A stretch of 64,000 nt of DNA from Mycobacterium sp. EPa45 (GTDB taxonomy: Bacteria > Actinomycetota > Actinomycetes > Mycobacteriales > Mycobacteriaceae), in the NCBI RefSeq assembly GCF_001021385.1, contig NZ_CP011773.1, positions 4,774,001 through 4,838,000 on the forward strand, written 5' to 3'. This document shows, one piece after another, positions 1 to 64,000 of the stretch (positions are counted from its first letter, which is position 1; the number at the start of each line of letters is the position of its first letter). The notes under the pieces are model-generated. The model was not told where the DNA came from and made no database searches. It worked only from the letters and a program-made list of their open reading frames with translations. The translations under genes and the position numbers were made by a program.

Positions 1-3000
1 CGTGTCGAGCTTCTCGATGACCGCGAATTGCGGGCCGTGGAACAGCGGGCCGGCGTACGCCTCGTCGACACTGCACGGCCACGACGACCCCGACACCTGC
101 GGAACCGCCACCTCCGGATCCGCCACAGCAGCGGTGTCCACGGTGGCGCGGTAACGCGCCCGGCCCTCAGCGTCCCGGATCGACACCGTGTACTCCGACC
201 CGGCGGGCTCGAATTCGATTGTCAACGTCTGCTTTTCACCCTCGGCGAGGGTGACACCCGATAGAACCTGGAAGTCGCGGACCACCGGGCAGGTGTCGGC
301 AATCAGGCCGCGAGCCGCACGCAGGATCGCGTCCAGCGCAATCACCACCGGCACCACCACCTTGCCGCGGACCTGATGATCGGTAAGCACCGGCAGGTCA
401 TGGGTCGACACGTTCCACTCCAGGCGGGTTGCCCGCAGGCGAGGCTCGGCCGGAGCGGCGACCACGACGGCGGTGGCCGACGAACGGCACAGCGCGTGCT
501 CGGCGAAGAACTGTGCGCCCTCGTCGATCGGAATGACACCCACGCCGCCGGCGAGGAATCGGCTCTTCAAGGTTGCGTCGACCATTCCGCCGTCCCACGG
601 TCCCCAGCCGAATGCGCGGACGACACACTCGCCGTTGCGGCGTGCGGACTCGCGAGCCGCAATGGCCTCGAGGGCAGCATTGGCCGAGGCGTAGGCCGAT
701 TGTCCGGGATTGCCGGCCCGTGCTGCGATCGAGGAGAACAGCGAGATGAAGCGCAGCTCATCGGTGGCGGTCGCATCCAGAAGTGCTTCGGCACCAACCA
801 CTTTGGTGCTGAACACCTTGACGAATCCGTCATCGTCGAGGTCTTCCAGCCGTTTGTCGGCGAGCACACCGGCGCCGTGGACGACACCGACGATCGGTCC
901 AAAATTCGCCCGGACGTCGTTGAGCACGCTGTCCAAAGCGGCACGGTCGGTGATGCTGGCCGCGAAGTAGCGCGCCGGCGTGCCCTGCCGCTCCGCCGTC
1001 GACAGGGTGGCCCGGACTTCCCGCTCGGCCAGCAGGCTTTCCGCCTGCGCGCGTGCTTGCGGCAGACTCAGTTGCTCACCGCGGGCCCGCGCCGACGCCG
1101 CCAGTGCGGTGGCGATCTCGGCGGCCGTGGTGCCGGACGGGTCGTCCGCACTCACTGCCCGCAGGGGTGTGCGACCGAGCAGTGCGAGCCGCAGGCCGTG
1201 ATGCTTGGCCAGTGCCAGAGCCGATTCCGCCGTCACGCCACGGGCACCGCCGGTGACCAGGACAACGCCACCGGGGGTGACGCTGATCGTCTCGCCCTCC
1301 CCGACCGAGGATTCGATGTCGTCGACTGCCACCAGCCGGGTGCCGTCGGCGCGTAGGGCGACCTCGATACCGCTACCGCCCTCGAGCAGCTCGGCGGCCA
1401 GCCGTTCGGCGTCAAGGCTTTCCATGTCGACGGCACGAACCGAGGCGTTCAACCATTCCCAACCGGCGGTTTTCACCAAGCTCGCGACACCGACCGGTAC
1501 ATCGCCGGCGGCGAACCGTGCCCCGGTCGACTGAACGGTGACGAAGAGCCGGGTCGCGGCGGTGCTCCTTGCGACACTGCGCGCCGCGTGGAATGCACGC
1601 AGGTGCATCGCGACGCAGTCTTCGGGTGTGCGAGCCGCCCCCAGCGGGGCCAGGCTGATGACGGCGCCTGCCTCCGCAGGTACCTCGTCGACCACGTGCG
1701 CGTTGACGCCGCGAGCCGTCAGCGCGGCCTGGAGGGCATCGGCGAAGGCGGGATCCTCCCGGGTGATGAGCACGACTCCGTCGCGCAGGCCGGCCATCGC
1801 AAGGCCAGTGGGCGGTGCGGCGCGAAGCTCGGCTTCGGTGCAGGACAGCCCGACCGGAGCGGACGACGACGCACCAACCTGCGGTGCCGCCGTGGGCTGT
1901 TCGGTGCGGCCACCGGAGGCGAATCCGGAGACGGTGTCGACGACGTCTTGCAGGGTGCGCAGGTTCGCCAGCTCGGACGCCGGGATCTCCGGAGCACCCG
2001 GGAACTTCGCCTGCAACGCCGCGAGGATCTCGACCTGCTTGATCGAATCGATCCCCAGCTCGGCCTCCATCTCCATGCCCAACCCGAGCATGTCCACCGG
2101 ATAACCCGTCTTCTCCGAAACAATCGACAGCACAACATCACCGGCATCGAGCGCAGGCGCGGCAGCAACCACCACGGTAGCGACCGGTGCAGGGGCGGCG
2201 AACCCAGACACGGTATCCACCACATCTTGCAGAGTGCGCAGGTTCGCCAGCTCCGAGGCCGGGATCTCCGGCGCACCCGGGAACTTCGCCTGCAACGCCG
2301 CGAGGATCTCGACCTGCTTGATCGAATCGATCCCCAGCTCGGCCTCCATCTCCATGCCCAACCCGAGCATGTCCACCGGATAACCCGTCTTCTCCGAAAC
2401 AATCGACAGCACAACATCACCGGCATCGAGCGCAGGCGCGGCAGCAACCACCACGGTAGCGACCGGTGCAGGGGCGGCGAACCCAGACACGGTATCCACC
2501 ACATCTTGCAGAGTGCGCAGGTTCGCCAGCTCCGAGGCCGGGATCTCCGGCGCACCCGGGAACTTCGCCTGCAACGCCGCGAGGATCTCGACCTGCTTGA
2601 TCGAATCGATCCCCAGCTCGGCCTCCATCTCCATGCCCAACCCGAGCATGTCCACCGGATAACCCGTCTTCTCCGAAACAATCGACAGCACAACATCACC
2701 CGCAGCCGGACCCGCACCCGAAGCAACAGCAGCAACCGCTACCGGAGCAGGCGCTGACCCCGCAAACCCGGCCATGGTATCCACCACATCCTGCAACGTC
2801 CGCAACCCGGACAACTCCGACGCCGGGAGCTCCGGAGCACCCGGGAACTTCGCCTGCAACGCCGCCAAAATCTCGACCTGCTTGATCGAATCGATCCCCA
2901 GCTCGGCCTCCATCTCCATGCCCAACCCGAGCATGTCCACCGGATAACCCGTCTTCTCCGAAACAATCGACAGCACAACATCACCCGCAGCCGGACCCGC

Positions 3001-6000
3001 ACCCGAAGCAACAGCAGCAACCGCTACCGGAGCAGGCGCTGACCCCGCAAACCCGGCCATGGTATCCACCACATCCTGCAACGTCCGCAACCCGGACAAC
3101 TCCGACGCAGGAATCTCCGGCACACCCGGGAACTTCGCCTGCAACGCCGCCAAAATCTCGACCTGCTTGATCGAATCGATCCCCAGCTCGGCCTCCATCT
3201 CCATGCCCAACCCGAGCATGTCCACCGGATAACCCGTCTTCTCCGAAACAATCGACAGCACAACATCACCGGCAGCCGGACCCGCAGACACAGCCGGCGC
3301 AGCCACCGCAACCGGAGCAGCCACCGGCGGCGCCGCCACCGGGGCGACCGGGGCGGCCGGCGGTGTGATCACCGGCGCGGCCGCAACCGCAACCGGCGCG
3401 GCCGCAACCGCAACCGGCGCGGGTGCAACCGTGACGGGAGCAGGCGCTGGCGCCAAAACCTGTTGCGGCGCAACGCTCGCCGTCACCATCGGAGTCTGCG
3501 CAACGGCCACGGGATCGCCCACGATGTGGGCCATCATTTGGGTCGACATATCCAGGAAGGCCTGGTGGCTGCGCGTCACCACATCCATGTAGCGCTGGTG
3601 CTGCTCGGCGGTCTCCTTCTGGATACTGTCGATGACACTCCAGACGTCGCCGGACAGCGGCGCTTCGATGACCTCTGCCTGCACTTCCACCTGCTGCTGA
3701 ACGGCCGGCGCCTGCTGCTGAATCACTGAGGCCTGGGCCTGCACCACCGGCGCAGGTGCCTGAACCGCAGCCGCGGGCGCGGCAGGTGCGTCCATCCGCT
3801 GGACCGCCGGGGCCGGCGCAGCCGCGGGGACACTGGCCGCTGCCGCGGCGACGGCAGGAGCCGCGACCGTGGCACTCACCCGAGTGCGCTTCGGCGTGAT
3901 CGATACCTTCCCGTCGGCGGGCGGGTACGGCTTACCGAGGTTCGCGCCACCGACCTTGACCGCATGCTTGGGCGCCGGAACGTATTTCAGCGGTTCCTCA
4001 TAGTGGTCGAACAGGGCACCGAGGTCCAGGGCCACACCGTCGGCAGCCAACGCCGCCAGTCCCCGATGCCAGCCACGCAGACCATCGGCCTTGGGGTCGT
4101 CGAGGGCCACCGCGAAGTGCGCCACGTCGCCCAGGATCTTTCCGACCAGCCCGGTCAGGACCCGGCTCGGACCAACCTCGATGAAGCGGGTGACCCCGTC
4201 GCGGGCCATCGCCTCGATCATTTCGCGGAACCGCACCACCTGCTGAACCTGGTCGCCGAGTTGCACGGCAACGTCCTCGCTGTAGACCTGCGCGGTGGCG
4301 TTCGCGTAGACCGGGAAGTTCGGCTGCCCGATCTTGAGTGTCTTGAGGTAAGCCGTCAGGGGTGCACTGCTGGCCGCGACGATCTCTGAGTGGAACGCCG
4401 AAGCCACCGGAAGGCGCACGGCCGTCCAGCCTTTCGCCTTCGCTGCGGTTTGCGCCCATGCGATATCGGTCTCGTACCCGGCCAGCACCACCTGAGTGGG
4501 TGCATTGTCATTGGCGATGACCAGCGATCCTGACGCCGGCTGGGTGGCCAGCAGCGCTCGCACATCGTCAGCGGTCGCGGTGACGGCGAGCATCGCGCCG
4601 TCCTTGCCCTGGCCCGCCTCGTTCATCAGCGTGCCGCGCATACGGGCCGTCTCGACCAGACTCTCGGTCGGTAGCACGCCGGCGGCCGCCAGCGCGGTGA
4701 CCTCACCGAAGCTATGGCCTGCCGCCGCAGTCGCACTCACGCCGAGGAGGTCGAGCAGCGCTAGCTGAGCAAGGCTGGTGGCGGCGATGGCCGGTTGCGC
4801 GTTGGCCATCGCGGTGAGTTCCTTCTTCTGCGCATCCACCGCGGCGGCGTCGAACGCCGGCTCGGGAAACACCACTGCGGGGAGGTCGGCAAGATCACCC
4901 TCGAGCCCGTCCCAGATCGCGAGCGCTTCGGGGAAGGCGAGGGCGAGGTCGCCGCCCATCCCGACGTACTGACTGCCCTGCCCGGGGAACAGGTAGGCCG
5001 TCTTGCCTTCGCGTGCCGGCCCGAAGCCGACTGCGATGTTGGCGTCCTTGAGCTCTGACGCGGTGCCACCGGCAAGTGCGGTGCTCAACCGGTCGGCCAG
5101 GGCGGCAAGCGATTCAGCGTCCGTCGCCACCAGGCCCGCGCGCGCGTGCTGCGATGCGTCGAACTCTTCGGCGGCTTCGAACGCGATACGGGCCAGGCTT
5201 TCCCCGGAGCGTGCGGCCGCCGCGATGTCGGAAGCGCGTTTGCCCAGTTCGGTTTCCGACGGTGCGCTCAGCACCACCAGTTCACTGGGCAGCGTCCGCA
5301 GCCGCTTGGCGCGGTGCTCGCCCCGGTACTCCTCCAGCGTCACGTGGAAGTTGCTGCCGCCGAATCCGAAGGAGCTGACCGACGCGCGCCGGGGCTGATC
5401 ACCCTTACGCACCCAGGGCCGGGTCTGCGAATTGACATAGAACGGCGACTCCTCCAACCCCAGTGCGGGATTGGGCCGATCCACCTTCAGCGTGCCCGGC
5501 AGGGTCGAATGCTGCAGCGCAAGAACGGCTTTGATGAGACCCGCGGCGCCTGCCGCGGCCTTGGTGTGACCGATCTGGGACTTCACCGATCCCAGTGCGA
5601 TCCGCGCCGAGTCGTCGGTGAACACCGACTTCAATCCGGCGAATTCGGCGACGTCGCCGGCCTTGGTGGCCGTGCCGTGGGCTTCGACGAGCTCGACCGT
5701 CGAGGGGTCGTAGCCGGCACGCTCGTATGCTCGCCGCAGTGCCTTGGCTTGTCCTTCGGAACGCGGTGCATAGACGCTCGACGCGCGCCCGTCCGATGAG
5801 GAGCCCAGGCCGCGGATGACCGCGTGGATCTGGTCTCCGTCACGCTCGGCGTCAGCCAGGCGCTTGAGGGCCACCATGCCGACGCCCTCACCGATGATCG
5901 TGCCGTCCGCGCCGTCGGAGAACGGCCGACAGTCACCGGTCGCCGAGAATGCCGGCGTCTTGGAGAAGCACATGTACATCATCACGTCGTTGAGTGCGTC

Positions 6001-6714
6001 GACGCCGCCCGTCAGCACCACGTCCGACTCGTGCAGGTACAACCGGTGCAGCGCCGACTGCAGCGCGGAAAGCGAACTCGCGCAGGCGGCGTCGGTGACG
6101 AAGTTGGCGCCGCCCAGGTTGAGGCGGTTGGCGACACGACCGGCGATGACGTTGCCGAGCAGACCCGGGAACGTGCTTTCCTGCCACGGCACATAGTGAT
6201 CGGCGATGTCCTGGCAGATCTCATCGGCTTCGCTTTCCGACAAGCCGTTCTCCAGCAGGGCTTTACGCCAGATCGGCCGCTGCATCCGAGAGCCCATCTG
6301 CACCACGAGCTCGGTCGTCGAGGCGACCCCGAGCACCACATCCACCCGGTCCAGATCGACCTCGGCGCCGCTGCCCTGCACCACGTCGAGCAGCTGCTTG
6401 GCCGCAACCAGAGCGAGGATCTGCCCGGTGTCCGTCGACGGCAGGGCGTTGGGCGGCAGGCCGAATTTCACCGGATCAAAGCTCACCGGGTCGATGAAAC
6501 CGCCGCGCTTGCAGTAGGTGCGGTCCGGTGTCTTCGGATCGGCGTCGTAGTAGTCCTCGATCAGCCAGTGCGAGGGCGGGACATCGCCGATGGCGTCGCG
6601 TCCGGTGGTGATGGTGCGCCAGAAGCCGTCGAGCCCAGACTCACCCGGATAGATCGCCGACATGGCGACCACCGCGATAGGAGTTGCAGTGGGCTGGTGC
6701 GTGTTGTCAGTCAA
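1..6714 (-). CDS. PfaA-like PUFA-synthase-type polyketide synthase (KS-AT-5xACP-KR-DH), 3' end cut by window edge
   Basis: Iterative fatty-acid/polyketide synthase of the PfaA type; it would extend acyl chains on its own ACPs in the cytoplasm. Read from TTG at 6714, eight bases after the PfaD-like stop with an AAGGG ribosome site in between. The first internal ATG (6663) would remove the start of the KS fold (PIAVVAMSAIYPG). Domains by residue: KS about 11-440 with active Cys211 (DAACASS) and His346/His383 (EAHGT, GHTKAAAG); AT with GHSFG nucleophile Ser668; Ala/Pro-rich linker about 940-1140; five ACPs with phosphopantetheine serines 1181, 1276, 1371, 1464 and 1557 (DSIKQ); KR with TGGARG and Tyr2008; then the start of a hot-dog DH. 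The KS sequence NDVMMYMCFSKTPAFS is characteristic of PfaA proteins. The stop lies left of the window. The product is unknown. A PfaA-like family assignment is firm; a PUFA product is inference. Confidence 0.9.
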   Translation of the reverse strand, partial: MTDNTHQPTATPIAVVAMSAIYPGESGLDGFWRTITTGRDAIGDVPPSHWLIEDYYDADPKTPDRTYCKRGGFIDPVSFDPVKFGLPPNALPSTDTGQILALVAAKQLLDVVQGSGAEVDLDRVDVVLGVASTTELVVQMGSRMQRPIWRKALLENGLSESEADEICQDIADHYVPWQESTFPGLLGNVIAGRVANRLNLGGANFVTDAACASSLSALQSALHRLYLHESDVVLTGGVDALNDVMMYMCFSKTPAFSATGDCRPFSDGADGTIIGEGVGMVALKRLADAERDGDQIHAVIRGLGSSSDGRASSVYAPRSEGQAKALRRAYERAGYDPSTVELVEAHGTATKAGDVAEFAGLKSVFTDDSARIALGSVKSQIGHTKAAAGAAGLIKAVLALQHSTLPGTLKVDRPNPALGLEESPFYVNSQTRPWVRKGDQPRRASVSSFGFGGSNFHVTLEEYRGEHRAKRLRTLPSELVVLSAPSETELGKRASDIAAAARSGESLARIAFEAAEEFDASQHARAGLVATDAESLAALADRLSTALAGGTASELKDANIAVGFGPAREGKTAYLFPGQGSQYVGMGGDLALAFPEALAIWDGLEGDLADLPAVVFPEPAFDAAAVDAQKKELTAMANAQPAIAATSLAQLALLDLLGVSATAAAGHSFGEVTALAAAGVLPTESLVETARMRGTLMNEAGQGKDGAMLAVTATADDVRALLATQPASGSLVIANDNAPTQVVLAGYETDIAWAQTAAKAKGWTAVRLPVASAFHSEIVAASSAPLTAYLKTLKIGQPNFPVYANATAQVYSEDVAVQLGDQVQQVVRFREMIEAMARDGVTRFIEVGPSRVLTGLVGKILGDVAHFAVALDDPKADGLRGWHRGLAALAADGVALDLGALFDHYEEPLKYVPAPKHAVKVGGANLGKPYPPADGKVSITPKRTRVSATVAAPAVAAAAASVPAAAPAPAVQRMDAPAAPAAAVQAPAPVVQAQASVIQQQAPAVQQQVEVQAEVIEAPLSGDVWSVIDSIQKETAEQHQRYMDVVTRSHQAFLDMSTQMMAHIVGDPVAVAQTPMVTASVAPQQVLAPAPAPVTVAPAPVAVAAAPVAVAAAPVITPPAAPVAPVAAPPVAAPVAVAAPAVSAGPAAGDVVLSIVSEKTGYPVDMLGLGMEMEAELGIDSIKQVEILAALQAKFPGVPEIPASELSGLRTLQDVVDTMAGFAGSAPAPVAVAAVASGAGPAAGDVVLSIVSEKTGYPVDMLGLGMEMEAELGIDSIKQVEILAALQAKFPGAPELPASELSGLRTLQDVVDTMAGFAGSAPAPVAVAAVASGAGPAAGDVVLSIVSEKTGYPVDMLGLGMEMEAELGIDSIKQVEILAALQAKFPGAPEIPASELANLRTLQDVVDTVSGFAAPAPVATVVVAAAPALDAGDVVLSIVSEKTGYPVDMLGLGMEMEAELGIDSIKQVEILAALQAKFPGAPEIPASELANLRTLQDVVDTVSGFAAPAPVATVVVAAAPALDAGDVVLSIVSEKTGYPVDMLGLGMEMEAELGIDSIKQVEILAALQAKFPGAPEIPASELANLRTLQDVVDTVSGFASGGRTEQPTAAPQVGASSSAPVGLSCTEAELRAAPPTGLAMAGLRDGVVLITREDPAFADALQAALTARGVNAHVVDEVPAEAGAVISLAPLGAARTPEDCVAMHLRAFHAARSVARSTAATRLFVTVQSTGARFAAGDVPVGVASLVKTAGWEWLNASVRAVDMESLDAERLAAELLEGGSGIEVALRADGTRLVAVDDIESSVGEGETISVTPGGVVLVTGGARGVTAESALALAKHHGLRLALLGRTPLRAVSADDPSGTTAAEIATALAASARARGEQLSLPQARAQAESLLAEREVRATLSTAERQGTPARYFAASITDRAALDSVLNDVRANFGPIVGVVHGAGVLADKRLEDLDDDGFVKVFSTKVVGAEALLDATATDELRFISLFSSIAARAGNPGQSAYASANAALEAIAARESARRNGECVVRAFGWGPWDGGMVDATLKSRFLAGGVGVIPIDEGAQFFAEHALCRSSATAVVVAAPAEPRLRATRLEWNVSTHDLPVLTDHQVRGKVVVPVVIALDAILRAARGLIADTCPVVRDFQVLSGVTLAEGEKQTLTIEFEPAGSEYTVSIRDAEGRARYRATVDTAAVADPEVAVPQVSGSSWPCSVDEAYAGPLFHGPQFAVIEKLDT
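2101..3228 (-). repeat. Tandem ACP-coding repeats, 279/285-bp units
   Basis: Five ACP modules are encoded in tandem, with serine codons at 2044, 2323, 2602, 2887 and 3172. Units 2101-2379 and 2380-2658 (279 bp each) are base-for-base identical. Units 2659-2943 and 2944-3228 (285 bp) differ at only a few positions. The module below 2101 is a more diverged fifth copy. Near-perfect DNA identity, not only protein similarity, points to recent unequal recombination or gene conversion. Confidence 0.95.
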
Positions 6715-6722
6715 GATAACCC

Positions 6723-8333
6723 TTATCCGAGAGGACGTGGACGAAAATCAAAGGAGGCAGCGGGCATCGCGACACCCGCAGCACGCAATTGCCCGGCACG
6801 GGTCACAGTCGCGGCTCCTTCGAGCAGGTTGAGCGCGATCTGGCGAACCGTGCGCGCCTCCACGGGTTCGAGGAAACTTCCCCGAACCCATTGGTTGAAG
6901 GCCCCCATCGCAGGCCCACACCAAATCTGGTAATCGCCGCGGCGAGCGGTATTGCCGTCGCGTGCCCATTGCGAACCCGTGAACAGGTACCACCGGAACA
7001 CCAGCGCCATGCGATGTTTCGGATCGGCCGCCGCGCGTTCCACCTGACGCGGGTCGCTGTTGGCGAAGAACGCCTCGGTGTCCGCCCAGATATCGGCCAC
7101 GCTGCGGCCGAGCACCGTCGTCTCGAGGTTCTTCAGCTCCTCCGGCGGAGCTTCCTCGAGCGAGGAGTAGCGCCGATAGAAGTCGGCCAGCCGGTGACCC
7201 CGCTGGGCGAACATCGTGCCGCGCTTGAGAACCTGCACGGTCACGCCCATCTCGAACATGTCCGCCGCCGGTGCCATCGCCACATCGGTCGACTCGGCCA
7301 ACGCCAACAGGGTCCGGGCATCGGGTGACAACCCGCTTTCCACCGCCGACTGGTTCACCGAGCCGGTCAGTACATACGCGGCGCCGGCGGCGAATGCGGC
7401 CGCAACGGCGGCGGGGGTGCCGAGTCCGCCCGCCGCACCCACTCGAGGCAGAACCGAGTAGCCGTAGGCGGCCGCAATCTCGTCGCGCAGGCTGATCAAC
7501 CGCGGGAGAAGAACGGTCAGCGCGCGGTTGTCGGTATGGCCCCCCGAATCCGCCTCAGCGGTGATGTCTTCGGCGATCGGGATGCCGCTGGCCAGGGCGG
7601 CCTCTTCCGGTGTCAGGCGGCCCTCGGCGACCAGCGCGCTCAGCATTGCGTCAGGAGCCGGCGAGAGGAATTGCCGGGCGACCTCGTCGCGGGACACCTT
7701 GGCGAAGATGTGGCCGGCCCGGACGATCTGTCCGTTTGCATCGCGATGCAAACCCTTCGCGGCGTACAAGACAACCGCCGGCGTGAGACGCATGAATGCC
7801 GACGCGGAAACGTAGCGGACACCGAGGCGGTGGAACAGATCGACCGTCGCCAGTTCCACCCCGTCGCTTTGAACGTTGTGAATCAGGTTGGCACCCCAGC
7901 CGCTGGAGTTCGGTCCGAGCGCGGCCTGGATTTCGCGAACCCCCGCCTCGACGGTGGCCAGATCCAGGCCGGCGCTTCCGTAGAACGCCATCACGCCGGC
8001 GCGCACACCTTCAACGGTCATCTGCGGCGTCGCGATACCGCGGGCCATCTCACCGATCACATAGGGGAACCGCACGCGATGCGTCGCGGTGAAACTGCGG
8101 TCGCCGAGCCACTCGGGATAGATCGGTGGCAGAACCGCAAGGATGTCCTGGCGCAGGAGCTCCGGCGTCAGCACGCCCGCACCGTCGAGGACCACAGTGC
8201 GCGGCCCGTAGGCCGAGCTTACGACGGCGACCGGGCGCCGGATTGCGGCGAGAGCCTCGTTGACATCCGACCCATCAAGCAACGCCGGAGAGGCGCCATT
8301 GGTCGGATGAGAGTTAGCCAACGTCGCCTGCAT
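6723..8333 (-). CDS. PfaD-family FMN-dependent enoyl reductase
   Basis: Trans-acting enoyl reductase of the PfaD/2-nitropropane-dioxygenase-like TIM-barrel family (536 aa), which reduces enoyl intermediates carried by PUFA-type and some trans-AT synthases using FMN. Seen in the sequence: the family motif TAEADSGGHTDNR (about residues 258-270), a Gly-rich flavin-binding stretch GAAGGLGTPAAV, and the C-terminal CGPAMGAFNQWVRGSFL block typical of PfaD. It is the first gene of a pair with the PfaA-like synthase, whose TTG start follows the TAA stop within eight bases, so the two are almost certainly co-transcribed and coupled. No Shine-Dalgarno precedes the ATG; a TAGAGT -10 element eight bases upstream suggests leaderless initiation. 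Confidence 0.92.
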   Translation of the reverse strand: MQATLANSHPTNGASPALLDGSDVNEALAAIRRPVAVVSSAYGPRTVVLDGAGVLTPELLRQDILAVLPPIYPEWLGDRSFTATHRVRFPYVIGEMARGIATPQMTVEGVRAGVMAFYGSAGLDLATVEAGVREIQAALGPNSSGWGANLIHNVQSDGVELATVDLFHRLGVRYVSASAFMRLTPAVVLYAAKGLHRDANGQIVRAGHIFAKVSRDEVARQFLSPAPDAMLSALVAEGRLTPEEAALASGIPIAEDITAEADSGGHTDNRALTVLLPRLISLRDEIAAAYGYSVLPRVGAAGGLGTPAAVAAAFAAGAAYVLTGSVNQSAVESGLSPDARTLLALAESTDVAMAPAADMFEMGVTVQVLKRGTMFAQRGHRLADFYRRYSSLEEAPPEELKNLETTVLGRSVADIWADTEAFFANSDPRQVERAAADPKHRMALVFRWYLFTGSQWARDGNTARRGDYQIWCGPAMGAFNQWVRGSFLEPVEARTVRQIALNLLEGAATVTRAGQLRAAGVAMPAASFDFRPRPLG

Positions 8334-8673
8334 GAGGTGCGACTCTAGCTTTACGCGTGCGACAAATCTTGGTTTTAGAACACGTTCATCCGCCCGGCGG
8401 CCTACCCGGCGGTAACTCTGTGAAGACCCTACGCCGACGCTGGGGGGAACGGTTGCCGAAATGACATGTCGCTGGTGGTTTCTTCGTCACTTCCACGAAT
8501 TCCGCAGCAGGCGGCGCAGCAAAAGCGGGCATAGCCGAATTCTGTGCACCCCAGCCGGCCCCAATCGGGTCGATTACGGTGCAGTGCAAATAGCATAACC
8601 GCGTTTACGGTGTGCGGTTGGGCCCGTCGGCGCAGCCGACCCAGCCGGCCCGAAAACCCGGCCAAACGCGGAG
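8334..8673. other. Intergenic region with a small GC-rich hairpin
   Basis: 340 bases between the PfaD-like gene and the secreted protein, both on the minus strand. No coding sequence is convincing. GTCGGC (8626-8631) and GCCGAC (8635-8640) form a 6-bp stem with a 3-nt loop just past the stop of the upstream minus-strand gene, a possible weak terminator without a T-tract. The part next to 8333 should hold the PfaD/PfaA promoter. Confidence 0.5.
8342..8347 (-). promoter_or_regulatory. Possible -10 element for the PfaD/PfaA operon
   Basis: TAGAGT fits the mycobacterial TANNNT -10 motif and ends eight bases before the PfaD ATG at 8333. This would start the transcript at or next to the start codon. 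No convincing -35 at 16-18 bp spacing was found. Confidence 0.4.
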
Positions 8674-9033
8674 TCAGTAATTCATGCAGGTGTTCGCGAC
8701 CTGCGTAATCTGCGGTCCGATCTGCGCGAAGATCATCGCGTTCAACTGTGGGTTGGCTGCTTGCTGCTGCGCCAGCGCCTGCTGGCGCTGGTCCATCGGC
8801 ATGGCTAGGAACTGCTGGATATTCGCCTGCATATCGGGCCGTGCGCGAAGCTGTCTACCCAGGGCCGGAGCCTCCGCATTAAGGGCCGCCGTCACCTGCG
8901 GGTAAGTGCATGACGTGTTAGCCAGCGCGTCCATGATCGGGTCCGCTGAGGAGACCGCGGCCGACGACAACGCAATCGCCGCCGTCAAACTTCCGGCAAC
9001 GACAACTCGTCGTAAGCACTGTGCTGAGTTCAT
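8674..9033 (-). CDS. Secreted haemophore-related (haem-binding MHB-type) protein
   Basis: Small exported protein (119 aa from ATG at 9033). A GAGGGG ribosome site lies nine bases upstream of this ATG; an in-frame ATG 20 codons earlier would only add a Trp-rich extension before the signal peptide. Residues 1-30 form a signal peptide ending near SSAD. The mature part is helical and Gln/Ala-rich, with one cysteine near its start (NTSCTYPQ) and one near its end (NTCMNY), as in mycobacterial haemophore-related proteins. Those bind or carry haem in the envelope. Haem binding here is inferred from the family, not visible as a specific ligand. Confidence 0.75.
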   Translation of the reverse strand: MNSAQCLRRVVVAGSLTAAIALSSAAVSSADPIMDALANTSCTYPQVTAALNAEAPALGRQLRARPDMQANIQQFLAMPMDQRQQALAQQQAANPQLNAMIFAQIGPQITQVANTCMNY

Positions 9034-9153
9034 GAACGCGGGCCCCTCTATTTGCCAAAACTGCCAGATCTTGAGAAGACGCCAGTTAATCACGGTGCCC
9101 TTGCGCAGGGCCGGAAACGCCTCAACTCACAGCTGCGGACGACCGCCGGGGTC

Positions 9154-10005
9154 TTACTTCCTGTCGTCGCGATGCGTCCGCTGCAGTTCCCGCTCGGCGT
9201 CCTCGAGCGCCTGACGCGCCATGCGCAACCGCTCGAGCAGGTCATCGCTCTCGTGCTTCCGGCGGTCGGCCGCGCGCGCCTCCTCCATCGAGTTCAGCAC
9301 GATGCCGATGAACAGGTTGAACACCAGGAAGCTGAGGATGACCGTGTAGCTGATGAAGAACAGCACCGACCACGGCGACACCTTCAGTCCCATGTCCACG
9401 TTCTCGGGCAGGTTCTCCAGCGTCAGCATCACGTACATCGTCATCATCCCGCGGCCGACGTTCCCGAAGTGCTCGGGAGCGTAATTGCCGAAGAACACCC
9501 AGCCGAGCATCCCGTAGATGTAGATGAGCAGGGCGGTGGCCGCCGCAAGTGACGCCACCCCCGGGATGCTTCGCGCGATCGCGCCGATGACCACGTGCAG
9601 GTCGGGCAGGAACCGGATGATGCGCACGATCCGCGCCAGGCGAACCAGGCGCAGCAGCATCGCGGTCGTTCGCAGGCCGGGCACGAAGGACGCGACGATC
9701 ACGATGAAGTCGAAGATGTTCCACGGGGTCCTGACGAACTCACGGGGGTTCCACCCGGCCGCGGTGAGCCGGATCAGCAGTTCGACGACGTAGATGGCGA
9801 GGATCACGTTGTAGCCCACGTCGAAGGCGTGATCGAGTCCGCCCGACACGGTGGGGAAGGTTTCCGCCCCCAGCATGGCGGCGTTGATCATGATCACGAT
9901 CACGATCAGGGTTTCGAAGAAAGGATTACCGACCAGCCTTCGGCACACATCTACAACGGTCGGCACGGGCTTGGGCGTCAGCGGTCCGGTCCGCGTGGAT
10001 TGCAC
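9154..10005 (-). CDS. Voltage-gated-type six-TM ion channel
   Basis: Ion-transport-family membrane protein (about 283 aa from GTG at 10005). The sequence shows S1-S6: S1 near FFETLIVIVIMINAAMLG, a positively charged S4 (RLVRLARIVRIIRF) with Arg every third residue, a pore helix with TLENLPENV, S6 rich in Phe/Ile, and a charged C-terminal coiled coil. This is the layout of prokaryotic sodium channels such as NaChBac, but the filter is not the usual TLESW. Ion selectivity therefore cannot be assigned. An in-frame ATG at 10110 would give 318 aa but would overlap the start of the divergent amine oxidase; I prefer the GTG, with the start uncertain. Confidence 0.8.
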   Translation of the reverse strand: MQSTRTGPLTPKPVPTVVDVCRRLVGNPFFETLIVIVIMINAAMLGAETFPTVSGGLDHAFDVGYNVILAIYVVELLIRLTAAGWNPREFVRTPWNIFDFIVIVASFVPGLRTTAMLLRLVRLARIVRIIRFLPDLHVVIGAIARSIPGVASLAAATALLIYIYGMLGWVFFGNYAPEHFGNVGRGMMTMYVMLTLENLPENVDMGLKVSPWSVLFFISYTVILSFLVFNLFIGIVLNSMEEARAADRRKHESDDLLERLRMARQALEDAERELQRTHRDDRK

Positions 10006-10095
10006 GGTTAGTGCATAGCAAAGGTTCTCGATCGCCACGCGGCGAACCGCCGGGGTGAGATCTGCGATTCCCGGATCAGCCCTCGGGTCAGCGGC

Positions 10096-10101
10096 TAGCC
10101 T
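10096..10101 (+). promoter_or_regulatory. Leaderless-type -10 element for amine oxidase
   Basis: TAGCCT is followed by seven bases and the ATG at 10109. This supports transcription starting at the start codon and supports 10109 rather than the upstream in-frame start at 10055. Confidence 0.5.
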
Positions 10102-10108
10102 CACCGCC

Positions 10109-11431
10109 ATGCGTTCGGTCGGGCGGCGCGAGTTCCTGCTGGGCTTCAGCGCGGTGGTGGCGGCACCGTTGTTGCCAGGATGCAGCGGCGCGGACGAAAG
10201 ACATCGTGATCACGTGGTCGTCGTCGGCGCCGGCTTCTCCGGGCTCGCGGCGGCACGAAAGCTGACCGATGCCGGTCTGAAAGTGACGGTGCTGGAGGCG
10301 CGGGATCGAATCGGCGGCCGGACACAAACAGACACCTCGCTGGGGGTGCCCATCGATATCGGCGCCTCGTGGATCCACGGCACCGAGAACAATCCGCTGA
10401 CCAAGCTTGCCCAAGACGTCGGGGCCAAGACGGTGCCGACCGATTTCGAGGACTTCGTCCTGGTCGAGAATCACGAGATCGTCGCCCAGAAGGCCGCGGC
10501 GGCGTCGGCCGAAGACTGGCGCAGGATCGCCCACAAACTCGACGACCTCAGCGGCGACGCCTCGACCAAAGAGTCGGTGGCCGACGGGCTGATCGGGATA
10601 GCGAACCTCGACGACCCGCTGGTCGCATGGAACGTGACCTCCCGGATCGCGGGCGAGTATGCGGCCGACCCGAACCAGATGTCCCTGCGCTGGCTCGGCA
10701 GCGAAGGACAGTTCAAGGGGCCCGACGTCATCCTGCCGGGCGGCTACGCCCAACTGTCGCAGAACCTCGCCAAGGGACTCGACATCCGGACAAGCACCGA
10801 GGTGAAGCGGATCGCACACAGCGGCGGACAGGTTCGCCTCGAGACCGCACAGGGCGAAGTCACCGCCGACCGGGTGATCGTGACGGTTCCGCTCGGAGTG
10901 CTCAAGGCCGAAAAAATCGTGTTCGACCCACCGTTGCCGGAGGCCAAACGCGACGCCATCGGGCGGCTTGGATTCGGCTTGTTGAACAAGGTCGTCGTCG
11001 CTTTCGACAAACCGTTCTGGCCGGAATCCACGCCGATGATCGGACTCGTCGGCAACAATCAACCCGTCACCGATCTGGTCAACGGACTCATCTTCGCGGG
11101 TAAGCCACTGCTGGTGGGATTGCGCGGCGGGCAGGCCGCATGGTCACGCGAGTCGATGTCCGATTCTGACGCGGTCAACGAACTGATCACCGCGATCGAC
11201 GCACCGAAGCCGACGGGCTCCATCGTCACGAGATGGGGTACGGACCAATACGCCCGGGGCTCCTACAGTTTCATCGCCGTCGGGTCGAGCCCGGACGATA
11301 TGAACGCCCTCGCGGAGCCGGTGGGCGAGCGCCTGATGTTCGCCGGCGAGGCCACCAATCCCGAGTGGTTCGGCACCGTGCACGGCGCATACCTGAGCGG
11401 CCTGCGGGAAGCCGACCGCGTTCTCGCCTGA
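10109..11431 (+). CDS. Tat-exported lipoprotein flavin amine oxidase
   Basis: Flavin-containing monoamine/polyamine oxidase (440 aa), oxidising amines to aldehyde, ammonia and hydrogen peroxide. The N-terminus has a twin-arginine signal (RREFLLGF) followed by a lipobox LLPGC (Cys25), so it is predicted to be folded and FAD-loaded before export, then anchored to the outer face of the membrane. The FAD motif VVVGAGFSGLAAARKL and the RIGGRTQTD loop follow directly, and the C-terminal FAGEATNPEWFGTVHGAYLSG is the conserved FAD-contact segment. An amino-acid/polyamine permease gene starts 43 bases downstream on the same strand, suggesting the pair handles amines at the cell surface. The substrate is not readable. 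Confidence 0.88.
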   Translation: MRSVGRREFLLGFSAVVAAPLLPGCSGADERHRDHVVVVGAGFSGLAAARKLTDAGLKVTVLEARDRIGGRTQTDTSLGVPIDIGASWIHGTENNPLTKLAQDVGAKTVPTDFEDFVLVENHEIVAQKAAAASAEDWRRIAHKLDDLSGDASTKESVADGLIGIANLDDPLVAWNVTSRIAGEYAADPNQMSLRWLGSEGQFKGPDVILPGGYAQLSQNLAKGLDIRTSTEVKRIAHSGGQVRLETAQGEVTADRVIVTVPLGVLKAEKIVFDPPLPEAKRDAIGRLGFGLLNKVVVAFDKPFWPESTPMIGLVGNNQPVTDLVNGLIFAGKPLLVGLRGGQAAWSRESMSDSDAVNELITAIDAPKPTGSIVTRWGTDQYARGSYSFIAVGSSPDDMNALAEPVGERLMFAGEATNPEWFGTVHGAYLSGLREADRVLA

Positions 11432-11473
11432 CTTGGCGGTATTTTTCGCCGTCAAACGGCTATCCCCCACGCC

Positions 11474-12811
11474 ATGGTTACCGACGCACTGGCGCACGAC
11501 ACCGACACCAAGTTGAAGCGGAAGATCACCGGGCCGCTGCTCTACCTGTTCATCCTCGGCGACGTCCTCGGCGCGGGCGTCTACGCGCTGATGGGTGTGC
11601 TCTCCCAGAAGGTCGGCGGGGTGCTCTGGGCGCCGCTGCTGATCGCGATGCTGCTTGCGTTGTGCACGGCCGGCTCGTACGCCGAGCTGGTGACCAAGTA
11701 TCCGCGGGCCGGCGGTGCTGCGGTCTTCGCCGAGCGCGCATTCAAGCGCCCGGCCATCTCGTTCCTCGTCGGCTTCAGCATGCTCGCGGCGGGCGTGACC
11801 AGCGCGGCCGGGCTCGCGCTGGCATTCGCCGGTGACTATCTCAAGACGTTCATCGACGTACCCGCGGTCCCGGCCGCACTGGTGTTCCTGCTCCTCGTGG
11901 CCTGCCTCAACGCCAGGGGCATCAGCGAGTCGGTCAAGAGCAACACGGTGATGACGGTCATCGAGCTCAGCGGACTGATCATCGTCGTGGTCGCGGTGGG
12001 CATCCTGATGAGCCGCGGCGGCGGCGACGTCTCGCGGGTCACCGCCTTCCCGCCCGGCGCATCGCCCGCGCTGGCGATCCTCGGTGCGGCGATCGTCGCG
12101 TACTACTCCTTCGTCGGATTCGAGACGTCGGCCAACGTGGCCGAGGAGATCCGCGACCCCAGCCGGGTCTATCCCCGGGCGCTATTCGGCGCGCTCGTCA
12201 CGGCCGGCGTCGTCTACGCGTTGGTCGGACTCGCCAGCGCCATCGCTCTGCCGCCGGACGAGTTGTCGAAGTCGTCGGGCCCGCTGTTGTCCGTCGTCGG
12301 CGCCTCGGGCGTCGGCATCCCGAACAAGGTGTTCAGTCTCATCGCCCTTGTCGCCGTGGCCAACGGTGCATTGCTCACGATGATCATGGCGAGCCGGCTG
12401 ACCTTCGGCATGGCCGAGCATCGCCTGCTTCCTCGCGCGCTCGGGGCGGTGTTGCCGAATCGGCGCACACCGTGGGCCGCGATCATCGACACCACGATCG
12501 TGGCGATGCTGCTGACCACGATCGGGGAGTTGTCGACGCTGGCCGAAACCGTGGTGCTGCTGCTGTTGTTCGTCTTCATCTCGACCAACGTCGCGGTGCT
12601 GGCGCTGCGCCGCGACACCGTGACCCATTCGCACTTCCGGGTGTGGACTGCGGTGCCGGTACTGGGTGTGGCGTCGTGCCTGCTGCTGCTCACCCAGCAG
12701 AGTGCCAAGGTGTGGTTGTTCGGGGCGATCCTGCTGGCGGTCGGTTTGATCCTGCATCTGATCGCCGCCCGCAGCAGTGCGGGAGACCGTGCCGATCGGG
12801 CCGCCGTTTAG
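11474..12811 (+). CDS. APC-family amino acid/polyamine permease
   Basis: Inner-membrane permease of the amino acid-polyamine-organocation superfamily (445 aa, about 12 membrane segments). The first helix contains the family's Gly-rich unwound motif (LGDVLGAGVYALMG), and a later helix carries AYYSFVGFETSANVAEEIRDPSR, the conserved consensus amphipathic region of APC transporters. It lies 43 bases after the amine oxidase on the same strand and may be co-transcribed, which would fit uptake of an amine or of its product. The ATG has no clear ribosome site. Substrate unknown. Confidence 0.88.
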   Translation: MVTDALAHDTDTKLKRKITGPLLYLFILGDVLGAGVYALMGVLSQKVGGVLWAPLLIAMLLALCTAGSYAELVTKYPRAGGAAVFAERAFKRPAISFLVGFSMLAAGVTSAAGLALAFAGDYLKTFIDVPAVPAALVFLLLVACLNARGISESVKSNTVMTVIELSGLIIVVVAVGILMSRGGGDVSRVTAFPPGASPALAILGAAIVAYYSFVGFETSANVAEEIRDPSRVYPRALFGALVTAGVVYALVGLASAIALPPDELSKSSGPLLSVVGASGVGIPNKVFSLIALVAVANGALLTMIMASRLTFGMAEHRLLPRALGAVLPNRRTPWAAIIDTTIVAMLLTTIGELSTLAETVVLLLLFVFISTNVAVLALRRDTVTHSHFRVWTAVPVLGVASCLLLLTQQSAKVWLFGAILLAVGLILHLIAARSSAGDRADRAAV

Positions 12812-12904
12812 CCCCTCACGCCACCTGCCCTGAGCGCGAAAATTCGATGTTCAGGGAGTGCGAGCCGGGGGTATAGGGATATTTCCCTCCCCTAGGAGAC
12901 GCCG

Positions 12905-13132
12905 ATGACCGCGACCGCCGAAATGCCGACGAGTTCGGAAGCTCAGTCGCTGCTGGCGATGGTCGAGCGATTGCGGTCGAAGCTGGTCAGGGAGCGCGCC
13001 GATCTGGCGAGGCAACTGCGGGACCTCACTCACCGCATCGAGGGCATCGACCGCCAACTCGACGACCTGACCGTCAGCGCCGAATGGCTGGCCGCCATCG
13101 CCCGCCGGCCGGCCGACGAGCTGCCGGCGTGA
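12905..13132 (+). CDS. Small coiled-coil protein of unknown function
   Basis: 75-residue acidic/basic helical protein with heptad-like spacing of Leu and charged residues (roughly 18-55: MVERLRSKLVRERADLARQL and beyond), consistent with one coiled coil. An AGGAG ribosome site sits seven bases before the ATG, supporting it as a real gene. No signal peptide and no recognised family. It follows the permease by 93 bases with its own upstream AT-rich stretch. Confidence 0.6.
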   Translation: MTATAEMPTSSEAQSLLAMVERLRSKLVRERADLARQLRDLTHRIEGIDRQLDDLTVSAEWLAAIARRPADELPA

Positions 13133-13217
13133 ATTTCGGCATCACTGCCCCCCGTTCGCCTGACGTCATGCCGGTCGTTGGATACGGTGGGACACCCGTC
13201 GGCACAAGCGAGGCCCT

Positions 13218-13511
13218 ATGCGAAATCGAATCAGTCGGCTGGTCGCCTACGCGGTAGTTGCGTCCTGCGTGCCCGTCGCCGGAATCGCGTGGGCATCAGC
13301 GAGTTCGGCCGACGACGGCTGCGGCGCCGGGATGTACTTCAACTGGGAGACCAATCAGTGCGAGTACTACGACGACGTGACGGTGTACATCAACCCATGC
13401 TGTTATGTCGGCCCGGCCGGGGTCGGTCCCCTGGGTCCTGGACCGGTCGGCCCCGGTCCGGTAGGCCCCGGACCCGTCGGCCCGGGTCCCATCGGGCCAG
13501 GCCGGCGCTAG
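13218..13511 (+). CDS. Small secreted Cys-containing protein with Gly-Pro repeat tail
   Basis: 97 residues. Residues 1-31 look like a cleaved signal peptide ending ASASSA-DD. The mature N-terminal part holds four cysteines (GCGAG, NQCEYY, NPCCYV) with aromatic residues, suggesting disulfides. The C-terminus is a run of five-residue VGPGP-type repeats. A GAGG ribosome site precedes the ATG. Small secreted proteins of this build are common in mycobacteria. Function unknown. Confidence 0.72.
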   Translation: MRNRISRLVAYAVVASCVPVAGIAWASASSADDGCGAGMYFNWETNQCEYYDDVTVYINPCCYVGPAGVGPLGPGPVGPGPVGPGPVGPGPIGPGRR

Positions 13512-13532
13512 CCGAGAAGTACGGAATCCGCT

Positions 13533-13679
13533 GTGGCTGAGCATGACTCCAGCCCTCACGACCGAGGCGACGAATGTCGAGACGACCAGCGCCCGCAACG
13601 CAAACCTGAAGACACCGCGTTCCCCGACTGGTTCCGGCAATTCTGGCGCACTCTGCTGGGTCCGCGGGGCGGCCGCTGA
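13533..13679 (+). CDS. Candidate 48-aa small protein
   Basis: A GTG-started reading frame of 48 codons beginning 21 bases after the secreted Gly-Pro protein. The first half is hydrophilic (Asp/Arg/Gln-rich). The end, FPDWFRQFWRTLLGPRGGR, is an aromatic-basic amphipathic segment of the kind found in peripheral membrane peptides. There is no clear ribosome site, and overlapping frames are also open in this GC-rich stretch, so this is a tentative gene. Confidence 0.4.
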   Translation: MAEHDSSPHDRGDECRDDQRPQRKPEDTAFPDWFRQFWRTLLGPRGGR

Positions 13680-13706
13680 ACCCCGGCGCGGGACAGCGTC
13701 GTCACT

Positions 13707-13712
13707 TACGAT
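13707..13712 (+). promoter_or_regulatory. Possible leaderless -10 for MFS gene
   Basis: TACGAT fits TANNNT and ends nine bases before the GTG at 13722. No ribosome site is seen before this GTG, so leaderless translation is plausible. Confidence 0.4.
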
Positions 13713-13721
13713 GCTCGCATC

Positions 13722-15152
13722 GTGAAGCAGCTACCCGCGTCGGCCGAGACTGATTCGCTGTCCCGCCGACAGATCGTCCTGCTGGTTGCTGCCCTTGTCT
13801 TCTCGCTGATGTCGTTTTCGCTGAATGCCACCATGCTGGCGCCGGCCGTGCGCGATATCAATCAAACGCTGGGCCCCGGTGCGTTCGTCGCCATGTCGAC
13901 CCCGTTCTATCTGGCCGGGGCGATCGCCAACGTCGTGCTGATCCGATGGAGTGACTACATCGGCCGCAAGCGCGTCCTGATCGGCATCGTGATCGTGATG
14001 TGCGTCGGGACGGTGCTGTGCCTGAGCACTTCGCTGCCCATCGTGGTGGTCGGTCGGTTTTTGCAGGGCGCGTCCAACATCACTTACGGACTGGCGTTCC
14101 TGATCCTTCGAGCCCGGTTGTCCGGCGCGACATTCGGCGTGTGTTGCGGGGTGATGGCATCGATCAACGGCGGGGTGGCCGGCGGCGACGCGTTCTTGGC
14201 CGGAGTCATGACCGACGCGTTCGGCTACCGCTCGATCTTCGCCCTCATTCTGGTCGTCGGCCTCATCGCCGTCGTCTTTGTGTGGAAATGGGTTCCTGCC
14301 GACGAGGGCGCCCGCGGTGAAGGCCGGATGGACTGGGTCGGTGCCGTTTTCATCGCGTTGACCGTCGGCGGGATCACGATGTTCTTGTCCGACGGCGGGC
14401 ACGCCGGGTGGACGTCGACGCCAGCGCTGGTCTACTTGGCCGTGACCATCGTGGCTGCGGTTGCGTTGGTCGTCGCGAACAATCGTGTCGAGCATCCCCT
14501 CATCGGACTCAAGCATCTGCGGTCGCGGGAGGCCTGGCCGTTGATCGTCGTCACCATCTTGGTGATGGCGTCGTTCATGGTGGTGCTCGGGTTCGTCGTG
14601 CCGAGCATGAGCGAAGACCCCGATTCTGGATTCGGGCTCGACGCGACGACGACGGCATTGCTGTTCCTCACGCCCGGTGCGGTCGTACAGGTCCTCACCT
14701 CGCCATTCGTCGGCCGCCTCGCCGTCAGGGTGGGTTTCGTCACCGTGATGCGCGCCGGAATCGTCGCCTCGATCGTGGTCATCGCTGCGACGGCGGTCTT
14801 CGCCGACCACAAGTACGCGGTGGTTGCGCTGATGGCGGTCTTCGGATTCACTTGTTACGCAGTCATACTCACCCCGCTGAGCTCATTGGGTGTCCTGCAG
14901 GCATCCGACGAGGCGCCCGGCGCGCTGCCCGGCATCGCCAACGCCAGCTATGGCATGGGCTTCACGCTCGGCTTCGCGTGGGCGGGTCCGATCGTCGGCT
15001 CCGGCACGGATTCGACGTTCCAGCATGCGTTTTGGATCGCCGCCGGGATCGGCGTCGTTGCGCTGGTATTCAGCCTGATACTGCGGCCGAAACCACTGGT
15101 CAGCGAAACTGCCTCCCCCGCCGGTTCGACAGCTCACCAGTCATCGCCCTGA
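13722..15152 (+). CDS. MFS transporter, drug:H+ antiporter-like
   Basis: 476-residue major facilitator with about 14 predicted membrane segments, in the size range of the DHA2 (14-TMS) drug exporters. The loop between helices 2 and 3 has WSDYIGRKRVLIG, the MFS motif A (GxxxDxxGRRR-like). The substrate cannot be told from the sequence. The 3' end overlaps the end of the convergent flavin-binding gene by 53 bases. Start chosen at GTG 13722 because the first helix follows about 20 residues later. Confidence 0.88.
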   Translation: MKQLPASAETDSLSRRQIVLLVAALVFSLMSFSLNATMLAPAVRDINQTLGPGAFVAMSTPFYLAGAIANVVLIRWSDYIGRKRVLIGIVIVMCVGTVLCLSTSLPIVVVGRFLQGASNITYGLAFLILRARLSGATFGVCCGVMASINGGVAGGDAFLAGVMTDAFGYRSIFALILVVGLIAVVFVWKWVPADEGARGEGRMDWVGAVFIALTVGGITMFLSDGGHAGWTSTPALVYLAVTIVAAVALVVANNRVEHPLIGLKHLRSREAWPLIVVTILVMASFMVVLGFVVPSMSEDPDSGFGLDATTTALLFLTPGAVVQVLTSPFVGRLAVRVGFVTVMRAGIVASIVVIAATAVFADHKYAVVALMAVFGFTCYAVILTPLSSLGVLQASDEAPGALPGIANASYGMGFTLGFAWAGPIVGSGTDSTFQHAFWIAAGIGVVALVFSLILRPKPLVSETASPAGSTAHQSSP

Positions 15153-15774
15153 CCGACGGCGGAATCGGGGTGCCGGGCTCGCAATCCGGCGCTCGCCGCG
15201 GCTCGCCGTAGACCGTGGTCAGCGGGACCACGCCGGCCCATGCCCCGGCGGCGACGTCGTCTTCGCCATCCTCGGGCCAGCCGTCGCCGATCTTCAGTGA
15301 CCAGTTGTCCTCGGTGATCGCCAGCCGCAGCACCATGGTTGCGGCCAGCTCCTTGCGCGAGCTGGCGCGCAGCTCAGCCACCCGGCCGGGGATGAAGGTG
15401 TCGGTCAGGGTCTCGAGATAGCGGATCTTGTCGGGTTCCTCGATCGGCTCGAAGGTTCCGAACAACGTGGCACTTCGAAACTGAAAGGATGACTCAAAAC
15501 CACTGCGCGCCACCAACACTCCGTCCAGCGCGGTGACTGAAACCGCGGCGTCGGCGCCCCCGGCGAGCTGGCGCAGCCAAGGTGAGCCAGTCGAGCCGTG
15601 GATCACCAGTTCATCACCGATGCGGGCGAAGCCGATCGGAAAGATCACCGGATGGCGAGCGCGAATCAGCGCGACGGTGGCCAGCGGAGTGGCATCCAGA
15701 AGCTCGTCGAGCCGCGAGCGTTCGGTGTTCTGCTTCTCCGGCAGTCGGGTGACCCTGGTCGGCGGTTGCGGCAT
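15100..15774 (-). CDS. Pyridoxamine 5'-phosphate oxidase-like flavin-binding protein
   Basis: 224-residue split-barrel protein of the PNPOx-like/FMN-binding fold. The N-terminal part (LLDATPLATVALIRARHPVI, then FARIGDELVIHGSTGSPWL) matches the beta-barrel core of the nucleotide-flavin-binding subgroup; the C-terminus carries an extra domain ending with WSLKIGDGWPEDGEDD. Such proteins bind FMN, F420 or haem; the cofactor is unresolved. The gene ends inside the convergent MFS gene, and the next minus-strand gene upstream (lactate monooxygenase-like) stops only four bases before its ATG, so the two are probably one transcript. Confidence 0.78.
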   Translation of the reverse strand: MPQPPTRVTRLPEKQNTERSRLDELLDATPLATVALIRARHPVIFPIGFARIGDELVIHGSTGSPWLRQLAGGADAAVSVTALDGVLVARSGFESSFQFRSATLFGTFEPIEEPDKIRYLETLTDTFIPGRVAELRASSRKELAATMVLRLAITEDNWSLKIGDGWPEDGEDDVAAGAWAGVVPLTTVYGEPRRAPDCEPGTPIPPSVRAMTGELSNRRGRQFR

Positions 15775-15778
15775 GGAC

Positions 15779-16948
15779 TTACTGTCGCACGGGCCGCAAC
15801 GCGTCGGGCGTCAGATCCGCCAGAGTCCGGTAGCCGTCGATTCCCATGATCAGATCCGCCTCGGCCAGCAGCGAACGCAGCACATGCACGATTCCGTCGG
15901 TGCCGGCCAGCGCCGCACCATAGGCGTAGGGCCGGCCGATGCCGACCGCCTTGGCGCCCATGGCCAGAGCCTTGACGATATCGGCGCCGGAACGGATTCC
16001 CGAGTCGAACAGCACCGGGACGTCACCTGCGGCGGCCACCACCCCGGGCAGGCAGTCCAGCGCCGGAAGGCCGCCGTTGGCTTGCCGGCCGCCGTGATTG
16101 GAGCAGTAGATGCCGTCGACGCCGGCGTCGATGGCGCGACGGGCATCATCGGGGTGGCAGATCCCCTTGAGAATCAACGGCAATGAGGTCATTGACCGCA
16201 GCCACGGTAGGTCGTCCCAGCTCACACAGTTTCCGAATGTGCTGACCCACGCCATCACCGCGTTGCGTGGGTCGGCGTCAATGTCGACGTCGGTCTTGGC
16301 ACGAAACACCGGGTCGCTGATGTAGTTGGACAGACACTTGCCGCGCAGCTGCGGGAAGTTGGCGGTTGAGAGATCACGTGGGCGCCACCCAGGCACCCAG
16401 GTGTCCAGGGTGACCACGATGCCGGTGTAACCGGCGGCCTCGGCCCGGTGCACGAAGCTCTCCGCCATCTCACGATCGGTCGGAGTGTACAGCTGGAAAA
16501 GGCCTGGCGTATCGCCGAATTCGGCGGCGACGTCCTCCATGGGGTCCATCGTCAGCGTCGAGACGCACATCGGCACACCGGTATGGGCGGCCGCCCGCGC
16601 GGCTGCGATATCACCGTGCTGGTCCTGGGTGCACAAGCCGATCACTCCGATCGGCGCCATGAACACCGGCGCGGACCAGCGCCGTCCCCACAGCTCGACC
16701 GAGAGGTCGCGCTCAGTCGCACCCACGAGCATCCGCGGTATCAGACCCCACTGGTCGAACGCGGTGACGTTGGCCCGCTGGGTGCGTTCGTCGCCGGCGC
16801 CGCCCGCCACGTACGACCAGAGCGACGGTGAAAGTGTCTGCGCGGCACGGGCTTCCAGCCCCGCAAAGGACATGGGCAGGCTGGGCAATGTGCCCGTGAG
16901 CCCTTGGAAGTAGATCTCGAGCTGGTAGTTACCGTACGGCTGGGTCAT
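15779..16948 (-). CDS. Lactate 2-monooxygenase-like FMN alpha-hydroxy-acid oxidase
   Basis: 389-residue FMN TIM-barrel enzyme. From memory it aligns along its length with M. smegmatis lactate 2-monooxygenase, which converts lactate and oxygen to acetate, CO2 and water: the start ([20 protein letters not shown]), [26 protein letters not shown], and the end [21 protein letters not shown] all correspond. The catalytic histidine is His285 in CSNHGGRQ. Start placed at ATG 16948, giving the known family length; an upstream in-frame start at 17140 would add 64 residues from within the neighbouring gene. Other family members oxidise L-lactate, mandelate or glycolate, so substrate is inferred. Confidence 0.85.
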
Positions 16949-16988
16949 GGCACGTCCTTCTGGCTCGACATCTTTGTATTGGCGAGTT

Positions 16989-17026
16989 CCACTCGTATTA
17001 CTACGCCGAAATGTCGGTTTGGGCGG
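16989..17026 (+). repeat. Interspersed intergenic repeat, copy 1 (partial)
   Basis: Partial copy of a roughly 61-bp element also found at 18405-18466 and 36996-37056. The right half CGAAATGTCGGTTTGGGCG is identical to copy 2; the left part has diverged. It overlaps the end of the LLM gene, whose last ten residues ([10 protein letters not shown]) are encoded by it. Confidence 0.75.
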
Positions 17027-17915
17027 AAATCTCGCCGACAAGATCGGCCACGCGGCGCAGCTGGTCGATGTCGGAACTGGTCGGGATGAGATGCACCTCG
17101 TCAGCCCCGATTTCGGCGAACCTGCGCAGCACCGACACAAGCTCGTCCTCGGTGCCGGCCCACCCGCTGGTCGGCGCGATCACCTCGACGATCTCCCGCG
17201 GAAGCCAGTTCATGTAGTGGTGCAGATGCCGGATCACCTGTTCGCGGGGTGCATCCCCTTCGCCGAGGGCAAACCAAAAGGACGTCGCCAGATGGGGTTT
17301 GGACTTACCCGCGGCGGCCCATGCATCGCGAGCAACGTCGAACAGCGCGGTCTCCTTGTCGAGGTCGAGGTCCAGCGAAATGCCAGCCAGGCCGTCGGCC
17401 CATTGCGCGGCGCTGCGAATCGTCTTGGGCCCGGTGGTGCCGACCAGCAGCCGCGGTCCGCCGTCGCGGGCGGGGCGTGGTCCGACGGGCAAGACCGTTT
17501 CGGTGATCTTCTCCCCTGCCCAGACCCGCTTCATGATCGCCACCCGCTCGGCCATGTTACGCATGGTCTGTGTCTTCGGATCGGCGCCGACGGCGCGATA
17601 GTCCTCATGCCGGCCGCCCACCCCGAAACCGACGGTCAGCCGCCCGCCGCAGAGCAGGTCACCGGTCGCGAGTCCCTTCGCGAGCATCACTGAATCGTGC
17701 AGCTGGGGAACGACGACGGTGGCCACCAGCGGCACCCGTTCGGTCCAGCCGGACAACGCCCCCAGCAGCGTCAGGGAATCCGGGTTGCCGAACGCGATCC
17801 GCTCCCCCCAACAGAGCGAGGAGAACGGCCCCTCGTCGATCGTCTGCGCCCAGCGCTTGAGAATGTCCGCGTCGACGTCCGGCTCCATCACCGGCAAGGT
17901 CATGCCTATCTGCAC
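17001..17915 (-). CDS. LLM-class (F420/flavin-dependent) oxidoreductase
   Basis: Luciferase-like TIM-barrel oxidoreductase (304 aa from GTG 17915; the protein begins [13 protein letters not shown]). Typical segments are [21 protein letters not shown] near the start, [19 protein letters not shown], and [20 protein letters not shown]. In mycobacteria such proteins usually use coenzyme F420, but the cofactor is not proven here. An upstream in-frame start (18011) would read into the divergent VOC gene, so the GTG is preferred. The last ten codons come from an interspersed repeat, so the C-terminus may differ from orthologues. Confidence 0.82.
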
Positions 17916-17981
17916 GCTCGCGATTCTGGCACGGCACACGCGGGGCCTGCGTTGATCCGTCCTACTGACAGGATGGATCAC

Positions 17982-18401
17982 ATGTCGATCGCCACTTCTG
18001 CCATTGCCCACGTGCGGCTGACCGTCACAGACATCGCCACCTCACGTCGCTTCTACGACAGCGTCTTCGGCTGGCCGGTGTTCGCCGAGCTGCCGGAGGA
18101 CGCCGATGACGCGACCCGTGAGCAGCTCTCATTCCTGTTCGGCGGGGTCATCTACAACATCGGCGACAACCTGATCGGGCTGCGTCCCACCGGTACGGGT
18201 GCCTTCGACGAGGATCGGGTCGGCCTCGACCATCTGGCTTTCGGCCTGCCCAGCCTCGAGGACCTGGAGCAGGCCGCCGCCCACCTCGACGCACTCGGTA
18301 TCGCACACGAGCCGATCAAGGACATCGGCGTGGCCTACATCCTCGAGTTCCGCGATCCGGACAACATCGCCCTGGAGTTGACCGCCCGCAAATCGGCCTA
18401 G
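17982..18401 (+). CDS. VOC/glyoxalase-fold protein
   Basis: 139-residue single-domain vicinal-oxygen-chelate protein with two beta-alpha-beta-beta-beta repeats: HVRLTVTDIATSRRFYDSVFGW opens the fold and AYILEFRDPDNIALEL closes it. His13 and the Glu of LEFRD/ALEL are candidate metal ligands. Family roles include glyoxalase, dioxygenase and antibiotic sequestration; none can be chosen. The ATG at 17982 has AGGA eight bases upstream; an ATG nine bases earlier is possible. It is divergent from the LLM gene. Confidence 0.82.
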   Translation: MSIATSAIAHVRLTVTDIATSRRFYDSVFGWPVFAELPEDADDATREQLSFLFGGVIYNIGDNLIGLRPTGTGAFDEDRVGLDHLAFGLPSLEDLEQAAAHLDALGIAHEPIKDIGVAYILEFRDPDNIALELTARKSA

Positions 18402-18404
18402 CCA

Positions 18405-18466
18405 CCGAGATCGACGTTTTGTCGGTCTCTACTCGCACTATCCCGGCGAAATGTCGGTTTGGGCGG
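18405..18466 (+). repeat. Interspersed intergenic repeat, copy 2 (full)
   Basis: 62-bp element from CCGAGATCGACG to GTTTGGGCGG, lying between the convergent ends of the VOC gene and the TDT transporter. It aligns without gaps to the reverse complement of 36996-37056. Shared blocks are CCGAGATCGACG, CTACTCGCACT and TGTCGGTTTGGGCG. Confidence 0.85.
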
Positions 18467-18474
18467 AGAAGGGC

Positions 18475-19599
18475 TTACCGGGCGGGGTCCTTGTAGGCCT
18501 TGATCGGCCCGGCAGCCGGTGGCGGGTTGAGCAGGTTGCCACGCAGACTGCCCCGGGTGGTGCGCACGGCAACCAGGAGCCACGTGCTCAAGAGCCCGAC
18601 GTAGGCCAGTCCGGCCGCCACCTTGAAGGCCGGCAGGTCGGTGTGCACGGCCAGCTGCGTGGTGCCGGTGACGAACGTGCCCACCGGGAATGTCAGGCTC
18701 CACCAGGTCAACGCGAACGGCATGCCGCGTCGCAGGGTGCGGATCGTCAGCGAGGTGGCCAGCGCGATCCAGAGCACCGCGAAACCCCACACCGGGACCC
18801 CGAAGATCACCGCGAACGCGTTCAGGTCCTCGGCCAGCTCCTGCTGCACAGCGAGAGCGGCGACATGCCCGAGAAGCCCTGCGGCGGTGATGGATTGGCC
18901 GACGGGACCGAGCACGATCCACAGCGTGGGCACCCTCGCCGTGCCGGATGTTCCGTAGAGCACCAGCCGGCTCCAGATCATGGTGATGATGATGAACGCG
19001 GCCACCAGCGAGAGTCCGAACATCGCATAACAGCCGTAGAGCATGGTGGCGCGGCCGGTTCCCGGCACCATGTGCGGGATGAGCAGGGCACCCGTTGCCG
19101 CCGAGACCATCGGTGGGACCACCGGCATCAGCCAGCCGCCGAACGCGGCGTCGGGTTCGACGTTGTGCTGGGTGAACATGAGAAACGGAATGCTCACCGC
19201 GGTGAACAGTCCGCCGATGGTGCCTGCCGTCCACAGCACCCAGTCCAGGTCGATGGCGAGCCGATCGCCGATGAGGTCGCGGCCGACCAGCACCGCGCCG
19301 GCGCCGACGGTCAACAGCGCCATCGGCGCCGCGCCGTAGAAGTGCGCCATCTGCGGATTGCGGGCGTGGGTGCGGGCGACCGTCGGATGGCGCAGCCAGT
19401 GCAGGCCGACAATCGCGATCAGCACGGCGAGCAATACCGTGGCGATCACCCAGACCATCTCGGCGAAGCCCCGGAGCCCCGGGACGTGGACCGGCAGCGT
19501 CGCGCCCGCGGTAGCCACGATCCCGGTACCCATGACCGACGCGAACCAGTTGGGCCCGATGTTGCCCAATTTTTCGACCCGGGTCTGCGGTGTTGCCAT
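18475..19599 (-). CDS. TDT-family (TehA/Mae1/SLAC1-like) transporter
   Basis: 374-residue integral membrane protein with about ten hydrophobic helices. The N-terminal NIGPNWFASVMGTGIVATA matches the start of the tellurite-resistance/dicarboxylate transporter (TDT) family, whose members export C4-dicarboxylates, sulfite, or conduct anions (SLAC1). The proximity of a lactate-oxidising enzyme suits an organic anion, and the sulfur genes downstream would suit sulfite, but neither is proven. The gene is convergent with the VOC gene and separated from it by the interspersed repeat. Confidence 0.85.
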   Translation of the reverse strand: MATPQTRVEKLGNIGPNWFASVMGTGIVATAGATLPVHVPGLRGFAEMVWVIATVLLAVLIAIVGLHWLRHPTVARTHARNPQMAHFYGAAPMALLTVGAGAVLVGRDLIGDRLAIDLDWVLWTAGTIGGLFTAVSIPFLMFTQHNVEPDAAFGGWLMPVVPPMVSAATGALLIPHMVPGTGRATMLYGCYAMFGLSLVAAFIIITMIWSRLVLYGTSGTARVPTLWIVLGPVGQSITAAGLLGHVAALAVQQELAEDLNAFAVIFGVPVWGFAVLWIALATSLTIRTLRRGMPFALTWWSLTFPVGTFVTGTTQLAVHTDLPAFKVAAGLAYVGLLSTWLLVAVRTTRGSLRGNLLNPPPAAGPIKAYKDPAR

Positions 19600-19691
19600 A
19601 ACTCACAGACGGTACGGCATGAAGAGGCCGTGATCGGGCCAGCGCAGGTTCATTGCAGGGCAGGGCCGAAAGTGCTTGACTGGCAAAGGTA

Positions 19692-20084
19692 ATGGCAATC
19701 GCACTCAACCACACCATCGTCGCCGCACACGACAAGCAGATGTCTGCTCGGTTCCTGACCGAGCTCTTCGGGCTACCGGATCCGGTGCCGTTCGGCCATT
19801 TCCTTGTGGTCACCCTCGACCATGGACTCAGCCTCGACTTCGCCGACGTGCCGGCCGATGAGCCAATTCACCCGCAGCACTACGCGTTTCTGGTGTCCGA
19901 GGACGACTTCGACGCGATCTACGGAAAGATCTCCGACCGAGGGCTGCCGCATTGGGCCGACCCCCGCGCCGCCCGGCCGGGCGAAATCAACCACAACGAC
20001 GGCGGCCGCGGCGTGTACTTCCGCGACCCGGCGGGCCACTACCTGGAGATCATCACCCGGCCGTACGGATCCGGAGCCGGCTAG
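19692..20084 (+). CDS. VOC/glyoxalase-family protein
   Basis: 130-residue VOC-fold protein: [24 protein letters not shown] at the start, [21 protein letters not shown] in the middle, and [22 protein letters not shown] at the end. His7, His62 and Glu120 are in the positions of the usual metal triad of the glyoxalase/dioxygenase fold. Substrate unknown. Its last four bases overlap the stop of the convergent Rrf2-type regulator. Confidence 0.83.
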
Positions 20085-20554
20085 CCGCTGTGCCCGCGCC
20101 GGTCCTCCTGTTTGAGGTATGCGCGGGCCAGATCGGCAACGTGGCCGGGCAGGTGTCCGCTCGCCACGTCGGCCAGGCTGGTCTCCTCCAACACCGACCG
20201 CATGCTGGCACGCAGCGCGCGCCACACATCGGTCAGTGCGGCCGTGGGCCCGCTGTAGGGCAGGTCGCCCAGCCCGATGTCACGCACGCTGGCCAATGGC
20301 CCATCGATACAGCGCAACACGTCGGCGATGCTGATGTCGGCGGCCGGCCGGCCCAATTCGTAGCCGCCGTCACGGCCGCGGTGACTGCGCACCAGCCGGT
20401 CGGTGCGCAGATCAGAAAGGATGTCGACCAGGAACTGCGCGGGGATGCCCTGAGCCTTGGCCAGGTCGTCTGTCTTGACCAGCGCGCCTGTGTCGACGGA
20501 CGCGAGCTGGATCATGGCGCGGACGGCGTACTCCGCCTTCGCTGACATCCGCAT
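20081..20554 (-). CDS. Rrf2-family transcriptional regulator (Rv1287-like)
   Basis: 157-residue winged-helix regulator of the Rrf2 family: [16 protein letters not shown] at the start, helix-turn-helix around [19 protein letters not shown], and wing [30 protein letters not shown]. It has only one cysteine (in VLRCIDG) and so lacks the three-Cys iron-sulfur cluster of IscR/NsrR. From memory it is very close to M. tuberculosis Rv1287, which lies next to the cysD-cysN operon; here four genes intervene. Control of sulfur genes (as for CymR in Firmicutes) is a reasonable guess only. Confidence 0.88.
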
Positions 20555-20590
20555 CCCGCGAATTCTGCCACTGCCACCACGGCAGCCTTG

Positions 20591-21751
20591 TCACGAGGCG
20601 TCTGGCGCAGGTGCCGGTGCGGCGTCGTTGTGCTGAGGCGGCTGATGCGGAGTGAGTGCCTTACGCAGGGTGTCGGCGAACCGGTCGAGCGACGTGCGAA
20701 CCTGGTTGACCGGATTCTCGGCCCGCCGCTGGACCGGGGACTGCGAAGCCTTCGTACGCGGCACCGCCTTGTTTCCGTCGCTCAGATCCGTGGCTCCGTT
20801 GGGCACTGCCTGCGTCGGGTCGACAGCGGCCGCCGCGATGTCGGTGTCGGCCGGATCGGTCGAGATCCCCGGCTTGGCCGACGGCCCCGGCTTAGCCGAC
20901 GGGCCCGGTTTCGTGGACGCGCCCGGCTTGGCCGAGGCGGCCACTCCCCGCCGGTGACTCAGCGTGCGGCGCAACGACGCCAAGCTGTCGGCGGTCCCGG
21001 ACAGGGTGACCGTCGGCGTCGCTTTCGGCCGAGACTGTGCGGGCCGGCGCAGAATGTCAGCCAGCTCGGTCAGCCGCTGACGAACCTCGGTGCGGATCGC
21101 CTTGACGATCCTCGACGGCGGACCCACGGGTACCGCGACTACCCGAAGCGCAGTGCTGATCGCGGCGTCGACGTCACCGTCGGTGAGCGCAGCCAGCGTG
21201 TCCGCGATCAATCTTGGCTTGGCGACGGCGATCCGAGCGGCGGCGACGGTGGCTTCGACGACCTGCACGCTGACATAGCCGACGTAGTCGGCCACCGACG
21301 TCACAGCGTGCTGCAGGGCGCGATCCTCGATCACCACCGGAGAAGCGTTGACCGGCGCGACAGTGGCCGGCTTGCCACTGAGAAGGTCGGCGACCGCCTT
21401 GGGCGGTACATACGGCTGTGGGGACGGAATGCGACTCGGCGCCGGTTTCCCGGGGGTCTCGCTCCACAGCGCTTCATCCACCGCTCGCCCACTGAGCATC
21501 GTGACATTGGTGACGACTCCGGCGACCACTCTCTTGAACGGGTCCGCCGCACTCGAGTTACCGGCATCCCGCGTCAGCGTGTCGAGCAGCGCCCGGTCGA
21601 GTGCTGCGGTTGATGTCGTGCTGTCGGCCGAGAGCTTCACCGGAGGAACGCGGACATCCGACTGGGGCGCCGAAACCGGGTTGACGACCACGACCGTAGC
21701 GCCGATCAGGGCTACTCCCGTCGTGAAGATCGCACCAATCCCGCGCCGCAC
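20591..21751 (-). CDS. Exported mycobacterial protein of unknown function with Lys-Pro-Gly repeats
   Basis: 386 residues from GTG 21751, which has AGGGAG six bases upstream (a TTG at 21781 is less likely). The N-terminus (GIGAIFTTGVALIGATVVVVNPVSA) is a signal peptide or membrane anchor. The middle is helical with Ala/Val-rich stretches. Near residue 280 there is an imperfect repeat (AKPGASTKPGPSAKPGPS), followed by a disordered tail ending in APAPAPDAS. No known domain recognised. It shares its promoter type with the next upstream gene (21930-23039), another exported protein, suggesting both are induced by the same envelope signal. Confidence 0.7.
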   Translation of the reverse strand: MRRGIGAIFTTGVALIGATVVVVNPVSAPQSDVRVPPVKLSADSTTSTAALDRALLDTLTRDAGNSSAADPFKRVVAGVVTNVTMLSGRAVDEALWSETPGKPAPSRIPSPQPYVPPKAVADLLSGKPATVAPVNASPVVIEDRALQHAVTSVADYVGYVSVQVVEATVAAARIAVAKPRLIADTLAALTDGDVDAAISTALRVVAVPVGPPSRIVKAIRTEVRQRLTELADILRRPAQSRPKATPTVTLSGTADSLASLRRTLSHRRGVAASAKPGASTKPGPSAKPGPSAKPGISTDPADTDIAAAAVDPTQAVPNGATDLSDGNKAVPRTKASQSPVQRRAENPVNQVRTSLDRFADTLRKALTPHQPPQHNDAAPAPAPDAS

Positions 21752-21797
21752 CGTCTGCTCCCTCCAGGCGACCCCGGCCAATTTCCGGCTTAAGAAT

Positions 21798-21816
21798 ACC
21801 TGAGAGGAAACTTAGA
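21798..21816 (-). promoter_or_regulatory. MprA-box-like direct repeat, promoter of 20591-21751
   Basis: On the minus strand the 8-mers TCTAAGTT and TCTCAGGT are separated by three bases, the 8+3+8 architecture reported (from memory) for the MprA envelope-stress regulator. A TATTCT -10 element overlaps the end of the second 8-mer (21793-21798). The first half is degenerate. Confidence 0.5.
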
Positions 21817-21874
21817 GAGAAAGACCCAATTCAAATTCGAGTAATCGAGCTAATTTGACGAATGGGAAAGCAGA

Positions 21875-21914
21875 GATGCCCCTCCTTTTCACACAGTTGA
21901 AAAGGAGGGGCATC
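21875..21914 (-). terminator. Strong hairpin terminator
   Basis: A perfect 16-bp inverted repeat: GATGCCCCTCCTTTTC (21875-21890) and its exact complement GAAAAGGAGGGGCATC (21899-21914) around an 8-nt loop. It starts 16 bases after the stop of the exported-protein gene at 21930. There is no long T-tract, as is usual for mycobacterial terminators. It should insulate the two exported-protein genes. Confidence 0.85.
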
Positions 21915-21929
21915 CCGTTGCGTGCGGAA

Positions 21930-23039
21930 CTACTCCGACGAGCCGCCGGCCGAGGCCTTGGCCGGCCGCTTCGAGCCTGCGACACCGTGCTTACCTCCGG
22001 ACTTACCGGAGTTGCCACTGTTCGCGTTGCCACTGTTCGAGTGATCAGTAGCGGAGGATCCCCCGCTACTCGACTTGGAGTTGCCGGCACCGCTGTCGTC
22101 GGCCGGCGACGACTGGTCCACGGCCGCCACCCGCAGGGCCGATGCCGAGGGGGATGCGGTCTTCGCCGCGGCAGGCGGCGGAGCCGGGTTGGTGGTCCCC
22201 AGCGCGGTCTGAACGTCCTTGACGACCGTCGAGATGACCGTGCGCACGCTCGGAACGAATGCCGAAATCGGAGCTGGCGCCGGCACGCCCGGTCCGATCG
22301 TGAGCGCGGTGAGGGTGCCTGGAAGGCCAGTAGGCCCGAATAGGCCGTCAACGACGACATTCCAGGTGTTCTCGATGGGATTCGCCGTGCTCAGCGCGGC
22401 AGCGGCGTCCTGGAAGATTTTCACGAACCTTCCCGCTACGACCAGGCCCTGATTCACCACGGCGGTGGAAATCTGCGGCGTCAACGCGGCCAATGCGGTG
22501 GCGACCGCGGCAGCGCGGGTGACCACGCCCGTCAAGACGTATTGCCCGGTGGCGAGCGCTTCCTGGCCGGCGGCCGAGATAGCGGCAACCACAGTGTTGA
22601 TAGCGCCGGGAATGTCCAAGGACAGCGCCTGTCCGGCGGCATTCCAGAAACCCTCGCTGAGGACCAAGGCACTGGTCCCCAGCCCCTTGCCGGTTTGGAA
22701 GAGATAGTCGGATCCGTTGAGACCCAACTGACTCACGATCGGCAGATGGTCTTTGATGATCTGAGGTAGGAGACCATTTGCCGCCGGGGTGCTCCACGGC
22801 GCCGGGAGTGGCAGCAAAGGAGCGGCCACGTCGAAGGTGTACTTGTTTGCCGCACCCAGGCTGAGGAGGAGCTCAGACAGTGGGCTGTCGAACCCAGCCA
22901 GCGCGACCTGGTTGGCCGACGGCAGGTGGAGGTCAGGCAATGCGAGATTGGCCTGCGTTACCGGCGTCATTGCAATCGCGCTGGCGCCGACAACGGCGGC
23001 AGTTCCCGCAACAAGTTGTGAGCGTATGGAGATTTCCAT
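21930..23039 (-). CDS. Exported mycobacterial protein with Ser/Gly/Asn-rich tail
   Basis: 369 residues with ATG at 23039 preceded by GGAGGG at five bases. Residues 1-31 are a signal peptide (SQLVAGTAAVVGASAIAMTPVTQA). Residues 31-280 are Ala/Val/Leu-rich with repeated amphipathic helices, as in a family of mycobacterial exported proteins often loosely labelled PE-PGRS-like. Residues about 300-369 are low complexity (SGNANSGNSGKSGGK). No PE, PPE or enzymatic domain is visible. A strong hairpin terminator follows the stop. The promoter carries a clean MprA-box-like repeat. Function unknown, envelope location likely. Confidence 0.75.
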   Translation of the reverse strand: MEISIRSQLVAGTAAVVGASAIAMTPVTQANLALPDLHLPSANQVALAGFDSPLSELLLSLGAANKYTFDVAAPLLPLPAPWSTPAANGLLPQIIKDHLPIVSQLGLNGSDYLFQTGKGLGTSALVLSEGFWNAAGQALSLDIPGAINTVVAAISAAGQEALATGQYVLTGVVTRAAAVATALAALTPQISTAVVNQGLVVAGRFVKIFQDAAAALSTANPIENTWNVVVDGLFGPTGLPGTLTALTIGPGVPAPAPISAFVPSVRTVISTVVKDVQTALGTTNPAPPPAAAKTASPSASALRVAAVDQSSPADDSGAGNSKSSSGGSSATDHSNSGNANSGNSGKSGGKHGVAGSKRPAKASAGGSSE

Positions 23040-23083
23040 TTCATCCCTCCCGGGCTGGGGTCAACACTGACAAAGCCGAAGAT

Positions 23084-23102
23084 ACCTGAGAGAAACCTGA
23101 GG
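23084..23102 (-). promoter_or_regulatory. MprA-box-like direct repeat, promoter of 21930-23039
   Basis: On the minus strand: CCTCAGGT, three bases, TCTCAGGT. This 19-bp arrangement of two 8-mers with a 3-nt spacer matches the described MprA box. The distal end overlaps a TATCTT -10 (23079-23084), and the site lies 45-63 bases before the ATG. Confidence 0.6.
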
Positions 23103-23308
23103 GAAATCCAAAATTGACGTTTTCGCCGAAAATTTTTCCTAACGCACAGGTCAAAATTTTCTCGAGAGAAGCTCCGCGCAGAGTCAAATATCGGCTTGAC
23201 GTGCATATATACGACTCTCTTGGGGCTGTCAGCAAAGTACTCAGCGTTCGCCGTGACAACAAATTTGCTACGACTCACCGCTGACAGACCCGACCGGGGG
23301 CTGTCTTT

Positions 23309-23338
23309 TCTCAGGTTTGGGGGCCCAGCTTCTCAGGT
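23309..23338 (+). promoter_or_regulatory. Third pair of TCTCAGGT 8-mers
   Basis: TCTCAGGT occurs at 23309-23316 and again at 23331-23338, 22 bases apart, exactly twice the 11-base period of the other two sites. It points rightwards, opposite to the flanking genes, and may be an auxiliary regulator site rather than a promoter. Confidence 0.4.
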
Positions 23339-23356
23339 ATCGGCCCGGGGGCGTCC

Positions 23357-23956
23357 TCAGTCTGGGATGGCTTGCCCTGCAGGCACGACGACAGCGAACA
23401 AATCACTCAGCGCGGCGAGGCTTGCCGCCTGCAGAGTTGCCGCAGGCACGTCGCCGCCGTCAACACCTGGCAACGATCGCGTCGCGGTCGCAGCCGCCAC
23501 CACAGTGGGCGCGTAGCCGAGGTTGAACGCACCTCGCGCGGTGGAGTTCACACACATGTGCGTCATGAATCCGCCGATGATCAGGTTCTCGGCGCCGACC
23601 GATTTGAGCCGTTCCTCCAGATCGGTGTGCACGAACGAGTTCGGATAGTTCTTGACCACGACCGGCTCGCCGTCGCGTGGCGCGACCCGGGACACGATCG
23701 CACCGCTCTCGCCGCTGATGTCGTAGAGCGACCCCGGGCCGTCGTCGTGCTGGATATGGATCACCGGGATGCCGGCCGTACGGGCACGATCCAGCAACGC
23801 AGCTACCTCGTCGAGTGCGGCTTGCACACCGTCGAGCTCCATGACGCCTTGGGTGTACGTGTTCTGGCAGTCGACCAGTATCAGTGTCGAGGTGCTCAGG
23901 CTCGGTGGGTCCAGTGGAAGGCCTGCGAGGCCGCGCAGGGTGTTGAGTTCAGTCAC
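23357..23956 (-). CDS. Isochorismatase-family cysteine hydrolase
   Basis: 199-residue alpha/beta hydrolase of the isochorismatase/nicotinamidase superfamily. The catalytic triad is visible: Asp29 (LILVDCQNTY), Lys102 (VVVKNYPNSF) and Cys135 (THMCVNSTARGAF). Family members hydrolyse amides (nicotinamide, ureidoacrylate, carbamoyl sarcosine) or isochorismate; the presence of the cysteine favours an amidohydrolase. It ends the minus-strand run cysD-cysNC-cysQ, nine bases after the cysQ stop, so it may be expressed with the sulfur operon, though a role there is not evident. Confidence 0.87.
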   Translation of the reverse strand: MTELNTLRGLAGLPLDPPSLSTSTLILVDCQNTYTQGVMELDGVQAALDEVAALLDRARTAGIPVIHIQHDDGPGSLYDISGESGAIVSRVAPRDGEPVVVKNYPNSFVHTDLEERLKSVGAENLIIGGFMTHMCVNSTARGAFNLGYAPTVVAAATATRSLPGVDGGDVPAATLQAASLAALSDLFAVVVPAGQAIPD

Positions 23957-23965
23957 GGCGCAACG

Positions 23966-24694
23966 CTACTGCGTCGCGGCCAGCACCGCCTCGACCAATT
24001 CAGGGCGGCACACCACGACATCGGGCAGCAGCGGGTCGGGCCGGTTGTACCGCAGCGGGGACCCGTCGATACGGGACGTATGCAGACCTGCGGCGCGGGC
24101 CACCGCTACCGGCGCGGCCGAATCCCACTCGTACTGCCCGCCTGCGTGCACGTAGACATCTGCGCGGCCCTGCACCACGGCCGCGACTTTGGCTCCGGCA
24201 GAACCCATTTCGACCAGCACCCCACCCAGCGCGTCGCGGACCTGCAGCGCGACCGCAGGAGGTCGGGTTCGCGACACCACGATCCGCGGAACCTGAGGCG
24301 CGGCTGGCGGCGCCAGCACAGCCGGGGTGGCCAAGGTGATGCCCTGCGCGGGCAACGCAACCGCGCCGGCGATCAGCTCGCCGTCCTCCCAGAGCGCGAC
24401 GTGCACGGCCCAGTCGTCACGGTCGAGTTCGGAGAATTCTCGGGTACCGTCGAGCGGGTCCACGATCCACACCCGCGAGCTGCGCAGCCGGATCGGGTCG
24501 TCGGCGCCCTCTTCCGAAAGCACGGCGTCGTCGGGCCGCGCTGCAGCCAGCGCCTCCATCAGATACTCGTGGGATCGCTTGTCACCCGCGGCTTTTCGCT
24601 CAGCACCGGACGCATCGGCCAGCTCGGCCCGCACGTCGAGCAGCAACTTGCCTGCCTGGGTCGCCAGCTCGGCCGCCAGCTCGTGGTCGGTCAC
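23966..24694 (-). CDS. cysQ: 3'(2'),5'-bisphosphate nucleotidase CysQ
   Basis: 242-residue inositol-monophosphatase-fold phosphatase that hydrolyses PAP/PAPS to AMP/APS and so controls sulfation and sulfate assimilation. Metal-binding motifs are present: [20 protein letters not shown] (DPxDGT) and [17 protein letters not shown] (WDxAA). The GTG start at 24694 overlaps the cysNC stop as GTGA, so the gene is translationally coupled to cysNC. In M. tuberculosis cysQ (Rv2131c, from memory) lies elsewhere, so this linkage is a notable difference. An upstream start (24742) would lie inside cysNC. Confidence 0.92.
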
Positions 24695-26541
24695 TCGGGA
24701 CCCTCCAATAGGTCGATGACCTGCTGGGCCAGCTCGTCGCACTCGCGCTCGGGGGTCAGCCGCAGATCCGGGTTCTTCGGTCGTTGGTAGGGACTGTCGA
24801 TCCCGGTGAAGTGGGTGATCTCACCCGCGCGAGCCTTCGCATACAGCCCCTTGGGATCACGGCGCTCGCAGTCCTCCAGCGGGGTATCGACAAAGATCTC
24901 GAAGAACTCCACTCCCTGGTCGGCGTGCACCTTGCGAGCCAGTTCCCGGTGTTCCTCGAGGGGACTGATGGCCGGCACCAAGACCGTCAGCCCGGCATCG
25001 GCCATCAAGGTGGCGATGTGGGCCAGCCGCCGCAAGTTCTCCGCGCGGTCCGCCATCGAGAAGCCGAGGTCGGCATTGAGTCCGTGCCGCAAGTTGTCTC
25101 CGTCGAGAATGTAAGCGGGGCAACCGTGTTCGAGCAGCTTCTGCTCAACCAGCACTGCGATCGATGACTTGCCGGAGCCGGACAGGCCGGTGAACCACAG
25201 CGTACGGCCCTTCGTCAGTCGGTCACCCGTGGTCACCAACGACTGGTGGCGCACGGTGTTCGGCGACGCGGTTCGCGCGGCCGCCGGCGCGGTGTCACGA
25301 ACCATTCCCGCAGCGACGGTCACGTTGGTGTCGGGGTCGATGAGGATGAACGACCCGGTGGCGGCGTTGCGCGAGTATTCGTCGAGCAACAGCGGCACCT
25401 GGGTGCGCAGGGTGACCCGGCCGAGTTCGTTGAGCTTCAACGCCGTTGCACTCTTGTCCCGGTGCAGGGTGTTGACGTCCAGGCGATAGTCCAGGGCAGC
25501 GACCCGCGCCCGCGTCGTACGGGTGGTCTGCTTGATGATGTAGTCGCGCCCGGGCTCCAGCGCGGACTCGTCGGCCATCCAGCAGACGGTGGCGTCGAAT
25601 TCCCGGGTGGCCACCGGCTGATTCTGCGGGCGGGCCAGCATGTCACCGCGCGAGATGTCGATGTCGTCGGCGAGACTGATCGATACCGCCATGGGCGGGA
25701 ACGCTTCCTCGACCGGGCCGGTCGGGCCGTCGATTGCGGTGATACGACTGGTCTTTCCGCTGGGCAGTACGACGACCTCGTCACCTGGACGCATCACACC
25801 GCTGGCGATCGTGCCGGCATAGCTGCGATGGTCGGCGTGTTCGATCGTCTGTGGCCGGATCACGTATTGCACGGGGAACCGCACGTCTACGAGATTGCGG
25901 TCACCGGCGATGTAGACGTCTTCGAGGTGGCTCAGCAGCGGCGGGCCGTCATACCAGGGTGCCTTGTCCGACTTGGTGACCACGTTGTCGCCGTTGAGCG
26001 CCGACATCGGGATGGTGGTCACGTCATGGATGTCGAGGCGGGCTGCGAAGGCGTGGAACTCCTCGCGGATCCACTCGAAACGTTCACGGTCCCAGTCGAT
26101 GAGGTCCATCTTGTTGACGGCCAAGACCACGTGCTGCACACCCAGCAGCGAGGCCAGGAACGCATGCCGGCGGGACTGCTCGAGCAGACCGTGCCGCGCG
26201 TCGACGAGCACGATTGCCAGCTGCGCGGTCGAGGTCCCGGTGACCATGTTGCGGGTGTACTGAAGGTGCCCCGGCGTGTCGGCGATGATGAATTTCCGCT
26301 TGGCCGTGGCGAAATAGCGGTAGGCGACGTCGATGGTGATGCCCTGCTCACGCTCGGAGCGCAGGCCGTCGGTCACCAGGGCAAGGTCGGTGTAATCGTT
26401 GCCCCGTTCGCGCGACGTCCGCTCAACCGCAGCGAGCTGGTCTTCCATCACGGCCTTGGAGTCGTAGAGCAACCGGCCGATCAGCGTGGACTTGCCGTCG
26501 TCGACCGAACCGGCGGTCGCGATCCGCAGAAGCGTTGCCAT
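24691..26541 (-). CDS. cysNC: Bifunctional sulfate adenylyltransferase subunit 1 / APS kinase (CysNC)
   Basis: 616-residue fusion. Residues about 1-430 are CysN, the GTPase subunit of ATP sulfurylase: G1 GSVDDGKST (11-19), G3 DTPGH, G4 NKMD, then two beta-barrel domains. Residues about 448-616 are CysC, the APS kinase: P-loop GLSGSGKSS (452-460), [12 protein letters not shown] and the serine-containing [10 protein letters not shown]. Together with CysD it makes APS from sulfate and ATP, then PAPS. Start at ATG 26541 because the GTPase fold begins at residue 4; an in-frame upstream start (26661) reads through the spacer and the end of cysD. Orthologous to M. tuberculosis Rv1286 (from memory). 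Confidence 0.96.
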
Positions 26542-26605
26542 CAGCTTCTCACTCTCTTCTTCGCGCAAACCACTGCATTCCCCGTCGCTTCGCTCGCCCC
26601 GGCCA

Positions 26606-27535
26606 TCAGAAATACCCTTCCCGCTTACGGTCTTCCATGCCGGCTTCGGAAATACGGTCATCAGCGCGGGTGGCGCCGCGCTCGGTCAGCCGCGACAACG
26701 CGGTCTCTTCGATCACCTCGTCGACGGTGGCGGCGGTGGACTCCACGCATCCTGTGCATGTCACGTCGCCGACGGTGCGGAACCGCACCGAGGTCTCGAA
26801 CACCTTCTCGTCGGGCGCGGGCTGCAGGAACTCGTGGACGGCCAACAGCATTCCGTCACGCTGGAACACCTGCCTGGGGTGCGCGTAGTAGATGCCCGGG
26901 AGGGTGATCTCCTCGGCGCCGATGTAGGCCCAGATGTCGTACTCGGTCCAGTTGGACAGCGGGAACACCCGGATGTGCTCGCCCTTGCGGTGGCGTCCGT
27001 TGTAGAGGTTCCACAGCTCGGGGCGCTGCGCCTTCGGATCCCATTGGCCGAATTCGTCCCGGAAGCTGAAGACCCGCTCCTTGGCCCGGGCCTTCTCCTC
27101 GTCACGGCGAGCACCGCCGAAGGCGGCGTCGAACTTGTTCTCCCGGATCCCCCGCAACAACGTGACGGTCTGCAGCGGGTTGCGCGACGGCCCGTTGTCG
27201 ACGACCCGGCCGGCGTCGATGTCGTCCTGAACGCTGGCGACCACCAGCCGCAGCCCATAGCGCTCGACGAGCGCGTCGCGGGTGGCGATCACTTCTTCGA
27301 AGTTGTGACCGGTGTCGACGTGCATCACCGGGAACGGCAGCCGCCCGGGAGCGAACGCCTTGATCGCCAGATGCAACATCACGATCGAGTCCTTGCCACC
27401 GGAGAACAACAGCACCGGCCGTTCGAACTCGGCCGCGACCTCGCGGATGATGTGAATCGCCTCGGCCTCGAGCGACCGGAGGTGACTCAGCTCGTACTGC
27501 CCCGGTGTGGGGGTCTCGACCGCTGGACTAGCCAT
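26606..27535 (-). CDS. cysD: Sulfate adenylyltransferase subunit 2 (CysD)
   Basis: 309-residue PP-loop ATP pyrophosphatase, the catalytic subunit of ATP sulfurylase (sulfate + ATP to APS + PPi, driven by GTP hydrolysis in CysN). PP-loop SGGKDS at 45-50; conserved [26 protein letters not shown] and [14 protein letters not shown] follow. A GAGG ribosome site precedes the ATG by five bases and a near-consensus promoter lies 50-80 bases upstream. First gene of cysD-cysNC-cysQ; 64 bases separate it from cysNC. Matches Rv1285. Confidence 0.97.
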
Positions 27536-27586
27536 GGTTTCCTCGTAAAGTTGGTAGGTTTGACCAGAATTACAAAGCTAACCCGG

Positions 27587-27615
27587 AATTTAGCCAGCAC
27601 GTTGGCTCAAGTCAA
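27587..27615 (-). promoter_or_regulatory. cysD promoter, near-consensus sigma-70 type
   Basis: Minus strand: -35 TTGACT (27610-27615), 17-bp spacer, -10 TAAATT (27587-27592). This gives a start near 27580 and a leader of about 45 nt before the cysD ATG. One of the best SigA-type promoters in the window. Confidence 0.75.
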
Positions 27616-27621
27616 GGGTTA

Positions 27622-27655
27622 GGCGCAGGCAGAACTACGGCGCAGGCAGAACTAC
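27622..27655. repeat. 17-bp perfect tandem duplication
   Basis: GGCGCAGGCAGAACTAC occurs twice without a gap (27622-27638, 27639-27655). The second copy covers the stop codon of the carbonic anhydrase gene. Its position just upstream of the cysD -35 suggests a local slippage duplication; a regulator site is possible. Confidence 0.7.
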
Positions 27656-28143
27656 AGAGTGACTTCGTTGAGCCGGCCGGTCGCCACATCGAAGACGAAG
27701 CCGCGCAGCGATTCGTGCTTGGTGACGAACGGGCTGTGCTCGATGCGTCGCAGCGACTGACGCACATCTTCGGCCAGATCAGGAAAGGCTTCGGCGGCCC
27801 ATTCCGGCTTGATACCGACCTCGTCGTGGATGTCGCGCTTGAACGCGTCGTCGGTGAACGTCAGCATGCCGCAGTCGGTGTGGTGGATGAGGATGATCTC
27901 TTTGGTGCCGAGCAGTCGCTGGCTGATCGCGAGCGAGCGAATCTCGTCGTCGGTGATCACTCCCCCGGCGTTGCGGATGACATGTGCTTCACCCTCACCG
28001 AGGCCGAGGATGCGGTACACGTCCAACCGCGCGTCCATGCACGCCACGACGGCGACATGTCGGCTCGGTGGCAGTGGCAGCGGTCCCGCGAATGTCTTGG
28101 CGTACTCAGCATTGTTGGCCAAATATTCGTCGGTGACACTCAT
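27652..28143 (-). CDS. canA: Beta-class carbonic anhydrase (Rv1284-like)
   Basis: 163-residue zinc enzyme interconverting CO2 and bicarbonate. Zinc ligands Cys35, His88 and Cys91 and the Asp37-Arg39 dyad (CMDAR ... HHTDCGM) are all present, as in M. tuberculosis Rv1284. It lies directly upstream of cysD on the same strand, as in M. tuberculosis, but the good promoter between them means cysD can be transcribed separately. TAGGAT eight bases before the ATG could be its -10, or AGGA its ribosome site. Confidence 0.94.
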   Translation of the reverse strand: MSVTDEYLANNAEYAKTFAGPLPLPPSRHVAVVACMDARLDVYRILGLGEGEAHVIRNAGGVITDDEIRSLAISQRLLGTKEIILIHHTDCGMLTFTDDAFKRDIHDEVGIKPEWAAEAFPDLAEDVRQSLRRIEHSPFVTKHESLRGFVFDVATGRLNEVTL

Positions 28144-28214
28144 GGCCGACGATCCTATTTGCGGCTTCGACCGCCGCCACCACCATCGATCAGCGTGATT
28201 GCAACCCCCCGCGA

Positions 28215-28460
28215 CTACGGCGCCTCGGGAGTCGTGGCCGTGACCGGCGGGGACGCCGACTCCTGCGTCCTGGTCGGCTCCACAGTGGTGGACTTCGACG
28301 TCTCCCCCGTCGTCATCGACGAGGTCACCGGCGACGTGAACGTACCGGGGTCGGACACGATCATTCCGGTACCTTGCTCGGTCACCGCGACGGCCAATGC
28401 CCCCATGGCCACGATTGCACTGCCGCCGACCACGGCGGACAGCGTTTTGATGTTCGACAT
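28215..28460 (-). CDS. Small exported Ser/Thr/Pro-rich protein
   Basis: 81 residues. The N-terminus (SNIKTLSAVVGGSAIVAMGALAVAV) is a signal peptide or membrane anchor. The remaining 50 residues are Thr/Ser/Pro-rich without cysteines, like a cell-wall spacer or glycosylation-prone segment. Proteins starting MSNIKTLSAVVGG are common in mycobacteria, function unknown. Confidence 0.65.
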   Translation of the reverse strand: MSNIKTLSAVVGGSAIVAMGALAVAVTEQGTGMIVSDPGTFTSPVTSSMTTGETSKSTTVEPTRTQESASPPVTATTPEAP

Positions 28461-28576
28461 CTAGACACTTCCAATCGGTCTCGGACCAGTTCCACAGACC
28501 GGCTCCCCTGCCAATCCGCTGGCAATTGGTTAACCAAGAGCTGTGTGCCCAAAACTCCGAGCCGCTGACCTGCTAG

Positions 28577-28783
28577 TTAGCCGCCGCTGGGTGTCGGAGG
28601 TTGCGGGCTGGCCGACGCCACCGATGAACTGGGCAGCATCGGTTTGGAGGTCTGCACCGTCGTCGGGTTGAGGCCCGTCGTGTTCTGGTCGGTACTGGGG
28701 CCCTTGTCTTGACAAGCCACCAGGGTCGTCATCGCAAGAGCGACGAGCGCGGCCGGCATCAGCCGGTGTGTGAGCTGCTTCAC
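28577..28783 (-). CDS. Small lipoprotein of unknown function
   Basis: About 68 residues. GTG 28783 is taken as start because AGG lies seven bases upstream; a GTG two codons earlier (28789) is also possible. The signal peptide ends with lipobox LVAC (Cys24), followed by a short Ser/Thr/Pro/Gln-rich mature part ending PQPPTPSGG. It is divergent from the oppB operon, with 126 bases between the start codons. Confidence 0.62.
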   Translation of the reverse strand: MKQLTHRLMPAALVALAMTTLVACQDKGPSTDQNTTGLNPTTVQTSKPMLPSSSVASASPQPPTPSGG

Positions 28784-28869
28784 GTGCACGCCTGTGTTTT
28801 CCCGTGGCCCGCGACGCTAAACCCGCAGCCTGCGCCCGAGTCTTCCCATCGTTTCGACCCACTATCTCC

Positions 28870-28875
28870 TACCCT
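28870..28875 (+). promoter_or_regulatory. -10 element for leaderless uORF/oppB operon
   Basis: TACCCT fits TANNNT and is followed by seven bases and ATG 28883, which opens a short uORF that runs into the oppB start. This spacing matches other leaderless genes in the window. Confidence 0.5.
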
Positions 28876-28882
28876 GTGCTGC

Positions 28883-28912
28883 ATGCACCCTGCCCCGCGC
28901 AGCCGCCCATGA
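28883..28912 (+). CDS. Putative 9-codon leaderless uORF coupled to oppB
   Basis: ATG followed by eight codons (peptide MHPAPRSRP) and TGA. The stop overlaps the oppB ATG as ATGA (28909-28912). With a -10 element seven bases upstream of its ATG, a transcript could begin at this ATG, and ribosomes finishing it would re-initiate at oppB, which lacks its own ribosome site. It has no cysteine run, so it is not the cysteine attenuator type described in mycobacteria. Prolines and arginines could still make it responsive to translation speed. Confidence 0.45.
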   Translation: MHPAPRSRP

Positions 28913-29886
28913 CGCGATTCCTCGCGCGTCGGCTGCTCAACTACCTGGTGCTGCTGGCCCTCGCGTCGTTCCTCACCTTCACGCTGACGTCGTTGACGTT
29001 CGCGCCGTTGAACAGCCTGCAGCAACGCAATCCGCGTCCGCCGCAGGCTGTCATCGATGCCAAGGCCGCCGAGCTCGATCTCGACAAGCCCATCCCGCTG
29101 CGCTACGGCCACTGGGTGGCGGGCGCGGTGCGTGGCGATTTCGGTACCACGGTCACCGGTCAACCCGTCTCCGACGAACTGTGGCGCCGCATCGGAGTCA
29201 GTCTGCGGCTGCTCGTGATCGGCTCGGTTCTAGGGACGGTGATCGGGGTTGTGGTGGGCGCCTGGGGCGCTATTCGGCAATACCGGCTATCCGACCGGGT
29301 GATCACTCTGCTGTCGCTGTTGGTCATCAGTACGCCGACGTTCGTGATCGCGAACTTGGCGATCCTGGCCGCGCTCCGGGTGAATTCCATTGTGGGGGTG
29401 CACATTTTCGAGTACATCGGCGAGACGTCACCTGATGCTGTCGGCGGTGCCTGGAATCAGTTCATCGACCGGATGCAGCATTTGATTCTTCCATCAGTCA
29501 CCCTCGCGCTCGGCGCGATCGCCGGTTACAGCCGCTATCAACGCAATGCGATGCTCGACGTTCTCGGCCAGGACTTCATCCGTACCGCCCGAGCGAAGGG
29601 GCTCACCCGGCGCAGAGCCTTGTTCAAGCACGGGTTGCGCACCGCGCTGATCCCGATGGCAACGCTGTTCGCTTATGGCGTGGCGGGTTTGGTGGCCGGC
29701 GCGGTGTTCGTGGAAAAGATCTTCGGTTGGCACGGAATGGGTGAGTGGGCGGTTCAGGGCATCGCCACCCAGGACACCAACATCGTCGCGGCGCTCACAG
29801 TGTTCTCCGGCGCGGTGGTCTTGTTGGCCGGGCTGCTTTCCGACGTCATCTACGCGATGCTGGATCCCCGGGTGAGGGTGACGTGA
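28909..29886 (+). CDS. oppB: Peptide ABC transporter permease OppB
   Basis: 325-residue inner-membrane permease of the DppB/OppB family, six membrane segments, forming the channel with OppC for oligopeptide uptake. Typical OppB features: start FLARRLLNYLVLLALASF, periplasmic loop with LDLDKPIPLRYGHWVAGAVRGDFGTTV, and the EAA loop YSRYQRNAMLDVLGQDFIRTARAKGL that contacts the ATPase. ATG at 28909 gives the same length as Rv1283c (from memory). Overlaps oppC as GTGA. Confidence 0.95.
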   Translation: MTRFLARRLLNYLVLLALASFLTFTLTSLTFAPLNSLQQRNPRPPQAVIDAKAAELDLDKPIPLRYGHWVAGAVRGDFGTTVTGQPVSDELWRRIGVSLRLLVIGSVLGTVIGVVVGAWGAIRQYRLSDRVITLLSLLVISTPTFVIANLAILAALRVNSIVGVHIFEYIGETSPDAVGGAWNQFIDRMQHLILPSVTLALGAIAGYSRYQRNAMLDVLGQDFIRTARAKGLTRRRALFKHGLRTALIPMATLFAYGVAGLVAGAVFVEKIFGWHGMGEWAVQGIATQDTNIVAALTVFSGAVVLLAGLLSDVIYAMLDPRVRVT

Positions 29887-30812
29887 CGGAGACGACGGAC
29901 ACCGCGCGCTCGGGACTGAAGCCCGAGGAGTTCGCCTCGCGGCGGACGCTGGTGCTGCGCCGCTTCGCCCGCAACCGGGCGGCGATGGCGTCACTGGTGA
30001 TCCCGGCCGTGATGTTCATCGGCTGTTATGCCCTCCCGCCGCTATTGCCGTGGTCCTACACCGATCTCGACTTCTACGCGCTGCAAGACCCCCCGAGCAC
30101 CGACCACTGGTTCGGCACCAACGCCTTGGGCCAGGACCTGTTCGCCCAGATTCTGCGCGGTATGCAGAAGTCGATGCTCATCGGCGTATGCGTGGCGGTG
30201 ATCTCGACGGGGATCGCCGCGACCGTCGGCTCCATCGCCGGTTACTTCGGCGGTTGGCGCGATCGGACACTGATGTGGGTGGTGGACCTGCTGCTGGTGG
30301 TTCCGTCGTTCATCCTGATCGCGATCCTCACGCCGGTCACCAAGGGTTCGGGCAACGTCATATTGCTGATCGTGCTGCTCGCCGGGTTCAGCTGGATGGT
30401 CAGTTCCCGCATGGTGCGCGGCCTCACGATGAGCCTACGGGAGCGCGAATTCGTCCAGGCCGCACGGTATATGGGGGTCTCGAGCAGGCGCATCATCACC
30501 CGCCACATCATCCCGAACGTCGCCTCGATCCTGATCATCGACGCCGCGCTCAACGTGGCCGTGGCGATCCTTGCCGAAACCGGCCTGAGCTTCCTGGGTT
30601 TCGGCATTCAACCACCCGACATCTCGCTTGGCACGCTGATCGCCGACGGCACCAAATCAGCGACGACGTTCCCGTGGGTGTTCCTGTTCCCCGCCGGCGT
30701 GCTGGTGCTGATCCTGGTGTGCGCCAACCTCACCGGGGACGGGCTTCGTGATGCACTGGATCCCGGTAGTGCCACCCTGCGTCGCGGCCGCAAGAAGCAC
30801 AAGAAGTCATGA
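29883..30812 (+). CDS. oppC: Peptide ABC transporter permease OppC
   Basis: 309-residue second permease of the Opp system. It has the DppC/OppC layout: N-terminal cytoplasmic segment, a first membrane helix after [20 protein letters not shown], the extracytoplasmic [20 protein letters not shown], and an EAA loop [23 protein letters not shown] start overlaps the oppB stop (GTGA) and its stop overlaps oppD (ATGA), so oppB-C-D are translationally coupled. Confidence 0.95.
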
Positions 30813-32659
30813 GCGACACCCTGCTCGAGATCACCGATCTCGCCGTCAGTTTCCCGACCGACGGCGGTGACCTGACTGCGGTGCGCGGCCTGACCTATCA
30901 GGTCCGTCCCCGCGAGGTCGTGGCGATGGTCGGCGAATCCGGATCGGGCAAGTCCGCCGCCGCGATGGCGGTGATCGGCTTGCTGCCGGAGTACGCCTCG
31001 GTGTCCGGCTCGGTGCGACTGGCCGGTCAGGAGTTGCTCGGGTTGTCCGACGGTGAGATGTCGAAGATCCGGGGCCGGCGCATCGGAACGGTGTTCCAGG
31101 ATCCGATGTCGGCACTCACCCCGGTGTACACCGTCGGTGACCAGATCGCCGAAGCCATCACGGTGCACAACCGCGATGTCGGCAAGCGGGCCGCGCGTAT
31201 ACGCGCCGTCGAACTGCTCGAGCTGGTCGGCATAGCGCAGCCCGAGCGGCGGGCGCGGGCCTTTCCCCACGAGTTGTCCGGCGGTGAGCGCCAGCGCGTG
31301 GTGATCGCGATCGCGATCGCAAACGATCCGGACCTGTTGATCTGCGACGAGCCGACGACGGCACTCGATGTGACCGTGCAGGCCCAGATCCTCGAGGTGC
31401 TCAAGACCGCGCGCGACGTCACCGGTGCGGGTGTGCTGATCATCACCCACGACCTCGGGGTGGTCGCGGAGTTCGCCGACCGGGCGTTGGTGATGTACGC
31501 AGGGCGGCCCGTCGAGGTCGCCTCGGTGGACAAGCTGTACCGCGATCGCCGAATGCCCTACACCGCAGGATTATTGGGTTCCGTCCCGCGACTGGATTCG
31601 CCGCAGGGCACCCGGCTGGTGCCGATTGCGGGAGCGCCGCCCTCGCTGGTGGACCTGCCGCCGGGATGTCCGTTCGCCCCGCGCTGCCCGCTGGCCATCG
31701 AGGAGTGCCGCACGGGAGAACCTGCGTTGCTCCCCGTCGACGCGCAGGCCCCGGAGCACCTGGCGGCATGCATCCGCACCGAGCACGTCACGGGCCGTAC
31801 CGCCGCGGAGATCTTTCGCGTGACCACCCAGCCCGAGGCTGCACCGGACACCTCGCAGCGCGAGGTGGTCATCAAGGTGCAGGACCTGGTCAAGACATAC
31901 CGGTTGACCAAGGGCGTGGTGTTCCGCCGCCACATCGGCGAGGTCCGTGCGGTCGACGGGCTCAGCTTCGATCTGCTCAGCGGGCAGACGCTCGGTATCG
32001 TCGGCGAATCCGGTTCGGGCAAGTCGACCACCCTGCATCAGATCCTCGACCTGTCCGCACCGCAGTCGGGTTCCATCGAGGTGCTGGGCAATGACGTCGC
32101 CGCGTTGACACGCGCCCGGCGCCGAGAGCTGCGCCGCGACCTCCAGGTGGTGTTCCAGGACCCGGTGGCCTCCCTGGACCCGCGGCTTCCGGTGTTCGAA
32201 CTGTTGTCCGAGCCGTTGCACGCCAACGGCTTTGACAAGAATGGCATCGACACGCGGGTTGCCGAACTGCTGGAGATCGTCGGGCTGCGCCGCGCCGACG
32301 CCAGCCGCTACGCGCAAGAGTTCTCCGGCGGGCAGAAGCAGCGGATCGGCATCGCCAGGGCGCTGGCGCTGCAGCCGAAGATCCTCGCCCTCGATGAACC
32401 GGTGTCCGCGCTTGATGTGTCGATCCAGGCCGGCATCATCAACCTGCTGCTGGATCTGCAACGCGAGTTCAACCTGTCGTATCTGTTCGTCTCGCACGAC
32501 CTGTCGGTGGTCAAGCACCTGGCCAACCGGGTCGTCGTGATGTACCGCGGGGCGATGGTGGAGTACGGCGACGCCGACGACATCTTCGCCAACCCACGGC
32601 ACGAATACACGCAGAAGTTGCTGGCCGCTATCCCGCAACCGGATCCCTCACGCCGTTAG
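30809..32659 (+). CDS. oppD: Peptide ABC transporter ATPase with two ATP-binding domains (OppD)
   Basis: 616-residue fusion of OppD and OppF-type ATPases that powers peptide import. First domain (about 1-330): Walker [13 protein letters not shown], signature LSGGERQRV, Walker B LLICDEPT, and the Cys-rich oligopeptide-transporter C-terminal motif ([14 protein letters not shown]) that often binds iron-sulfur. Second domain (about 345-616): Walker [13 protein letters not shown], signature [15 protein letters not shown], Walker [13 protein letters not shown]. Corresponds to Rv1281c. Confidence 0.96.
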
Positions 32660-32662
32660 CAT
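32657..32662 (+). promoter_or_regulatory. Internal leaderless -10 for oppA, built from the oppD stop
   Basis: TAGCAT contains the oppD TAG stop (32657-32659). Exactly six bases then precede the oppA GTG at 32669, the spacing seen at other leaderless genes here. It would allow extra oppA transcription independent of the operon promoter. Confidence 0.5.
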
Positions 32663-32668
32663 CAGTGC

Positions 32669-34384
32669 GTGACCCTTGAGCGAACAGACACAAAATCGCA
32701 CGCCTCAGCCCCTCAGAACGCGATTCTGCGTCTGCTCGCGGTAGGAACCGCGGTGGTGCTGGTGCTCGCCGGCTGCTCAGGCGGTAAGCGCGATGTCCCG
32801 TCCGCGGGCGGCAACGCCGAGCTCGGCTCGACCAGTGACATCAACCCGCAGGACCGGGCCGCCTTGCGCAACGGCGGCAACCTGCGGCTGGCCCTGTCGT
32901 CGTTCCCGTCGAACTGGAACACCCTGAACATTGACGGTAACGAGGCCGACACCGGCTCGATGCTGCGGCCGACGATGCCACGCGCATTCATCATCGCCGC
33001 CGACGGTTCGATGAAGGTCAACAACGACTACTTCACCAATGTCGAGCTGACCGGAACCGATCCGCAGGTCGTCACCTACACCATCAACCCGAAGGCCGTC
33101 TGGTCCGACGGGACACCGATCACCTGGGAGGACATCGCCTCTCAGATCAACGCGACCAGCGGTAAGGACAAGAACTTCGCCATCGCCGCCCCCAATGGCA
33201 GTGACCGGGTCGCCTCGGTCACCCGGGGTGTGGACGACCGCCAGGCCGTCATCACGTTCGCCAAGCACTACTCCGAGTGGCGTGGCATGTTCTCGGGCAA
33301 CACGATGCTGCTGCCCAAGAGCATGACCGCCAACCCCGAGGTGTTCAACAAGGGTCAGCTCAATGGCCCCGGACCGTCGGCAGGACCGTTCCTGGTCTCG
33401 GCGGTCGACCGCACCGCCCAGCGCATCGTGCTGACCCGCAACCCCAAGTGGTGGGGCACCCCGCCGCTGCTGGACTCCTTTACCTTCCTGGTGCTCGACG
33501 ATGCGGCGAGAATTCCTGCGCTGCAGAACAATACGATCGACGCTGTCGGCCTGGGCTCCCTCGATGAGCTGACGATCGCCCGACGCACCGCGGGCGTTTC
33601 GATCCGCAGGGCGCCGGGATTGAGCTGGTATCACTTCACCTTCAACGGTGCGCCCGGGTCGATCCTGTCCGACAAGGCGCTGCGGCTGGCCGTCGCGAAG
33701 GGCATCGACCGGCAGGCCATCGCTGACGTGACCCAGCGCGGACTCGTCGACAAACCCGTCCCGTTGAACAACCACATCTACGTGGCGGGCCAGAAGGGCT
33801 ATCAGGACAACAGCGAGGTCGTCGCCTACAACCAGGACAAGGCCAAACAGGAACTCGACGCCCTCGGCTGGAAGCTCAACGGGCAGTTCCGCGAGAAGGA
33901 CGGCAGACAACTGGTGATCCGCGACGTCCTCTACGACGCACAGACCACCCGGCAGGTCGCGCTGATCGCACAGAACAATCTGGCCCAGATCGGGGTCAAC
34001 CTGCAGATCGACGCCAAGCCCGGTAACGGCTTCTTCACCAACCACATCATTCCCGGCGACTTCGACATCGCCCAATTCTCCTGGGTGGGAGATGCTTTCG
34101 CGCTGTGCTGCTTGAACCAGATCTACACCACCGGGGCCGAGAGCAACTTCGGCAAGATCAGCAGCCCCGAGATCGACGCCAAGGTCGAAGAGGTATTCAA
34201 TGAACTCGACGCGGACAAGGCGCGCGGCCTGGCCAACGAGCTGGACAAGCTGATCTTCGGTGAGGTGTTCAGCTTGCCGCTGTTCCAGTCCGCGGGCAAC
34301 GTCGCCGTGCGCAGCAATCTGGCCAACTTCGGACCAGCCGGACTGGGTGACTTGAACTACACCGCAATAGGATTCACGAAGTAG
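32669..34384 (+). CDS. oppA: Peptide-binding lipoprotein OppA
   Basis: 571-residue extracytoplasmic solute-binding protein (SBP family 5). Lipobox VLAGC with Cys36 after a signal peptide; mature part has the family's domain pattern, for example NPKAVWSDGTPITWEDIASQI and NPKWWGTPPLLDSFTFLVLDD. It delivers oligopeptides to OppBCD. No ribosome site before the GTG, consistent with leaderless initiation. Last gene of the operon; its end overlaps the convergent hydrolase by 11 bases. Corresponds to Rv1280c. Confidence 0.95.
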   Translation: MTLERTDTKSHASAPQNAILRLLAVGTAVVLVLAGCSGGKRDVPSAGGNAELGSTSDINPQDRAALRNGGNLRLALSSFPSNWNTLNIDGNEADTGSMLRPTMPRAFIIAADGSMKVNNDYFTNVELTGTDPQVVTYTINPKAVWSDGTPITWEDIASQINATSGKDKNFAIAAPNGSDRVASVTRGVDDRQAVITFAKHYSEWRGMFSGNTMLLPKSMTANPEVFNKGQLNGPGPSAGPFLVSAVDRTAQRIVLTRNPKWWGTPPLLDSFTFLVLDDAARIPALQNNTIDAVGLGSLDELTIARRTAGVSIRRAPGLSWYHFTFNGAPGSILSDKALRLAVAKGIDRQAIADVTQRGLVDKPVPLNNHIYVAGQKGYQDNSEVVAYNQDKAKQELDALGWKLNGQFREKDGRQLVIRDVLYDAQTTRQVALIAQNNLAQIGVNLQIDAKPGNGFFTNHIIPGDFDIAQFSWVGDAFALCCLNQIYTTGAESNFGKISSPEIDAKVEEVFNELDADKARGLANELDKLIFGEVFSLPLFQSAGNVAVRSNLANFGPAGLGDLNYTAIGFTK

Positions 34385-35645
34385 CAGGCTTCGGCAGACT
34401 GCGGGTCACCACCCGCGGCACTGCCGCAGGTAAGGCCGCCTCGACCCGTGTCGCCGCGGCCAGCGCCGACACCATGAGCCGGACGGCGGGCCGGGTGGGC
34501 ATGGCGTCCAGCGCCGCCTCCTGCAGCCGCAGCGTGTCGATCCGCCCGATGGACACCGCTTCCGCGATGCGCAGCGCCGCGCGTTCCTTGGTGTCGAGCA
34601 CGCTGTGACCGGTCGACGGCAGCCGCAGCAGCACCGAGCCCGGAATGAGACCGGCCACCCGCTCGGCGACCGCGGGTGGTGTGGTCAGGTCCCGGCCGCC
34701 GGAGATCACCACGGTCGGCCAGGTGAACTTCGGCATCTCGGCCACCAGGTCGAACGGCTCGGCCTCGAACCGCGGTGGTTCACCGGGCGCGAAGTCGCGC
34801 ATCGCGACAGCGGGGTCCAGTGGCAGGCCGTCGGGGTCGGCCGCGTAGTTGAGCTCGCGGTAGCCGATCCGCCCCACCAGATCGGTCTCGTTGCGGTACG
34901 GAGCTTTTCGGCCCACCATCAACTCGCCGAAGTGCCCCATCGCGGTCCAGACCAGGCTGCGGCCGCCCAGCAGCAGGTCGAGCTGTCGGTCCAGCAGGCG
35001 CGGTCCGCCCAGCCCGTACACGGTCGCGGCGAGCTGAGCCGCGGCCGGAGTCATCACCCCCTCGTCGGCCAGTCGACGGACCTTGTCGGCCAGCTTCTCG
35101 GTGTCAGGCTGCTGGCCGTACCACAGGACGCGACGTACGGTCTGGCGCACCACCTCGATGTCGTCGCCGGCCAGCAGCGGCGAATCCAGGACCATCGCGA
35201 ACACCCGGGCGGGGTGACGCACGCCGACGCCGGCAGCGATGTAGGTGCCGTAGGACGTGCCGTAGATGACGGCGCTGTCCACCTGGGCGTCGTCGAGCAC
35301 GGCGGCGACGTCGTCGACCACCTGCTCGATGGTCAGCGCCTCGGGAGGCAGGTCAGACCCGTCGTCACCGTGGCGCGACATCCCGACGCCCCGGTGCTCG
35401 ATCATGATCACGTCGAGGCCCTCGGCGGCCGCTCGCCGGCGAAGACCCCGGTAGAGGGCGATCGACGCCGCGCCCGGTCCACCGGGGATGATGACCAGCG
35501 GATGCCGGGTCTTGCGGCCGGTGCGCACGTAGTAGAGGTCGAACTGGTCGGTTCCGTTCGGCGTGACCGGGCGGCGGACCGGGCGAACACCAGGCAGCGC
35601 GGCGAGCTTTCCGTGAGCACGGCGGCGCTTCTCGTTCAAAGTCAT
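34374..35645 (-). CDS. Alpha/beta hydrolase, S33 prolyl-aminopeptidase-like
   Basis: 423-residue alpha/beta hydrolase. Oxyanion-hole segment IIPGGPGAAS (HGGPG-type of the S33 family), nucleophile elbow GTSYGTY with Ser131, late acid/base in VISGGRDLTTPP and STGHSVLD. No signal peptide. S33 members cleave N-terminal proline or hydrolyse esters and amides, so together with the convergent peptide importer a peptidase is conceivable, but the length and C-terminal extension (MVSALAAATRVEAALPAAVPR) fit a general hydrolase as well. Confidence 0.83.
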   Translation of the reverse strand: MTLNEKRRRAHGKLAALPGVRPVRRPVTPNGTDQFDLYYVRTGRKTRHPLVIIPGGPGAASIALYRGLRRRAAAEGLDVIMIEHRGVGMSRHGDDGSDLPPEALTIEQVVDDVAAVLDDAQVDSAVIYGTSYGTYIAAGVGVRHPARVFAMVLDSPLLAGDDIEVVRQTVRRVLWYGQQPDTEKLADKVRRLADEGVMTPAAAQLAATVYGLGGPRLLDRQLDLLLGGRSLVWTAMGHFGELMVGRKAPYRNETDLVGRIGYRELNYAADPDGLPLDPAVAMRDFAPGEPPRFEAEPFDLVAEMPKFTWPTVVISGGRDLTTPPAVAERVAGLIPGSVLLRLPSTGHSVLDTKERAALRIAEAVSIGRIDTLRLQEAALDAMPTRPAVRLMVSALAAATRVEAALPAAVPRVVTRSLPKPATS

Positions 35646-35774
35646 CGCCGCTGGCCCACCATGCCGTCGATTCTGCCTCGCCGAGGACCGGAATGGAATG
35701 CGACGCCGGCCTCCTTAGGTTCGGCGTGAGCCAAAGCAGTGCCCGCGGCAACGACACTGCCGTAGAACCAAATC

Positions 35775-36986
35775 ATGACCACAGTGGAACCTGTCAAGCG
35801 CATTCTGCCCGGCACACCCGAATTCTCCCAACTCCTTGCGCAGATCCGAGTCGGTGCCAAGGATCGAGATCTCAATGACGAGAATCCTTTTGACGAAGTC
35901 AACCTGCTCAAACGGGCAGGCTTCGGCGCACTGCGCCTGCCGGGCGACCTCGGCGGCTCAGATTTTACTGTCCCTCAACTGTTTTCGACGGTGATCGACG
36001 TTGCGTCAGCCGATCCCATTGTGGCGCACATATTCCGGACGCATTTCTGGTTCGTCGAGGAGCGGCTTCGCACACTCAATGAGGCGCGTTCGCGACAATG
36101 GCTGACCAAGGTCGCCGAGGGCCACATCGTGGGCAACGCTTTCAGCGAGAAGGGATCGAACGCCGTCGGCAGTCTGGTGTTCAACACCCGGTTGCTGCCC
36201 GCTCCCGGCGGCTACCGGCTGACCGGCGAGAAGTACTACAGCACCGGCACGCTGTTCGCCGATTACCTGACCGTCACCGCGACCACCGACCACGACTCGG
36301 TGGCAACCGTGATCGTGCCCGCCGACCGGGACGGCGTGCGCCTGGTCGACGATTGGGACGGTTTCGGCCAGCGCCGGACGGGCACCGGGACCACGGTGTT
36401 CACCAGCGTGGACGTCGCCGAAGACGAAGTGTTGACCGATACCCCGTACGACGCCGAGCCGGTGCCGACGGTGCAGTACGCCGCGCTGCAGCTCTACATT
36501 CACGCCGTCGTCGCCGGTGTACTGCAGACGATCGTCGACGACGGTGCTGACCTGTTGCGTTCGCGCACCCGAAGCTTCAGCCATGCGCTGTCCGAACGCC
36601 CCGTCGACGACCCGCTCTATCAGCGTCAGCTCGGCGAGCTGGCCAGCACCGCTTACATCGCGCGGGCGGCCGTGCTGGACGCGGCGTCGGCGATCGAGGC
36701 GGCCACGGACTCGGCGCGAGACGGCGTTCCCGACGCCGACCTGGCGACCGAGGCCCAGCTCAAGGTCGCCAAGGTGAAGGTCCACCTCGACGAGGTCGCG
36801 CCCGAGGCCGCCACCCGGCTGCTCGAACTCGGCGGGGCCAGCGCGGCCAGCCGTCAGCGCAACCTGGACCGGCACTGGCGCAATATCCGCACGATCACGC
36901 TGCACAACCCGGTGGCCTATAAGGCGCGCGTGATCGGCCAGAACCTGTTGCACGGCACGCCGATCCCCGCCAACGCCTACTTCTGA
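35775..36986 (+). CDS. Acyl-CoA-dehydrogenase-fold flavoprotein, DszC/SfnB-like
   Basis: 403-residue protein of the acyl-CoA dehydrogenase superfamily. Helical N-terminus (LKRAGFGALRLPGDLGGSDFTVPQ), middle beta domain (FSEKGSNAVGS ... GYRLTGEKYYSTGTLFADYL) and C-terminal helix bundle ending in DRHWRNIRTITLHNPVAYKARVIG. That ending, with His-Asn-Pro, is typical of the DszC/SfnB monooxygenase branch, not of beta-oxidation enzymes. It would use reduced flavin to oxygenate organosulfur compounds, working with the NtaA/DszA-like enzyme encoded next. Clearly an operon: 89 bases separate them, filled by an interspersed repeat. Confidence 0.82.
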   Translation: MTTVEPVKRILPGTPEFSQLLAQIRVGAKDRDLNDENPFDEVNLLKRAGFGALRLPGDLGGSDFTVPQLFSTVIDVASADPIVAHIFRTHFWFVEERLRTLNEARSRQWLTKVAEGHIVGNAFSEKGSNAVGSLVFNTRLLPAPGGYRLTGEKYYSTGTLFADYLTVTATTDHDSVATVIVPADRDGVRLVDDWDGFGQRRTGTGTTVFTSVDVAEDEVLTDTPYDAEPVPTVQYAALQLYIHAVVAGVLQTIVDDGADLLRSRTRSFSHALSERPVDDPLYQRQLGELASTAYIARAAVLDAASAIEAATDSARDGVPDADLATEAQLKVAKVKVHLDEVAPEAATRLLELGGASAASRQRNLDRHWRNIRTITLHNPVAYKARVIGQNLLHGTPIPANAYF

Positions 36987-36995
36987 TCCTGCCTG

Positions 36996-37056
36996 CGCCC
37001 AAACCGACAATTCGCAGCGAGAGTGCGAGTAGATCGCACCATTTCGTCGATCTCGG
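36996..37056 (-). repeat. Interspersed intergenic repeat, copy 3 (full)
   Basis: 61-bp element, reverse orientation relative to copies 1 and 2. It aligns ungapped with 18405-18466 and shares CCGAGATCGACG, CTACTCGCACT and TGTCGGTTTGGGCG. It lies between two co-oriented genes of one likely operon, so it is transcribed in their mRNA. Confidence 0.85.
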
Positions 37057-37075
37057 CACCCCTGAAGGACACACC

Positions 37076-38443
37076 ATGACCCGACAGCTACACCTGGGCG
37101 GATTCCAGATCGCCTCCCAGGTCACCCATTCGCACGCCGCCTGGCGGCACCCGGCCAGCGATACCGGCTTCCTCACGCCCGAGTACTACCACCGCATCGG
37201 GCGCATCCTGGAACGTGGCAAGTTCGACTTCCTGTTCTTCGCCGACCTGCTCGCGGCTCCGGTCCGGTTCGGTGACGGCATCGCCGAACCGCTGCGGCGC
37301 GGCACCCAGGCGACCGCGACCTTGGATCCGTCCATCGTGACGGCCAGCATCGCCGCGGTGACCTCACGGCTCGGGCTGGCAATCACGAAGTCCGCCACCT
37401 ATTTTCACCCCTACGAGTTGGCCCGGATCTTCGCCAGCCTGGACCACATCACTCGCGGGCGGGTCGCCTGGAACATCGTGACATCACTGACCCAGGGCGA
37501 GGCGCAGAACTTCGGCCACGACGACCACCTCGGCCACGAGTTCCGGTACGAACGGGCCGACGAGTTCGTCCGCACCACCCTGCAGCTGTGGTCGAGCTGG
37601 GCGCCCGACGCCCTGGTCCTCGACAAGGAGTCCGGCGTCTTCGCCGACCCCAGCCGGATCAAGCATGTCGACCACGACGGCCGCTACTTCCGCTCCCGCG
37701 GGCCGCTGAATGTGCCGCACTCGCCGCAGGGCCGGCCGGTGTTGATCCAGGCCGGCTCGTCGAACACCGGCAAGGACTTCGCCGCCCGGTGGGCGGAGGC
37801 CATCTTCGAAATCGACCCGACTCCCGAAGGTCGGCGCGCGTACTACGACGACATCAAGTCGCGGGCGGAGAACTTCGGCCGCAACCCCGACAAGGTGTTG
37901 ATCTTCCCGGCATTCATCCCGTTCATCGGCGAGACCGAATCCATCGCCCGGGAGAAGCAGGCCTACCACAACGAGCTCGCCGACCCGATCTCCGGACTGA
38001 TCACCCTGAGCGTGCACACCGACCACGACTTCTCCGGCTACGACCTGGACGCCCCGGTCGAAGACGTCCAAGTCTCCGGCACCCAAGGGCTTTTCGACGC
38101 CGTGCGCCGCGTCGCCAACCGGGACAGCCTCACCTTGCGCGACGTCGGCGCCTGGTACGCCCAGGGGGTGCTGCTGCCGCAGTTCGTCGGCACCCCGAGG
38201 CAGGTGGCCGACCAGATCGAGGAGTCGTTCACCGCCGGTGAGGCCGACGGATTCATGGTGTCCTCGGCGACGACACCCGGCACGTTCAACGACTTCGTCG
38301 ACGCCGTGGTGCCCGAGCTGCAACGGCGCGGACTGTTCCGCACCGACTACACCGGGACGACGCTGCGGGATCATCTGGGCTTGGGTGACGTCGCGGACTC
38401 GAACGTCGGCGCGGTGAGCGAACAGCTGCCTGCCGCAGGCTGA
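37076..38443 (+). CDS. NtaA/SnaA/DszA-family FMN-dependent monooxygenase
   Basis: 455-residue luciferase-like monooxygenase of the NtaA/SnaA/SoxA/DszA family: LHLGGFQIASQVTHSHAAWRH at the start, FDFLFFADLL, HITRGRVAWNIVTSLTQGEAQNFG, and QAGSSNTGKDFAARWAEAIF. Family members use FMNH2 to cleave C-S or C-N bonds in sulfones, sulfonates and nitrilotriacetate. Paired with the DszC/SfnB-like gene just upstream, so a two-enzyme route releasing sulfite from a sulfur compound is likely; no flavin reductase is visible nearby. Confidence 0.87.
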   Translation: MTRQLHLGGFQIASQVTHSHAAWRHPASDTGFLTPEYYHRIGRILERGKFDFLFFADLLAAPVRFGDGIAEPLRRGTQATATLDPSIVTASIAAVTSRLGLAITKSATYFHPYELARIFASLDHITRGRVAWNIVTSLTQGEAQNFGHDDHLGHEFRYERADEFVRTTLQLWSSWAPDALVLDKESGVFADPSRIKHVDHDGRYFRSRGPLNVPHSPQGRPVLIQAGSSNTGKDFAARWAEAIFEIDPTPEGRRAYYDDIKSRAENFGRNPDKVLIFPAFIPFIGETESIAREKQAYHNELADPISGLITLSVHTDHDFSGYDLDAPVEDVQVSGTQGLFDAVRRVANRDSLTLRDVGAWYAQGVLLPQFVGTPRQVADQIEESFTAGEADGFMVSSATTPGTFNDFVDAVVPELQRRGLFRTDYTGTTLRDHLGLGDVADSNVGAVSEQLPAAG

Positions 38444-38570
38444 GCGTTCGCTCAGCATTTCGGCAATCTCAGTACTTGGCACATGCGGCGGGTAGCTTGC
38501 GCACTATGCAAACGTGCGCAGTTTCTGCCAGGTCTACACATCGGTTGCACCCCGCCCGAGGTCCTCAGTG

Positions 38571-38590
38571 TTAGGGGCCAAAGTCCCGAA
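38571..38590 (+). promoter_or_regulatory. DosR-box-like palindrome upstream of WS/DGAT
   Basis: TTAGGGGCCAAAGTCCCGAA matches 17 of 20 positions of the DosR (DevR) consensus TTSGGGACTWWAGTCCCSAA (recalled). The right half-site is perfect; mismatches are at positions 3, 7 and 9. It ends 60 bases before the ATG, and TAGGTT at 38629-38634 could be the -10. Confidence 0.6.
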
Positions 38591-38650
38591 CTGATGCGGT
38601 GACGTGTTGCCCCGCGCCTACGCGCCGTAGGTTCGTGGTGGGAGTAGATC

Positions 38651-40015
38651 ATGACCGAATTCATGCGCAGCACAGACGCGTTCACCTGGTCGATGGAAGC
38701 CGACCCAAGGCTGAGATCCACGGTGGTGACCGTGATCCTTCTCGACCGGTCCCCCGACTGGAATATCGTGCGGGAGCGGTTCGATGTGGTCAGCCGCGAA
38801 CTGCCGATGTTCCGGCAGCGGGTGGTGAACTCACCGCTACCGGCTCCGCCGCGATGGGAGTACGCCCCCGACTTCGACCTGGACTACCACATGCGCCGCG
38901 TGTCGGCACCCGAGCCCGGAACGCTCGACAGCGTGCTCGAGATGGCCCGGGTGGCTGCGATGTCCGACTTCGACCGGGCCCGGCCGATGTGGGAGGTCAC
39001 CCTCATCGACGGTCTCGAAGACGGCGGGGCCGCCGTGCTGTGCAAATTCCATCACGCTCTCACCGACGGTGTCGGTGGCGTCCAGATCGCGATGCGGCTC
39101 TTCGACCTCGACGAGGATCCTCGGGTCATCAACCCGATACCGGCCGCGCCGACCGTCGCCCCACCGCATCCCCTGGCAGGTTACGGTGAGGCCTTGCGCT
39201 ACAACGCAGGCCTGGTCGGCACAGTGGTCAGCGAGTCAGCCAAGATCGCGCCGCGGTTGCTGTTCAACATGATTCGGCGCCCGGTGCAGACCGCGGAGTC
39301 GGCAGTCGAACTGGCCGCGTCGGTGTACCGGACCATTCGGCCGGTGAACAAGCCCGGCTCGGCGCTGATGAAGGACCGCACACTGGTCCGCCGGCTCAGT
39401 GTTCTCGACGTTCCGATGCCTCGCCTTCGCGAAGCGGCCCACCGAAGCGGCGGCGCGCTCAACGACGCGTTCGTCGCGGGGGTCGCCGGCGCGCTGCGCC
39501 GGTATCACGATAAACACGGTGTCGGGGTGTTCGACCTGCATCTGACCATGCCGATCAATCTGCGCACCGAGGATGACGGTGCGGGCGGCAACCGGATCAC
39601 CCTGATGCGGTTCGACGTGCCGGTGGGCATCACCGATCCGGCTCGGCGTATCAGGAGCATCCACGAGTGCACCGGCCGGGTGCGTCACGAAAAGTCGATT
39701 CCCTACACGCAATTGATCGCCAGTGCGCTCAACATGATGCCGCGCTGGTACATCGGGTCGATCCTGCGCAATGTCGACTTCCTGTGCAGCGACGTCCCGG
39801 GCGTGCCGGTACCGGTGTATCTGGGGGGCGCGGCCGTACGCAAGCAATACGCGTTCGGTCCGACCGTCGGCGCGGCGGTCAACGTGACCCTGCTGACGTA
39901 CGTGGACACCTGCGCGCTGGGCATCGATGTCGACGGCGGAGCCATCCCGGACTTCGAGGAGTTCTACGACTGCCTGACCGACAGTTTCAACGAAGTCCTG
40001 GCGCTCGCCGATTAA
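38651..40015 (+). CDS. Wax ester synthase/diacylglycerol acyltransferase (WS/DGAT)
   Basis: 454-residue acyltransferase that makes triacylglycerol or wax esters from acyl-CoA. Catalytic motif HHALTDG at 134-140 (HHxxxDG), then the conserved NDAFVAGVAGALRRY, MPINLRTEDD and SDVPGVPVPVYLGGA blocks of the family. GGAG lies six bases before the ATG. Mycobacteria have many paralogues, so I give no symbol. A DosR-box-like site upstream suggests induction in hypoxia, as for tgs1 in M. tuberculosis. Confidence 0.92.
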   Translation: MTEFMRSTDAFTWSMEADPRLRSTVVTVILLDRSPDWNIVRERFDVVSRELPMFRQRVVNSPLPAPPRWEYAPDFDLDYHMRRVSAPEPGTLDSVLEMARVAAMSDFDRARPMWEVTLIDGLEDGGAAVLCKFHHALTDGVGGVQIAMRLFDLDEDPRVINPIPAAPTVAPPHPLAGYGEALRYNAGLVGTVVSESAKIAPRLLFNMIRRPVQTAESAVELAASVYRTIRPVNKPGSALMKDRTLVRRLSVLDVPMPRLREAAHRSGGALNDAFVAGVAGALRRYHDKHGVGVFDLHLTMPINLRTEDDGAGGNRITLMRFDVPVGITDPARRIRSIHECTGRVRHEKSIPYTQLIASALNMMPRWYIGSILRNVDFLCSDVPGVPVPVYLGGAAVRKQYAFGPTVGAAVNVTLLTYVDTCALGIDVDGGAIPDFEEFYDCLTDSFNEVLALAD

Positions 40016-40026
40016 TCGGATGTGCT

Positions 40027-42648
40027 TCAGGCGCTCAACTCGATGACGTGGGCGTCCTGCACGCCCAGATAGCGGGTTGGCGTGCAGGTCAGGACGATCA
40101 CCTGCCCGGAGTCGCCGACGGTGTCGAAGACTGCGCCCATCTTGGTCAGCCGATCGGGGTCGGTGAAGCCCAGCGCGTCATCGATGACAACCGGTACGGA
40201 GTCTTCCTTGGCGACCAGCGCCGCACCGGCCAGCCGGGCCAGGATGCCGAGTTGTTCCTTGGCTCCGCCGGACAGTGACTCGTAGGGAACGGTGCGACCG
40301 TTCAGGGTGCGGTTGCAGATTCGCAGATCGCTGTCGATCTCGACCTCGAACGTCGGTCCGAACACCGGTATGCCCAGTCGCTCGATCTCGGTGCGGAACG
40401 GCGCGACGTAGCGCTGCCGGGTGTTGTCCCGGTGTCGGGCCATCACCGACCGCAGCAGCTGCGCGGCCCGCGCCCGGCGAGAGACCCGCGAATGCTCAGC
40501 GAAGGCATGCTCACGAGCGATCTGGGCCGTGTCGAGACGGCCCTGCCGTCCCTCGTTGCCGATCACGCCGAGTTCGACGGTGATGTCGTTGAGTGCTTGA
40601 CCGACCTGAGCATGCTCGCGCTCAAGCGTGGTGGCGGCGGCGCTCGCCTCAGCCAGCAAGGCCTGCACCGCAGCGGGATCAGCGGCCGCATAGGCCCTCG
40701 CCAGCTCGGCCGCCGCGGTCGCGGCCTGTCGCTGTGCCTCCGCGTCGGCGGCGGCCCGCGCGGCGAGCTGCTCGTCGTCGCTTATTGCCCGCTGTGCTGC
40801 GAGCCGTTGTGTCGCCGCGTCGAGTTCAGCGATGGCGTCGCTCAGTTTGGCGCGGAGAACCGTTGCCGCTGTACTCTTTTCGGTCAGCCGCACATTGGCG
40901 CCTGCCATCGCACGCTGGTGCAGATCGGCGTCCGAACGGGCGGTCTCGCGCGCCTCGATAGCGCTGACAAATGCAGCACGGGCCGCGCCACCGTCGATGC
41001 CTGCGGCAAGCAGTGCAGGCGGGATCGTCTCGCGCAGCGCTGTCAGCCGCGCGCGAATTTCCGTGACCCCTTCGTCCTCGCACAGGCCGGCGAGGGTCGC
41101 GGCGAGTTGATCGCGATTGCCTGCGAGTTCCCGGCGGCGCCGTTCGAGGTCCCGCGCGCTGTCGATATCAGCCACACCGCCCTGCCGCAGCGCCTCAGCC
41201 AGAACCCGTTGCCCCGCTTCCAACTTCGCGTGGACGCCGGAGGTGGTGGCGCCCGGATCGATCCGAACGCTGAGCACGCCGGGCACCTCGACGCTGGTCG
41301 GCGATGCGGTGGGCGGTGCCCAGGTTTGCCCTGCGGCCAACCGGATGGTCTGCGTTCCCACCGTCAGCTCCAGATCGGCGGCTGCGGTGAATTCCACCGT
41401 GGCGGCGGTCGCGGTGAGCTGAGCCTCGATACGCTCGACCAGCGCTGCGGCCGACTCGATATCGGCCATCACCCCGGCGGTAAGCGTGATCCCGGACAGC
41501 TCGGCGGTCAGCGCGCTCAGTTGCGTCTCGAGCGCCTCGATGCGGTCCAGGCGCGCGGCGAGGCGTTGTGCCTGCTCGTCGGCGGCCAGGGCGTCCACCA
41601 GCCGGCGAGCCTCGTCGACCGTCTCCTGGGCCGCGGCGAGCACGGCGGTCGACTCTGCCGATGCCGCACAAGCCATTTCGACGACCTCGCGAGCGGTGTG
41701 CTCGGCCTCGATGGCGGCCGCGAGCTGCGACTGCACCTCGGCTACTGCCGCGGTGCGTGCCGCGACGTCCTCGCGCAGGCGAACCCGTTCGGTCTGCGCG
41801 GCGCTCGAGGCGGCGCAGGTGCCCTGTGCCGCGGTCGCGAGAAGTTCGGCTTGCCGCAGCTGGTCGGCGAGCTCGGCCAGCTCGCCGGCTGCCACCTGCG
41901 CGGCGGTCAAGCGCTCGGCGATGCTCGGGCTGCGATCGGCCAGCGCGGCCTGCTGCTGGGTGAGGTCGGCGTGCCGGCGCACCCGTTCGTCGACTTCGGC
42001 GACCGCGGCGGCACACCGGGCCACGTCCTCGTCGGCCGCGCGCAGCTGCGCGATCGCCGCCGCCCACTCGCCCGTCGGCCGGCCCGTCGCGGTGAAGTAC
42101 TTGCCGTATTCGGCGTCGATCCGCTCGATCAGCAGTGGTTCGGTGCCCGACAACGCGGCGTCGTCGCCGGCTGCCAGATCCAAAGCTCTTGACAGCGCGT
42201 CACATTCGGAGAGATCGACGGCAGCGGTCGAGCCGGCCTGCAGAACGCGCTGCGCGTGCCAGAGTCCGGTATCGACCGTCTCACCGAGCATCGCCAGCAC
42301 ACGCTCGTGTGCCTCGTCACCGGTGAGCTGTTCACGGCGCGGCGCCGTGATGGTCAGTTCGGTCTCACACTTCTTGTGGAAGCGTTTGCGGTACACGAAT
42401 CGGTATGGGCCGGTGCTGATCTCGGCCAGAACCTCCGAGCCGACGTCGGCATGCGTCGGCTTGACCTGCTTGACGTCTTTCTTCGTCGAGCGGTCCTTGG
42501 ATTCCAGCAGCAGGTCGAGCGCCTCGATCATCGACGTCTTGCCGATCTCGTTGGCACCGCAGACGACGACCACTCCGTGGTCGGGAAACTGGATGTCGCG
42601 GTGGGTGATTCCGCGATAGTTGGTCAGAACGAGCCGGTGCAGTTTCAC
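40027..42648 (-). CDS. SbcC/Rad50-like AAA ATPase (Rv1278-like)
   Basis: 873-residue SMC-like ATPase. Walker A GANEIGKTSMIEALDLL at 31-39, a long Ala/Glu/Arg-rich region predicted as coiled coils (about 180-720), then C-terminal ABC signature LSGGAKEQLGILARLAG and Walker B VPVVIDDALGF. Partner of the phosphoesterase gene upstream, overlapping it as ATGA, so the pair probably forms an SbcCD-like nuclease acting on DNA ends or hairpins. The central region is shorter than in true Rad50, and no obvious CxxC zinc hook was seen. Corresponds to Rv1278. Confidence 0.88.
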   Translation of the reverse strand: MKLHRLVLTNYRGITHRDIQFPDHGVVVVCGANEIGKTSMIEALDLLLESKDRSTKKDVKQVKPTHADVGSEVLAEISTGPYRFVYRKRFHKKCETELTITAPRREQLTGDEAHERVLAMLGETVDTGLWHAQRVLQAGSTAAVDLSECDALSRALDLAAGDDAALSGTEPLLIERIDAEYGKYFTATGRPTGEWAAAIAQLRAADEDVARCAAAVAEVDERVRRHADLTQQQAALADRSPSIAERLTAAQVAAGELAELADQLRQAELLATAAQGTCAASSAAQTERVRLREDVAARTAAVAEVQSQLAAAIEAEHTAREVVEMACAASAESTAVLAAAQETVDEARRLVDALAADEQAQRLAARLDRIEALETQLSALTAELSGITLTAGVMADIESAAALVERIEAQLTATAATVEFTAAADLELTVGTQTIRLAAGQTWAPPTASPTSVEVPGVLSVRIDPGATTSGVHAKLEAGQRVLAEALRQGGVADIDSARDLERRRRELAGNRDQLAATLAGLCEDEGVTEIRARLTALRETIPPALLAAGIDGGAARAAFVSAIEARETARSDADLHQRAMAGANVRLTEKSTAATVLRAKLSDAIAELDAATQRLAAQRAISDDEQLAARAAADAEAQRQAATAAAELARAYAAADPAAVQALLAEASAAATTLEREHAQVGQALNDITVELGVIGNEGRQGRLDTAQIAREHAFAEHSRVSRRARAAQLLRSVMARHRDNTRQRYVAPFRTEIERLGIPVFGPTFEVEIDSDLRICNRTLNGRTVPYESLSGGAKEQLGILARLAGAALVAKEDSVPVVIDDALGFTDPDRLTKMGAVFDTVGDSGQVIVLTCTPTRYLGVQDAHVIELSA

Positions 42649-43796
42649 GCTGCACTTCCCCCGGCCAGACGCAGCAACAGCCCGAGCGCACCCTGGGCGT
42701 CCTGTGCGGCTTCGTCGTCACCGGAGCGCGCGGTGCTGACGAGTTCGTCGACGGCCGCAGCGGCGAACCCGCCGATCCCGAGATCGTCGAACTCACCGTC
42801 GGCCGGCATCACCGCGATGCTGGTACGCCGCTCCCAGGTGCCCAACCAGGCGAACAACCGGGCGTACTTGTCCAGGCAGGCATCCAGTGCGGCACGGTCG
42901 GTGACGGTCAACGAGCCGGTCAGCCCCAGCCGCACGACGGTGCGCTCCTTGTCGGCCAGCAGGTCGAGATTGAGGTCGAGATCGGCGATGTCGCGGGTGT
43001 CGTCAACCTGGCGGTGCAACGTCACGAACCGCCACCGCCCGACATGGTGAGACTCGACCGTGACCGGGTGCGCCGGGTCTGCCTCGTCGATGTCGACCAC
43101 CAGGACATGACCCGGGTCGGACTCCACGTCGTCGAAATTCGTCACCTCCGGGGAGCCCGAATACCAGACCCGGCGGCTGTCCCCGACGCAGGTGCGGGAG
43201 TGCTTGTCGCCCAAGGCGACGTAGTGCACCGCGCCGCGCCCGACAGCATCGGACAGAGCGGCCATCCGGATCAGCGACGGCTTGCCCGGGTCGGGGTCGA
43301 GCACGTCGACCCCACCGTGGGCGACCAGGACACGGGTGGCGCCGTCGGCCGGCAGATCGGCCACGACCGCGGCCGCCAGGTCGGTGGTCGGGGCCTTGCT
43401 ACGCCACGGCGCGGCGACCAATTGCACTCCCGGCCGAACATCCCACACGCCGTCGCGGTCCAACACGATCACGTTGTCCGGGCATTCCGCCCGAAACAAC
43501 GCGCTGGTGTACACCGAGGACGCGTCGAGAGGATCGTGGTTGCCGGGCAGCAGATACACCGGAACACCGATGGCGCGCATGGCTTCCAGCGACTGGCTGA
43601 TGACCTTGGGCGCCAGCTGGTTGTGCTCGAACACGTCGCCGGCCACGACCACGAACTCCGCCTGAGTTTGCCGCGCCAGCTCACCCAGGCCGGCCACGGC
43701 GTCACGGCGGGCCGCCGCGTAACGCGGCTGGGCTTCGCCTTCCAGGAAGTGCCGCGTCATGCCGAGCTGCCAGTCGGCGGTGTGCAGAAAGCGCAT
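42645..43796 (-). CDS. SbcD/Mre11-like metallophosphoesterase (Rv1277-like)
   Basis: 383-residue calcineurin-fold nuclease subunit. Metal motifs in order: HTADWQLGM (DxH-like), GDVFEHN, LLPGNHDPLD (GNHD), VAHGGVD and YVALGDKHS. It would cut DNA when paired with the SMC-like ATPase encoded directly downstream. Both motifs and the ATGA overlap match the Rv1277-Rv1278 arrangement. Confidence 0.9.
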   Translation of the reverse strand: MRFLHTADWQLGMTRHFLEGEAQPRYAAARRDAVAGLGELARQTQAEFVVVAGDVFEHNQLAPKVISQSLEAMRAIGVPVYLLPGNHDPLDASSVYTSALFRAECPDNVIVLDRDGVWDVRPGVQLVAAPWRSKAPTTDLAAAVVADLPADGATRVLVAHGGVDVLDPDPGKPSLIRMAALSDAVGRGAVHYVALGDKHSRTCVGDSRRVWYSGSPEVTNFDDVESDPGHVLVVDIDEADPAHPVTVESHHVGRWRFVTLHRQVDDTRDIADLDLNLDLLADKERTVVRLGLTGSLTVTDRAALDACLDKYARLFAWLGTWERRTSIAVMPADGEFDDLGIGGFAAAAVDELVSTARSGDDEAAQDAQGALGLLLRLAGGSAA

Positions 43797-43896
43797 TCGC
43801 GGGTCCCTCCTTCGGCGTCGGCTCGGGTGTTGCGGCGAGTGTATGGCGCTGCGCCGACAAGTCCGTGGACCTCGTCCGGCATGTACTCGAAGCGAT

Positions 43897-43902
43897 TAGC
43901 CT
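43897..43902 (+). promoter_or_regulatory. Leaderless -10 for phosphohistidine phosphatase
   Basis: TAGCCT, six bases, GTG at 43909. Same spacing as several other leaderless starts in the window. Confidence 0.5.
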
Positions 43903-43908
43903 GAGCCG

Positions 43909-44415
43909 GTGAACGCAGGAGAACGCACCCTGGTGCTGATGCGCCACGCCAAGTCGGACTATCCGAACGGGGTGCCCGACCATGACCGGCCGCTGGCATC
44001 GCGCGGTATTCGCGAAGGCGCTCTGGCGGGCGACTGGCTGCGGGCCCACGTCCCGGCGATCGATCTGGTGCTCTGCTCGTCGGCGACCCGCACCCGCCAG
44101 ACCCTCGAGCGCACCGGTATCAGCGCCCCGGTGATGTATTCCGAGCGGCTCTACGGCGCCACCCCGGGGACGATGATCGACGAAATCAACCAGGTGCCCG
44201 ACGATGTCGCGACGCTGATGGTCGTCGGCCACGAACCGACGATGAGTCAGGTGTCGCTCGGGCTGGCCGACCCGAAGCGCTCGAATCCGAAGGTGGCCGG
44301 CGAGATCTCGATCAAGTACCCGACATCGGCCATCGCCGTGCTGCGGGTGCCTGGCAGCTGGGCAGCGCTCGAACTCCGCACGGCGGAGCTCAGGTCATTC
44401 CACGTGCCGCGCTAG
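43909..44415 (+). CDS. SixA-type phosphohistidine phosphatase (Rv1276c-like)
   Basis: 168-residue histidine-phosphatase-fold protein. LVLMRHAKSDYP carries the phospho-accepting His13 (RHAK in place of RHG, as in SixA); VVGHEPTMS supplies the second catalytic His. It ends four bases inside the convergent lprC. Divergent from the SbcD-like gene. Substrate protein unknown. Confidence 0.9.
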   Translation: MNAGERTLVLMRHAKSDYPNGVPDHDRPLASRGIREGALAGDWLRAHVPAIDLVLCSSATRTRQTLERTGISAPVMYSERLYGATPGTMIDEINQVPDDVATLMVVGHEPTMSQVSLGLADPKRSNPKVAGEISIKYPTSAIAVLRVPGSWAALELRTAELRSFHVPR

Positions 44416-44960
44416 GAGTTGGTGGCCAGCGTCAGCTCCATCAACTTGATGGCCTGACCGCACGCGTCGATCCCGGGGGCCTGCGGGTTGACCCACCAGC
44501 CGACGACGCCACCGGCGTCGCTGGCGACTCCACAGCCACCGTTGGGGTCGCTGGTCCGCATCACGATCGACGGCACACCGGCGATCGCCCGGTTCTCGAT
44601 CTGATACTTGAGGAACTGACCGACCGCGCGCTCGTTGTCGAGGCTGCCCTGCTCGTACCAGAACCGGGTGATGTCCACCAGCCCGGCAGGGTTGGCGGCC
44701 TGCCAACGACAGACGGCGCCGACGAACGTGCTCTGGATGTCGAGCGGGTCGGCGCCCACGGTCTTGGCCAGGATGTCGGTGGTGAGGACGTCGCACTCCT
44801 TGAGCAGGTTCGGATACTGCTGCGCGGAGTTGTCGTTGCGCGGCACGTTGCCCGAACCTGACTTCGCCGCGGTCCCGTCCACCGTTTTGGCACAGCCGCT
44901 GACCATGACGAGCGCGCAGAGCACCGCCGCCACCGCGGTCACAATCCGCCGCGGGCTCAT
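44412..44960 (-). CDS. lprC: Lipoprotein LprC (DUF3558 type)
   Basis: 182-residue lipoprotein with lipobox MVSGC (Cys23). The mature domain (LLKECDVLTTDILAKTV ... CRWQAANPAGLVDITRFWYEQGS) is the DUF3558 fold of actinobacterial lipoproteins; three further cysteines probably pair. ATG at 44960 overlaps the lprB stop (ATGA), so the genes are coupled. Matches Rv1275 in size and place. Function unknown, outer face of the membrane. Confidence 0.92.
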   Translation of the reverse strand: MSPRRIVTAVAAVLCALVMVSGCAKTVDGTAAKSGSGNVPRNDNSAQQYPNLLKECDVLTTDILAKTVGADPLDIQSTFVGAVCRWQAANPAGLVDITRFWYEQGSLDNERAVGQFLKYQIENRAIAGVPSIVMRTSDPNGGCGVASDAGGVVGWWVNPQAPGIDACGQAIKLMELTLATNS

Positions 44961-45514
44961 TTGGAATTCACGATCGATTGCCGGGTCAGTTCCTTGGCCA
45001 CGTCGCAGGCCGGCGGGAAGGGCTTCTCCGCGAAGCTGACGGACCACTCGATGAAGTCGTCGTTGAATTGGATGCCGATCTCGCACAGGTTGTCCCCCAG
45101 AGTCGGATCGGTGCCGACGGCGATGAACCCGCTGTGGCCCTCGATGTTGATGTCCTCGACGCTGGTGCGCGACAGCTCTTCGGTCTTGCGTTCGCGCCCG
45201 ATCGGGCTGCCGCGGTACCAGGTGAAGGAGAAGTGCGGTCCGAGGATGCCGCCGCCGGCCAGCCACTGGCAGCCGATGGAGTTCTTCGCGGTGTTCACCA
45301 GCCCGGTCACCCGAGTCTGCTCGGCCATCGTCTGATCGCTGATTCCGCCGCATTCCGGGAACATCGGTCCGTGTTTGGCGTTGGCCGACTGCGGCGCGGG
45401 AGCCTGCGAGCCGGATGGCTGGCCGGGTCCGCTGCCGTTGTCCGAGCATGCGCCGATAGAGGTGGCGATGGCTACAATCCCGGCAGCCAGCGCGAGTTTG
45501 CGCGTCGCTGTCAT
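44957..45514 (-). CDS. lprB: Lipoprotein LprB (DUF3558 type)
   Basis: 185 residues, same length as recalled for Rv1274. Signal peptide with lipobox SIGAC (Cys23), Gly/Pro/Ser/Gln linker, then a DUF3558 domain (FPECGGISDQTMAEQTRVTG ... GCQWLAGGGILGPHFSFTWYRGSP). A CAGG site lies five bases upstream of the ATG and TACAGT about 30 bases upstream could be the -10. The in-frame ATG at 45571 would only prepend a Cys-rich stretch, so 45514 is preferred. Confidence 0.93.
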   Translation of the reverse strand: MTATRKLALAAGIVAIATSIGACSDNGSGPGQPSGSQAPAPQSANAKHGPMFPECGGISDQTMAEQTRVTGLVNTAKNSIGCQWLAGGGILGPHFSFTWYRGSPIGRERKTEELSRTSVEDINIEGHSGFIAVGTDPTLGDNLCEIGIQFNDDFIEWSVSFAEKPFPPACDVAKELTRQSIVNSK

Positions 45515-45679
45515 GCGCACCTGCTGCGAGTCACAGCATGCACTGTAGCGGCAGCCCCTTTGCGCAACCACCGACAGGCCGTTTGACCAGCCGCTATAGC
45601 GCGATCTCCGGCGTCAGGACCCGGCAGGGGGCGACAACATCGCGCCGGGCCAGTTCCAGCGGTGTGCAACAGTAGCGAA

Positions 45680-47425
45680 ATGCTCCTGGAACTGCTGCGA
45701 CAGTATGTCCGGCCGTACCGGAGGCTGGTCGCAGCCGTGATGGCCCTGCAGACCGTCAGCACGCTGGCCTCCCTGTATCTGCCCACGGTCAATGCCGCGA
45801 TCATCGACGACGGCGTGGCCAAGGGCGACACCGGGCTCATTGCCGAACTCGGCCTGGTGATGCTGGCCGTCACCGGACTACAGGTGGTGTGCGCGGTCGG
45901 GGCGGTCTACTTCGGCTCCCGCACCGGCATGGGATTCGGCCGCGACCTGCGCTCGGCGATGTTCCACCACGTCACCACGTTCTCCGAGCGGGAGACCGCC
46001 CGGTTCGGGGCGCCGTCGCTGCTGACCCGGACGACCAACGACGTGCAGCAGATTCAGGTGCTCATTCAGATGACCACCACGATCCTGGTGACCGCCCCCA
46101 TCATGTGCATCGGCGGCATCATCATGGCGATCCATCAGGACGCCGGGCTGTCTTGGCTGCTGGTGGTCAGCGTTCCGGTGCTGGCCCTGTCGAACTTCTG
46201 GATCGTCTCGCGGATGCTGCCGATCTTCCGGAGCATGCAGCGGCTGATCGACGGCATCAACCGGGTGATGCGCGAACAACTCTCCGGCATCCGGGTGATC
46301 CGCGCATTCGCCCGCGAACCGTTCGAGCGGGATCGGTTCGCGGTCGCCAACGCGGCGGTATCCAACACCGCCTTGGCCGCCGGCCGCTGGCAGGCCCTGA
46401 TGTTGCCGGTGACGACGTTGACCATCAACATCTCCAGTGTCGCCCTGATCTGGTTCGGTGGGCTACGCATCGACTCCGGTCACATGCAGGTCGGCTCGCT
46501 GATCGCGTTCCTCTCCTATTTCATGCAGATCCTCATGGCCGTGCTGATGGCCACGCTCATCCTGGTGATGCTGCCCCGGGCCTCGGTCTGCGCGGAACGG
46601 ATCACCGAGGTTCTGGATACCGAACCCGCGATCGGTAGCCCGGCCTCGCCTCAGCTGCCGGACGGCGGCATCCGCGGCGCGGTCGAGCTCGACAACGCGA
46701 CGTTCTGCTATCCGGGTGCGGAACGCCCTGTGCTGGAGGATGTCTCGCTGACCGCGCGGCCCGGGACGACGACGGCGATCGTCGGCAGCACAGGATCCGG
46801 CAAGTCGACGCTGATATCGCTGATCTGCCGGCTCTACGACGTCACCGACGGAGCGATCCGGGTCGACGGCATCGATGTGCGCGACTACAACCCGGAACAC
46901 CTGTGGGCCACGCTGGGTCTGGTTCCGCAGCGGGGCTATCTGTTCTCCGGCACGGTCGCCGACAACCTGCGGTACGGCAAGGCCGATGCAAGCGACGACG
47001 AAATGTGGTGGGCGCTGCAGGTCGCCGCCGCCGAGGATTTCGTCCGGGCGCATCCAGACGGCCTGAACATGCGGGTTGCCCAGGGTGGCATCAACTTCTC
47101 CGGCGGACAGCGTCAACGACTGGCGATCGCACGTGCGGTGATCCGGCGCCCCGCCATCTACCTGTTTGATGACGCGTTCTCCGCACTCGATGTGCACACC
47201 GACGCCCGGGTTCGGGCCGCACTTCGCGAGGCATCGGCCGATGCCACGGTCATTATTGTCTCGCAGCGCATTTCGACCGTCATGCATGCCGACAACATCG
47301 TGGTGATGGACGGCGGCCGGGTGATCGGCAGCGGCACCCACGACGCGCTGCTGAGCGACTGTGAGACCTATGCGCAGTTCGCCGACTCCCAGTCGATGGG
47401 CTTGCGGGTCGGGGGCGGACGATGA
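45680..47425 (+). CDS. ABC exporter half-transporter (Rv1273c-like)
   Basis: 581-residue fused membrane-ATPase exporter. Six membrane helices (about 10-300), then an ATPase: Walker [14 protein letters not shown]-loop [11 protein letters not shown], signature [16 protein letters not shown], Walker [14 protein letters not shown]-loop region IIVSQRIS. Here the switch residue after SQ is Arg, where His is usual (the motif reads VSQRIS), so this ATPase site may be degenerate, as in one half of heterodimeric exporters. Paired with the next gene (ATGA overlap). Start at ATG 45680, six codons inside the longer frame, matching family N-termini ([15 protein letters not shown]). Confidence 0.93.
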
Positions 47426-49329
47426 CCGGGCCGTCGTTCCGCGGCGGCGGAATGCGCGCGATGACCCAGGATCCGCGGCAGGCCCGCTCTCGCGACTTCA
47501 AAGCCTCGGCACTGCGGCTGCTGCGGCGGTTGACGCCGCACCGGTGGCCGACCGCGGCGGTGATCCTGTTGTCCGTCGGTGGGATCGCGCTCGGGGTCAT
47601 CGGTCCGCGCATCCTCGGGCACGCCACCGACCTGTTGTTCAACGGTGTCATCGGCCGACGGCTGCCTGCCGGGATCACCAAGGAGCAGGCTGTGGCCGCG
47701 GCCCGCGCCCGCGGCGACAACACATTCGCCGACCTGCTGTCCGGGACAAACGCCGTGCCCGGGCGCGGGGTGGACTTCAGCGCGGTGGGGCACACCCTGC
47801 TGCTGGCGCTGTGCTTGTATGTCGTTGCCGCACTGCTGGTCTGGGCCCAAGCCCGCCTACTCAACGTGATCGTGCAGCGCACAATCACCGCGCTGCGCGC
47901 CGACGTCGAGGAAAAAATCCATCGCCTGCCGTTGTCCTACTTCGATTCCCGGCAGCGCGGCGAACTGCTGAGCCGGGTCACCAACGACGTCGACAACATC
48001 CAGACGTCGGTGTCGGTGACGATCAGCCAGCTGCTGACGTCGGTACTGACGGTGCTCGCGGTGCTCGCGATGATGCTGAGCATCTCGCCGCTGCTGGCGT
48101 TGATCACCGTCGTCACGGTTCCGTTGTCGTTGTGGGTGACTCGGGTGATCGCGCGCCGCTCGCAGCGGATGTTCATCGCGCAGTGGACCAACACCGGCCG
48201 GCTGAACGCCCACATCGAGGAGACATACAGCGGTTTCACCGTGGTCAAGACCTTCGGCCACCGCGCCGCCGCGCAGGAAAGGTTCCGCGAGTTCAATTCC
48301 GACGTTTATCACGCAAGCTTTGGCGCGCAGTTCCTATCCGGCCTGGTCTCGCCGGCCACCACGTTCATCGGGAACCTCAGCTATGTCGCGGTCGCCGTGG
48401 TGGGTGGCTACCAGGTCGCCACCGGCCAGATCACGCTGGGCAGCATCCAAGCCTTCATCCAGTATGTCCGCCAGTTCAATCAGCCGCTCACCCAGGTGGC
48501 GGGCATGTACAACACGCTGCAGTCCGGGGTGGCCAGCGCCGAGCGGGTGTTCGACTTTCTCGACGAGCCCGAGGAGTCGCCGGATGCACCAATCACCCTG
48601 CCCGGCAACGACGCCGGGCGCGTCGAGTTTCAGCACGTATCGTTCAGCTACCAGCCCGGCACTCCGGTGATCGAGGATCTGTCGCTGATCGCCGAACCGG
48701 GCAGCACCGTGGCGATCGTCGGGCCGACCGGGGCGGGCAAGACCACGCTGGTCAATCTGCTGATGCGGTTCTATGACGTCGATGCCGGGCGAATCCTGCT
48801 CGACGGCACCGATATCAGAGACGTGAGCCGCGAATCGCTGCGCTCACGCATCGGCATGGTGCTGCAGGACACCTGGCTGTTCGGCGGCACGATTGCCGAC
48901 AACATCGCCTACGGCAAGCCCGGCGCCAGCGAGGGTGAGGTGATCGAGGCGGCACAGGCGGCCTATGTCGACCGGTTCGTCCACTCGTTGCCCGACGGAT
49001 ACCAGACCCGGGTCAGCGATGACGGCGGAAACATCAGCGCCGGGGAGAAGCAGCTGATCACCATCGCCCGAGCGTTTCTGGCCCGGCCGCAGCTGCTCAT
49101 CCTCGACGAGGCCACCAGTTCGGTGGACACCCGAACCGAACTGCTGATTCAGCACGCGATGACCCGATTGCGCCGGGAACGAACCAGTTTCATCATCGCC
49201 CACCGGTTGTCGACCATTCGCGATGCCGACCGCATCCTCGTCATGGAAGCCGGGCGGATCGTGGAAACCGGAAGTCATGCCGAACTGCTGGCGCGTCGCG
49301 GCGCCTATTACGCGATGACGCAGGCTTAG
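47422..49329 (+). CDS. ABC exporter half-transporter (Rv1272c-like)
   Basis: 635-residue second half of the exporter. Membrane part about 50-370 with a long insertion after the first helices, then ATPase: Walker [14 protein letters not shown]-loop [10 protein letters not shown], signature [15 protein letters not shown] (SAGE in place of SGGQ), Walker [13 protein letters not shown], and a proper H-loop (IIAHRLS). The intact H-loop here and its loss in the partner suggest an asymmetric heterodimer with one hydrolytic site. Substrate (lipid or drug) unknown. Its end overlaps the convergent PE-PPE-domain gene by four bases. Confidence 0.94.
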
Positions 49330-50591
49330 TTCCTGGCTGACCGCGCGTGTCCGCCGGCCGGCCGCCGTGCGGAAGCCGAATGCGTCTCCGGCCTATCCGG
49401 CACTGGCGGCCGAGCTCTGGCGCTGCGTAGCGGTGCGACCGCGGAGGCCTTGCGGTGCGCGGCTTTCGTCGTTTTCGCTGTGACGGCTGCCGGCGCGCTG
49501 ACCGGGGGTGCCGGGTCCGGCATCCTGATGCCGAGATCGGTCAGCGCGGCGTGAACGCCGCTCGCAGCCGCCGAGGAGAGGTCGAAAGCCAGCTCGGAAA
49601 GGTTGATCTTCGGGAAGAGTCCGAATCCGCTCGGCTGGCCGTAGGGAATGGACCGGTCGTAACCGAGTTCGACCAGAACTCGCAACGTCGGCTCGACGAG
49701 ATCGGCCAGCGGCGTCGTGATCGCACTCAATCCGGTCGCGTCACCGAACTCTCTGAGCGGCACCACCAACGGCAACTGCTTGGCCGGAATCGTGATGTAA
49801 ACGGTGTCGCCGTATGTCTGTTGATTGCTCGGACTCTGGCTGGCCTGGTCCAGTTCCTGCTGGGTGTAGTCGATCGGGCCGGTGATATAGCTGCTGTGAA
49901 TGGCGGCACCGGCGATCAGGTTGAGCATTGCGAAGATGTTCAGCGGATATTGCGGGAAGTCGGCGATTGCGTCGTACTGACAGACTATGTCGATCGTCTG
50001 GATGCCGGTATCGGTCGGCGTCGCACCGGACCCGGTGAGATTGATGACGGGAATCGTGAACGGGGCGATCCGTTGCAGCAGTCCACCATTCGGCCGATTC
50101 GGGTTGGCGACCAACACGAGGACAAGTCGGCTCTTCTCGGCGTCCGACAGTGTGGTCAGGCTGCGCTTTTCCAACGTCAGGATCGTTGAGCTCTGCGAGT
50201 CGCCGAACACCACGAGCGGTTCGGAGCTTGTCGACAGATCACGACGCACCGCGTCGTCGACGATCTTCAAACCCTGAGCTATCGACTGATCGATGGTCAT
50301 ATTCAGCAAACCAGAGAAGGGCCAGAACTGCTCCGGCGTCTCGACGGGCTGCACCGAACACGCCTGCACCCGACACAATGTCGTCGGCTTGACGAAAAAC
50401 TCCATCGCCCCGCGGGTGTATTCCGGTGTGGCCGGGTCGGGTTTGAAAGTCGTGCCTAGGATGATGGCTGTCGCCGCCGCCCGAGTTGGCGGCGCGGCGA
50501 CGACGGCGGCCGACCCCAGCGCCGTCATCATCAGACCGGCGAGAACCGCCGACGCGCTCTTGCGTGCACCACGATTGCCGAATCCGAACAC
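49326..50591 (-). CDS. Exported PE-PPE-domain serine hydrolase
   Basis: 421 residues with a signal peptide (1-40, ending RAAA). The PE-PPE alpha/beta hydrolase domain follows: [17 protein letters not shown] with Ser132 as nucleophile, [17 protein letters not shown], and [16 protein letters not shown]. Family members act as esterases or acyltransferases on lipids in the envelope (for example trehalose-ester enzymes). It lacks the PE and PPE N-termini of ESX substrates and uses a Sec signal instead. The tail is Ala/Arg/Pro-rich. GGGAGGGG precedes the GTG start. Confidence 0.85.
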
Positions 50592-50764
50592 CGCCAGCCC
50601 CTCCCCCGAAGCAGTCCCAGAGGAACTATCACCGGGGCGGGGGCGAGCACAGTAAGTAGTGCACTACTGCATTTCAAATGGGCCTGCGCGACACCAGCAT
50701 TCCCATCCGACAGCAACGCGCGGTTAGCAACGGAGCAACGTGCCGGCAACATCACCGCGAAGAA

Positions 50765-51334
50765 TTACAGCGCGGGACCTTCGGCGCGCAGGTCGTCCAC
50801 CTGGGCCATCGCCGATCGCAGCTTGACCAACCACTCCTCGGCGTGCTCACCTACCAGCCGCACACTCCAGGCCAGCGCATCCGAGCGCGACCGGGCGACG
50901 CCCGCGTCGACCAGGGTGTCGAGCACCTGGCGCTCGGGTTGCTTGAGGCGCGTCATCACCGGAACAGCGATGTGTGTGAACAAGATTCGCTCAGGCGCAT
51001 CCGGGCTACCGACTTCGACTCCCCACGACACCTTGCGGCCGTACTTGTCCTGAGCTTCTTCGGCGATCCGCATGCGTTCGGCGCGGGTATCCTCACGGAA
51101 TCGCGACGCCCGACCCGCTGAGCGCGCGTCACTGTCCGGCTGTTCTGGGTCTTCGGGCAGACGCCCGACGACAGTGATCTCTTCGCGGTCGACGATCACC
51201 GTCGGGTCCCCGGCAAACCATTCGTCAGGGAGGCGTCCGGCGAACCATTCGCCCGCGTCCGTGGCGTCGGGCTGGTCGGCCTGCTGCCACCCGCCGGGGC
51301 GGCCGGGCCGCCGATGTGTGTGTTGATGTTTCAT
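50765..51334 (-). CDS. Ribbon-helix-helix-like protein, mycobacterial hypothetical
   Basis: 189 residues. The N-terminal half is charged and Pro/Gly/Asp-rich. Residues about 132-165 read like a ribbon-helix-helix: LDTLVDAGVARSRSDALAWSVR follows the LDxLVxxGxxxSRSDAxxxAVR pattern of CopG-type regulators, and a hydrophobic strand (ILFTHIAVPVM) lies before it. Three 8-bp direct repeats lie directly upstream, which suggests autoregulation. No toxin gene is adjacent, so a toxin-antitoxin role is not supported. DNA binding is inferred. Confidence 0.65.
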   Translation of the reverse strand: MKHQHTHRRPGRPGGWQQADQPDATDAGEWFAGRLPDEWFAGDPTVIVDREEITVVGRLPEDPEQPDSDARSAGRASRFREDTRAERMRIAEEAQDKYGRKVSWGVEVGSPDAPERILFTHIAVPVMTRLKQPERQVLDTLVDAGVARSRSDALAWSVRLVGEHAEEWLVKLRSAMAQVDDLRAEGPAL

Positions 51335-51336
51335 GT

Positions 51337-51358
51337 ATTACATGATTACAGCGTTACA
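51337..51358. promoter_or_regulatory. Three iterated 8-bp repeats upstream of RHH-like gene
   Basis: ATTACA at 51337, ATTACA at 51345 and GTTACA at 51353, each eight bases apart, begin three bases upstream of the start codon. The spacing is suited to adjacent RHH dimers. Probable operator. Confidence 0.55.
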
Positions 51359-51410
51359 CAAATTGCACCACAGATTCGCCCATGGCGAACAAGCTCAGGT
51401 CAGGACGGTG

Positions 51411-52532
51411 TCAGCGCGGGTCGGCCCGACGGGCCCGGAACAGCTTGACCTCGTCTTGGATGCCCTTGAGACGTCGGGCCCGTGCGAATGACCAGCTGAA
51501 GGATGGGTCGTCGCCGATCTGCTCGCGGGCGGCTTCGGACAGCAGAACAGATCCGGGCCGGGACACCGAGGTAATGCGGCTGGCCAGGTTGACCGGGCTG
51601 CCGAACCAGTCCCCCGCACGACTCACCGCCGGCCCATGGGCTAGACCCACCCGCAATTGCGGCAGCGCCTCGGCTTCGGTCGCCTCGACGAGGGTCAACA
51701 TCGCATCGAGCAGCGCCACCGTATCCGTCGACACCATCATCACCGCGTCACCGATGGTCTTGACGAACCGCACCGGTGGCACCGCCACATTGCGGGCCGC
51801 ATCGGCGAGACGGTTGGCGAGCTGTTCGAGTTCTTCGGGCGGCACCGTCTCGCCGAGGCGGGTGAAGCCGACGAGGTCGGCGAAGGCGATCGCCACCTGG
51901 CGGGCGCCGGGCAGCGGTGCGCCCACCGCCCGCTCATTCGCATTGATCGCTTCGGTCTCCATCGCATGACGCAACTGCAGCATCAGCATGTCCTGAACCA
52001 TCGGCCCGAGCAACGGGGCGGCGGCGCTGACCAACACCTGCGCACCCTGGGCCATCTCGAGTTCGGTGGTGCCGGGATGCTGCATCGTGGTGGCCACCGC
52101 GATATAGCGCATCGCCTCGGCCGCGTGTGAAAGACCCTCTGCCAGAACCCGAACCACGTTGAGCAGCCGATCGGGGTCGAACCCCAAGTCGAGGAATCGC
52201 TTGATGTGCACGGCCGATTCGGCATCGGGTTTCAGAAAGACCGCTGCATCCGGGTCGTCGACTGTCGCCAGCCCACTGGCCCGCTGAAAACGCCTGAGCT
52301 GGTCGAGATCCAAGCCGGTCTGCTCGCTGATCTGACGGGCTGACAACCGGGTGCCGTCATCACCGAAGATTCGCCGGCCGGGCAGCAACATCGGCGCGAA
52401 CGACTCCCGGATCTCGTCGACGGTGATGCCCTGCTCCACCAACCACGGAATCAGTTCGGCGCGCTGGGCCCGGGCTTCGCCCGTCAACCCGTCAAGCAGC
52501 CCGGCGGCCTCTGGGTCGACGGCATCGGTCAC
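51411..52532 (-). CDS. Class III adenylyl cyclase with autoinhibitory N-domain (Rv1264-like)
   Basis: 373 residues. N-terminal regulatory domain (1-205) resembles the pH-sensing domain of M. tuberculosis Rv1264 ([21 protein letters not shown] ... [26 protein letters not shown]). The cyclase domain has metal-binding Asp219 (FADLVGF) and Asp262 (KTIGDAVM), Lys258 for adenine selection, Asp308 and Asn315/Arg319 for transition state, so it should make cAMP. Start: GTG 52532 rather than GTG 52538, because TAGGTT followed by exactly six bases precedes it, the leaderless spacing used elsewhere here. Confidence 0.9.
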
Positions 52533-52538
52533 CGACAC

Positions 52539-52550
52539 AACCTATACCGT
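52539..52550. promoter_or_regulatory. Back-to-back divergent -10 elements
   Basis: TAGGTT on the minus strand (52539-52544) and TACCGT on the plus strand (52545-52550) abut around a central TATA. The first sits six bases from the cyclase GTG (52532), the second five bases from the glycosylase GTG (52556). Both genes would be leaderless and their polymerases would compete. Confidence 0.5.
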
Positions 52551-52555
52551 CGACG

Positions 52556-53062
52556 GTGATGTCACGATCTCCCCTCCTGGACGGGCTGCCGCCCATCGGC
52601 TCGACCGATGCGCGGGTGTTGATCCTCGGCAACATGCCGAGTGTGCTCTCGCTTGCGAGCGGTCAGTACTACGGAAACCCGCGAAATGCGTTCTGGCGCA
52701 TCAGCGGGGAACTGCTCGGGTTCGAGCCGGACGCACCGTATGACCGGCGGACGGAAATGTTGGGGCGTCACGGCATCGCCGTATGGGACGTGCTCAAGCA
52801 CTGCCGTCGGGTCGGCAGCCTGGACTCGGCCATCGAGCCGGACAGTATGGTGGCCAACGACTTCGGCACGTTCTTCGCTGCCCAGCCTCGAATCGAACGG
52901 GTGTACTTCAACGGCGCGGCGGCCGAGCGCAACTTCACCCGGTTGGTCCGCCTCGACTCCTCAGCGGCGTTTACGCGCCTGCCGTCGACCAGCCCCGCGC
53001 AAACCATGCGCTACGCCGAGAAACTGGCCGTCTGGAGTGCAGCTCTGGTAGAGGCTCGATAA
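52556..53062 (+). CDS. DNA-deoxyinosine (hypoxanthine) glycosylase, UDG superfamily
   Basis: 168-residue glycosylase of the UDG superfamily family 6. GNMPSVLSLASGQYYGNPRNAFW is the HDG signature, and LPSTSPAQTM is the second conserved block near the C-terminus. It would remove hypoxanthine from deaminated adenines in DNA. Start codon GTG 52556 or the adjacent ATG 52559. Divergent from the cyclase with an overlapping promoter region, no other gene between. Confidence 0.85.
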   Translation: MMSRSPLLDGLPPIGSTDARVLILGNMPSVLSLASGQYYGNPRNAFWRISGELLGFEPDAPYDRRTEMLGRHGIAVWDVLKHCRRVGSLDSAIEPDSMVANDFGTFFAAQPRIERVYFNGAAAERNFTRLVRLDSSAAFTRLPSTSPAQTMRYAEKLAVWSAALVEAR

Positions 53063-53099
53063 GGCTCCGACGGGCCATCGGTCTGCCTATTCTCGTCGG

Positions 53100-56000
53100 G
53101 TGGCGGTCGAATCGACGGCATGCCGAACCTGTGGCGCACAACCGCGAGAGGGAGCGCGGTTCTGCGACTCCTGTGGTGCGCCGCTTGCCGGTGGCGAGCT
53201 ACCGGCCGAGTACAAGCAGGTCACCGTCCTGTTCGCCGACGTGGTGCGATCGATGGACCTGGCCGCAGCCCTCGGCGCCGAGCGGTTGCGGGAGATCATG
53301 ACCGAGCTGGTGCGTAGGGCCACGCTGGTGATGGCGCGGTTCGGCGGCACCGTCGACAAGTTCACCGGTGACGGCATCATGGCGATCTTCGGTGCTCCGG
53401 TCGCCCTGGAGGACCACGCGTTCCGCGCCTGTCTGGCGGCCTTGGAGCTGCAGAAGGAAGCCGGGCAGTTGGCCGCCGAGATCGAGCAGCACGACGGTCA
53501 GCACTTCATGCTGCGGGTCGGCCTCAACTCAGGGCAGGTCATCACCGGCGACCTCACGTCGAGCCCGAGGAGTTGGACCGCGATCGGAGAGCAGGTCGGG
53601 CTGGCGCAGCGTATGGAATCGGTCGCCCCGCCCGGTGGGGTGATGCTCAGTGAATCCACCGCCCGCCTGGTCGACGGCGCGGTCGACCTCGGCGACCGGG
53701 AGCTGGTTCACGTCAAGGGTGCCCGGGAGCCCCTGCCGGCGCGGCGGGCGTTGCGTGCCGCCGGCGGACTGCGACGACGGCGGACGACGGAGACCACCCT
53801 GGTGGGTCGGACGTGGGAACTGGCGAGTATCGCTGCCATGCTCGAGGAAGCCGTCGCCGGGGCGGGGTGCGTGGTGGGGCTGGTCGGCCCCCCGGGAATC
53901 GGCAAGAGCCGCATCGTGCGCGAGGTCACGACCCGGGCGGCCCAGCGCGACGTCGATGTCTTCACCGCCTATTGCGAATCGCACACCAGCGACCTGCCAT
54001 TCCACGCCGCCGCCGCGCTGCTGACCGCCAGTCTGGGCATCACCGGGCCGGACAAGGCGGCAGCCAGGGCGCAGGTGCGTGACCGGGTCTCCGCCGATGC
54101 CGATGACCTGCTGCTGGTGGACGATCTGTTGGGGATCGCCGATCTCGAGACGACGACGCCCGCGATCGAGGCCGATGCACGGCGTCGCAGGCTGGCCGGG
54201 CTGTTGGATGCAGCACTCATGGCCCGTAACCGGCCCGCGGTGTTCGTGATCGAAGACGCGCACTGGATCGATGAGGCGAGTGAGGTGATGCTCGCCGGTC
54301 TCGTCGAGATGGCACCGCACACGCCGACCGTCGTCCTGGTGACCTACCGGCCCGAGTACCGCGGTGCGTTGGCGAATGCGCAAGGGGCGCAAACCATCGC
54401 ATTGCGGCCGTTGAGCAGCACACAGACCTCGGCGCTGACCAGTGAACTGCTCGGGCAGCATTCCTCGGTGCGAGAGCTGGTCGATCACATCGCCGACCGC
54501 GCGGCCGGCAACCCGTTCTTCGCCGAAGAGATCGTGCGTGATCTCGCCGAACGCGGTGTGCTGGAAGGGGTCCGGGCCAAGTACACCTGCTGTGTGGACC
54601 TCGCCGACATCCGGGTTCCCGCGACTCTGCAGGCCGCGATCGCCGCCCGGATCGACCGCCTCGGACCGAGCGCGAAACGTACGCTGTCGGCGGCGTCGGT
54701 GATCGGCACCCGGTTCAGACCTGATCTGCTCGAAGGCCTAGGCGTGACACCGTCGTTGGCCGAACTGGTCGATGCCGAACTCGTCAGCCATGTGCAGTTC
54801 ACTCCGCACGACGAGTATGCGTTCAAGCATCCGCTGATCCGCACGGTCGCCTACGAATCACAATTGAAGTCCGACCGCACCGAGCTGCATCGGCGCCTGG
54901 CCGACGTGATCCAGGCGCAGGGCTGCGGTGACGACAAGGCGGCGGCGATCGCCGAGCATGTCGAGGCGGCCGGGGACCTGCGAATGGCCTACGACTGGCA
55001 CATGCGGGCCGGCCAATGGCTGATCAACCGGGACATCTCCGCGGCGCGCACGAGCTGGGCACGAGCCAAACAGGTTGCCGACCGGCTTCCGGCAGACGAA
55101 GCCGACCGGCTTGCCATGCGGATAACGCCCCGAACCCTGTTGTGCACCAGCGCCTATCGCGGCGGCGGCCGGGTCGACGACACCGGGTTCGAGGAGCTTC
55201 GCGAGCTCTGCGAGCAGGCCGATGACCGCCGATCGCTCGCGATCGCGATGGCAGGCATGCCGTCGACACTGACCCTGCTCAATCGGCATCGCGAGGCCTC
55301 GATCGTCGCCGGCGAACAGGTACGGCTCGTCGAGTCGATCGGCGAGCCGACCTTGACAGTCGGCCTACTCATTCCCTCACTCACAAGTAAGCTGCATGCC
55401 GGCGAGGTGCTGGGCGCGCTCGCTCTGGCCGATCGGGTCATCGAGCTCGCCGACGGGGATGTCTCGAAGGGAGAACTGGTTCTCGGATCCCCACTGTCAC
55501 AGGCGACCATGTTGCGAGGCGTCGCGCGGTGCATCTTGGGCGAACAGAGCTGGCGTGACGACCTCAACCGGGCGACCACCATGGCGCGCGACTCCGACCC
55601 GACGACGAGATCCATCGTGGTGGCCTACCCCTACGGCATGCTCCTGCTCAACGGCGCGTTGGTGCCCGACGATGCCTTGATCTCCACCTTGGAGCACGCG
55701 TTGCGCACGATTGATCAGACTGGCGACAACTTCACTCTCGATATTGCCCGGTTCGCCTGTGCCACAGCATCCTTGATGCACTTGGGCCGCAACCCCAGCG
55801 CTGACGTTCGACTGCTCGAGGTGGTGAGTGAATCGACCTCAGCGCAGGACAACGCCCTCGGCACTCTCTGCGCACGCACCGCGCTCGCAGGTCACCACAG
55901 TCGGATAGGTGATGCCGAGGTAGCTGTGGCGCTGTCCGAGAAGATTGTTGAAGAAGTCTTCAGTGGTGGCGAAATGCTGCTGCGCGGACCGGCGACCTCG

Positions 56001-56258
56001 GCCCTGGTGGAAGCGCTTCTGCGACGCGGATCCGAAGCCGATGTGCGCGAGGCACGTTCGGCGATCGACCGACTCGGCGCGGTGCCCACCGAGCCCGGCT
56101 TCGTGCTGTTCGATCTGCCGCTACTACGGATGCGCGCCCTGCTCGCCCAATCGGACGGTGACGACCTCGGCTATCTCGACTTCCGCGAACAGTATCGGAC
56201 AAGAGCGAAAGCCCTTGATTTCCAGAGACATCTGAGACTCGCCGAAGCCATGCCCTAG
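53100..56258 (+). CDS. Zinc-ribbon class III cyclase fused to AAA ATPase and helical repeats
   Basis: 1,052 residues. N-terminal zinc ribbon with Cys8, Cys11, Cys22, Cys25; class III cyclase domain about 38-200 with metal Asp47 (FADVVRSM) and Asp91 (FTGDGIM); STAND/AAA-type ATPase with Walker A GPPGIGKS (263-270) and Walker B VFVIEDAHWID; then a long alpha-helical TPR-like region to the end. This is the layout of large mycobacterial cyclase-ATPases (Rv0386/Rv1358 type, without the LuxR domain). Whether it makes cAMP is uncertain: the residues for metal are present, but the base-specifying position was not checked. Starts 37 bases after the glycosylase, likely co-transcribed. Confidence 0.87.
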   Translation: MAVESTACRTCGAQPREGARFCDSCGAPLAGGELPAEYKQVTVLFADVVRSMDLAAALGAERLREIMTELVRRATLVMARFGGTVDKFTGDGIMAIFGAPVALEDHAFRACLAALELQKEAGQLAAEIEQHDGQHFMLRVGLNSGQVITGDLTSSPRSWTAIGEQVGLAQRMESVAPPGGVMLSESTARLVDGAVDLGDRELVHVKGAREPLPARRALRAAGGLRRRRTTETTLVGRTWELASIAAMLEEAVAGAGCVVGLVGPPGIGKSRIVREVTTRAAQRDVDVFTAYCESHTSDLPFHAAAALLTASLGITGPDKAAARAQVRDRVSADADDLLLVDDLLGIADLETTTPAIEADARRRRLAGLLDAALMARNRPAVFVIEDAHWIDEASEVMLAGLVEMAPHTPTVVLVTYRPEYRGALANAQGAQTIALRPLSSTQTSALTSELLGQHSSVRELVDHIADRAAGNPFFAEEIVRDLAERGVLEGVRAKYTCCVDLADIRVPATLQAAIAARIDRLGPSAKRTLSAASVIGTRFRPDLLEGLGVTPSLAELVDAELVSHVQFTPHDEYAFKHPLIRTVAYESQLKSDRTELHRRLADVIQAQGCGDDKAAAIAEHVEAAGDLRMAYDWHMRAGQWLINRDISAARTSWARAKQVADRLPADEADRLAMRITPRTLLCTSAYRGGGRVDDTGFEELRELCEQADDRRSLAIAMAGMPSTLTLLNRHREASIVAGEQVRLVESIGEPTLTVGLLIPSLTSKLHAGEVLGALALADRVIELADGDVSKGELVLGSPLSQATMLRGVARCILGEQSWRDDLNRATTMARDSDPTTRSIVVAYPYGMLLLNGALVPDDALISTLEHALRTIDQTGDNFTLDIARFACATASLMHLGRNPSADVRLLEVVSESTSAQDNALGTLCARTALAGHHSRIGDAEVAVALSEKIVEEVFSGGEMLLRGPATSALVEALLRRGSEADVREARSAIDRLGAVPTEPGFVLFDLPLLRMRALLAQSDGDDLGYLDFREQYRTRAKALDFQRHLRLAEAMP

Positions 56259-57646
56259 GACACCGGGGGCCGGCGGTTCGCCCACGGTCGGGCCATCTCG
56301 ATCTGGTGGCTCAGTGAAAGCAGCGTCGCCTCATCGGAGGGCCGCCCGACGAGCTGCAACGACATCGGGATCCCTTCGTGGTCCAGTCCCCACGGGACGA
56401 CCGCGGCGGGTTGCCCCGTCGCGTTGAAGACGGCCTGGAACGGCACCCGCCTCGACACCAAGGCCAGCGTCGTCAGCCCGCCACGGTGCTGGTACTGCCC
56501 GATTCTCGACGGACCCGTAGCGGTGCCGGGTGTGATCAGCACGTCGACATGATCGAAGATCGACTGCACCCGTGCAGCCAACGCCGGTTCCGCTGCCCGG
56601 ATCCGGGCGATCTGCGCATCGGAGATCATCCGGCCCAGTCGGGCGATGCCCCTCGTCCGAGGCTCCAACCGCTCCCGATGCGGCAGGGCGGAGGCGTCGT
56701 CGTGGGCGCCGCGCCACATCCGGGGCAGGACGTGGCCGTAGGCCGCCCACGCCGGATAGTCGGGGTCGCGCCAGACGACCTCATGACCGAGGTCTCGCAG
56801 CAGGGTCTCGGCATCGTCGAGCGACTTCTGCTGGGACAGTCCGACCCGACCCAGCATCGTCGGGGGAAGCTTGGTGCTCAGAGCAATTCGGAGCCGTCCG
56901 GGCTCACGACTCGCGGCGGCGACGAACCCGCCCGACGGACCGGGTAACGATGTCGTCGCATCGAGGAATAGTGCGGCGTCCTCCACCGTGCGCGTCATCG
57001 GACCATTGACCGACAGACCACACCAGGCGTCGTCGTGCGGAGCGATCGGGACGCGGTCGCGCTGCGGCTTGAGGCCGAACAGCCCACACCAGGTGGCGGG
57101 AATGCGGATGGACCCAGCACCGTCGGAACCCAATGCCATCGGCGCCAGCCCCGCCGCCACCGCAGCACCGCTACCCCCGCTGCTGCCGCCGGGGGTTCGT
57201 TCCAGGTCCCATGGGTTGTGCGTGGCGCCGAACGCGACGGTTTCGGTGAACGACCACAGCATCAATTCGGGAACCGCGGTCTTACCCAGAATCACCGCGC
57301 CGGCTTCGCGCAGCCGGCGCACCACCTCGGCATCGGCCGTGGGTGCGAGCCCGTAGGCGTTGCTGCCGTAGCAGGTGAATTCGTCGGCGACGTCGACGTC
57401 GTCCTTGATGGCGATCGGGACCCCCAGCAGGGGCCGCCGTTCGCCTTCGTCGAGCAACTCCTGCGCGGCAGCGGCCTCTTGTCGCGCACTCTCGGCGAGC
57501 ACCACCCGATAGGCGCGCAATTCCCGATCCACGCGGCCTATCCGGTCGAGATACAGCTCCAAGAGGGCGGGGGCGGTGATGGTGCCGTTGACGAGCATGC
57601 GAGCCTGCTCGGCAGCACCGGCGAAGGCAATGTCGGTGGAGTCCAT
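56255..57646 (-). CDS. amiB2: Amidase-signature hydrolase AmiB2
   Basis: 463-residue amidase-signature enzyme. Catalytic triad: Lys in GVPIAIKDDV, Ser in the GGSSGGSGAAVAAG loop, and nucleophile Ser in GSDGAGSIRIPATWCG. Start at ATG 57646, preceded by GGGAG and by TAGGCT seven bases upstream; it matches the length of Rv1263. It overlaps the end of the convergent cyclase-ATPase gene by four bases. Hydrolyses an unknown amide. A longer frame reaching 58249 runs into the HIT and Ddn-like genes and is rejected. Confidence 0.92.
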   Translation of the reverse strand: MDSTDIAFAGAAEQARMLVNGTITAPALLELYLDRIGRVDRELRAYRVVLAESARQEAAAAQELLDEGERRPLLGVPIAIKDDVDVADEFTCYGSNAYGLAPTADAEVVRRLREAGAVILGKTAVPELMLWSFTETVAFGATHNPWDLERTPGGSSGGSGAAVAAGLAPMALGSDGAGSIRIPATWCGLFGLKPQRDRVPIAPHDDAWCGLSVNGPMTRTVEDAALFLDATTSLPGPSGGFVAAASREPGRLRIALSTKLPPTMLGRVGLSQQKSLDDAETLLRDLGHEVVWRDPDYPAWAAYGHVLPRMWRGAHDDASALPHRERLEPRTRGIARLGRMISDAQIARIRAAEPALAARVQSIFDHVDVLITPGTATGPSRIGQYQHRGGLTTLALVSRRVPFQAVFNATGQPAAVVPWGLDHEGIPMSLQLVGRPSDEATLLSLSHQIEMARPWANRRPPVS

Positions 57647-57653
57647 CTCCCGC

Positions 57654-57659
57654 AGCCTA
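57654..57659 (-). promoter_or_regulatory. -10 element for amiB2
   Basis: TAGGCT ends seven bases before the ATG. It lies 11 bases from the divergent TACGGT of the HIT gene. Confidence 0.45.
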
Positions 57660-57670
57660 ACGCCGACCGC

Positions 57671-57676
57671 TACGGT
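57671..57676 (+). promoter_or_regulatory. Leaderless -10 for HIT gene
   Basis: TACGGT, six bases, ATG at 57683; no ribosome site is visible. Confidence 0.5.
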
Positions 57677-57682
57677 GGCCAG

Positions 57683-58114
57683 ATGGCATGCGTGTTCTGC
57701 GAGATCGTCGCCGGTACGGCGCCAGCCATCCGCGTTTACGAAGACGACGATTTTCTCGGTATCCTGGACATCCGGCCGTTCACCCGCGGCCATACCTTGG
57801 TGGTGCCCAAGCGGCACAGCATCGATCTGACCGACACTCCGGCTGACACGCTGGCCGGGATGCTCGCCGTCGGCCAGCGGATCGCGCAGGCGACGCGCGC
57901 GTCGGAACTCGGGGCGACCGGCAACAACCTCGCGATCAACGACGGTAAGTCGGCCATGCAGACGGTGTTCCACATCCACCTGCACGTGATCCCGCGCCGC
58001 GACGGCGACAAGCTGTCCTTCGCCAAAGGGATGCTGCTGCGCCGCGATCCGGACCGCGAGAGCACCGGACGAATCCTGCGCGCAGCTCTGTCCCAACTCG
58101 ACACGGCCGGATGA
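57683..58114 (+). CDS. HIT-family nucleotide hydrolase (Rv1262c-like)
   Basis: 143-residue histidine-triad protein: FCEIVAGTAPAIRVYEDDDF at the start and HIHLHVIPRRDGD with His97, His99 and His101, of which His99 is the probable nucleophile. HIT proteins cleave nucleoside phosphoramidates or adenylylated lysine. First gene of a pair with the F420-type enzyme, eight bases apart. Same length as Rv1262c. Confidence 0.93.
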   Translation: MACVFCEIVAGTAPAIRVYEDDDFLGILDIRPFTRGHTLVVPKRHSIDLTDTPADTLAGMLAVGQRIAQATRASELGATGNNLAINDGKSAMQTVFHIHLHVIPRRDGDKLSFAKGMLLRRDPDRESTGRILRAALSQLDTAG

Positions 58115-58121
58115 GAGTGTC

Positions 58122-58577
58122 ATGAGCTCGTTGGGCAACCGGGCACTGATGCTCTTCGTGAAGATGCACGACACGTTGTACCGGCGCACCAATGGCTGGG
58201 TCGGGCACCGAATGCCCGGCGCGCCACCGTCGTTGATGCTGCACACCATCGGCGCGAAAACCGGTCAGCCACGATCGATTCTGCTCGCCTACTACCGCGA
58301 CGGTGACGACTATCTGGTCGTCGCATCCAACGGCGGGGCGGACCGCAACCCGGCCTGGTATCACAACCTGCGCGCGCAACCGAAGGTCGAAATCAACCTC
58401 GGCAGAAAGCGTTTGACGGTGATCGCACACATCCTGCTGCCGGATGACCCGGACTACGCGCGGTTGTGGCAGCTCTGCGATTCGAAGAACCGTGGTCGCT
58501 ACACGTCGTACCAGAACGGCACCAGGCGGCCGATACCGGTCGTACGTCTCACGCCGTCAGCACGGCGATGGCGCTAG
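58122..58577 (+). CDS. Deazaflavin (F420)-dependent nitroreductase-family protein (Rv1261c-like)
   Basis: 151-residue Ddn-type split barrel protein: LMLHTIGAKTGQPRSILLAYYRDGDDYLVVASNGGADRNPAWYHNL is the family's defining segment, with the F420-phosphate contact region around KTGQPR. It would reduce quinones or nitro-compounds with F420H2. ATG seven bases after the HIT stop, GAGAG upstream; co-transcribed with the HIT gene. Its end overlaps the convergent LLM gene by four bases. Confidence 0.9.
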   Translation: MSSLGNRALMLFVKMHDTLYRRTNGWVGHRMPGAPPSLMLHTIGAKTGQPRSILLAYYRDGDDYLVVASNGGADRNPAWYHNLRAQPKVEINLGRKRLTVIAHILLPDDPDYARLWQLCDSKNRGRYTSYQNGTRRPIPVVRLTPSARRWR

Positions 58578-59605
58578 AACAGCTCTTTGGCCAGCAATTC
58601 CAGCGTGGTCTCGCGGCCGGGTGCAGTTGCCGGATCGGTGCCGCGATGCGCCGACGCGACGGGATTGACCATGACCTCGTCGACATCGAATTCCGCTGCC
58701 ACTGCCCGGATCTGATCGGCAGCCTCCGCAGGTGAGCCCACCACCGCCTTGGCCCGCCCGCTCGCGATGACAGCCTCGGCCTGCGGGTGCATGGTGATCG
58801 CCGCGGCATCTTCGACCAGGTCGAGCGGGCCCAAGGGTTGTCCGGTGCGCAACCGGGCCATCATCTGCAGGTTAGGCAACAGTAGCGCGTCGGCCTCGGC
58901 ACGCGTGGGCGCGACCACGGCGTTCACCGTCATGAACGTCACGGGCTCGGCGGCCACCGCACTGGGCCGGAACTCCGACCGGTAGGTCGCCAGCGCCTCG
59001 ACGGTGCCCTGCCCGGCGAAGTGGTGGGCGAACACGTACGGCAGACCCTTCGCGGCGGCCAGGTGCGCCGAGTACATCGACGAGCCCAGGAGCCACAGCC
59101 GCGGTTCCCCGACAGCTGCGGGCGTGGCTTTGAGGATGTAGTCCTGGTTGCGGATCGGGATCCGCACGCCGTGCGCACTCATCAACGCCGCGACATCGTC
59201 GAGATACTGCGGGAAATTTTCGATATCCGAATCGTCGCGGGTGCCGCGCAGCATGATCGACGTCACCGGATCCGAACCCGGCGCTCGGCCGATGCCGAGA
59301 TCGATGCGACCGGGGGCGGCGGCCTCCAGCAACGCGAACTGCTCGGCGACGGCCAGCGGCGCATGGTTGGGCAGCATCACGCCCCCCGAACCCAGCCGAA
59401 GCTGGGTGGTCTGGGCGGCCAAATAGGCAAGCACCACCGGTGGGCTGGTCGCCGCGACAGCGGGCATGTTGTGGTGTTCGGCCACCCAGTACCGGGTGAA
59501 TCCCAGCCTGTCGGCGGTCTGAGCCAGGCGCACGGTAGCCCCCAGCGCATCGGAGGTGGTCTGGTCGGTGCGCACCGGGACGAGGTCTAGGACAGAAAGC
59601 CGCAT
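58574..59605 (-). CDS. LLM-class flavin-dependent oxidoreductase (MsnO8-type)
   Basis: 343-residue bacterial luciferase-like oxidoreductase: LSVLDLVPVRTDQTTSDALGATVRLAQTADRLGFTRYWVAEHHNMP at the start is the MsnO8 type, followed by GVMLPNHAPLAVAEQFALLEAAAPGRIDLGIGRAPG. Substrate unknown. Start at ATG 59605, with an alternative ATG at 59611; a longer frame beginning at 59872 reads through the upstream repeat array and is rejected. Confidence 0.85.
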   Translation of the reverse strand: MRLSVLDLVPVRTDQTTSDALGATVRLAQTADRLGFTRYWVAEHHNMPAVAATSPPVVLAYLAAQTTQLRLGSGGVMLPNHAPLAVAEQFALLEAAAPGRIDLGIGRAPGSDPVTSIMLRGTRDDSDIENFPQYLDDVAALMSAHGVRIPIRNQDYILKATPAAVGEPRLWLLGSSMYSAHLAAAKGLPYVFAHHFAGQGTVEALATYRSEFRPSAVAAEPVTFMTVNAVVAPTRAEADALLLPNLQMMARLRTGQPLGPLDLVEDAAAITMHPQAEAVIASGRAKAVVGSPAEAADQIRAVAAEFDVDEVMVNPVASAHRGTDPATAPGRETTLELLAKELF

Positions 59606-59639
59606 GATCATCTCAACGATACGAGCGGATGCATGCTTC

Positions 59640-59822
59640 CCCGGAGGGCAGGAGCGAAGCGACCCGGGAATTGGCACCCGGAGGGCAGGAGCGAAGCGAC
59701 CCGGGAATTGGCACCCGGAGGGCAGGAGCGAAGCGACCCGGGAATTGGCACCCGGAGGGCAGGAGCGAAGCGACCCGGGAATTGGCACCCGGAGGGCAGG
59801 AGCGAAGCGACCCGGGAATTGG
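59640..59822. repeat. 37-bp tandem repeat (VNTR), five copies
   Basis: Five head-to-tail units starting at 59640, 59677, 59714, 59751 and 59788; the last lacks its final two bases. All are identical. Each unit reads CCCGGAGGGCAGGAGCGAAG followed by CGACCCGGGAATTGGCA and ends near udgB. It lies between the convergent-side end region of the LLM gene start and the udgB stop. Copy number is expected to vary between isolates. Confidence 0.95.
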
Positions 59823-59828
59823 GTGAGA

Positions 59829-60656
59829 TCACCGGCGCAGGCCGGCCCGCTTCGCGGCGTCGGAGAAGACATCGTCGAGCATCGCCGGTGTGAGCCGCCC
59901 GGTGAACATGTTCTGCTGGCTCGGGTGATAGCAGCCCATCAGCTGCCGACCCGACGGCAGATCGACAACCACGCCGTGCCCGAATTTCGGTTTGGCCAGC
60001 GCCGGCAGGTCGTCGGCGAGCAGTCGCAGCGCGGCCTGCCAGCCGAACCCGCCCAGCGTGACGATCACCCGAACCCAGGGTGCGATCAGCCCCCATTCGG
60101 CGGTCAGCCACGGCTCGCACGTCGACCGCTCGTCGGGCGCAGGCTTGTTCGCCGGTGGGGCGCAGCGCACCGCGGCGATCACCCGAATATCCTTGGTGGA
60201 CAAGCCATCTGCCGCGTCGACGCTGGTCGGCTGGTTCACCAGGCCGGCACGGTGCAGCGCAGCGAACAGTTGATCGCCGGATCGGTCGCCGGTGAACACC
60301 CGCCCGGTCCGGTTGCCGCCCTGCGCAGCCGGGGCCAGCCCCAGCACCAGAATCTTCGGCCGCGCCGAGCCCCATCCGGTGATCGGCCTGCCCCAGTACG
60401 GTTCGGCGGCGAACGAGCGCCGTTTGGTGACCGCCACCTGTTCCCGCCAGGCAACCAGCCTCGGGCACGCCCGGCACACGCTGACCTGGGCATCCACCGT
60501 CGCGATATCGCCCGCCGCCTCAGCCAACGCAGTCACCTGGGCGGGGTCGGCGGCCACCGGGGTCTCGGGCACAGCGGGGTCGCCAGGCCAGCCCGTGCCG
60601 GGCGGGACAGGCGAGTCGAACAACACCCCGGTACGCGGATGCGGAAGGAGAGTCAC
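59829..60656 (-). CDS. udgB: Type-5 uracil-DNA glycosylase UdgB
   Basis: 275-residue 4Fe-4S UDG-family enzyme. Cluster cysteines Cys61, Cys64, Cys165 and Cys180; motifs [19 protein letters not shown] (about 106-124) and [15 protein letters not shown] near the C-terminus, as in UdgB of M. tuberculosis (Rv1259). Removes uracil and hypoxanthine from DNA, with broad substrate range in this family. GTG start at 60656. The five-copy VNTR begins seven bases beyond its stop. Confidence 0.93.
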
Positions 60657-60696
60657 CGGTCTACTCTGCCTGCGTCCCGCGGTGAGCGCGAGAAAT

Positions 60697-60702
60697 TAAG
60701 CT
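60697..60702 (+). promoter_or_regulatory. Leaderless -10 for tap
   Basis: TAAGCT, six bases, GTG at 60709. Confidence 0.5.
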
Positions 60703-60708
60703 CTGCCG

Positions 60709-61950
60709 GTGACCACCACGCGCGTCCCCGCGCTGCTGATCCTCGCCTCGACCTTCCTGGCCGCCGGCGCCAACGGCATCTCCATGGTCGCCTTTCCCTG
60801 GCTGGTGCTGCAGCGCACCGGGAATGCGGTCGATGCCTCGATCGTCGCGGGCGCGGCGACCCTGCCGCTGCTGTTCGCCACCCTTATCGCCGGGACCGCG
60901 GTCGACTTCGTCGGCCGGCGCCGGGTGGCGATGCTCTCCGACGCGTTGTCTGCCACCGCGGTTGCCGCGATACCGGTGCTGGCTATCGGCTTCGGCACCG
61001 ATGTGCTGAACACCCTCGTCCTCGCCGCGCTGGCCGCCCTGGGCGCCCTGTTCGACCCGGCCGGCATGACCGCGCGCCAGTCGATGCTGCCCGAGGCCGC
61101 CGTCCGCGCGGGTTGGACCCTCGATCACACCAACAGCGTCTATGAGGCCGTGTTCAATTTGGCCTACATCACCGGCCCCGGCATCGGCGGTTTGCTCATC
61201 GCGGCGCTCGGCGGCGTCAACGCGATGTGGGTGACCGCCGCACTGTTCGGGCTCGCGATCCTGACGATGGCGGTGCTGCGGCTGGAGGGCAGCGGCCGTC
61301 CGCAGCGCGAAAAGCTGCCCGAGAGCGTGGTTTCCGGTGTCCTGGAAGGGATGAAGTTCGTCTGGCGCAGCCGGGTTCTCCGCACGCTCGGGCTCATCGA
61401 CCTCGCGGTCACCGGCCTGTACTTGCCGATGGAAAGCGTGCTGTTCCCCAAGTACTTCACCGACCGCAACGAACCGGCACAACTCGGTTGGGTGCTGATG
61501 GCGCTGTCGATCGGCGGACTGATCGGGGCGCTGAGCTGGACGGTGTTGTCGAAGTTCGCCAGTAGGCGAAGGACTGTGCTGACGGCGGTGTTGACCTTCG
61601 GCATCGCCGTCGCCGTCATCGCGTTCCTGCCACCGCTGCCGGTGATCCTGTCGTTCGCGACACTGGTCGGCCTGGTCTACGGACCGATCGGGCCCATCTA
61701 CAACTCGATCATGCAGACCCGCACCCCTGAGCAGCTGCGCGGCCGGGTGGTCGGGGTGATGACGTCGATGACGTACGCCGCCGGGCCGATCGGGTTCACG
61801 TTGGCCGGCCCGCTGGTCGACGCCTTCGGCCTCAAGGTGACGTTCCTGGTGCTGGCGGTGCCCATCCTGATGATCGGCGTGGTGTGCCCCTGGCTGCCCG
61901 CGCTCAAAGAATTGGACGACGACACACCTAGGATGGCGCAATGGCCGTAA
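60709..61950 (+). CDS. tap: Tap-like MFS efflux pump (Rv1258c-like)
   Basis: 413-residue MFS protein with 12 predicted membrane helices, close (from memory) to M. tuberculosis Tap (Rv1258c), a proton-driven exporter of tetracycline, aminoglycosides, spectinomycin and other drugs. The motif-A region DFVGRRRVAMLSDAL follows helix 2; the 3' half has the conserved GLVYGPIGPIYNSIMQTRTPEQLRGRVVGVMTSMTYA. No resistance mutation can be judged without a reference. Its last 10 bases overlap the next gene's start. Confidence 0.9.
   Translation: MTTTRVPALLILASTFLAAGANGISMVAFPWLVLQRTGNAVDASIVAGAATLPLLFATLIAGTAVDFVGRRRVAMLSDALSATAVAAIPVLAIGFGTDVLNTLVLAALAALGALFDPAGMTARQSMLPEAAVRAGWTLDHTNSVYEAVFNLAYITGPGIGGLLIAALGGVNAMWVTAALFGLAILTMAVLRLEGSGRPQREKLPESVVSGVLEGMKFVWRSRVLRTLGLIDLAVTGLYLPMESVLFPKYFTDRNEPAQLGWVLMALSIGGLIGALSWTVLSKFASRRRTVLTAVLTFGIAVAVIAFLPPLPVILSFATLVGLVYGPIGPIYNSIMQTRTPEQLRGRVVGVMTSMTYAAGPIGFTLAGPLVDAFGLKVTFLVLAVPILMIGVVCPWLPALKELDDDTPRMAQWP
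61929..61934 (+). promoter_or_regulatory. Leaderless -10 for the FAD oxidase inside tap
   Basis: TAGGAT, six bases, ATG at 61941, embedded in the tap 3' end. Confidence 0.5.
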
Positions 61951-63308
61951 GTGCTGTGGCCGGCCTGGCCGCCGAACTTCCCGACGGGGTGGTCGTCACC
62001 GACCCCGACATCCTGGCGTCCTACCGCCAGGACCGCGCCGCCGACCCGGCCGCCGGAACACCGCTGGCGGTGGTCCGGCCCACCCGCACCGAAGAGGTGC
62101 AGACGGTGTTGCGCTGGGCGGCGGCCAACCGTATCGCGGTGGTGCCGCGTGGCGCAGGCACCGGCCTGTCCGGTGGCGCGACCGCCGTCGACGGCGGGAT
62201 CGTGCTGTCGACGGAAAAGATGCGCGACATCACCGTCGACACCGTGACGCGAACCGCCGTCGTGCAGCCCGGTCTGCTCAACGCCGAGGTGAAGAAGGCC
62301 GTCGCGGAACACGGCCTCTGGTATCCGCCCGACCCGTCGTCCTACGAGATCTGCAGCATCGGCGGCAACATCGCCACCAACGCCGGCGGATTGTGCTGCG
62401 TGAAGTACGGCGTGACAACCGATTACGTGCTCGGCCTGCAGGTGGTGCTGGCCGACGGGACGGCGGTGCGCCTCGGCGGCCCCCGCCTGAAAGACGTGGC
62501 CGGGCTCTCGTTGACCAAATTGTTCGTCGGCAGTGAGGGCACTCTCGGGGTGATCACCGAGGTGACACTGCGGCTGCTGCCGCCGCAACCGTCGGCGTGC
62601 ACGGTGGTGGCGACGTTCGATTCGGTGGAAGCCGCGGCCGGCGCGGTGGTCACGATCACCGGACGCATCCGGCCCTCGATGCTGGAGTTCATGGACGCGG
62701 TGTCCATCAACGCCGTCGAGGACAAGCTGCGGATGGGCCTGGACCGCTCGGCGGCGGCGATGATGGTGGCCGCTTCCGACGACCGCGGCCCGGCCGGCGC
62801 GGAGGACGCCGAGTACATGGCCCGGGTGTTCACCGAAGCCGGTGCAACCGAATGCTTTTCGACGTCCGATCCGGCTGAGGGCGAGGCCTTCGTCGCCGCC
62901 CGCCGGTTCGCGATCCCCGCGGTGGAGGCCAAGGGCTCACTGCTGCTGGAGGATGTCGGGGTGCCGCTGCCTGCACTGGCCGAATTGGTCGGCGGGGTGG
63001 CCAAGATCGCGGCCGACCGCGACTTGACAATCTCGGTGATCGCCCACGCCGGTGACGGCAACACCCATCCGCTGATCGTCTACGACCCCACCGACGCCGC
63101 GATGACTGAACGGGCCGAGAAGGCATTCGGCGAGATCATGGACCTCGCGGTGTCGCTCGGCGGGACCATCACCGGCGAGCATGGGGTTGGCCGGCTCAAG
63201 AAACCATGGCTGGCAGGACAACTCGGCCCCGAAGCGATGGAGCTCAATCGCCGGATCAAGGCCGCGCTGGACCCCGATGGGATTTTGAATCCGGGCGCGG
63301 TGATTTAG
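61941..63308 (+). CDS. GlcD/DLD-type FAD-linked oxidoreductase (Rv1257c-like)
   Basis: 455-residue FAD enzyme of the vanillyl-alcohol-oxidase superfamily. FAD-binding PCMH domain with VVPRGAGTGLSGGATAVDGGIVLS, IGGNIATNAGG and the C-terminal IAHAGDGNTHPLIVYDP, GEHGVGRLKKPWL, metal/substrate motifs of D-lactate/glycolate dehydrogenases. Likely oxidises a 2-hydroxy acid. Overlaps tap by 10 bases and may be co-transcribed as well as driven by its own promoter. Same length as Rv1257c. Confidence 0.92.
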   Translation: MAVSAVAGLAAELPDGVVVTDPDILASYRQDRAADPAAGTPLAVVRPTRTEEVQTVLRWAAANRIAVVPRGAGTGLSGGATAVDGGIVLSTEKMRDITVDTVTRTAVVQPGLLNAEVKKAVAEHGLWYPPDPSSYEICSIGGNIATNAGGLCCVKYGVTTDYVLGLQVVLADGTAVRLGGPRLKDVAGLSLTKLFVGSEGTLGVITEVTLRLLPPQPSACTVVATFDSVEAAAGAVVTITGRIRPSMLEFMDAVSINAVEDKLRMGLDRSAAAMMVAASDDRGPAGAEDAEYMARVFTEAGATECFSTSDPAEGEAFVAARRFAIPAVEAKGSLLLEDVGVPLPALAELVGGVAKIAADRDLTISVIAHAGDGNTHPLIVYDPTDAAMTERAEKAFGEIMDLAVSLGGTITGEHGVGRLKKPWLAGQLGPEAMELNRRIKAALDPDGILNPGAVI

Positions 63309-63342
63309 CGCCAACGCTCTGCGCGGGCGGGTGATCCCTGAT

Positions 63343-63348
63343 TATGGT
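63343..63348 (+). promoter_or_regulatory. Leaderless -10 for epoxide hydrolase
   Basis: TATGGT, six bases, ATG at 63355. Confidence 0.5.
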
Positions 63349-63354
63349 GGGCGA

Positions 63355-64000
63355 ATGACCCCATCCCCCACGCCGTTCGAGATCGCCGTTCCGCAGGCCG
63401 ATCTCGATGACTTGCACCGCCGCCTGGAAAGTGCACGGTTCCCGGCCGAATTGGCAGGCAGCGGCTGGGATTACGGAACCGACCAGTCGTTCTTGAGGTC
63501 GTTCGTCGACTACTGGCGCGATGAGTATGACTGGCGCGTAACCGAAGCCGAGTTGAACGCGGTCGGGTCGTTCGTCACCGAGGCCGCCGGCCAACGCGTG
63601 CACTTCCTGCACCGCAGATCTGCTCACGAGGCAGCGATTCCGCTGGCGCTCGTGCACGGCTGGCCGGGGTCGATCATCGAGTTCCTCGACGCGCTGCCGT
63701 TGCTGCACGAGAGATACCACGTCGTCGTGATCTCGATGCCGGGCTACGGGTTTTCCGGTCCGACCACCGAACGCGGTGTCGACGTGGCCCGGGTCGCGGC
63801 GGCGGTCGCCGACGTGATGATGCAACTGGGTTACGAGCGTTTCCTGGCCCAGGGCGGCGACTGGGGCGCGCTGGTGGTGCGCTACCTCGGCGAGCATTAC
63901 CCGGACCGCGCGGTGGCCGTGCATACCAACATGCTCTTCGCTACCGTCGAAGGGCCCGATGCCATGGACGGTGTCACCGAGGAGGAAATGGCCGCATTCA
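63355..64000 (+). CDS. Epoxide hydrolase, 5' part (cut by window edge)
   Basis: Open from ATG 63355 to the right edge (215 codons). The N-terminal EHN domain (FEIAVPQADLDDLHRRLESARFP ... GTDQSFLRSFVDYW) marks the microsomal-type epoxide hydrolases. It is followed by the alpha/beta hydrolase core: LVHGWPGS oxyanion hole and GGDWGALV with the nucleophilic Asp. It would open an epoxide with water. The stop and the Tyr/His/Asp-Glu partners lie beyond the window. Confidence 0.88.
   Translation, partial: MTPSPTPFEIAVPQADLDDLHRRLESARFPAELAGSGWDYGTDQSFLRSFVDYWRDEYDWRVTEAELNAVGSFVTEAAGQRVHFLHRRSAHEAAIPLALVHGWPGSIIEFLDALPLLHERYHVVVISMPGYGFSGPTTERGVDVARVAAAVADVMMQLGYERFLAQGGDWGALVVRYLGEHYPDRAVAVHTNMLFATVEGPDAMDGVTEEEMAAF

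Follow-up and report, generated by a model that had tools for sequence, protein, structure and literature searches.

The pfaD-pfaA-pfaC operon of the environmental strain Mycobacterium sp. EPa45 probably makes a polyunsaturated acyl chain for a glycopeptidolipid-like surface lipid, the putative product of a cluster of about 92 kb and 43 genes of which the operon is the right end. The stretch of DNA analyzed (the window; 64,000 nucleotides, positions 4,774,001 to 4,838,000 of contig NZ_CP011773.1) begins within pfaA. Judged from their sequences, the three Pfa proteins form a complete, canonical enzyme set with intact catalytic residues.

The original prediction was that a PfaD-like gene is followed here by a PfaA-like gene with the domain order KS-AT-5xACP-KR-DH. 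The pair is confirmed, as both proteins score above the cut-offs of their families in profile searches and the domains are present by Pfam. The enoyl reductase gene pfaD (window 6723-8333, genome C1:4780723-4782333, reverse strand) encodes 536 residues and matches TIGR02814 with 607.8 bits against a cut-off of 449.25. In the ranking of PDB entries, PfaD itself (6lkc, 475.7 bits; 4yx6, 466.3 bits) stands above DfnA (381.6) and MlnA (293.6). The pfaA gene (window 1-6714, genome C1:4773650-4780714, L026:1650-8714, reverse strand) encodes 2354 residues and matches TIGR02813 with 1527.4 bits against 1010.1. It starts with TTG at window position 6714, 8 bases past the pfaD stop, and ends 351 bp beyond the window edge, its last 116 residues being encoded to the left.

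All domains of PfaA are read from the reverse strand. The ketosynthase (residues 11-411), which together with its C-terminal extension covers window 5188-6684 (PF00109, PF02801, PF16197), carries Cys211, His346 and His383 by motif reading. The acyltransferase (window 4144-4995, residues 574-857; PF00698, TIGR00128) has the motifs GHSFG and SAFH and is presumably malonyl-specific. Five stretches of PF00550 mark the tandem ACP domains (window 1933-3264, the outer limits being estimated from motif positions), with LGIDSI at residues 1177, 1272, 1367, 1460 and 1553; ACP 4 and ACP 5 are identical, and ACP 2 and ACP 3 share 97% identity across 100 residues. The ketoreductase follows (window 592-1269, residues 1816-2041; PF08659), and the PKS-type dehydratase (PF21089, motif HxxxGxxxxP) begins at residue 2095 and runs from window 432 to 1 and on past the left edge. 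A tree of 44 ketosynthase rows, selected after at most four match groups had been kept per source, places the PfaA ketosynthase inside the PfaA clade, next to Aureispira marina PfaA and with support of 100/99. The set is one without any Shewanella or Moritella PfaA, and six second (PfaC) matches shorter than 330 residues (G322, G171, G294, G082, G084, L032) were skipped during extraction. The ketosynthase of M. simulans PfaA groups with that of the window. An enediyne or phenolic-lipid type of ketosynthase is ruled out by the tree position.

Extension of the contig to the left revealed pfaC (C1:4767183-4773653), with the Pfam domain order KS-CLF-AT-DH-DH and hence the two dehydratase domains that had been anticipated there. 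As the PfaC-like partner exists and the ketosynthase lies inside the Pfa clade, neither finding that could have spoken against a Pfa assignment was made. Other expectations for this region did not hold: the operon has no separate pfaB, the acyltransferase being fused into pfaC, and no phosphopantetheinyl transferase is encoded in the cluster, both PF01648 matches of the genome lying outside it. PfaC has an active ketosynthase (C/H/H), a chain-length factor in which Glu582 replaces the cysteine, and FabA-type dehydratases with His1665 and His2048. Its internal acyltransferase (Ser908, His1024) scores 48.2 bits with the PfaB-type family TIGR02816, below the cut-off of 144.3. The two ketosynthase histidines, the chain-length factor glutamate, the acyltransferase serine and histidine and both active dehydratase histidines are invariant in 114 full-length homologues (1950-2350 aa, from the best 120 of 5735; the first 66 ranks are those called mycobacterial), and the ketosynthase cysteine is conserved in 113 of them, the remaining one showing a gap. 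The same operon continues with rmlA, rmlB and rmlCD. The genes overlap by 4 bases (pfaA-pfaC and pfaC-rmlA) or 1 base (rmlA-rmlB).

The position of pfaD in front had been considered unusual. This order is not odd, because the myxobacterial operons described for Aetherobacter, Sorangium and Minicystis follow the same plan, pfa1(D)-pfa2(A)-pfa3(C), with the acyltransferase fused into the PfaC homologue and a KS-AT-ACP-KR-DH PfaA homologue (PMC8436480, PMC6731297). Myxobacterial Pfa3 carries an AGPAT domain, whereas the Pfam search detected none at the PfaC end here, and unlike the myxobacterial operons the present one contains rml genes and sits in a glycolipopeptide-type cluster. In the classification of secondary lipid synthases by Shulse and Allen (2011, PMC3098273), type L is characterized by a 5'-terminal pfaD and a pfaBC fusion of the order KS-CLF-DH2-AT, and type C by the order KS-CLF-AT-DH2. 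The mycobacterial operon combines the gene order of type L with the domain order of type C, and thus fits type L by the former but not by the latter; Table 2 of that paper contains no Mycobacterium.

The cluster encodes a FAAL, a PKS, a five-module NRPS about 47 kb from pfaC, glycosyltransferases, methyltransferases, a sulfotransferase-like protein, AT3, an acyltransferase of the condensation fold, an MmpS with two MmpL proteins, and an ABC exporter. The NRPS has five A domains and a terminal C-T, and no reductase is seen in its C-terminal sequence. The residue codes of modules 1 and 5, taken at the usual motif positions, both read DFWSVGMV, which is near the threonine code DFWNIGMV. The acyltransferase motifs of the PKS (GYSMGE ... 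VAAHS) are compatible with malonyl or methylmalonyl units. The condensation-fold acyltransferase carries HxxxDG, and its predicted model (pLDDT 58) suggests the fold of the PapA / WS-DGAT / condensation superfamily, with query-normalised TM-scores of 0.34-0.45 among the matches listed; no named family matched it in Pfam (to E 0.1) or NCBIfam (to E 1e-8). When the rest of the genome was searched for a GPL-type NRPS, other condensation domains turned up in three frames at C1:500-515 kb (1153, 2299 and 1457 aa) and in two more, of 499 and 518 aa.

Of 396 Mycobacterium genomes sampled, 41 have a pfaD of this type. When a gene is counted as recurring if its match within a 120 kb stretch reaches 45% identity across half its length, 38 of the 43 cluster genes recur in G009, all 43 in G322, 40 in G171, 36 in G099 and 32 in G139. 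The corresponding counts for the 17 genes of the right flank are 13, 16, 8, 1 and 1. As much of this flank is also common in the first three genomes, general synteny could partly explain the linkage there; G099 and G139 share a single right-flank gene each, and the cluster therefore travels in them without that flank. On the left, where some 6 to 31 kb past the FAAL gene could be compared, 2, 0, 1, 0 and 0 of 12 genes recur. In all five further species, each read across more than 100 kb, both halves of the cluster are kept together.

The pfaD neighborhoods of 20 genomes were read, comprising ten of type 1, nine of type 2 and G031, a genome outside the 70 of the pfaD survey that has only a distant PfaD-like frame. 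Genes for MmpLb-MmpLa-MmpS, the acyltransferase and a glycosyltransferase follow pfaC or rml in nine of the ten type-1 genomes (40 kb read), and rml is missing from five of them. Among the public loci, 14 extend 5 kb or more past pfaC, and 11 of these have MmpL after it. The remaining 16 of the 30 loci stayed uncounted, 15 having no pfaC 3' end by the rule of the script and L056 having less than 5 kb after pfaC; rml and MmpL genes are visible in eight of these 15 (L035, L037, L038, L040, L042, L045, L046, L054). No MmpL lies inside 10 kb of pfa in M. simulans or in two Gordonia loci. In M. simulans, pfa directly precedes an NRPS. In G150 everything between a point inside MmpLb and the NRPS is absent, and the NRPS directly follows pfa-rml.

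The combination of pfa with PKS and NRPS genes has already been published, as uncharacterised, for three mycobacteria, the only such description seen among the open-licence PMC papers listed, which were assessed mostly from titles and the first lines of abstracts (PMC13291983). The present gene set is that of clade IV as described there: pfa-like genes, one monomodular PKS, a CoA/AMP ligase gene, an ICMT-like gene between PKS and NRPS, and an NRPS with TIGR01720. It is shared with the clusters of fortunisiensis TNTM28 and Mycolicibacterium sp. CBMA 234 and the related one of M. simulans FB-527. Among the homologues listed, the PfaC sequences recorded as Mycobacterium sp. TNTM28, CBMA 234 and M. 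simulans share 75% (over 36% of the query), 69% and 68% identity with ours, PfaC identity being the sole comparison for the former two and the PfaA ketosynthase tree adding to it for M. simulans. The main text of that paper describes the NRPS-pfa region as being of limited conservation and has no mention of MmpL or a sulfotransferase, whereas the interval here holds genes concerned with sugars, with methyl, acyl and sulfo groups and with export, a large part of it conserved, and rmlABCD stands in the pfa operon. With the GPL locus of M. smegmatis, M. abscessus and M. chelonae (PMC1885439, Table 1) the cluster shares mmpS-mmpL-mmpL, rmlA, rmlB, glycosyltransferases, methyltransferases, atf-type acyltransferases and an NRPS, the MmpS and two MmpL genes likewise lying beside sugar genes and the NRPS. 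The GPL locus encodes an Mps1/Mps2-type tripeptide-aminoalcohol assembly; here there are instead five A-domain modules and the terminal C-T, and, unlike that locus, the cluster includes a FAAL, a MAS-size PKS and a PUFA synthase.

By combining these observations, it is possible to propose how the lipid might be made. The Pfa proteins would act as an iterative PUFA-type synthase in which the five PfaA ACPs carry the growing acyl chain with its several double bonds. Malonyl units would be condensed by the ketosynthases of PfaA and PfaC, while the ketoreductase, the PKS-type dehydratase, the FabA-type dehydratases and PfaD would shape the double bonds. The acyltransferase within PfaC, PfaB-type by its position, may then off-load the chain. 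The FAAL-PKS pair and the five-module NRPS would build a lipopeptide, which would be decorated with dTDP-rhamnose from rmlABCD by several glycosyltransferases and methyltransferases and possibly sulfated. The polyunsaturated chain might be joined to the peptide or its sugars by the acyltransferase of the condensation fold or by the C-T at the end of the NRPS, and MmpS with the two MmpL proteins would export the product to the cell surface, much as in glycopeptidolipids.

It is synteny that links pfaC to the NRPS in this proposal, and the FAAL-PKS pair alone could supply the acyl chain of the peptide. The cluster might accordingly have two products, a polyunsaturated acyl-glycolipid bearing rhamnose (from pfa, rml, MmpS/MmpL, the acyltransferase and nearby glycosyltransferases) and, apart from it, a glycolipopeptide (from FAAL-PKS-NRPS with glycosyltransferases of its own, AT3 and the ABC exporter). 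The gene distances and the presence of both exporter types are in agreement with such a division, but the cohesion of the halves in every genome read over 100 kb, the adjacency of pfa and NRPS in M. simulans and the pairing of pfa with PKS-NRPS in clade IV (PMC13291983) make it unlikely. That the operon serves ordinary membrane phospholipids, as PUFA synthases do in marine bacteria and myxobacteria, with the neighboring cluster unrelated, appears quite unlikely too. The completeness of the canonical enzyme set and the Gordonia loci, which carry pfa with no cluster MmpL nearby, would suit that function; the overlap of rmlA and rmlB inside the operon, the lack of an AGPAT domain in PfaC and the persistence of the MmpL, glycosyltransferase and NRPS linkage in G099 and G139 despite their different right flank all argue against it.

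Iterative type I PKSs for polyenes and enediynes resemble PfaA in parts of their layout, and a conjugated polyene or enediyne-type chain could be imagined in place of a PUFA. This is very improbable, as PfaD, a chain-length factor and FabA-type dehydratases are all present and the ketosynthase groups with PfaA, apart from the single enediyne PKSE row, a long branch. Equally hard to credit is the original suggestion that the operon makes the phleic acids of trehalose polyphleates. Both pathways would yield long polyunsaturated chains by a logic of PKS, acyltransferase and MmpL, but with different synthases. The phleate genes are papA3, pks, fadD23 and mmpL10 (PMC5524727); this set is not the one at the pfa locus, and genes of the kind lie far away at C1:421747-443165. 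Given this separate locus, and with the pfa operon standing inside a glycolipopeptide-type cluster, the phleic-acid link is unsupported and was rejected.

Our preferred reading thus remains a polyunsaturated chain for a glycopeptidolipid-like lipid. The lipids of the mycobacterial envelope influence the form of the colonies, the reception of phages and the interaction with the host. To our knowledge, polyunsaturated chains in this envelope are known chiefly as phleates. We tentatively suggest, with somewhat less confidence than in the reading itself, that about a tenth of mycobacterial species make an undescribed glycosylated, methylated and perhaps sulfated lipopeptide that fills the role of GPLs in other species, its polyunsaturated acyl chain being produced by a PUFA synthase in an oxygen-independent way. 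PUFA synthases might then have been recruited twice for outer-membrane lipids, the second type standing beside a DIM-like locus. If the proposal is true, a PUFA synthase wired to a glycolipopeptide and MmpL-export cluster would amount to a new class of lipids with a clear point of genetic access, and oxygen-independent PUFA synthesis would serve specialised outer-membrane lipids. As the complete enzyme set stands at the end of a glycolipopeptide-type cluster, some mycobacteria may carry a polyunsaturated coat, a surface lipid so far not isolated.

The genome of Mycobacterium sp. EPa45 is a single contig (C1) of 6.18 Mb, on the minus strand of which the pfa operon continues leftwards out of the window. 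The window covers C1:4774001-4838000, so subtracting 4774000 converts a C1 coordinate to a window position. Only 8 bases separate pfaD (window 8333-6723; PfaD family 607.8 bits, cut-off 449.25) from pfaA, which runs leftwards from window position 6714, encodes 2354 aa and ends 351 bp beyond the window (PfaA family 1527.4 bits, cut-off 1010.1). The original observation of a PfaD-like enoyl reductase directly before a PfaA-like synthase holds, and the PfaC-like partner expected left of the window is found there. This gene, pfaC (C1:4767183-4773653), overlaps pfaA by 4 bases and encodes the domains KS-CLF-AT-DH-DH. Each DH appears, in our reading of the sequence, to be a pair of FabA-like hotdogs, where Pfam gave three stretches, and the AT is a weak match to the PfaB family (48.2 bits, cut-off 144.3). 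The operon also contains rmlA (C1:4766317-4767186; RmlA 464.2 bits, cut-off 360.65), overlapping pfaC by 4 bases, and rmlB (C1:4765319-4766317; RmlB 459.1 bits, cut-off 365.1), overlapping rmlA by 1 base. An rmlC-rmlD fusion follows rmlB (longest frame C1:4763863-4765530, the true start probably lying about 76 codons later); its RmlD part (218.0 bits) and RmlC part (92.3 bits) both score below cut-off.

The leading position of D had been regarded as a departure from the usual pfa order. D-A-C with the AT inside C is nevertheless the myxobacterial plan, as described in PMC8436480 and PMC6731297, and EPa45 shares it; unlike in myxobacterial Pfa3, a Pfam search found no AGPAT domain in PfaC. The alphaproteobacterial plasmid AZO_p1 of Azospirillum lipoferum 4B also carries a D-A-C pfa operon, whose PfaD is 57% and PfaC 47-56% identical to the type in the window, which hints at transfer between phyla.

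The comparison of PfaC residues covered 114 full-length homologues among the matches listed: 63 that rank in the top 66 and were treated as mycobacterial, plus a further 51. His308 and His343 of the KS, Glu582 of the CLF, Ser908 and His1024 of the AT, and His1665 and His2048 of the DH domains are invariant; KS Cys173 is kept in 113, the remaining one having a gap, and the first hotdog of DH2 is variable. PfaD scores higher against PUFA PfaDs of solved structure (475.7, 466.3, 417.4 and 405.7 bits) than against DfnA (381.6 bits) and MlnA (293.6 bits). In a 44-row tree the PfaA KS falls, as anticipated, inside the PfaA clade (support 100/99), with Aureispira, Persicobacter, Flammeovirga and others. 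Its nearest relatives are Azospirillum and Embleya (96/96), and a second mycobacterial type is sister to this whole group (98/94). Long branches among the PKS rows make the outer portion of the tree uncertain.

Of 396 sampled Mycobacterium genomes, 70 have pfaD matches (E <=1e-100). By our row count, 41 carry the window's type (80-100% identity, two as fragments) and 30 the second (51-57%), G023 having both. In genomes G076 (C3:382459-383779) and G225 (C10:566-1884) pfaD is broken into several frames, as if by decay or misassembly. The second-type pfaD-pfaA-pfaC (pfaD about 53% identical) adjoins a DIM-like locus in five (G142, G276, G241, G163, G110) of the nine type-2 genomes read over 40 kb. 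This locus comprises a FAAL, a Mas/Pks2-like PKS, a PapA5-like protein, Drr-type ABC genes and a PpsE-sized PKS; in G142, the one genome scanned for families, the Mas/Pks2-like PKS exceeds its cut-off (NF041183, 2655 bits) and the PapA5-like protein lies below its own (566 bits, cut-off 716). A distant PfaD-like frame in G031 (within C1:2474876-2494875; 785 aa, 542.7 bits), with several KS domains nearby, is perhaps part of a trans-AT PKS in a mycobacterium.

In EPa45 the pfa operon forms the right end of a cluster of about 92 kb (C1:4690117-4782333). At the left end are a FAAL (4690117-4691958, minus; NF004509, 916.7 bits), a KS-AT-DH-ER-KR-ACP PKS (4692157-4698507, plus), an ICMT-like protein (4698541-4699215, plus) and a PF10118 protein (4699220-4700173, plus). 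Two minus-strand NRPSs of 5191 aa (4700170-4715745) and 1551 aa (4715732-4720387) together read C-A-T-E, three times C-A-T, C-A-T-E and C-T. A tailoring block on both strands (4720816-4755551) ends with a sulfotransferase-like protein (4754568-4755551, minus; 27 bits, at the cut-off of 27). The cluster has five EryCIII/GT28-type glycosyltransferases, TylF/MT24 methyltransferases, AT3-SGNH proteins, an ABC exporter, a UDPG dehydrogenase, GMC oxidoreductases and Gfo/Idh/MocA proteins. On the plus strand follow a condensation-fold acyltransferase (4755617-4757068), MmpS (4757349-4758026) and two MmpL proteins (4758023-4760905, longest frame 4757933-4760905; 4760906-4763854). The acyltransferase matched no family (Pfam to E 0.1, NCBIfam to E 1e-8); 14 rows retain its HxxxDG residues, and its low-confidence model (pLDDT 58) resembles condensation domains, WS/DGAT and PapA5.

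Across the 100 kb read in each of five other genomes, counterparts of 38 (G009), 43 (G322), 40 (G171), 36 (G099) and 32 (G139) of the cluster's 43 genes are present; the order is changed locally and some genes are lost. The rml genes are missing in G099 and G139, and the NRPS has one module fewer in G171, G099 and G139. Taking the genomes in the same order, 13, 16, 8, 1 and 1 of the 17 genes that lie within 20 kb to the right of pfaD recur, and 2, 0, 1, 0 and 0 of the 12 within 20 kb to the left of the FAAL, a side covered in part in those genomes. Shared location may thus partly explain the synteny in G009, G322 and G171; in G099 and G139, with one right-flank gene each, the cluster forms a unit that is separate from the sequence on its right. 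MmpLb-MmpLa-MmpS, the acyltransferase and a glycosyltransferase follow pfaC or rml in 9 of 10 type-1 genomes (40 kb read). The tenth, G150, has a shortened cluster: its MmpLb is cut and leads straight into the large NRPS, and that spot lacks MmpLa, MmpS and the tailoring genes, through either deletion or an assembly join. MmpL is present in 11 and rmlA in 6 of the 14 public loci that extend for at least 5 kb beyond pfaC; those lacking MmpL are two Gordonia loci and M. simulans. In M. simulans FI-09026 an NRPS gene directly follows pfa and a second ends in an NAD-binding (reductase-like) domain, an arrangement closer to glycopeptidolipid (GPL) logic.

PMC13291983 describes clusters of pfa, PKS, ligase, ICMT and NRPS genes from two mycobacteria, together with a related cluster from M. 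simulans, all of them uncharacterised, and reports limited conservation of the region between PKS-NRPS and pfa; its main text does not mention MmpL or a sulfotransferase and has "glycosyl" once, for Ottowia. Added here are the extent of about 92 kb, the sugar and export genes, rmlABCD inside the pfa operon, the conservation described above, and our reading of the cluster as GPL-like.

A link of the pfa locus to phleic acids, originally suggested, is not borne out. Synthesis and transport of trehalose polyphleates (TPP) involve papA3, pks, fadD23 and mmpL10 (PMC5524727; M. smegmatis gene table in PMC1885439). At C1:421747-443165 genes for FadE-like protein, PKS (3736 aa), PapA3-like protein, MmpL and FAAL match the TPP locus in layout, these names resting on layout and family rather than on comparison with M. 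smegmatis sequences. Phleates can therefore be explained without the pfa locus.

Alongside the gene content, residues, clade and synteny observed for the pfa cluster, a pathway can be proposed. The growing chain would be carried by the PfaA ACPs and extended by the KS domains of PfaA and PfaC, the DH, KR and ER activities leaving several double bonds. The AT of PfaC might then off-load it, PfaB being described as a terminal acyltransferase (PMC12895367). The condensation-fold enzyme or the terminal C-T would join the chain to the glycolipopeptide of the cluster, and the product may finally be exported by MmpS/MmpL.
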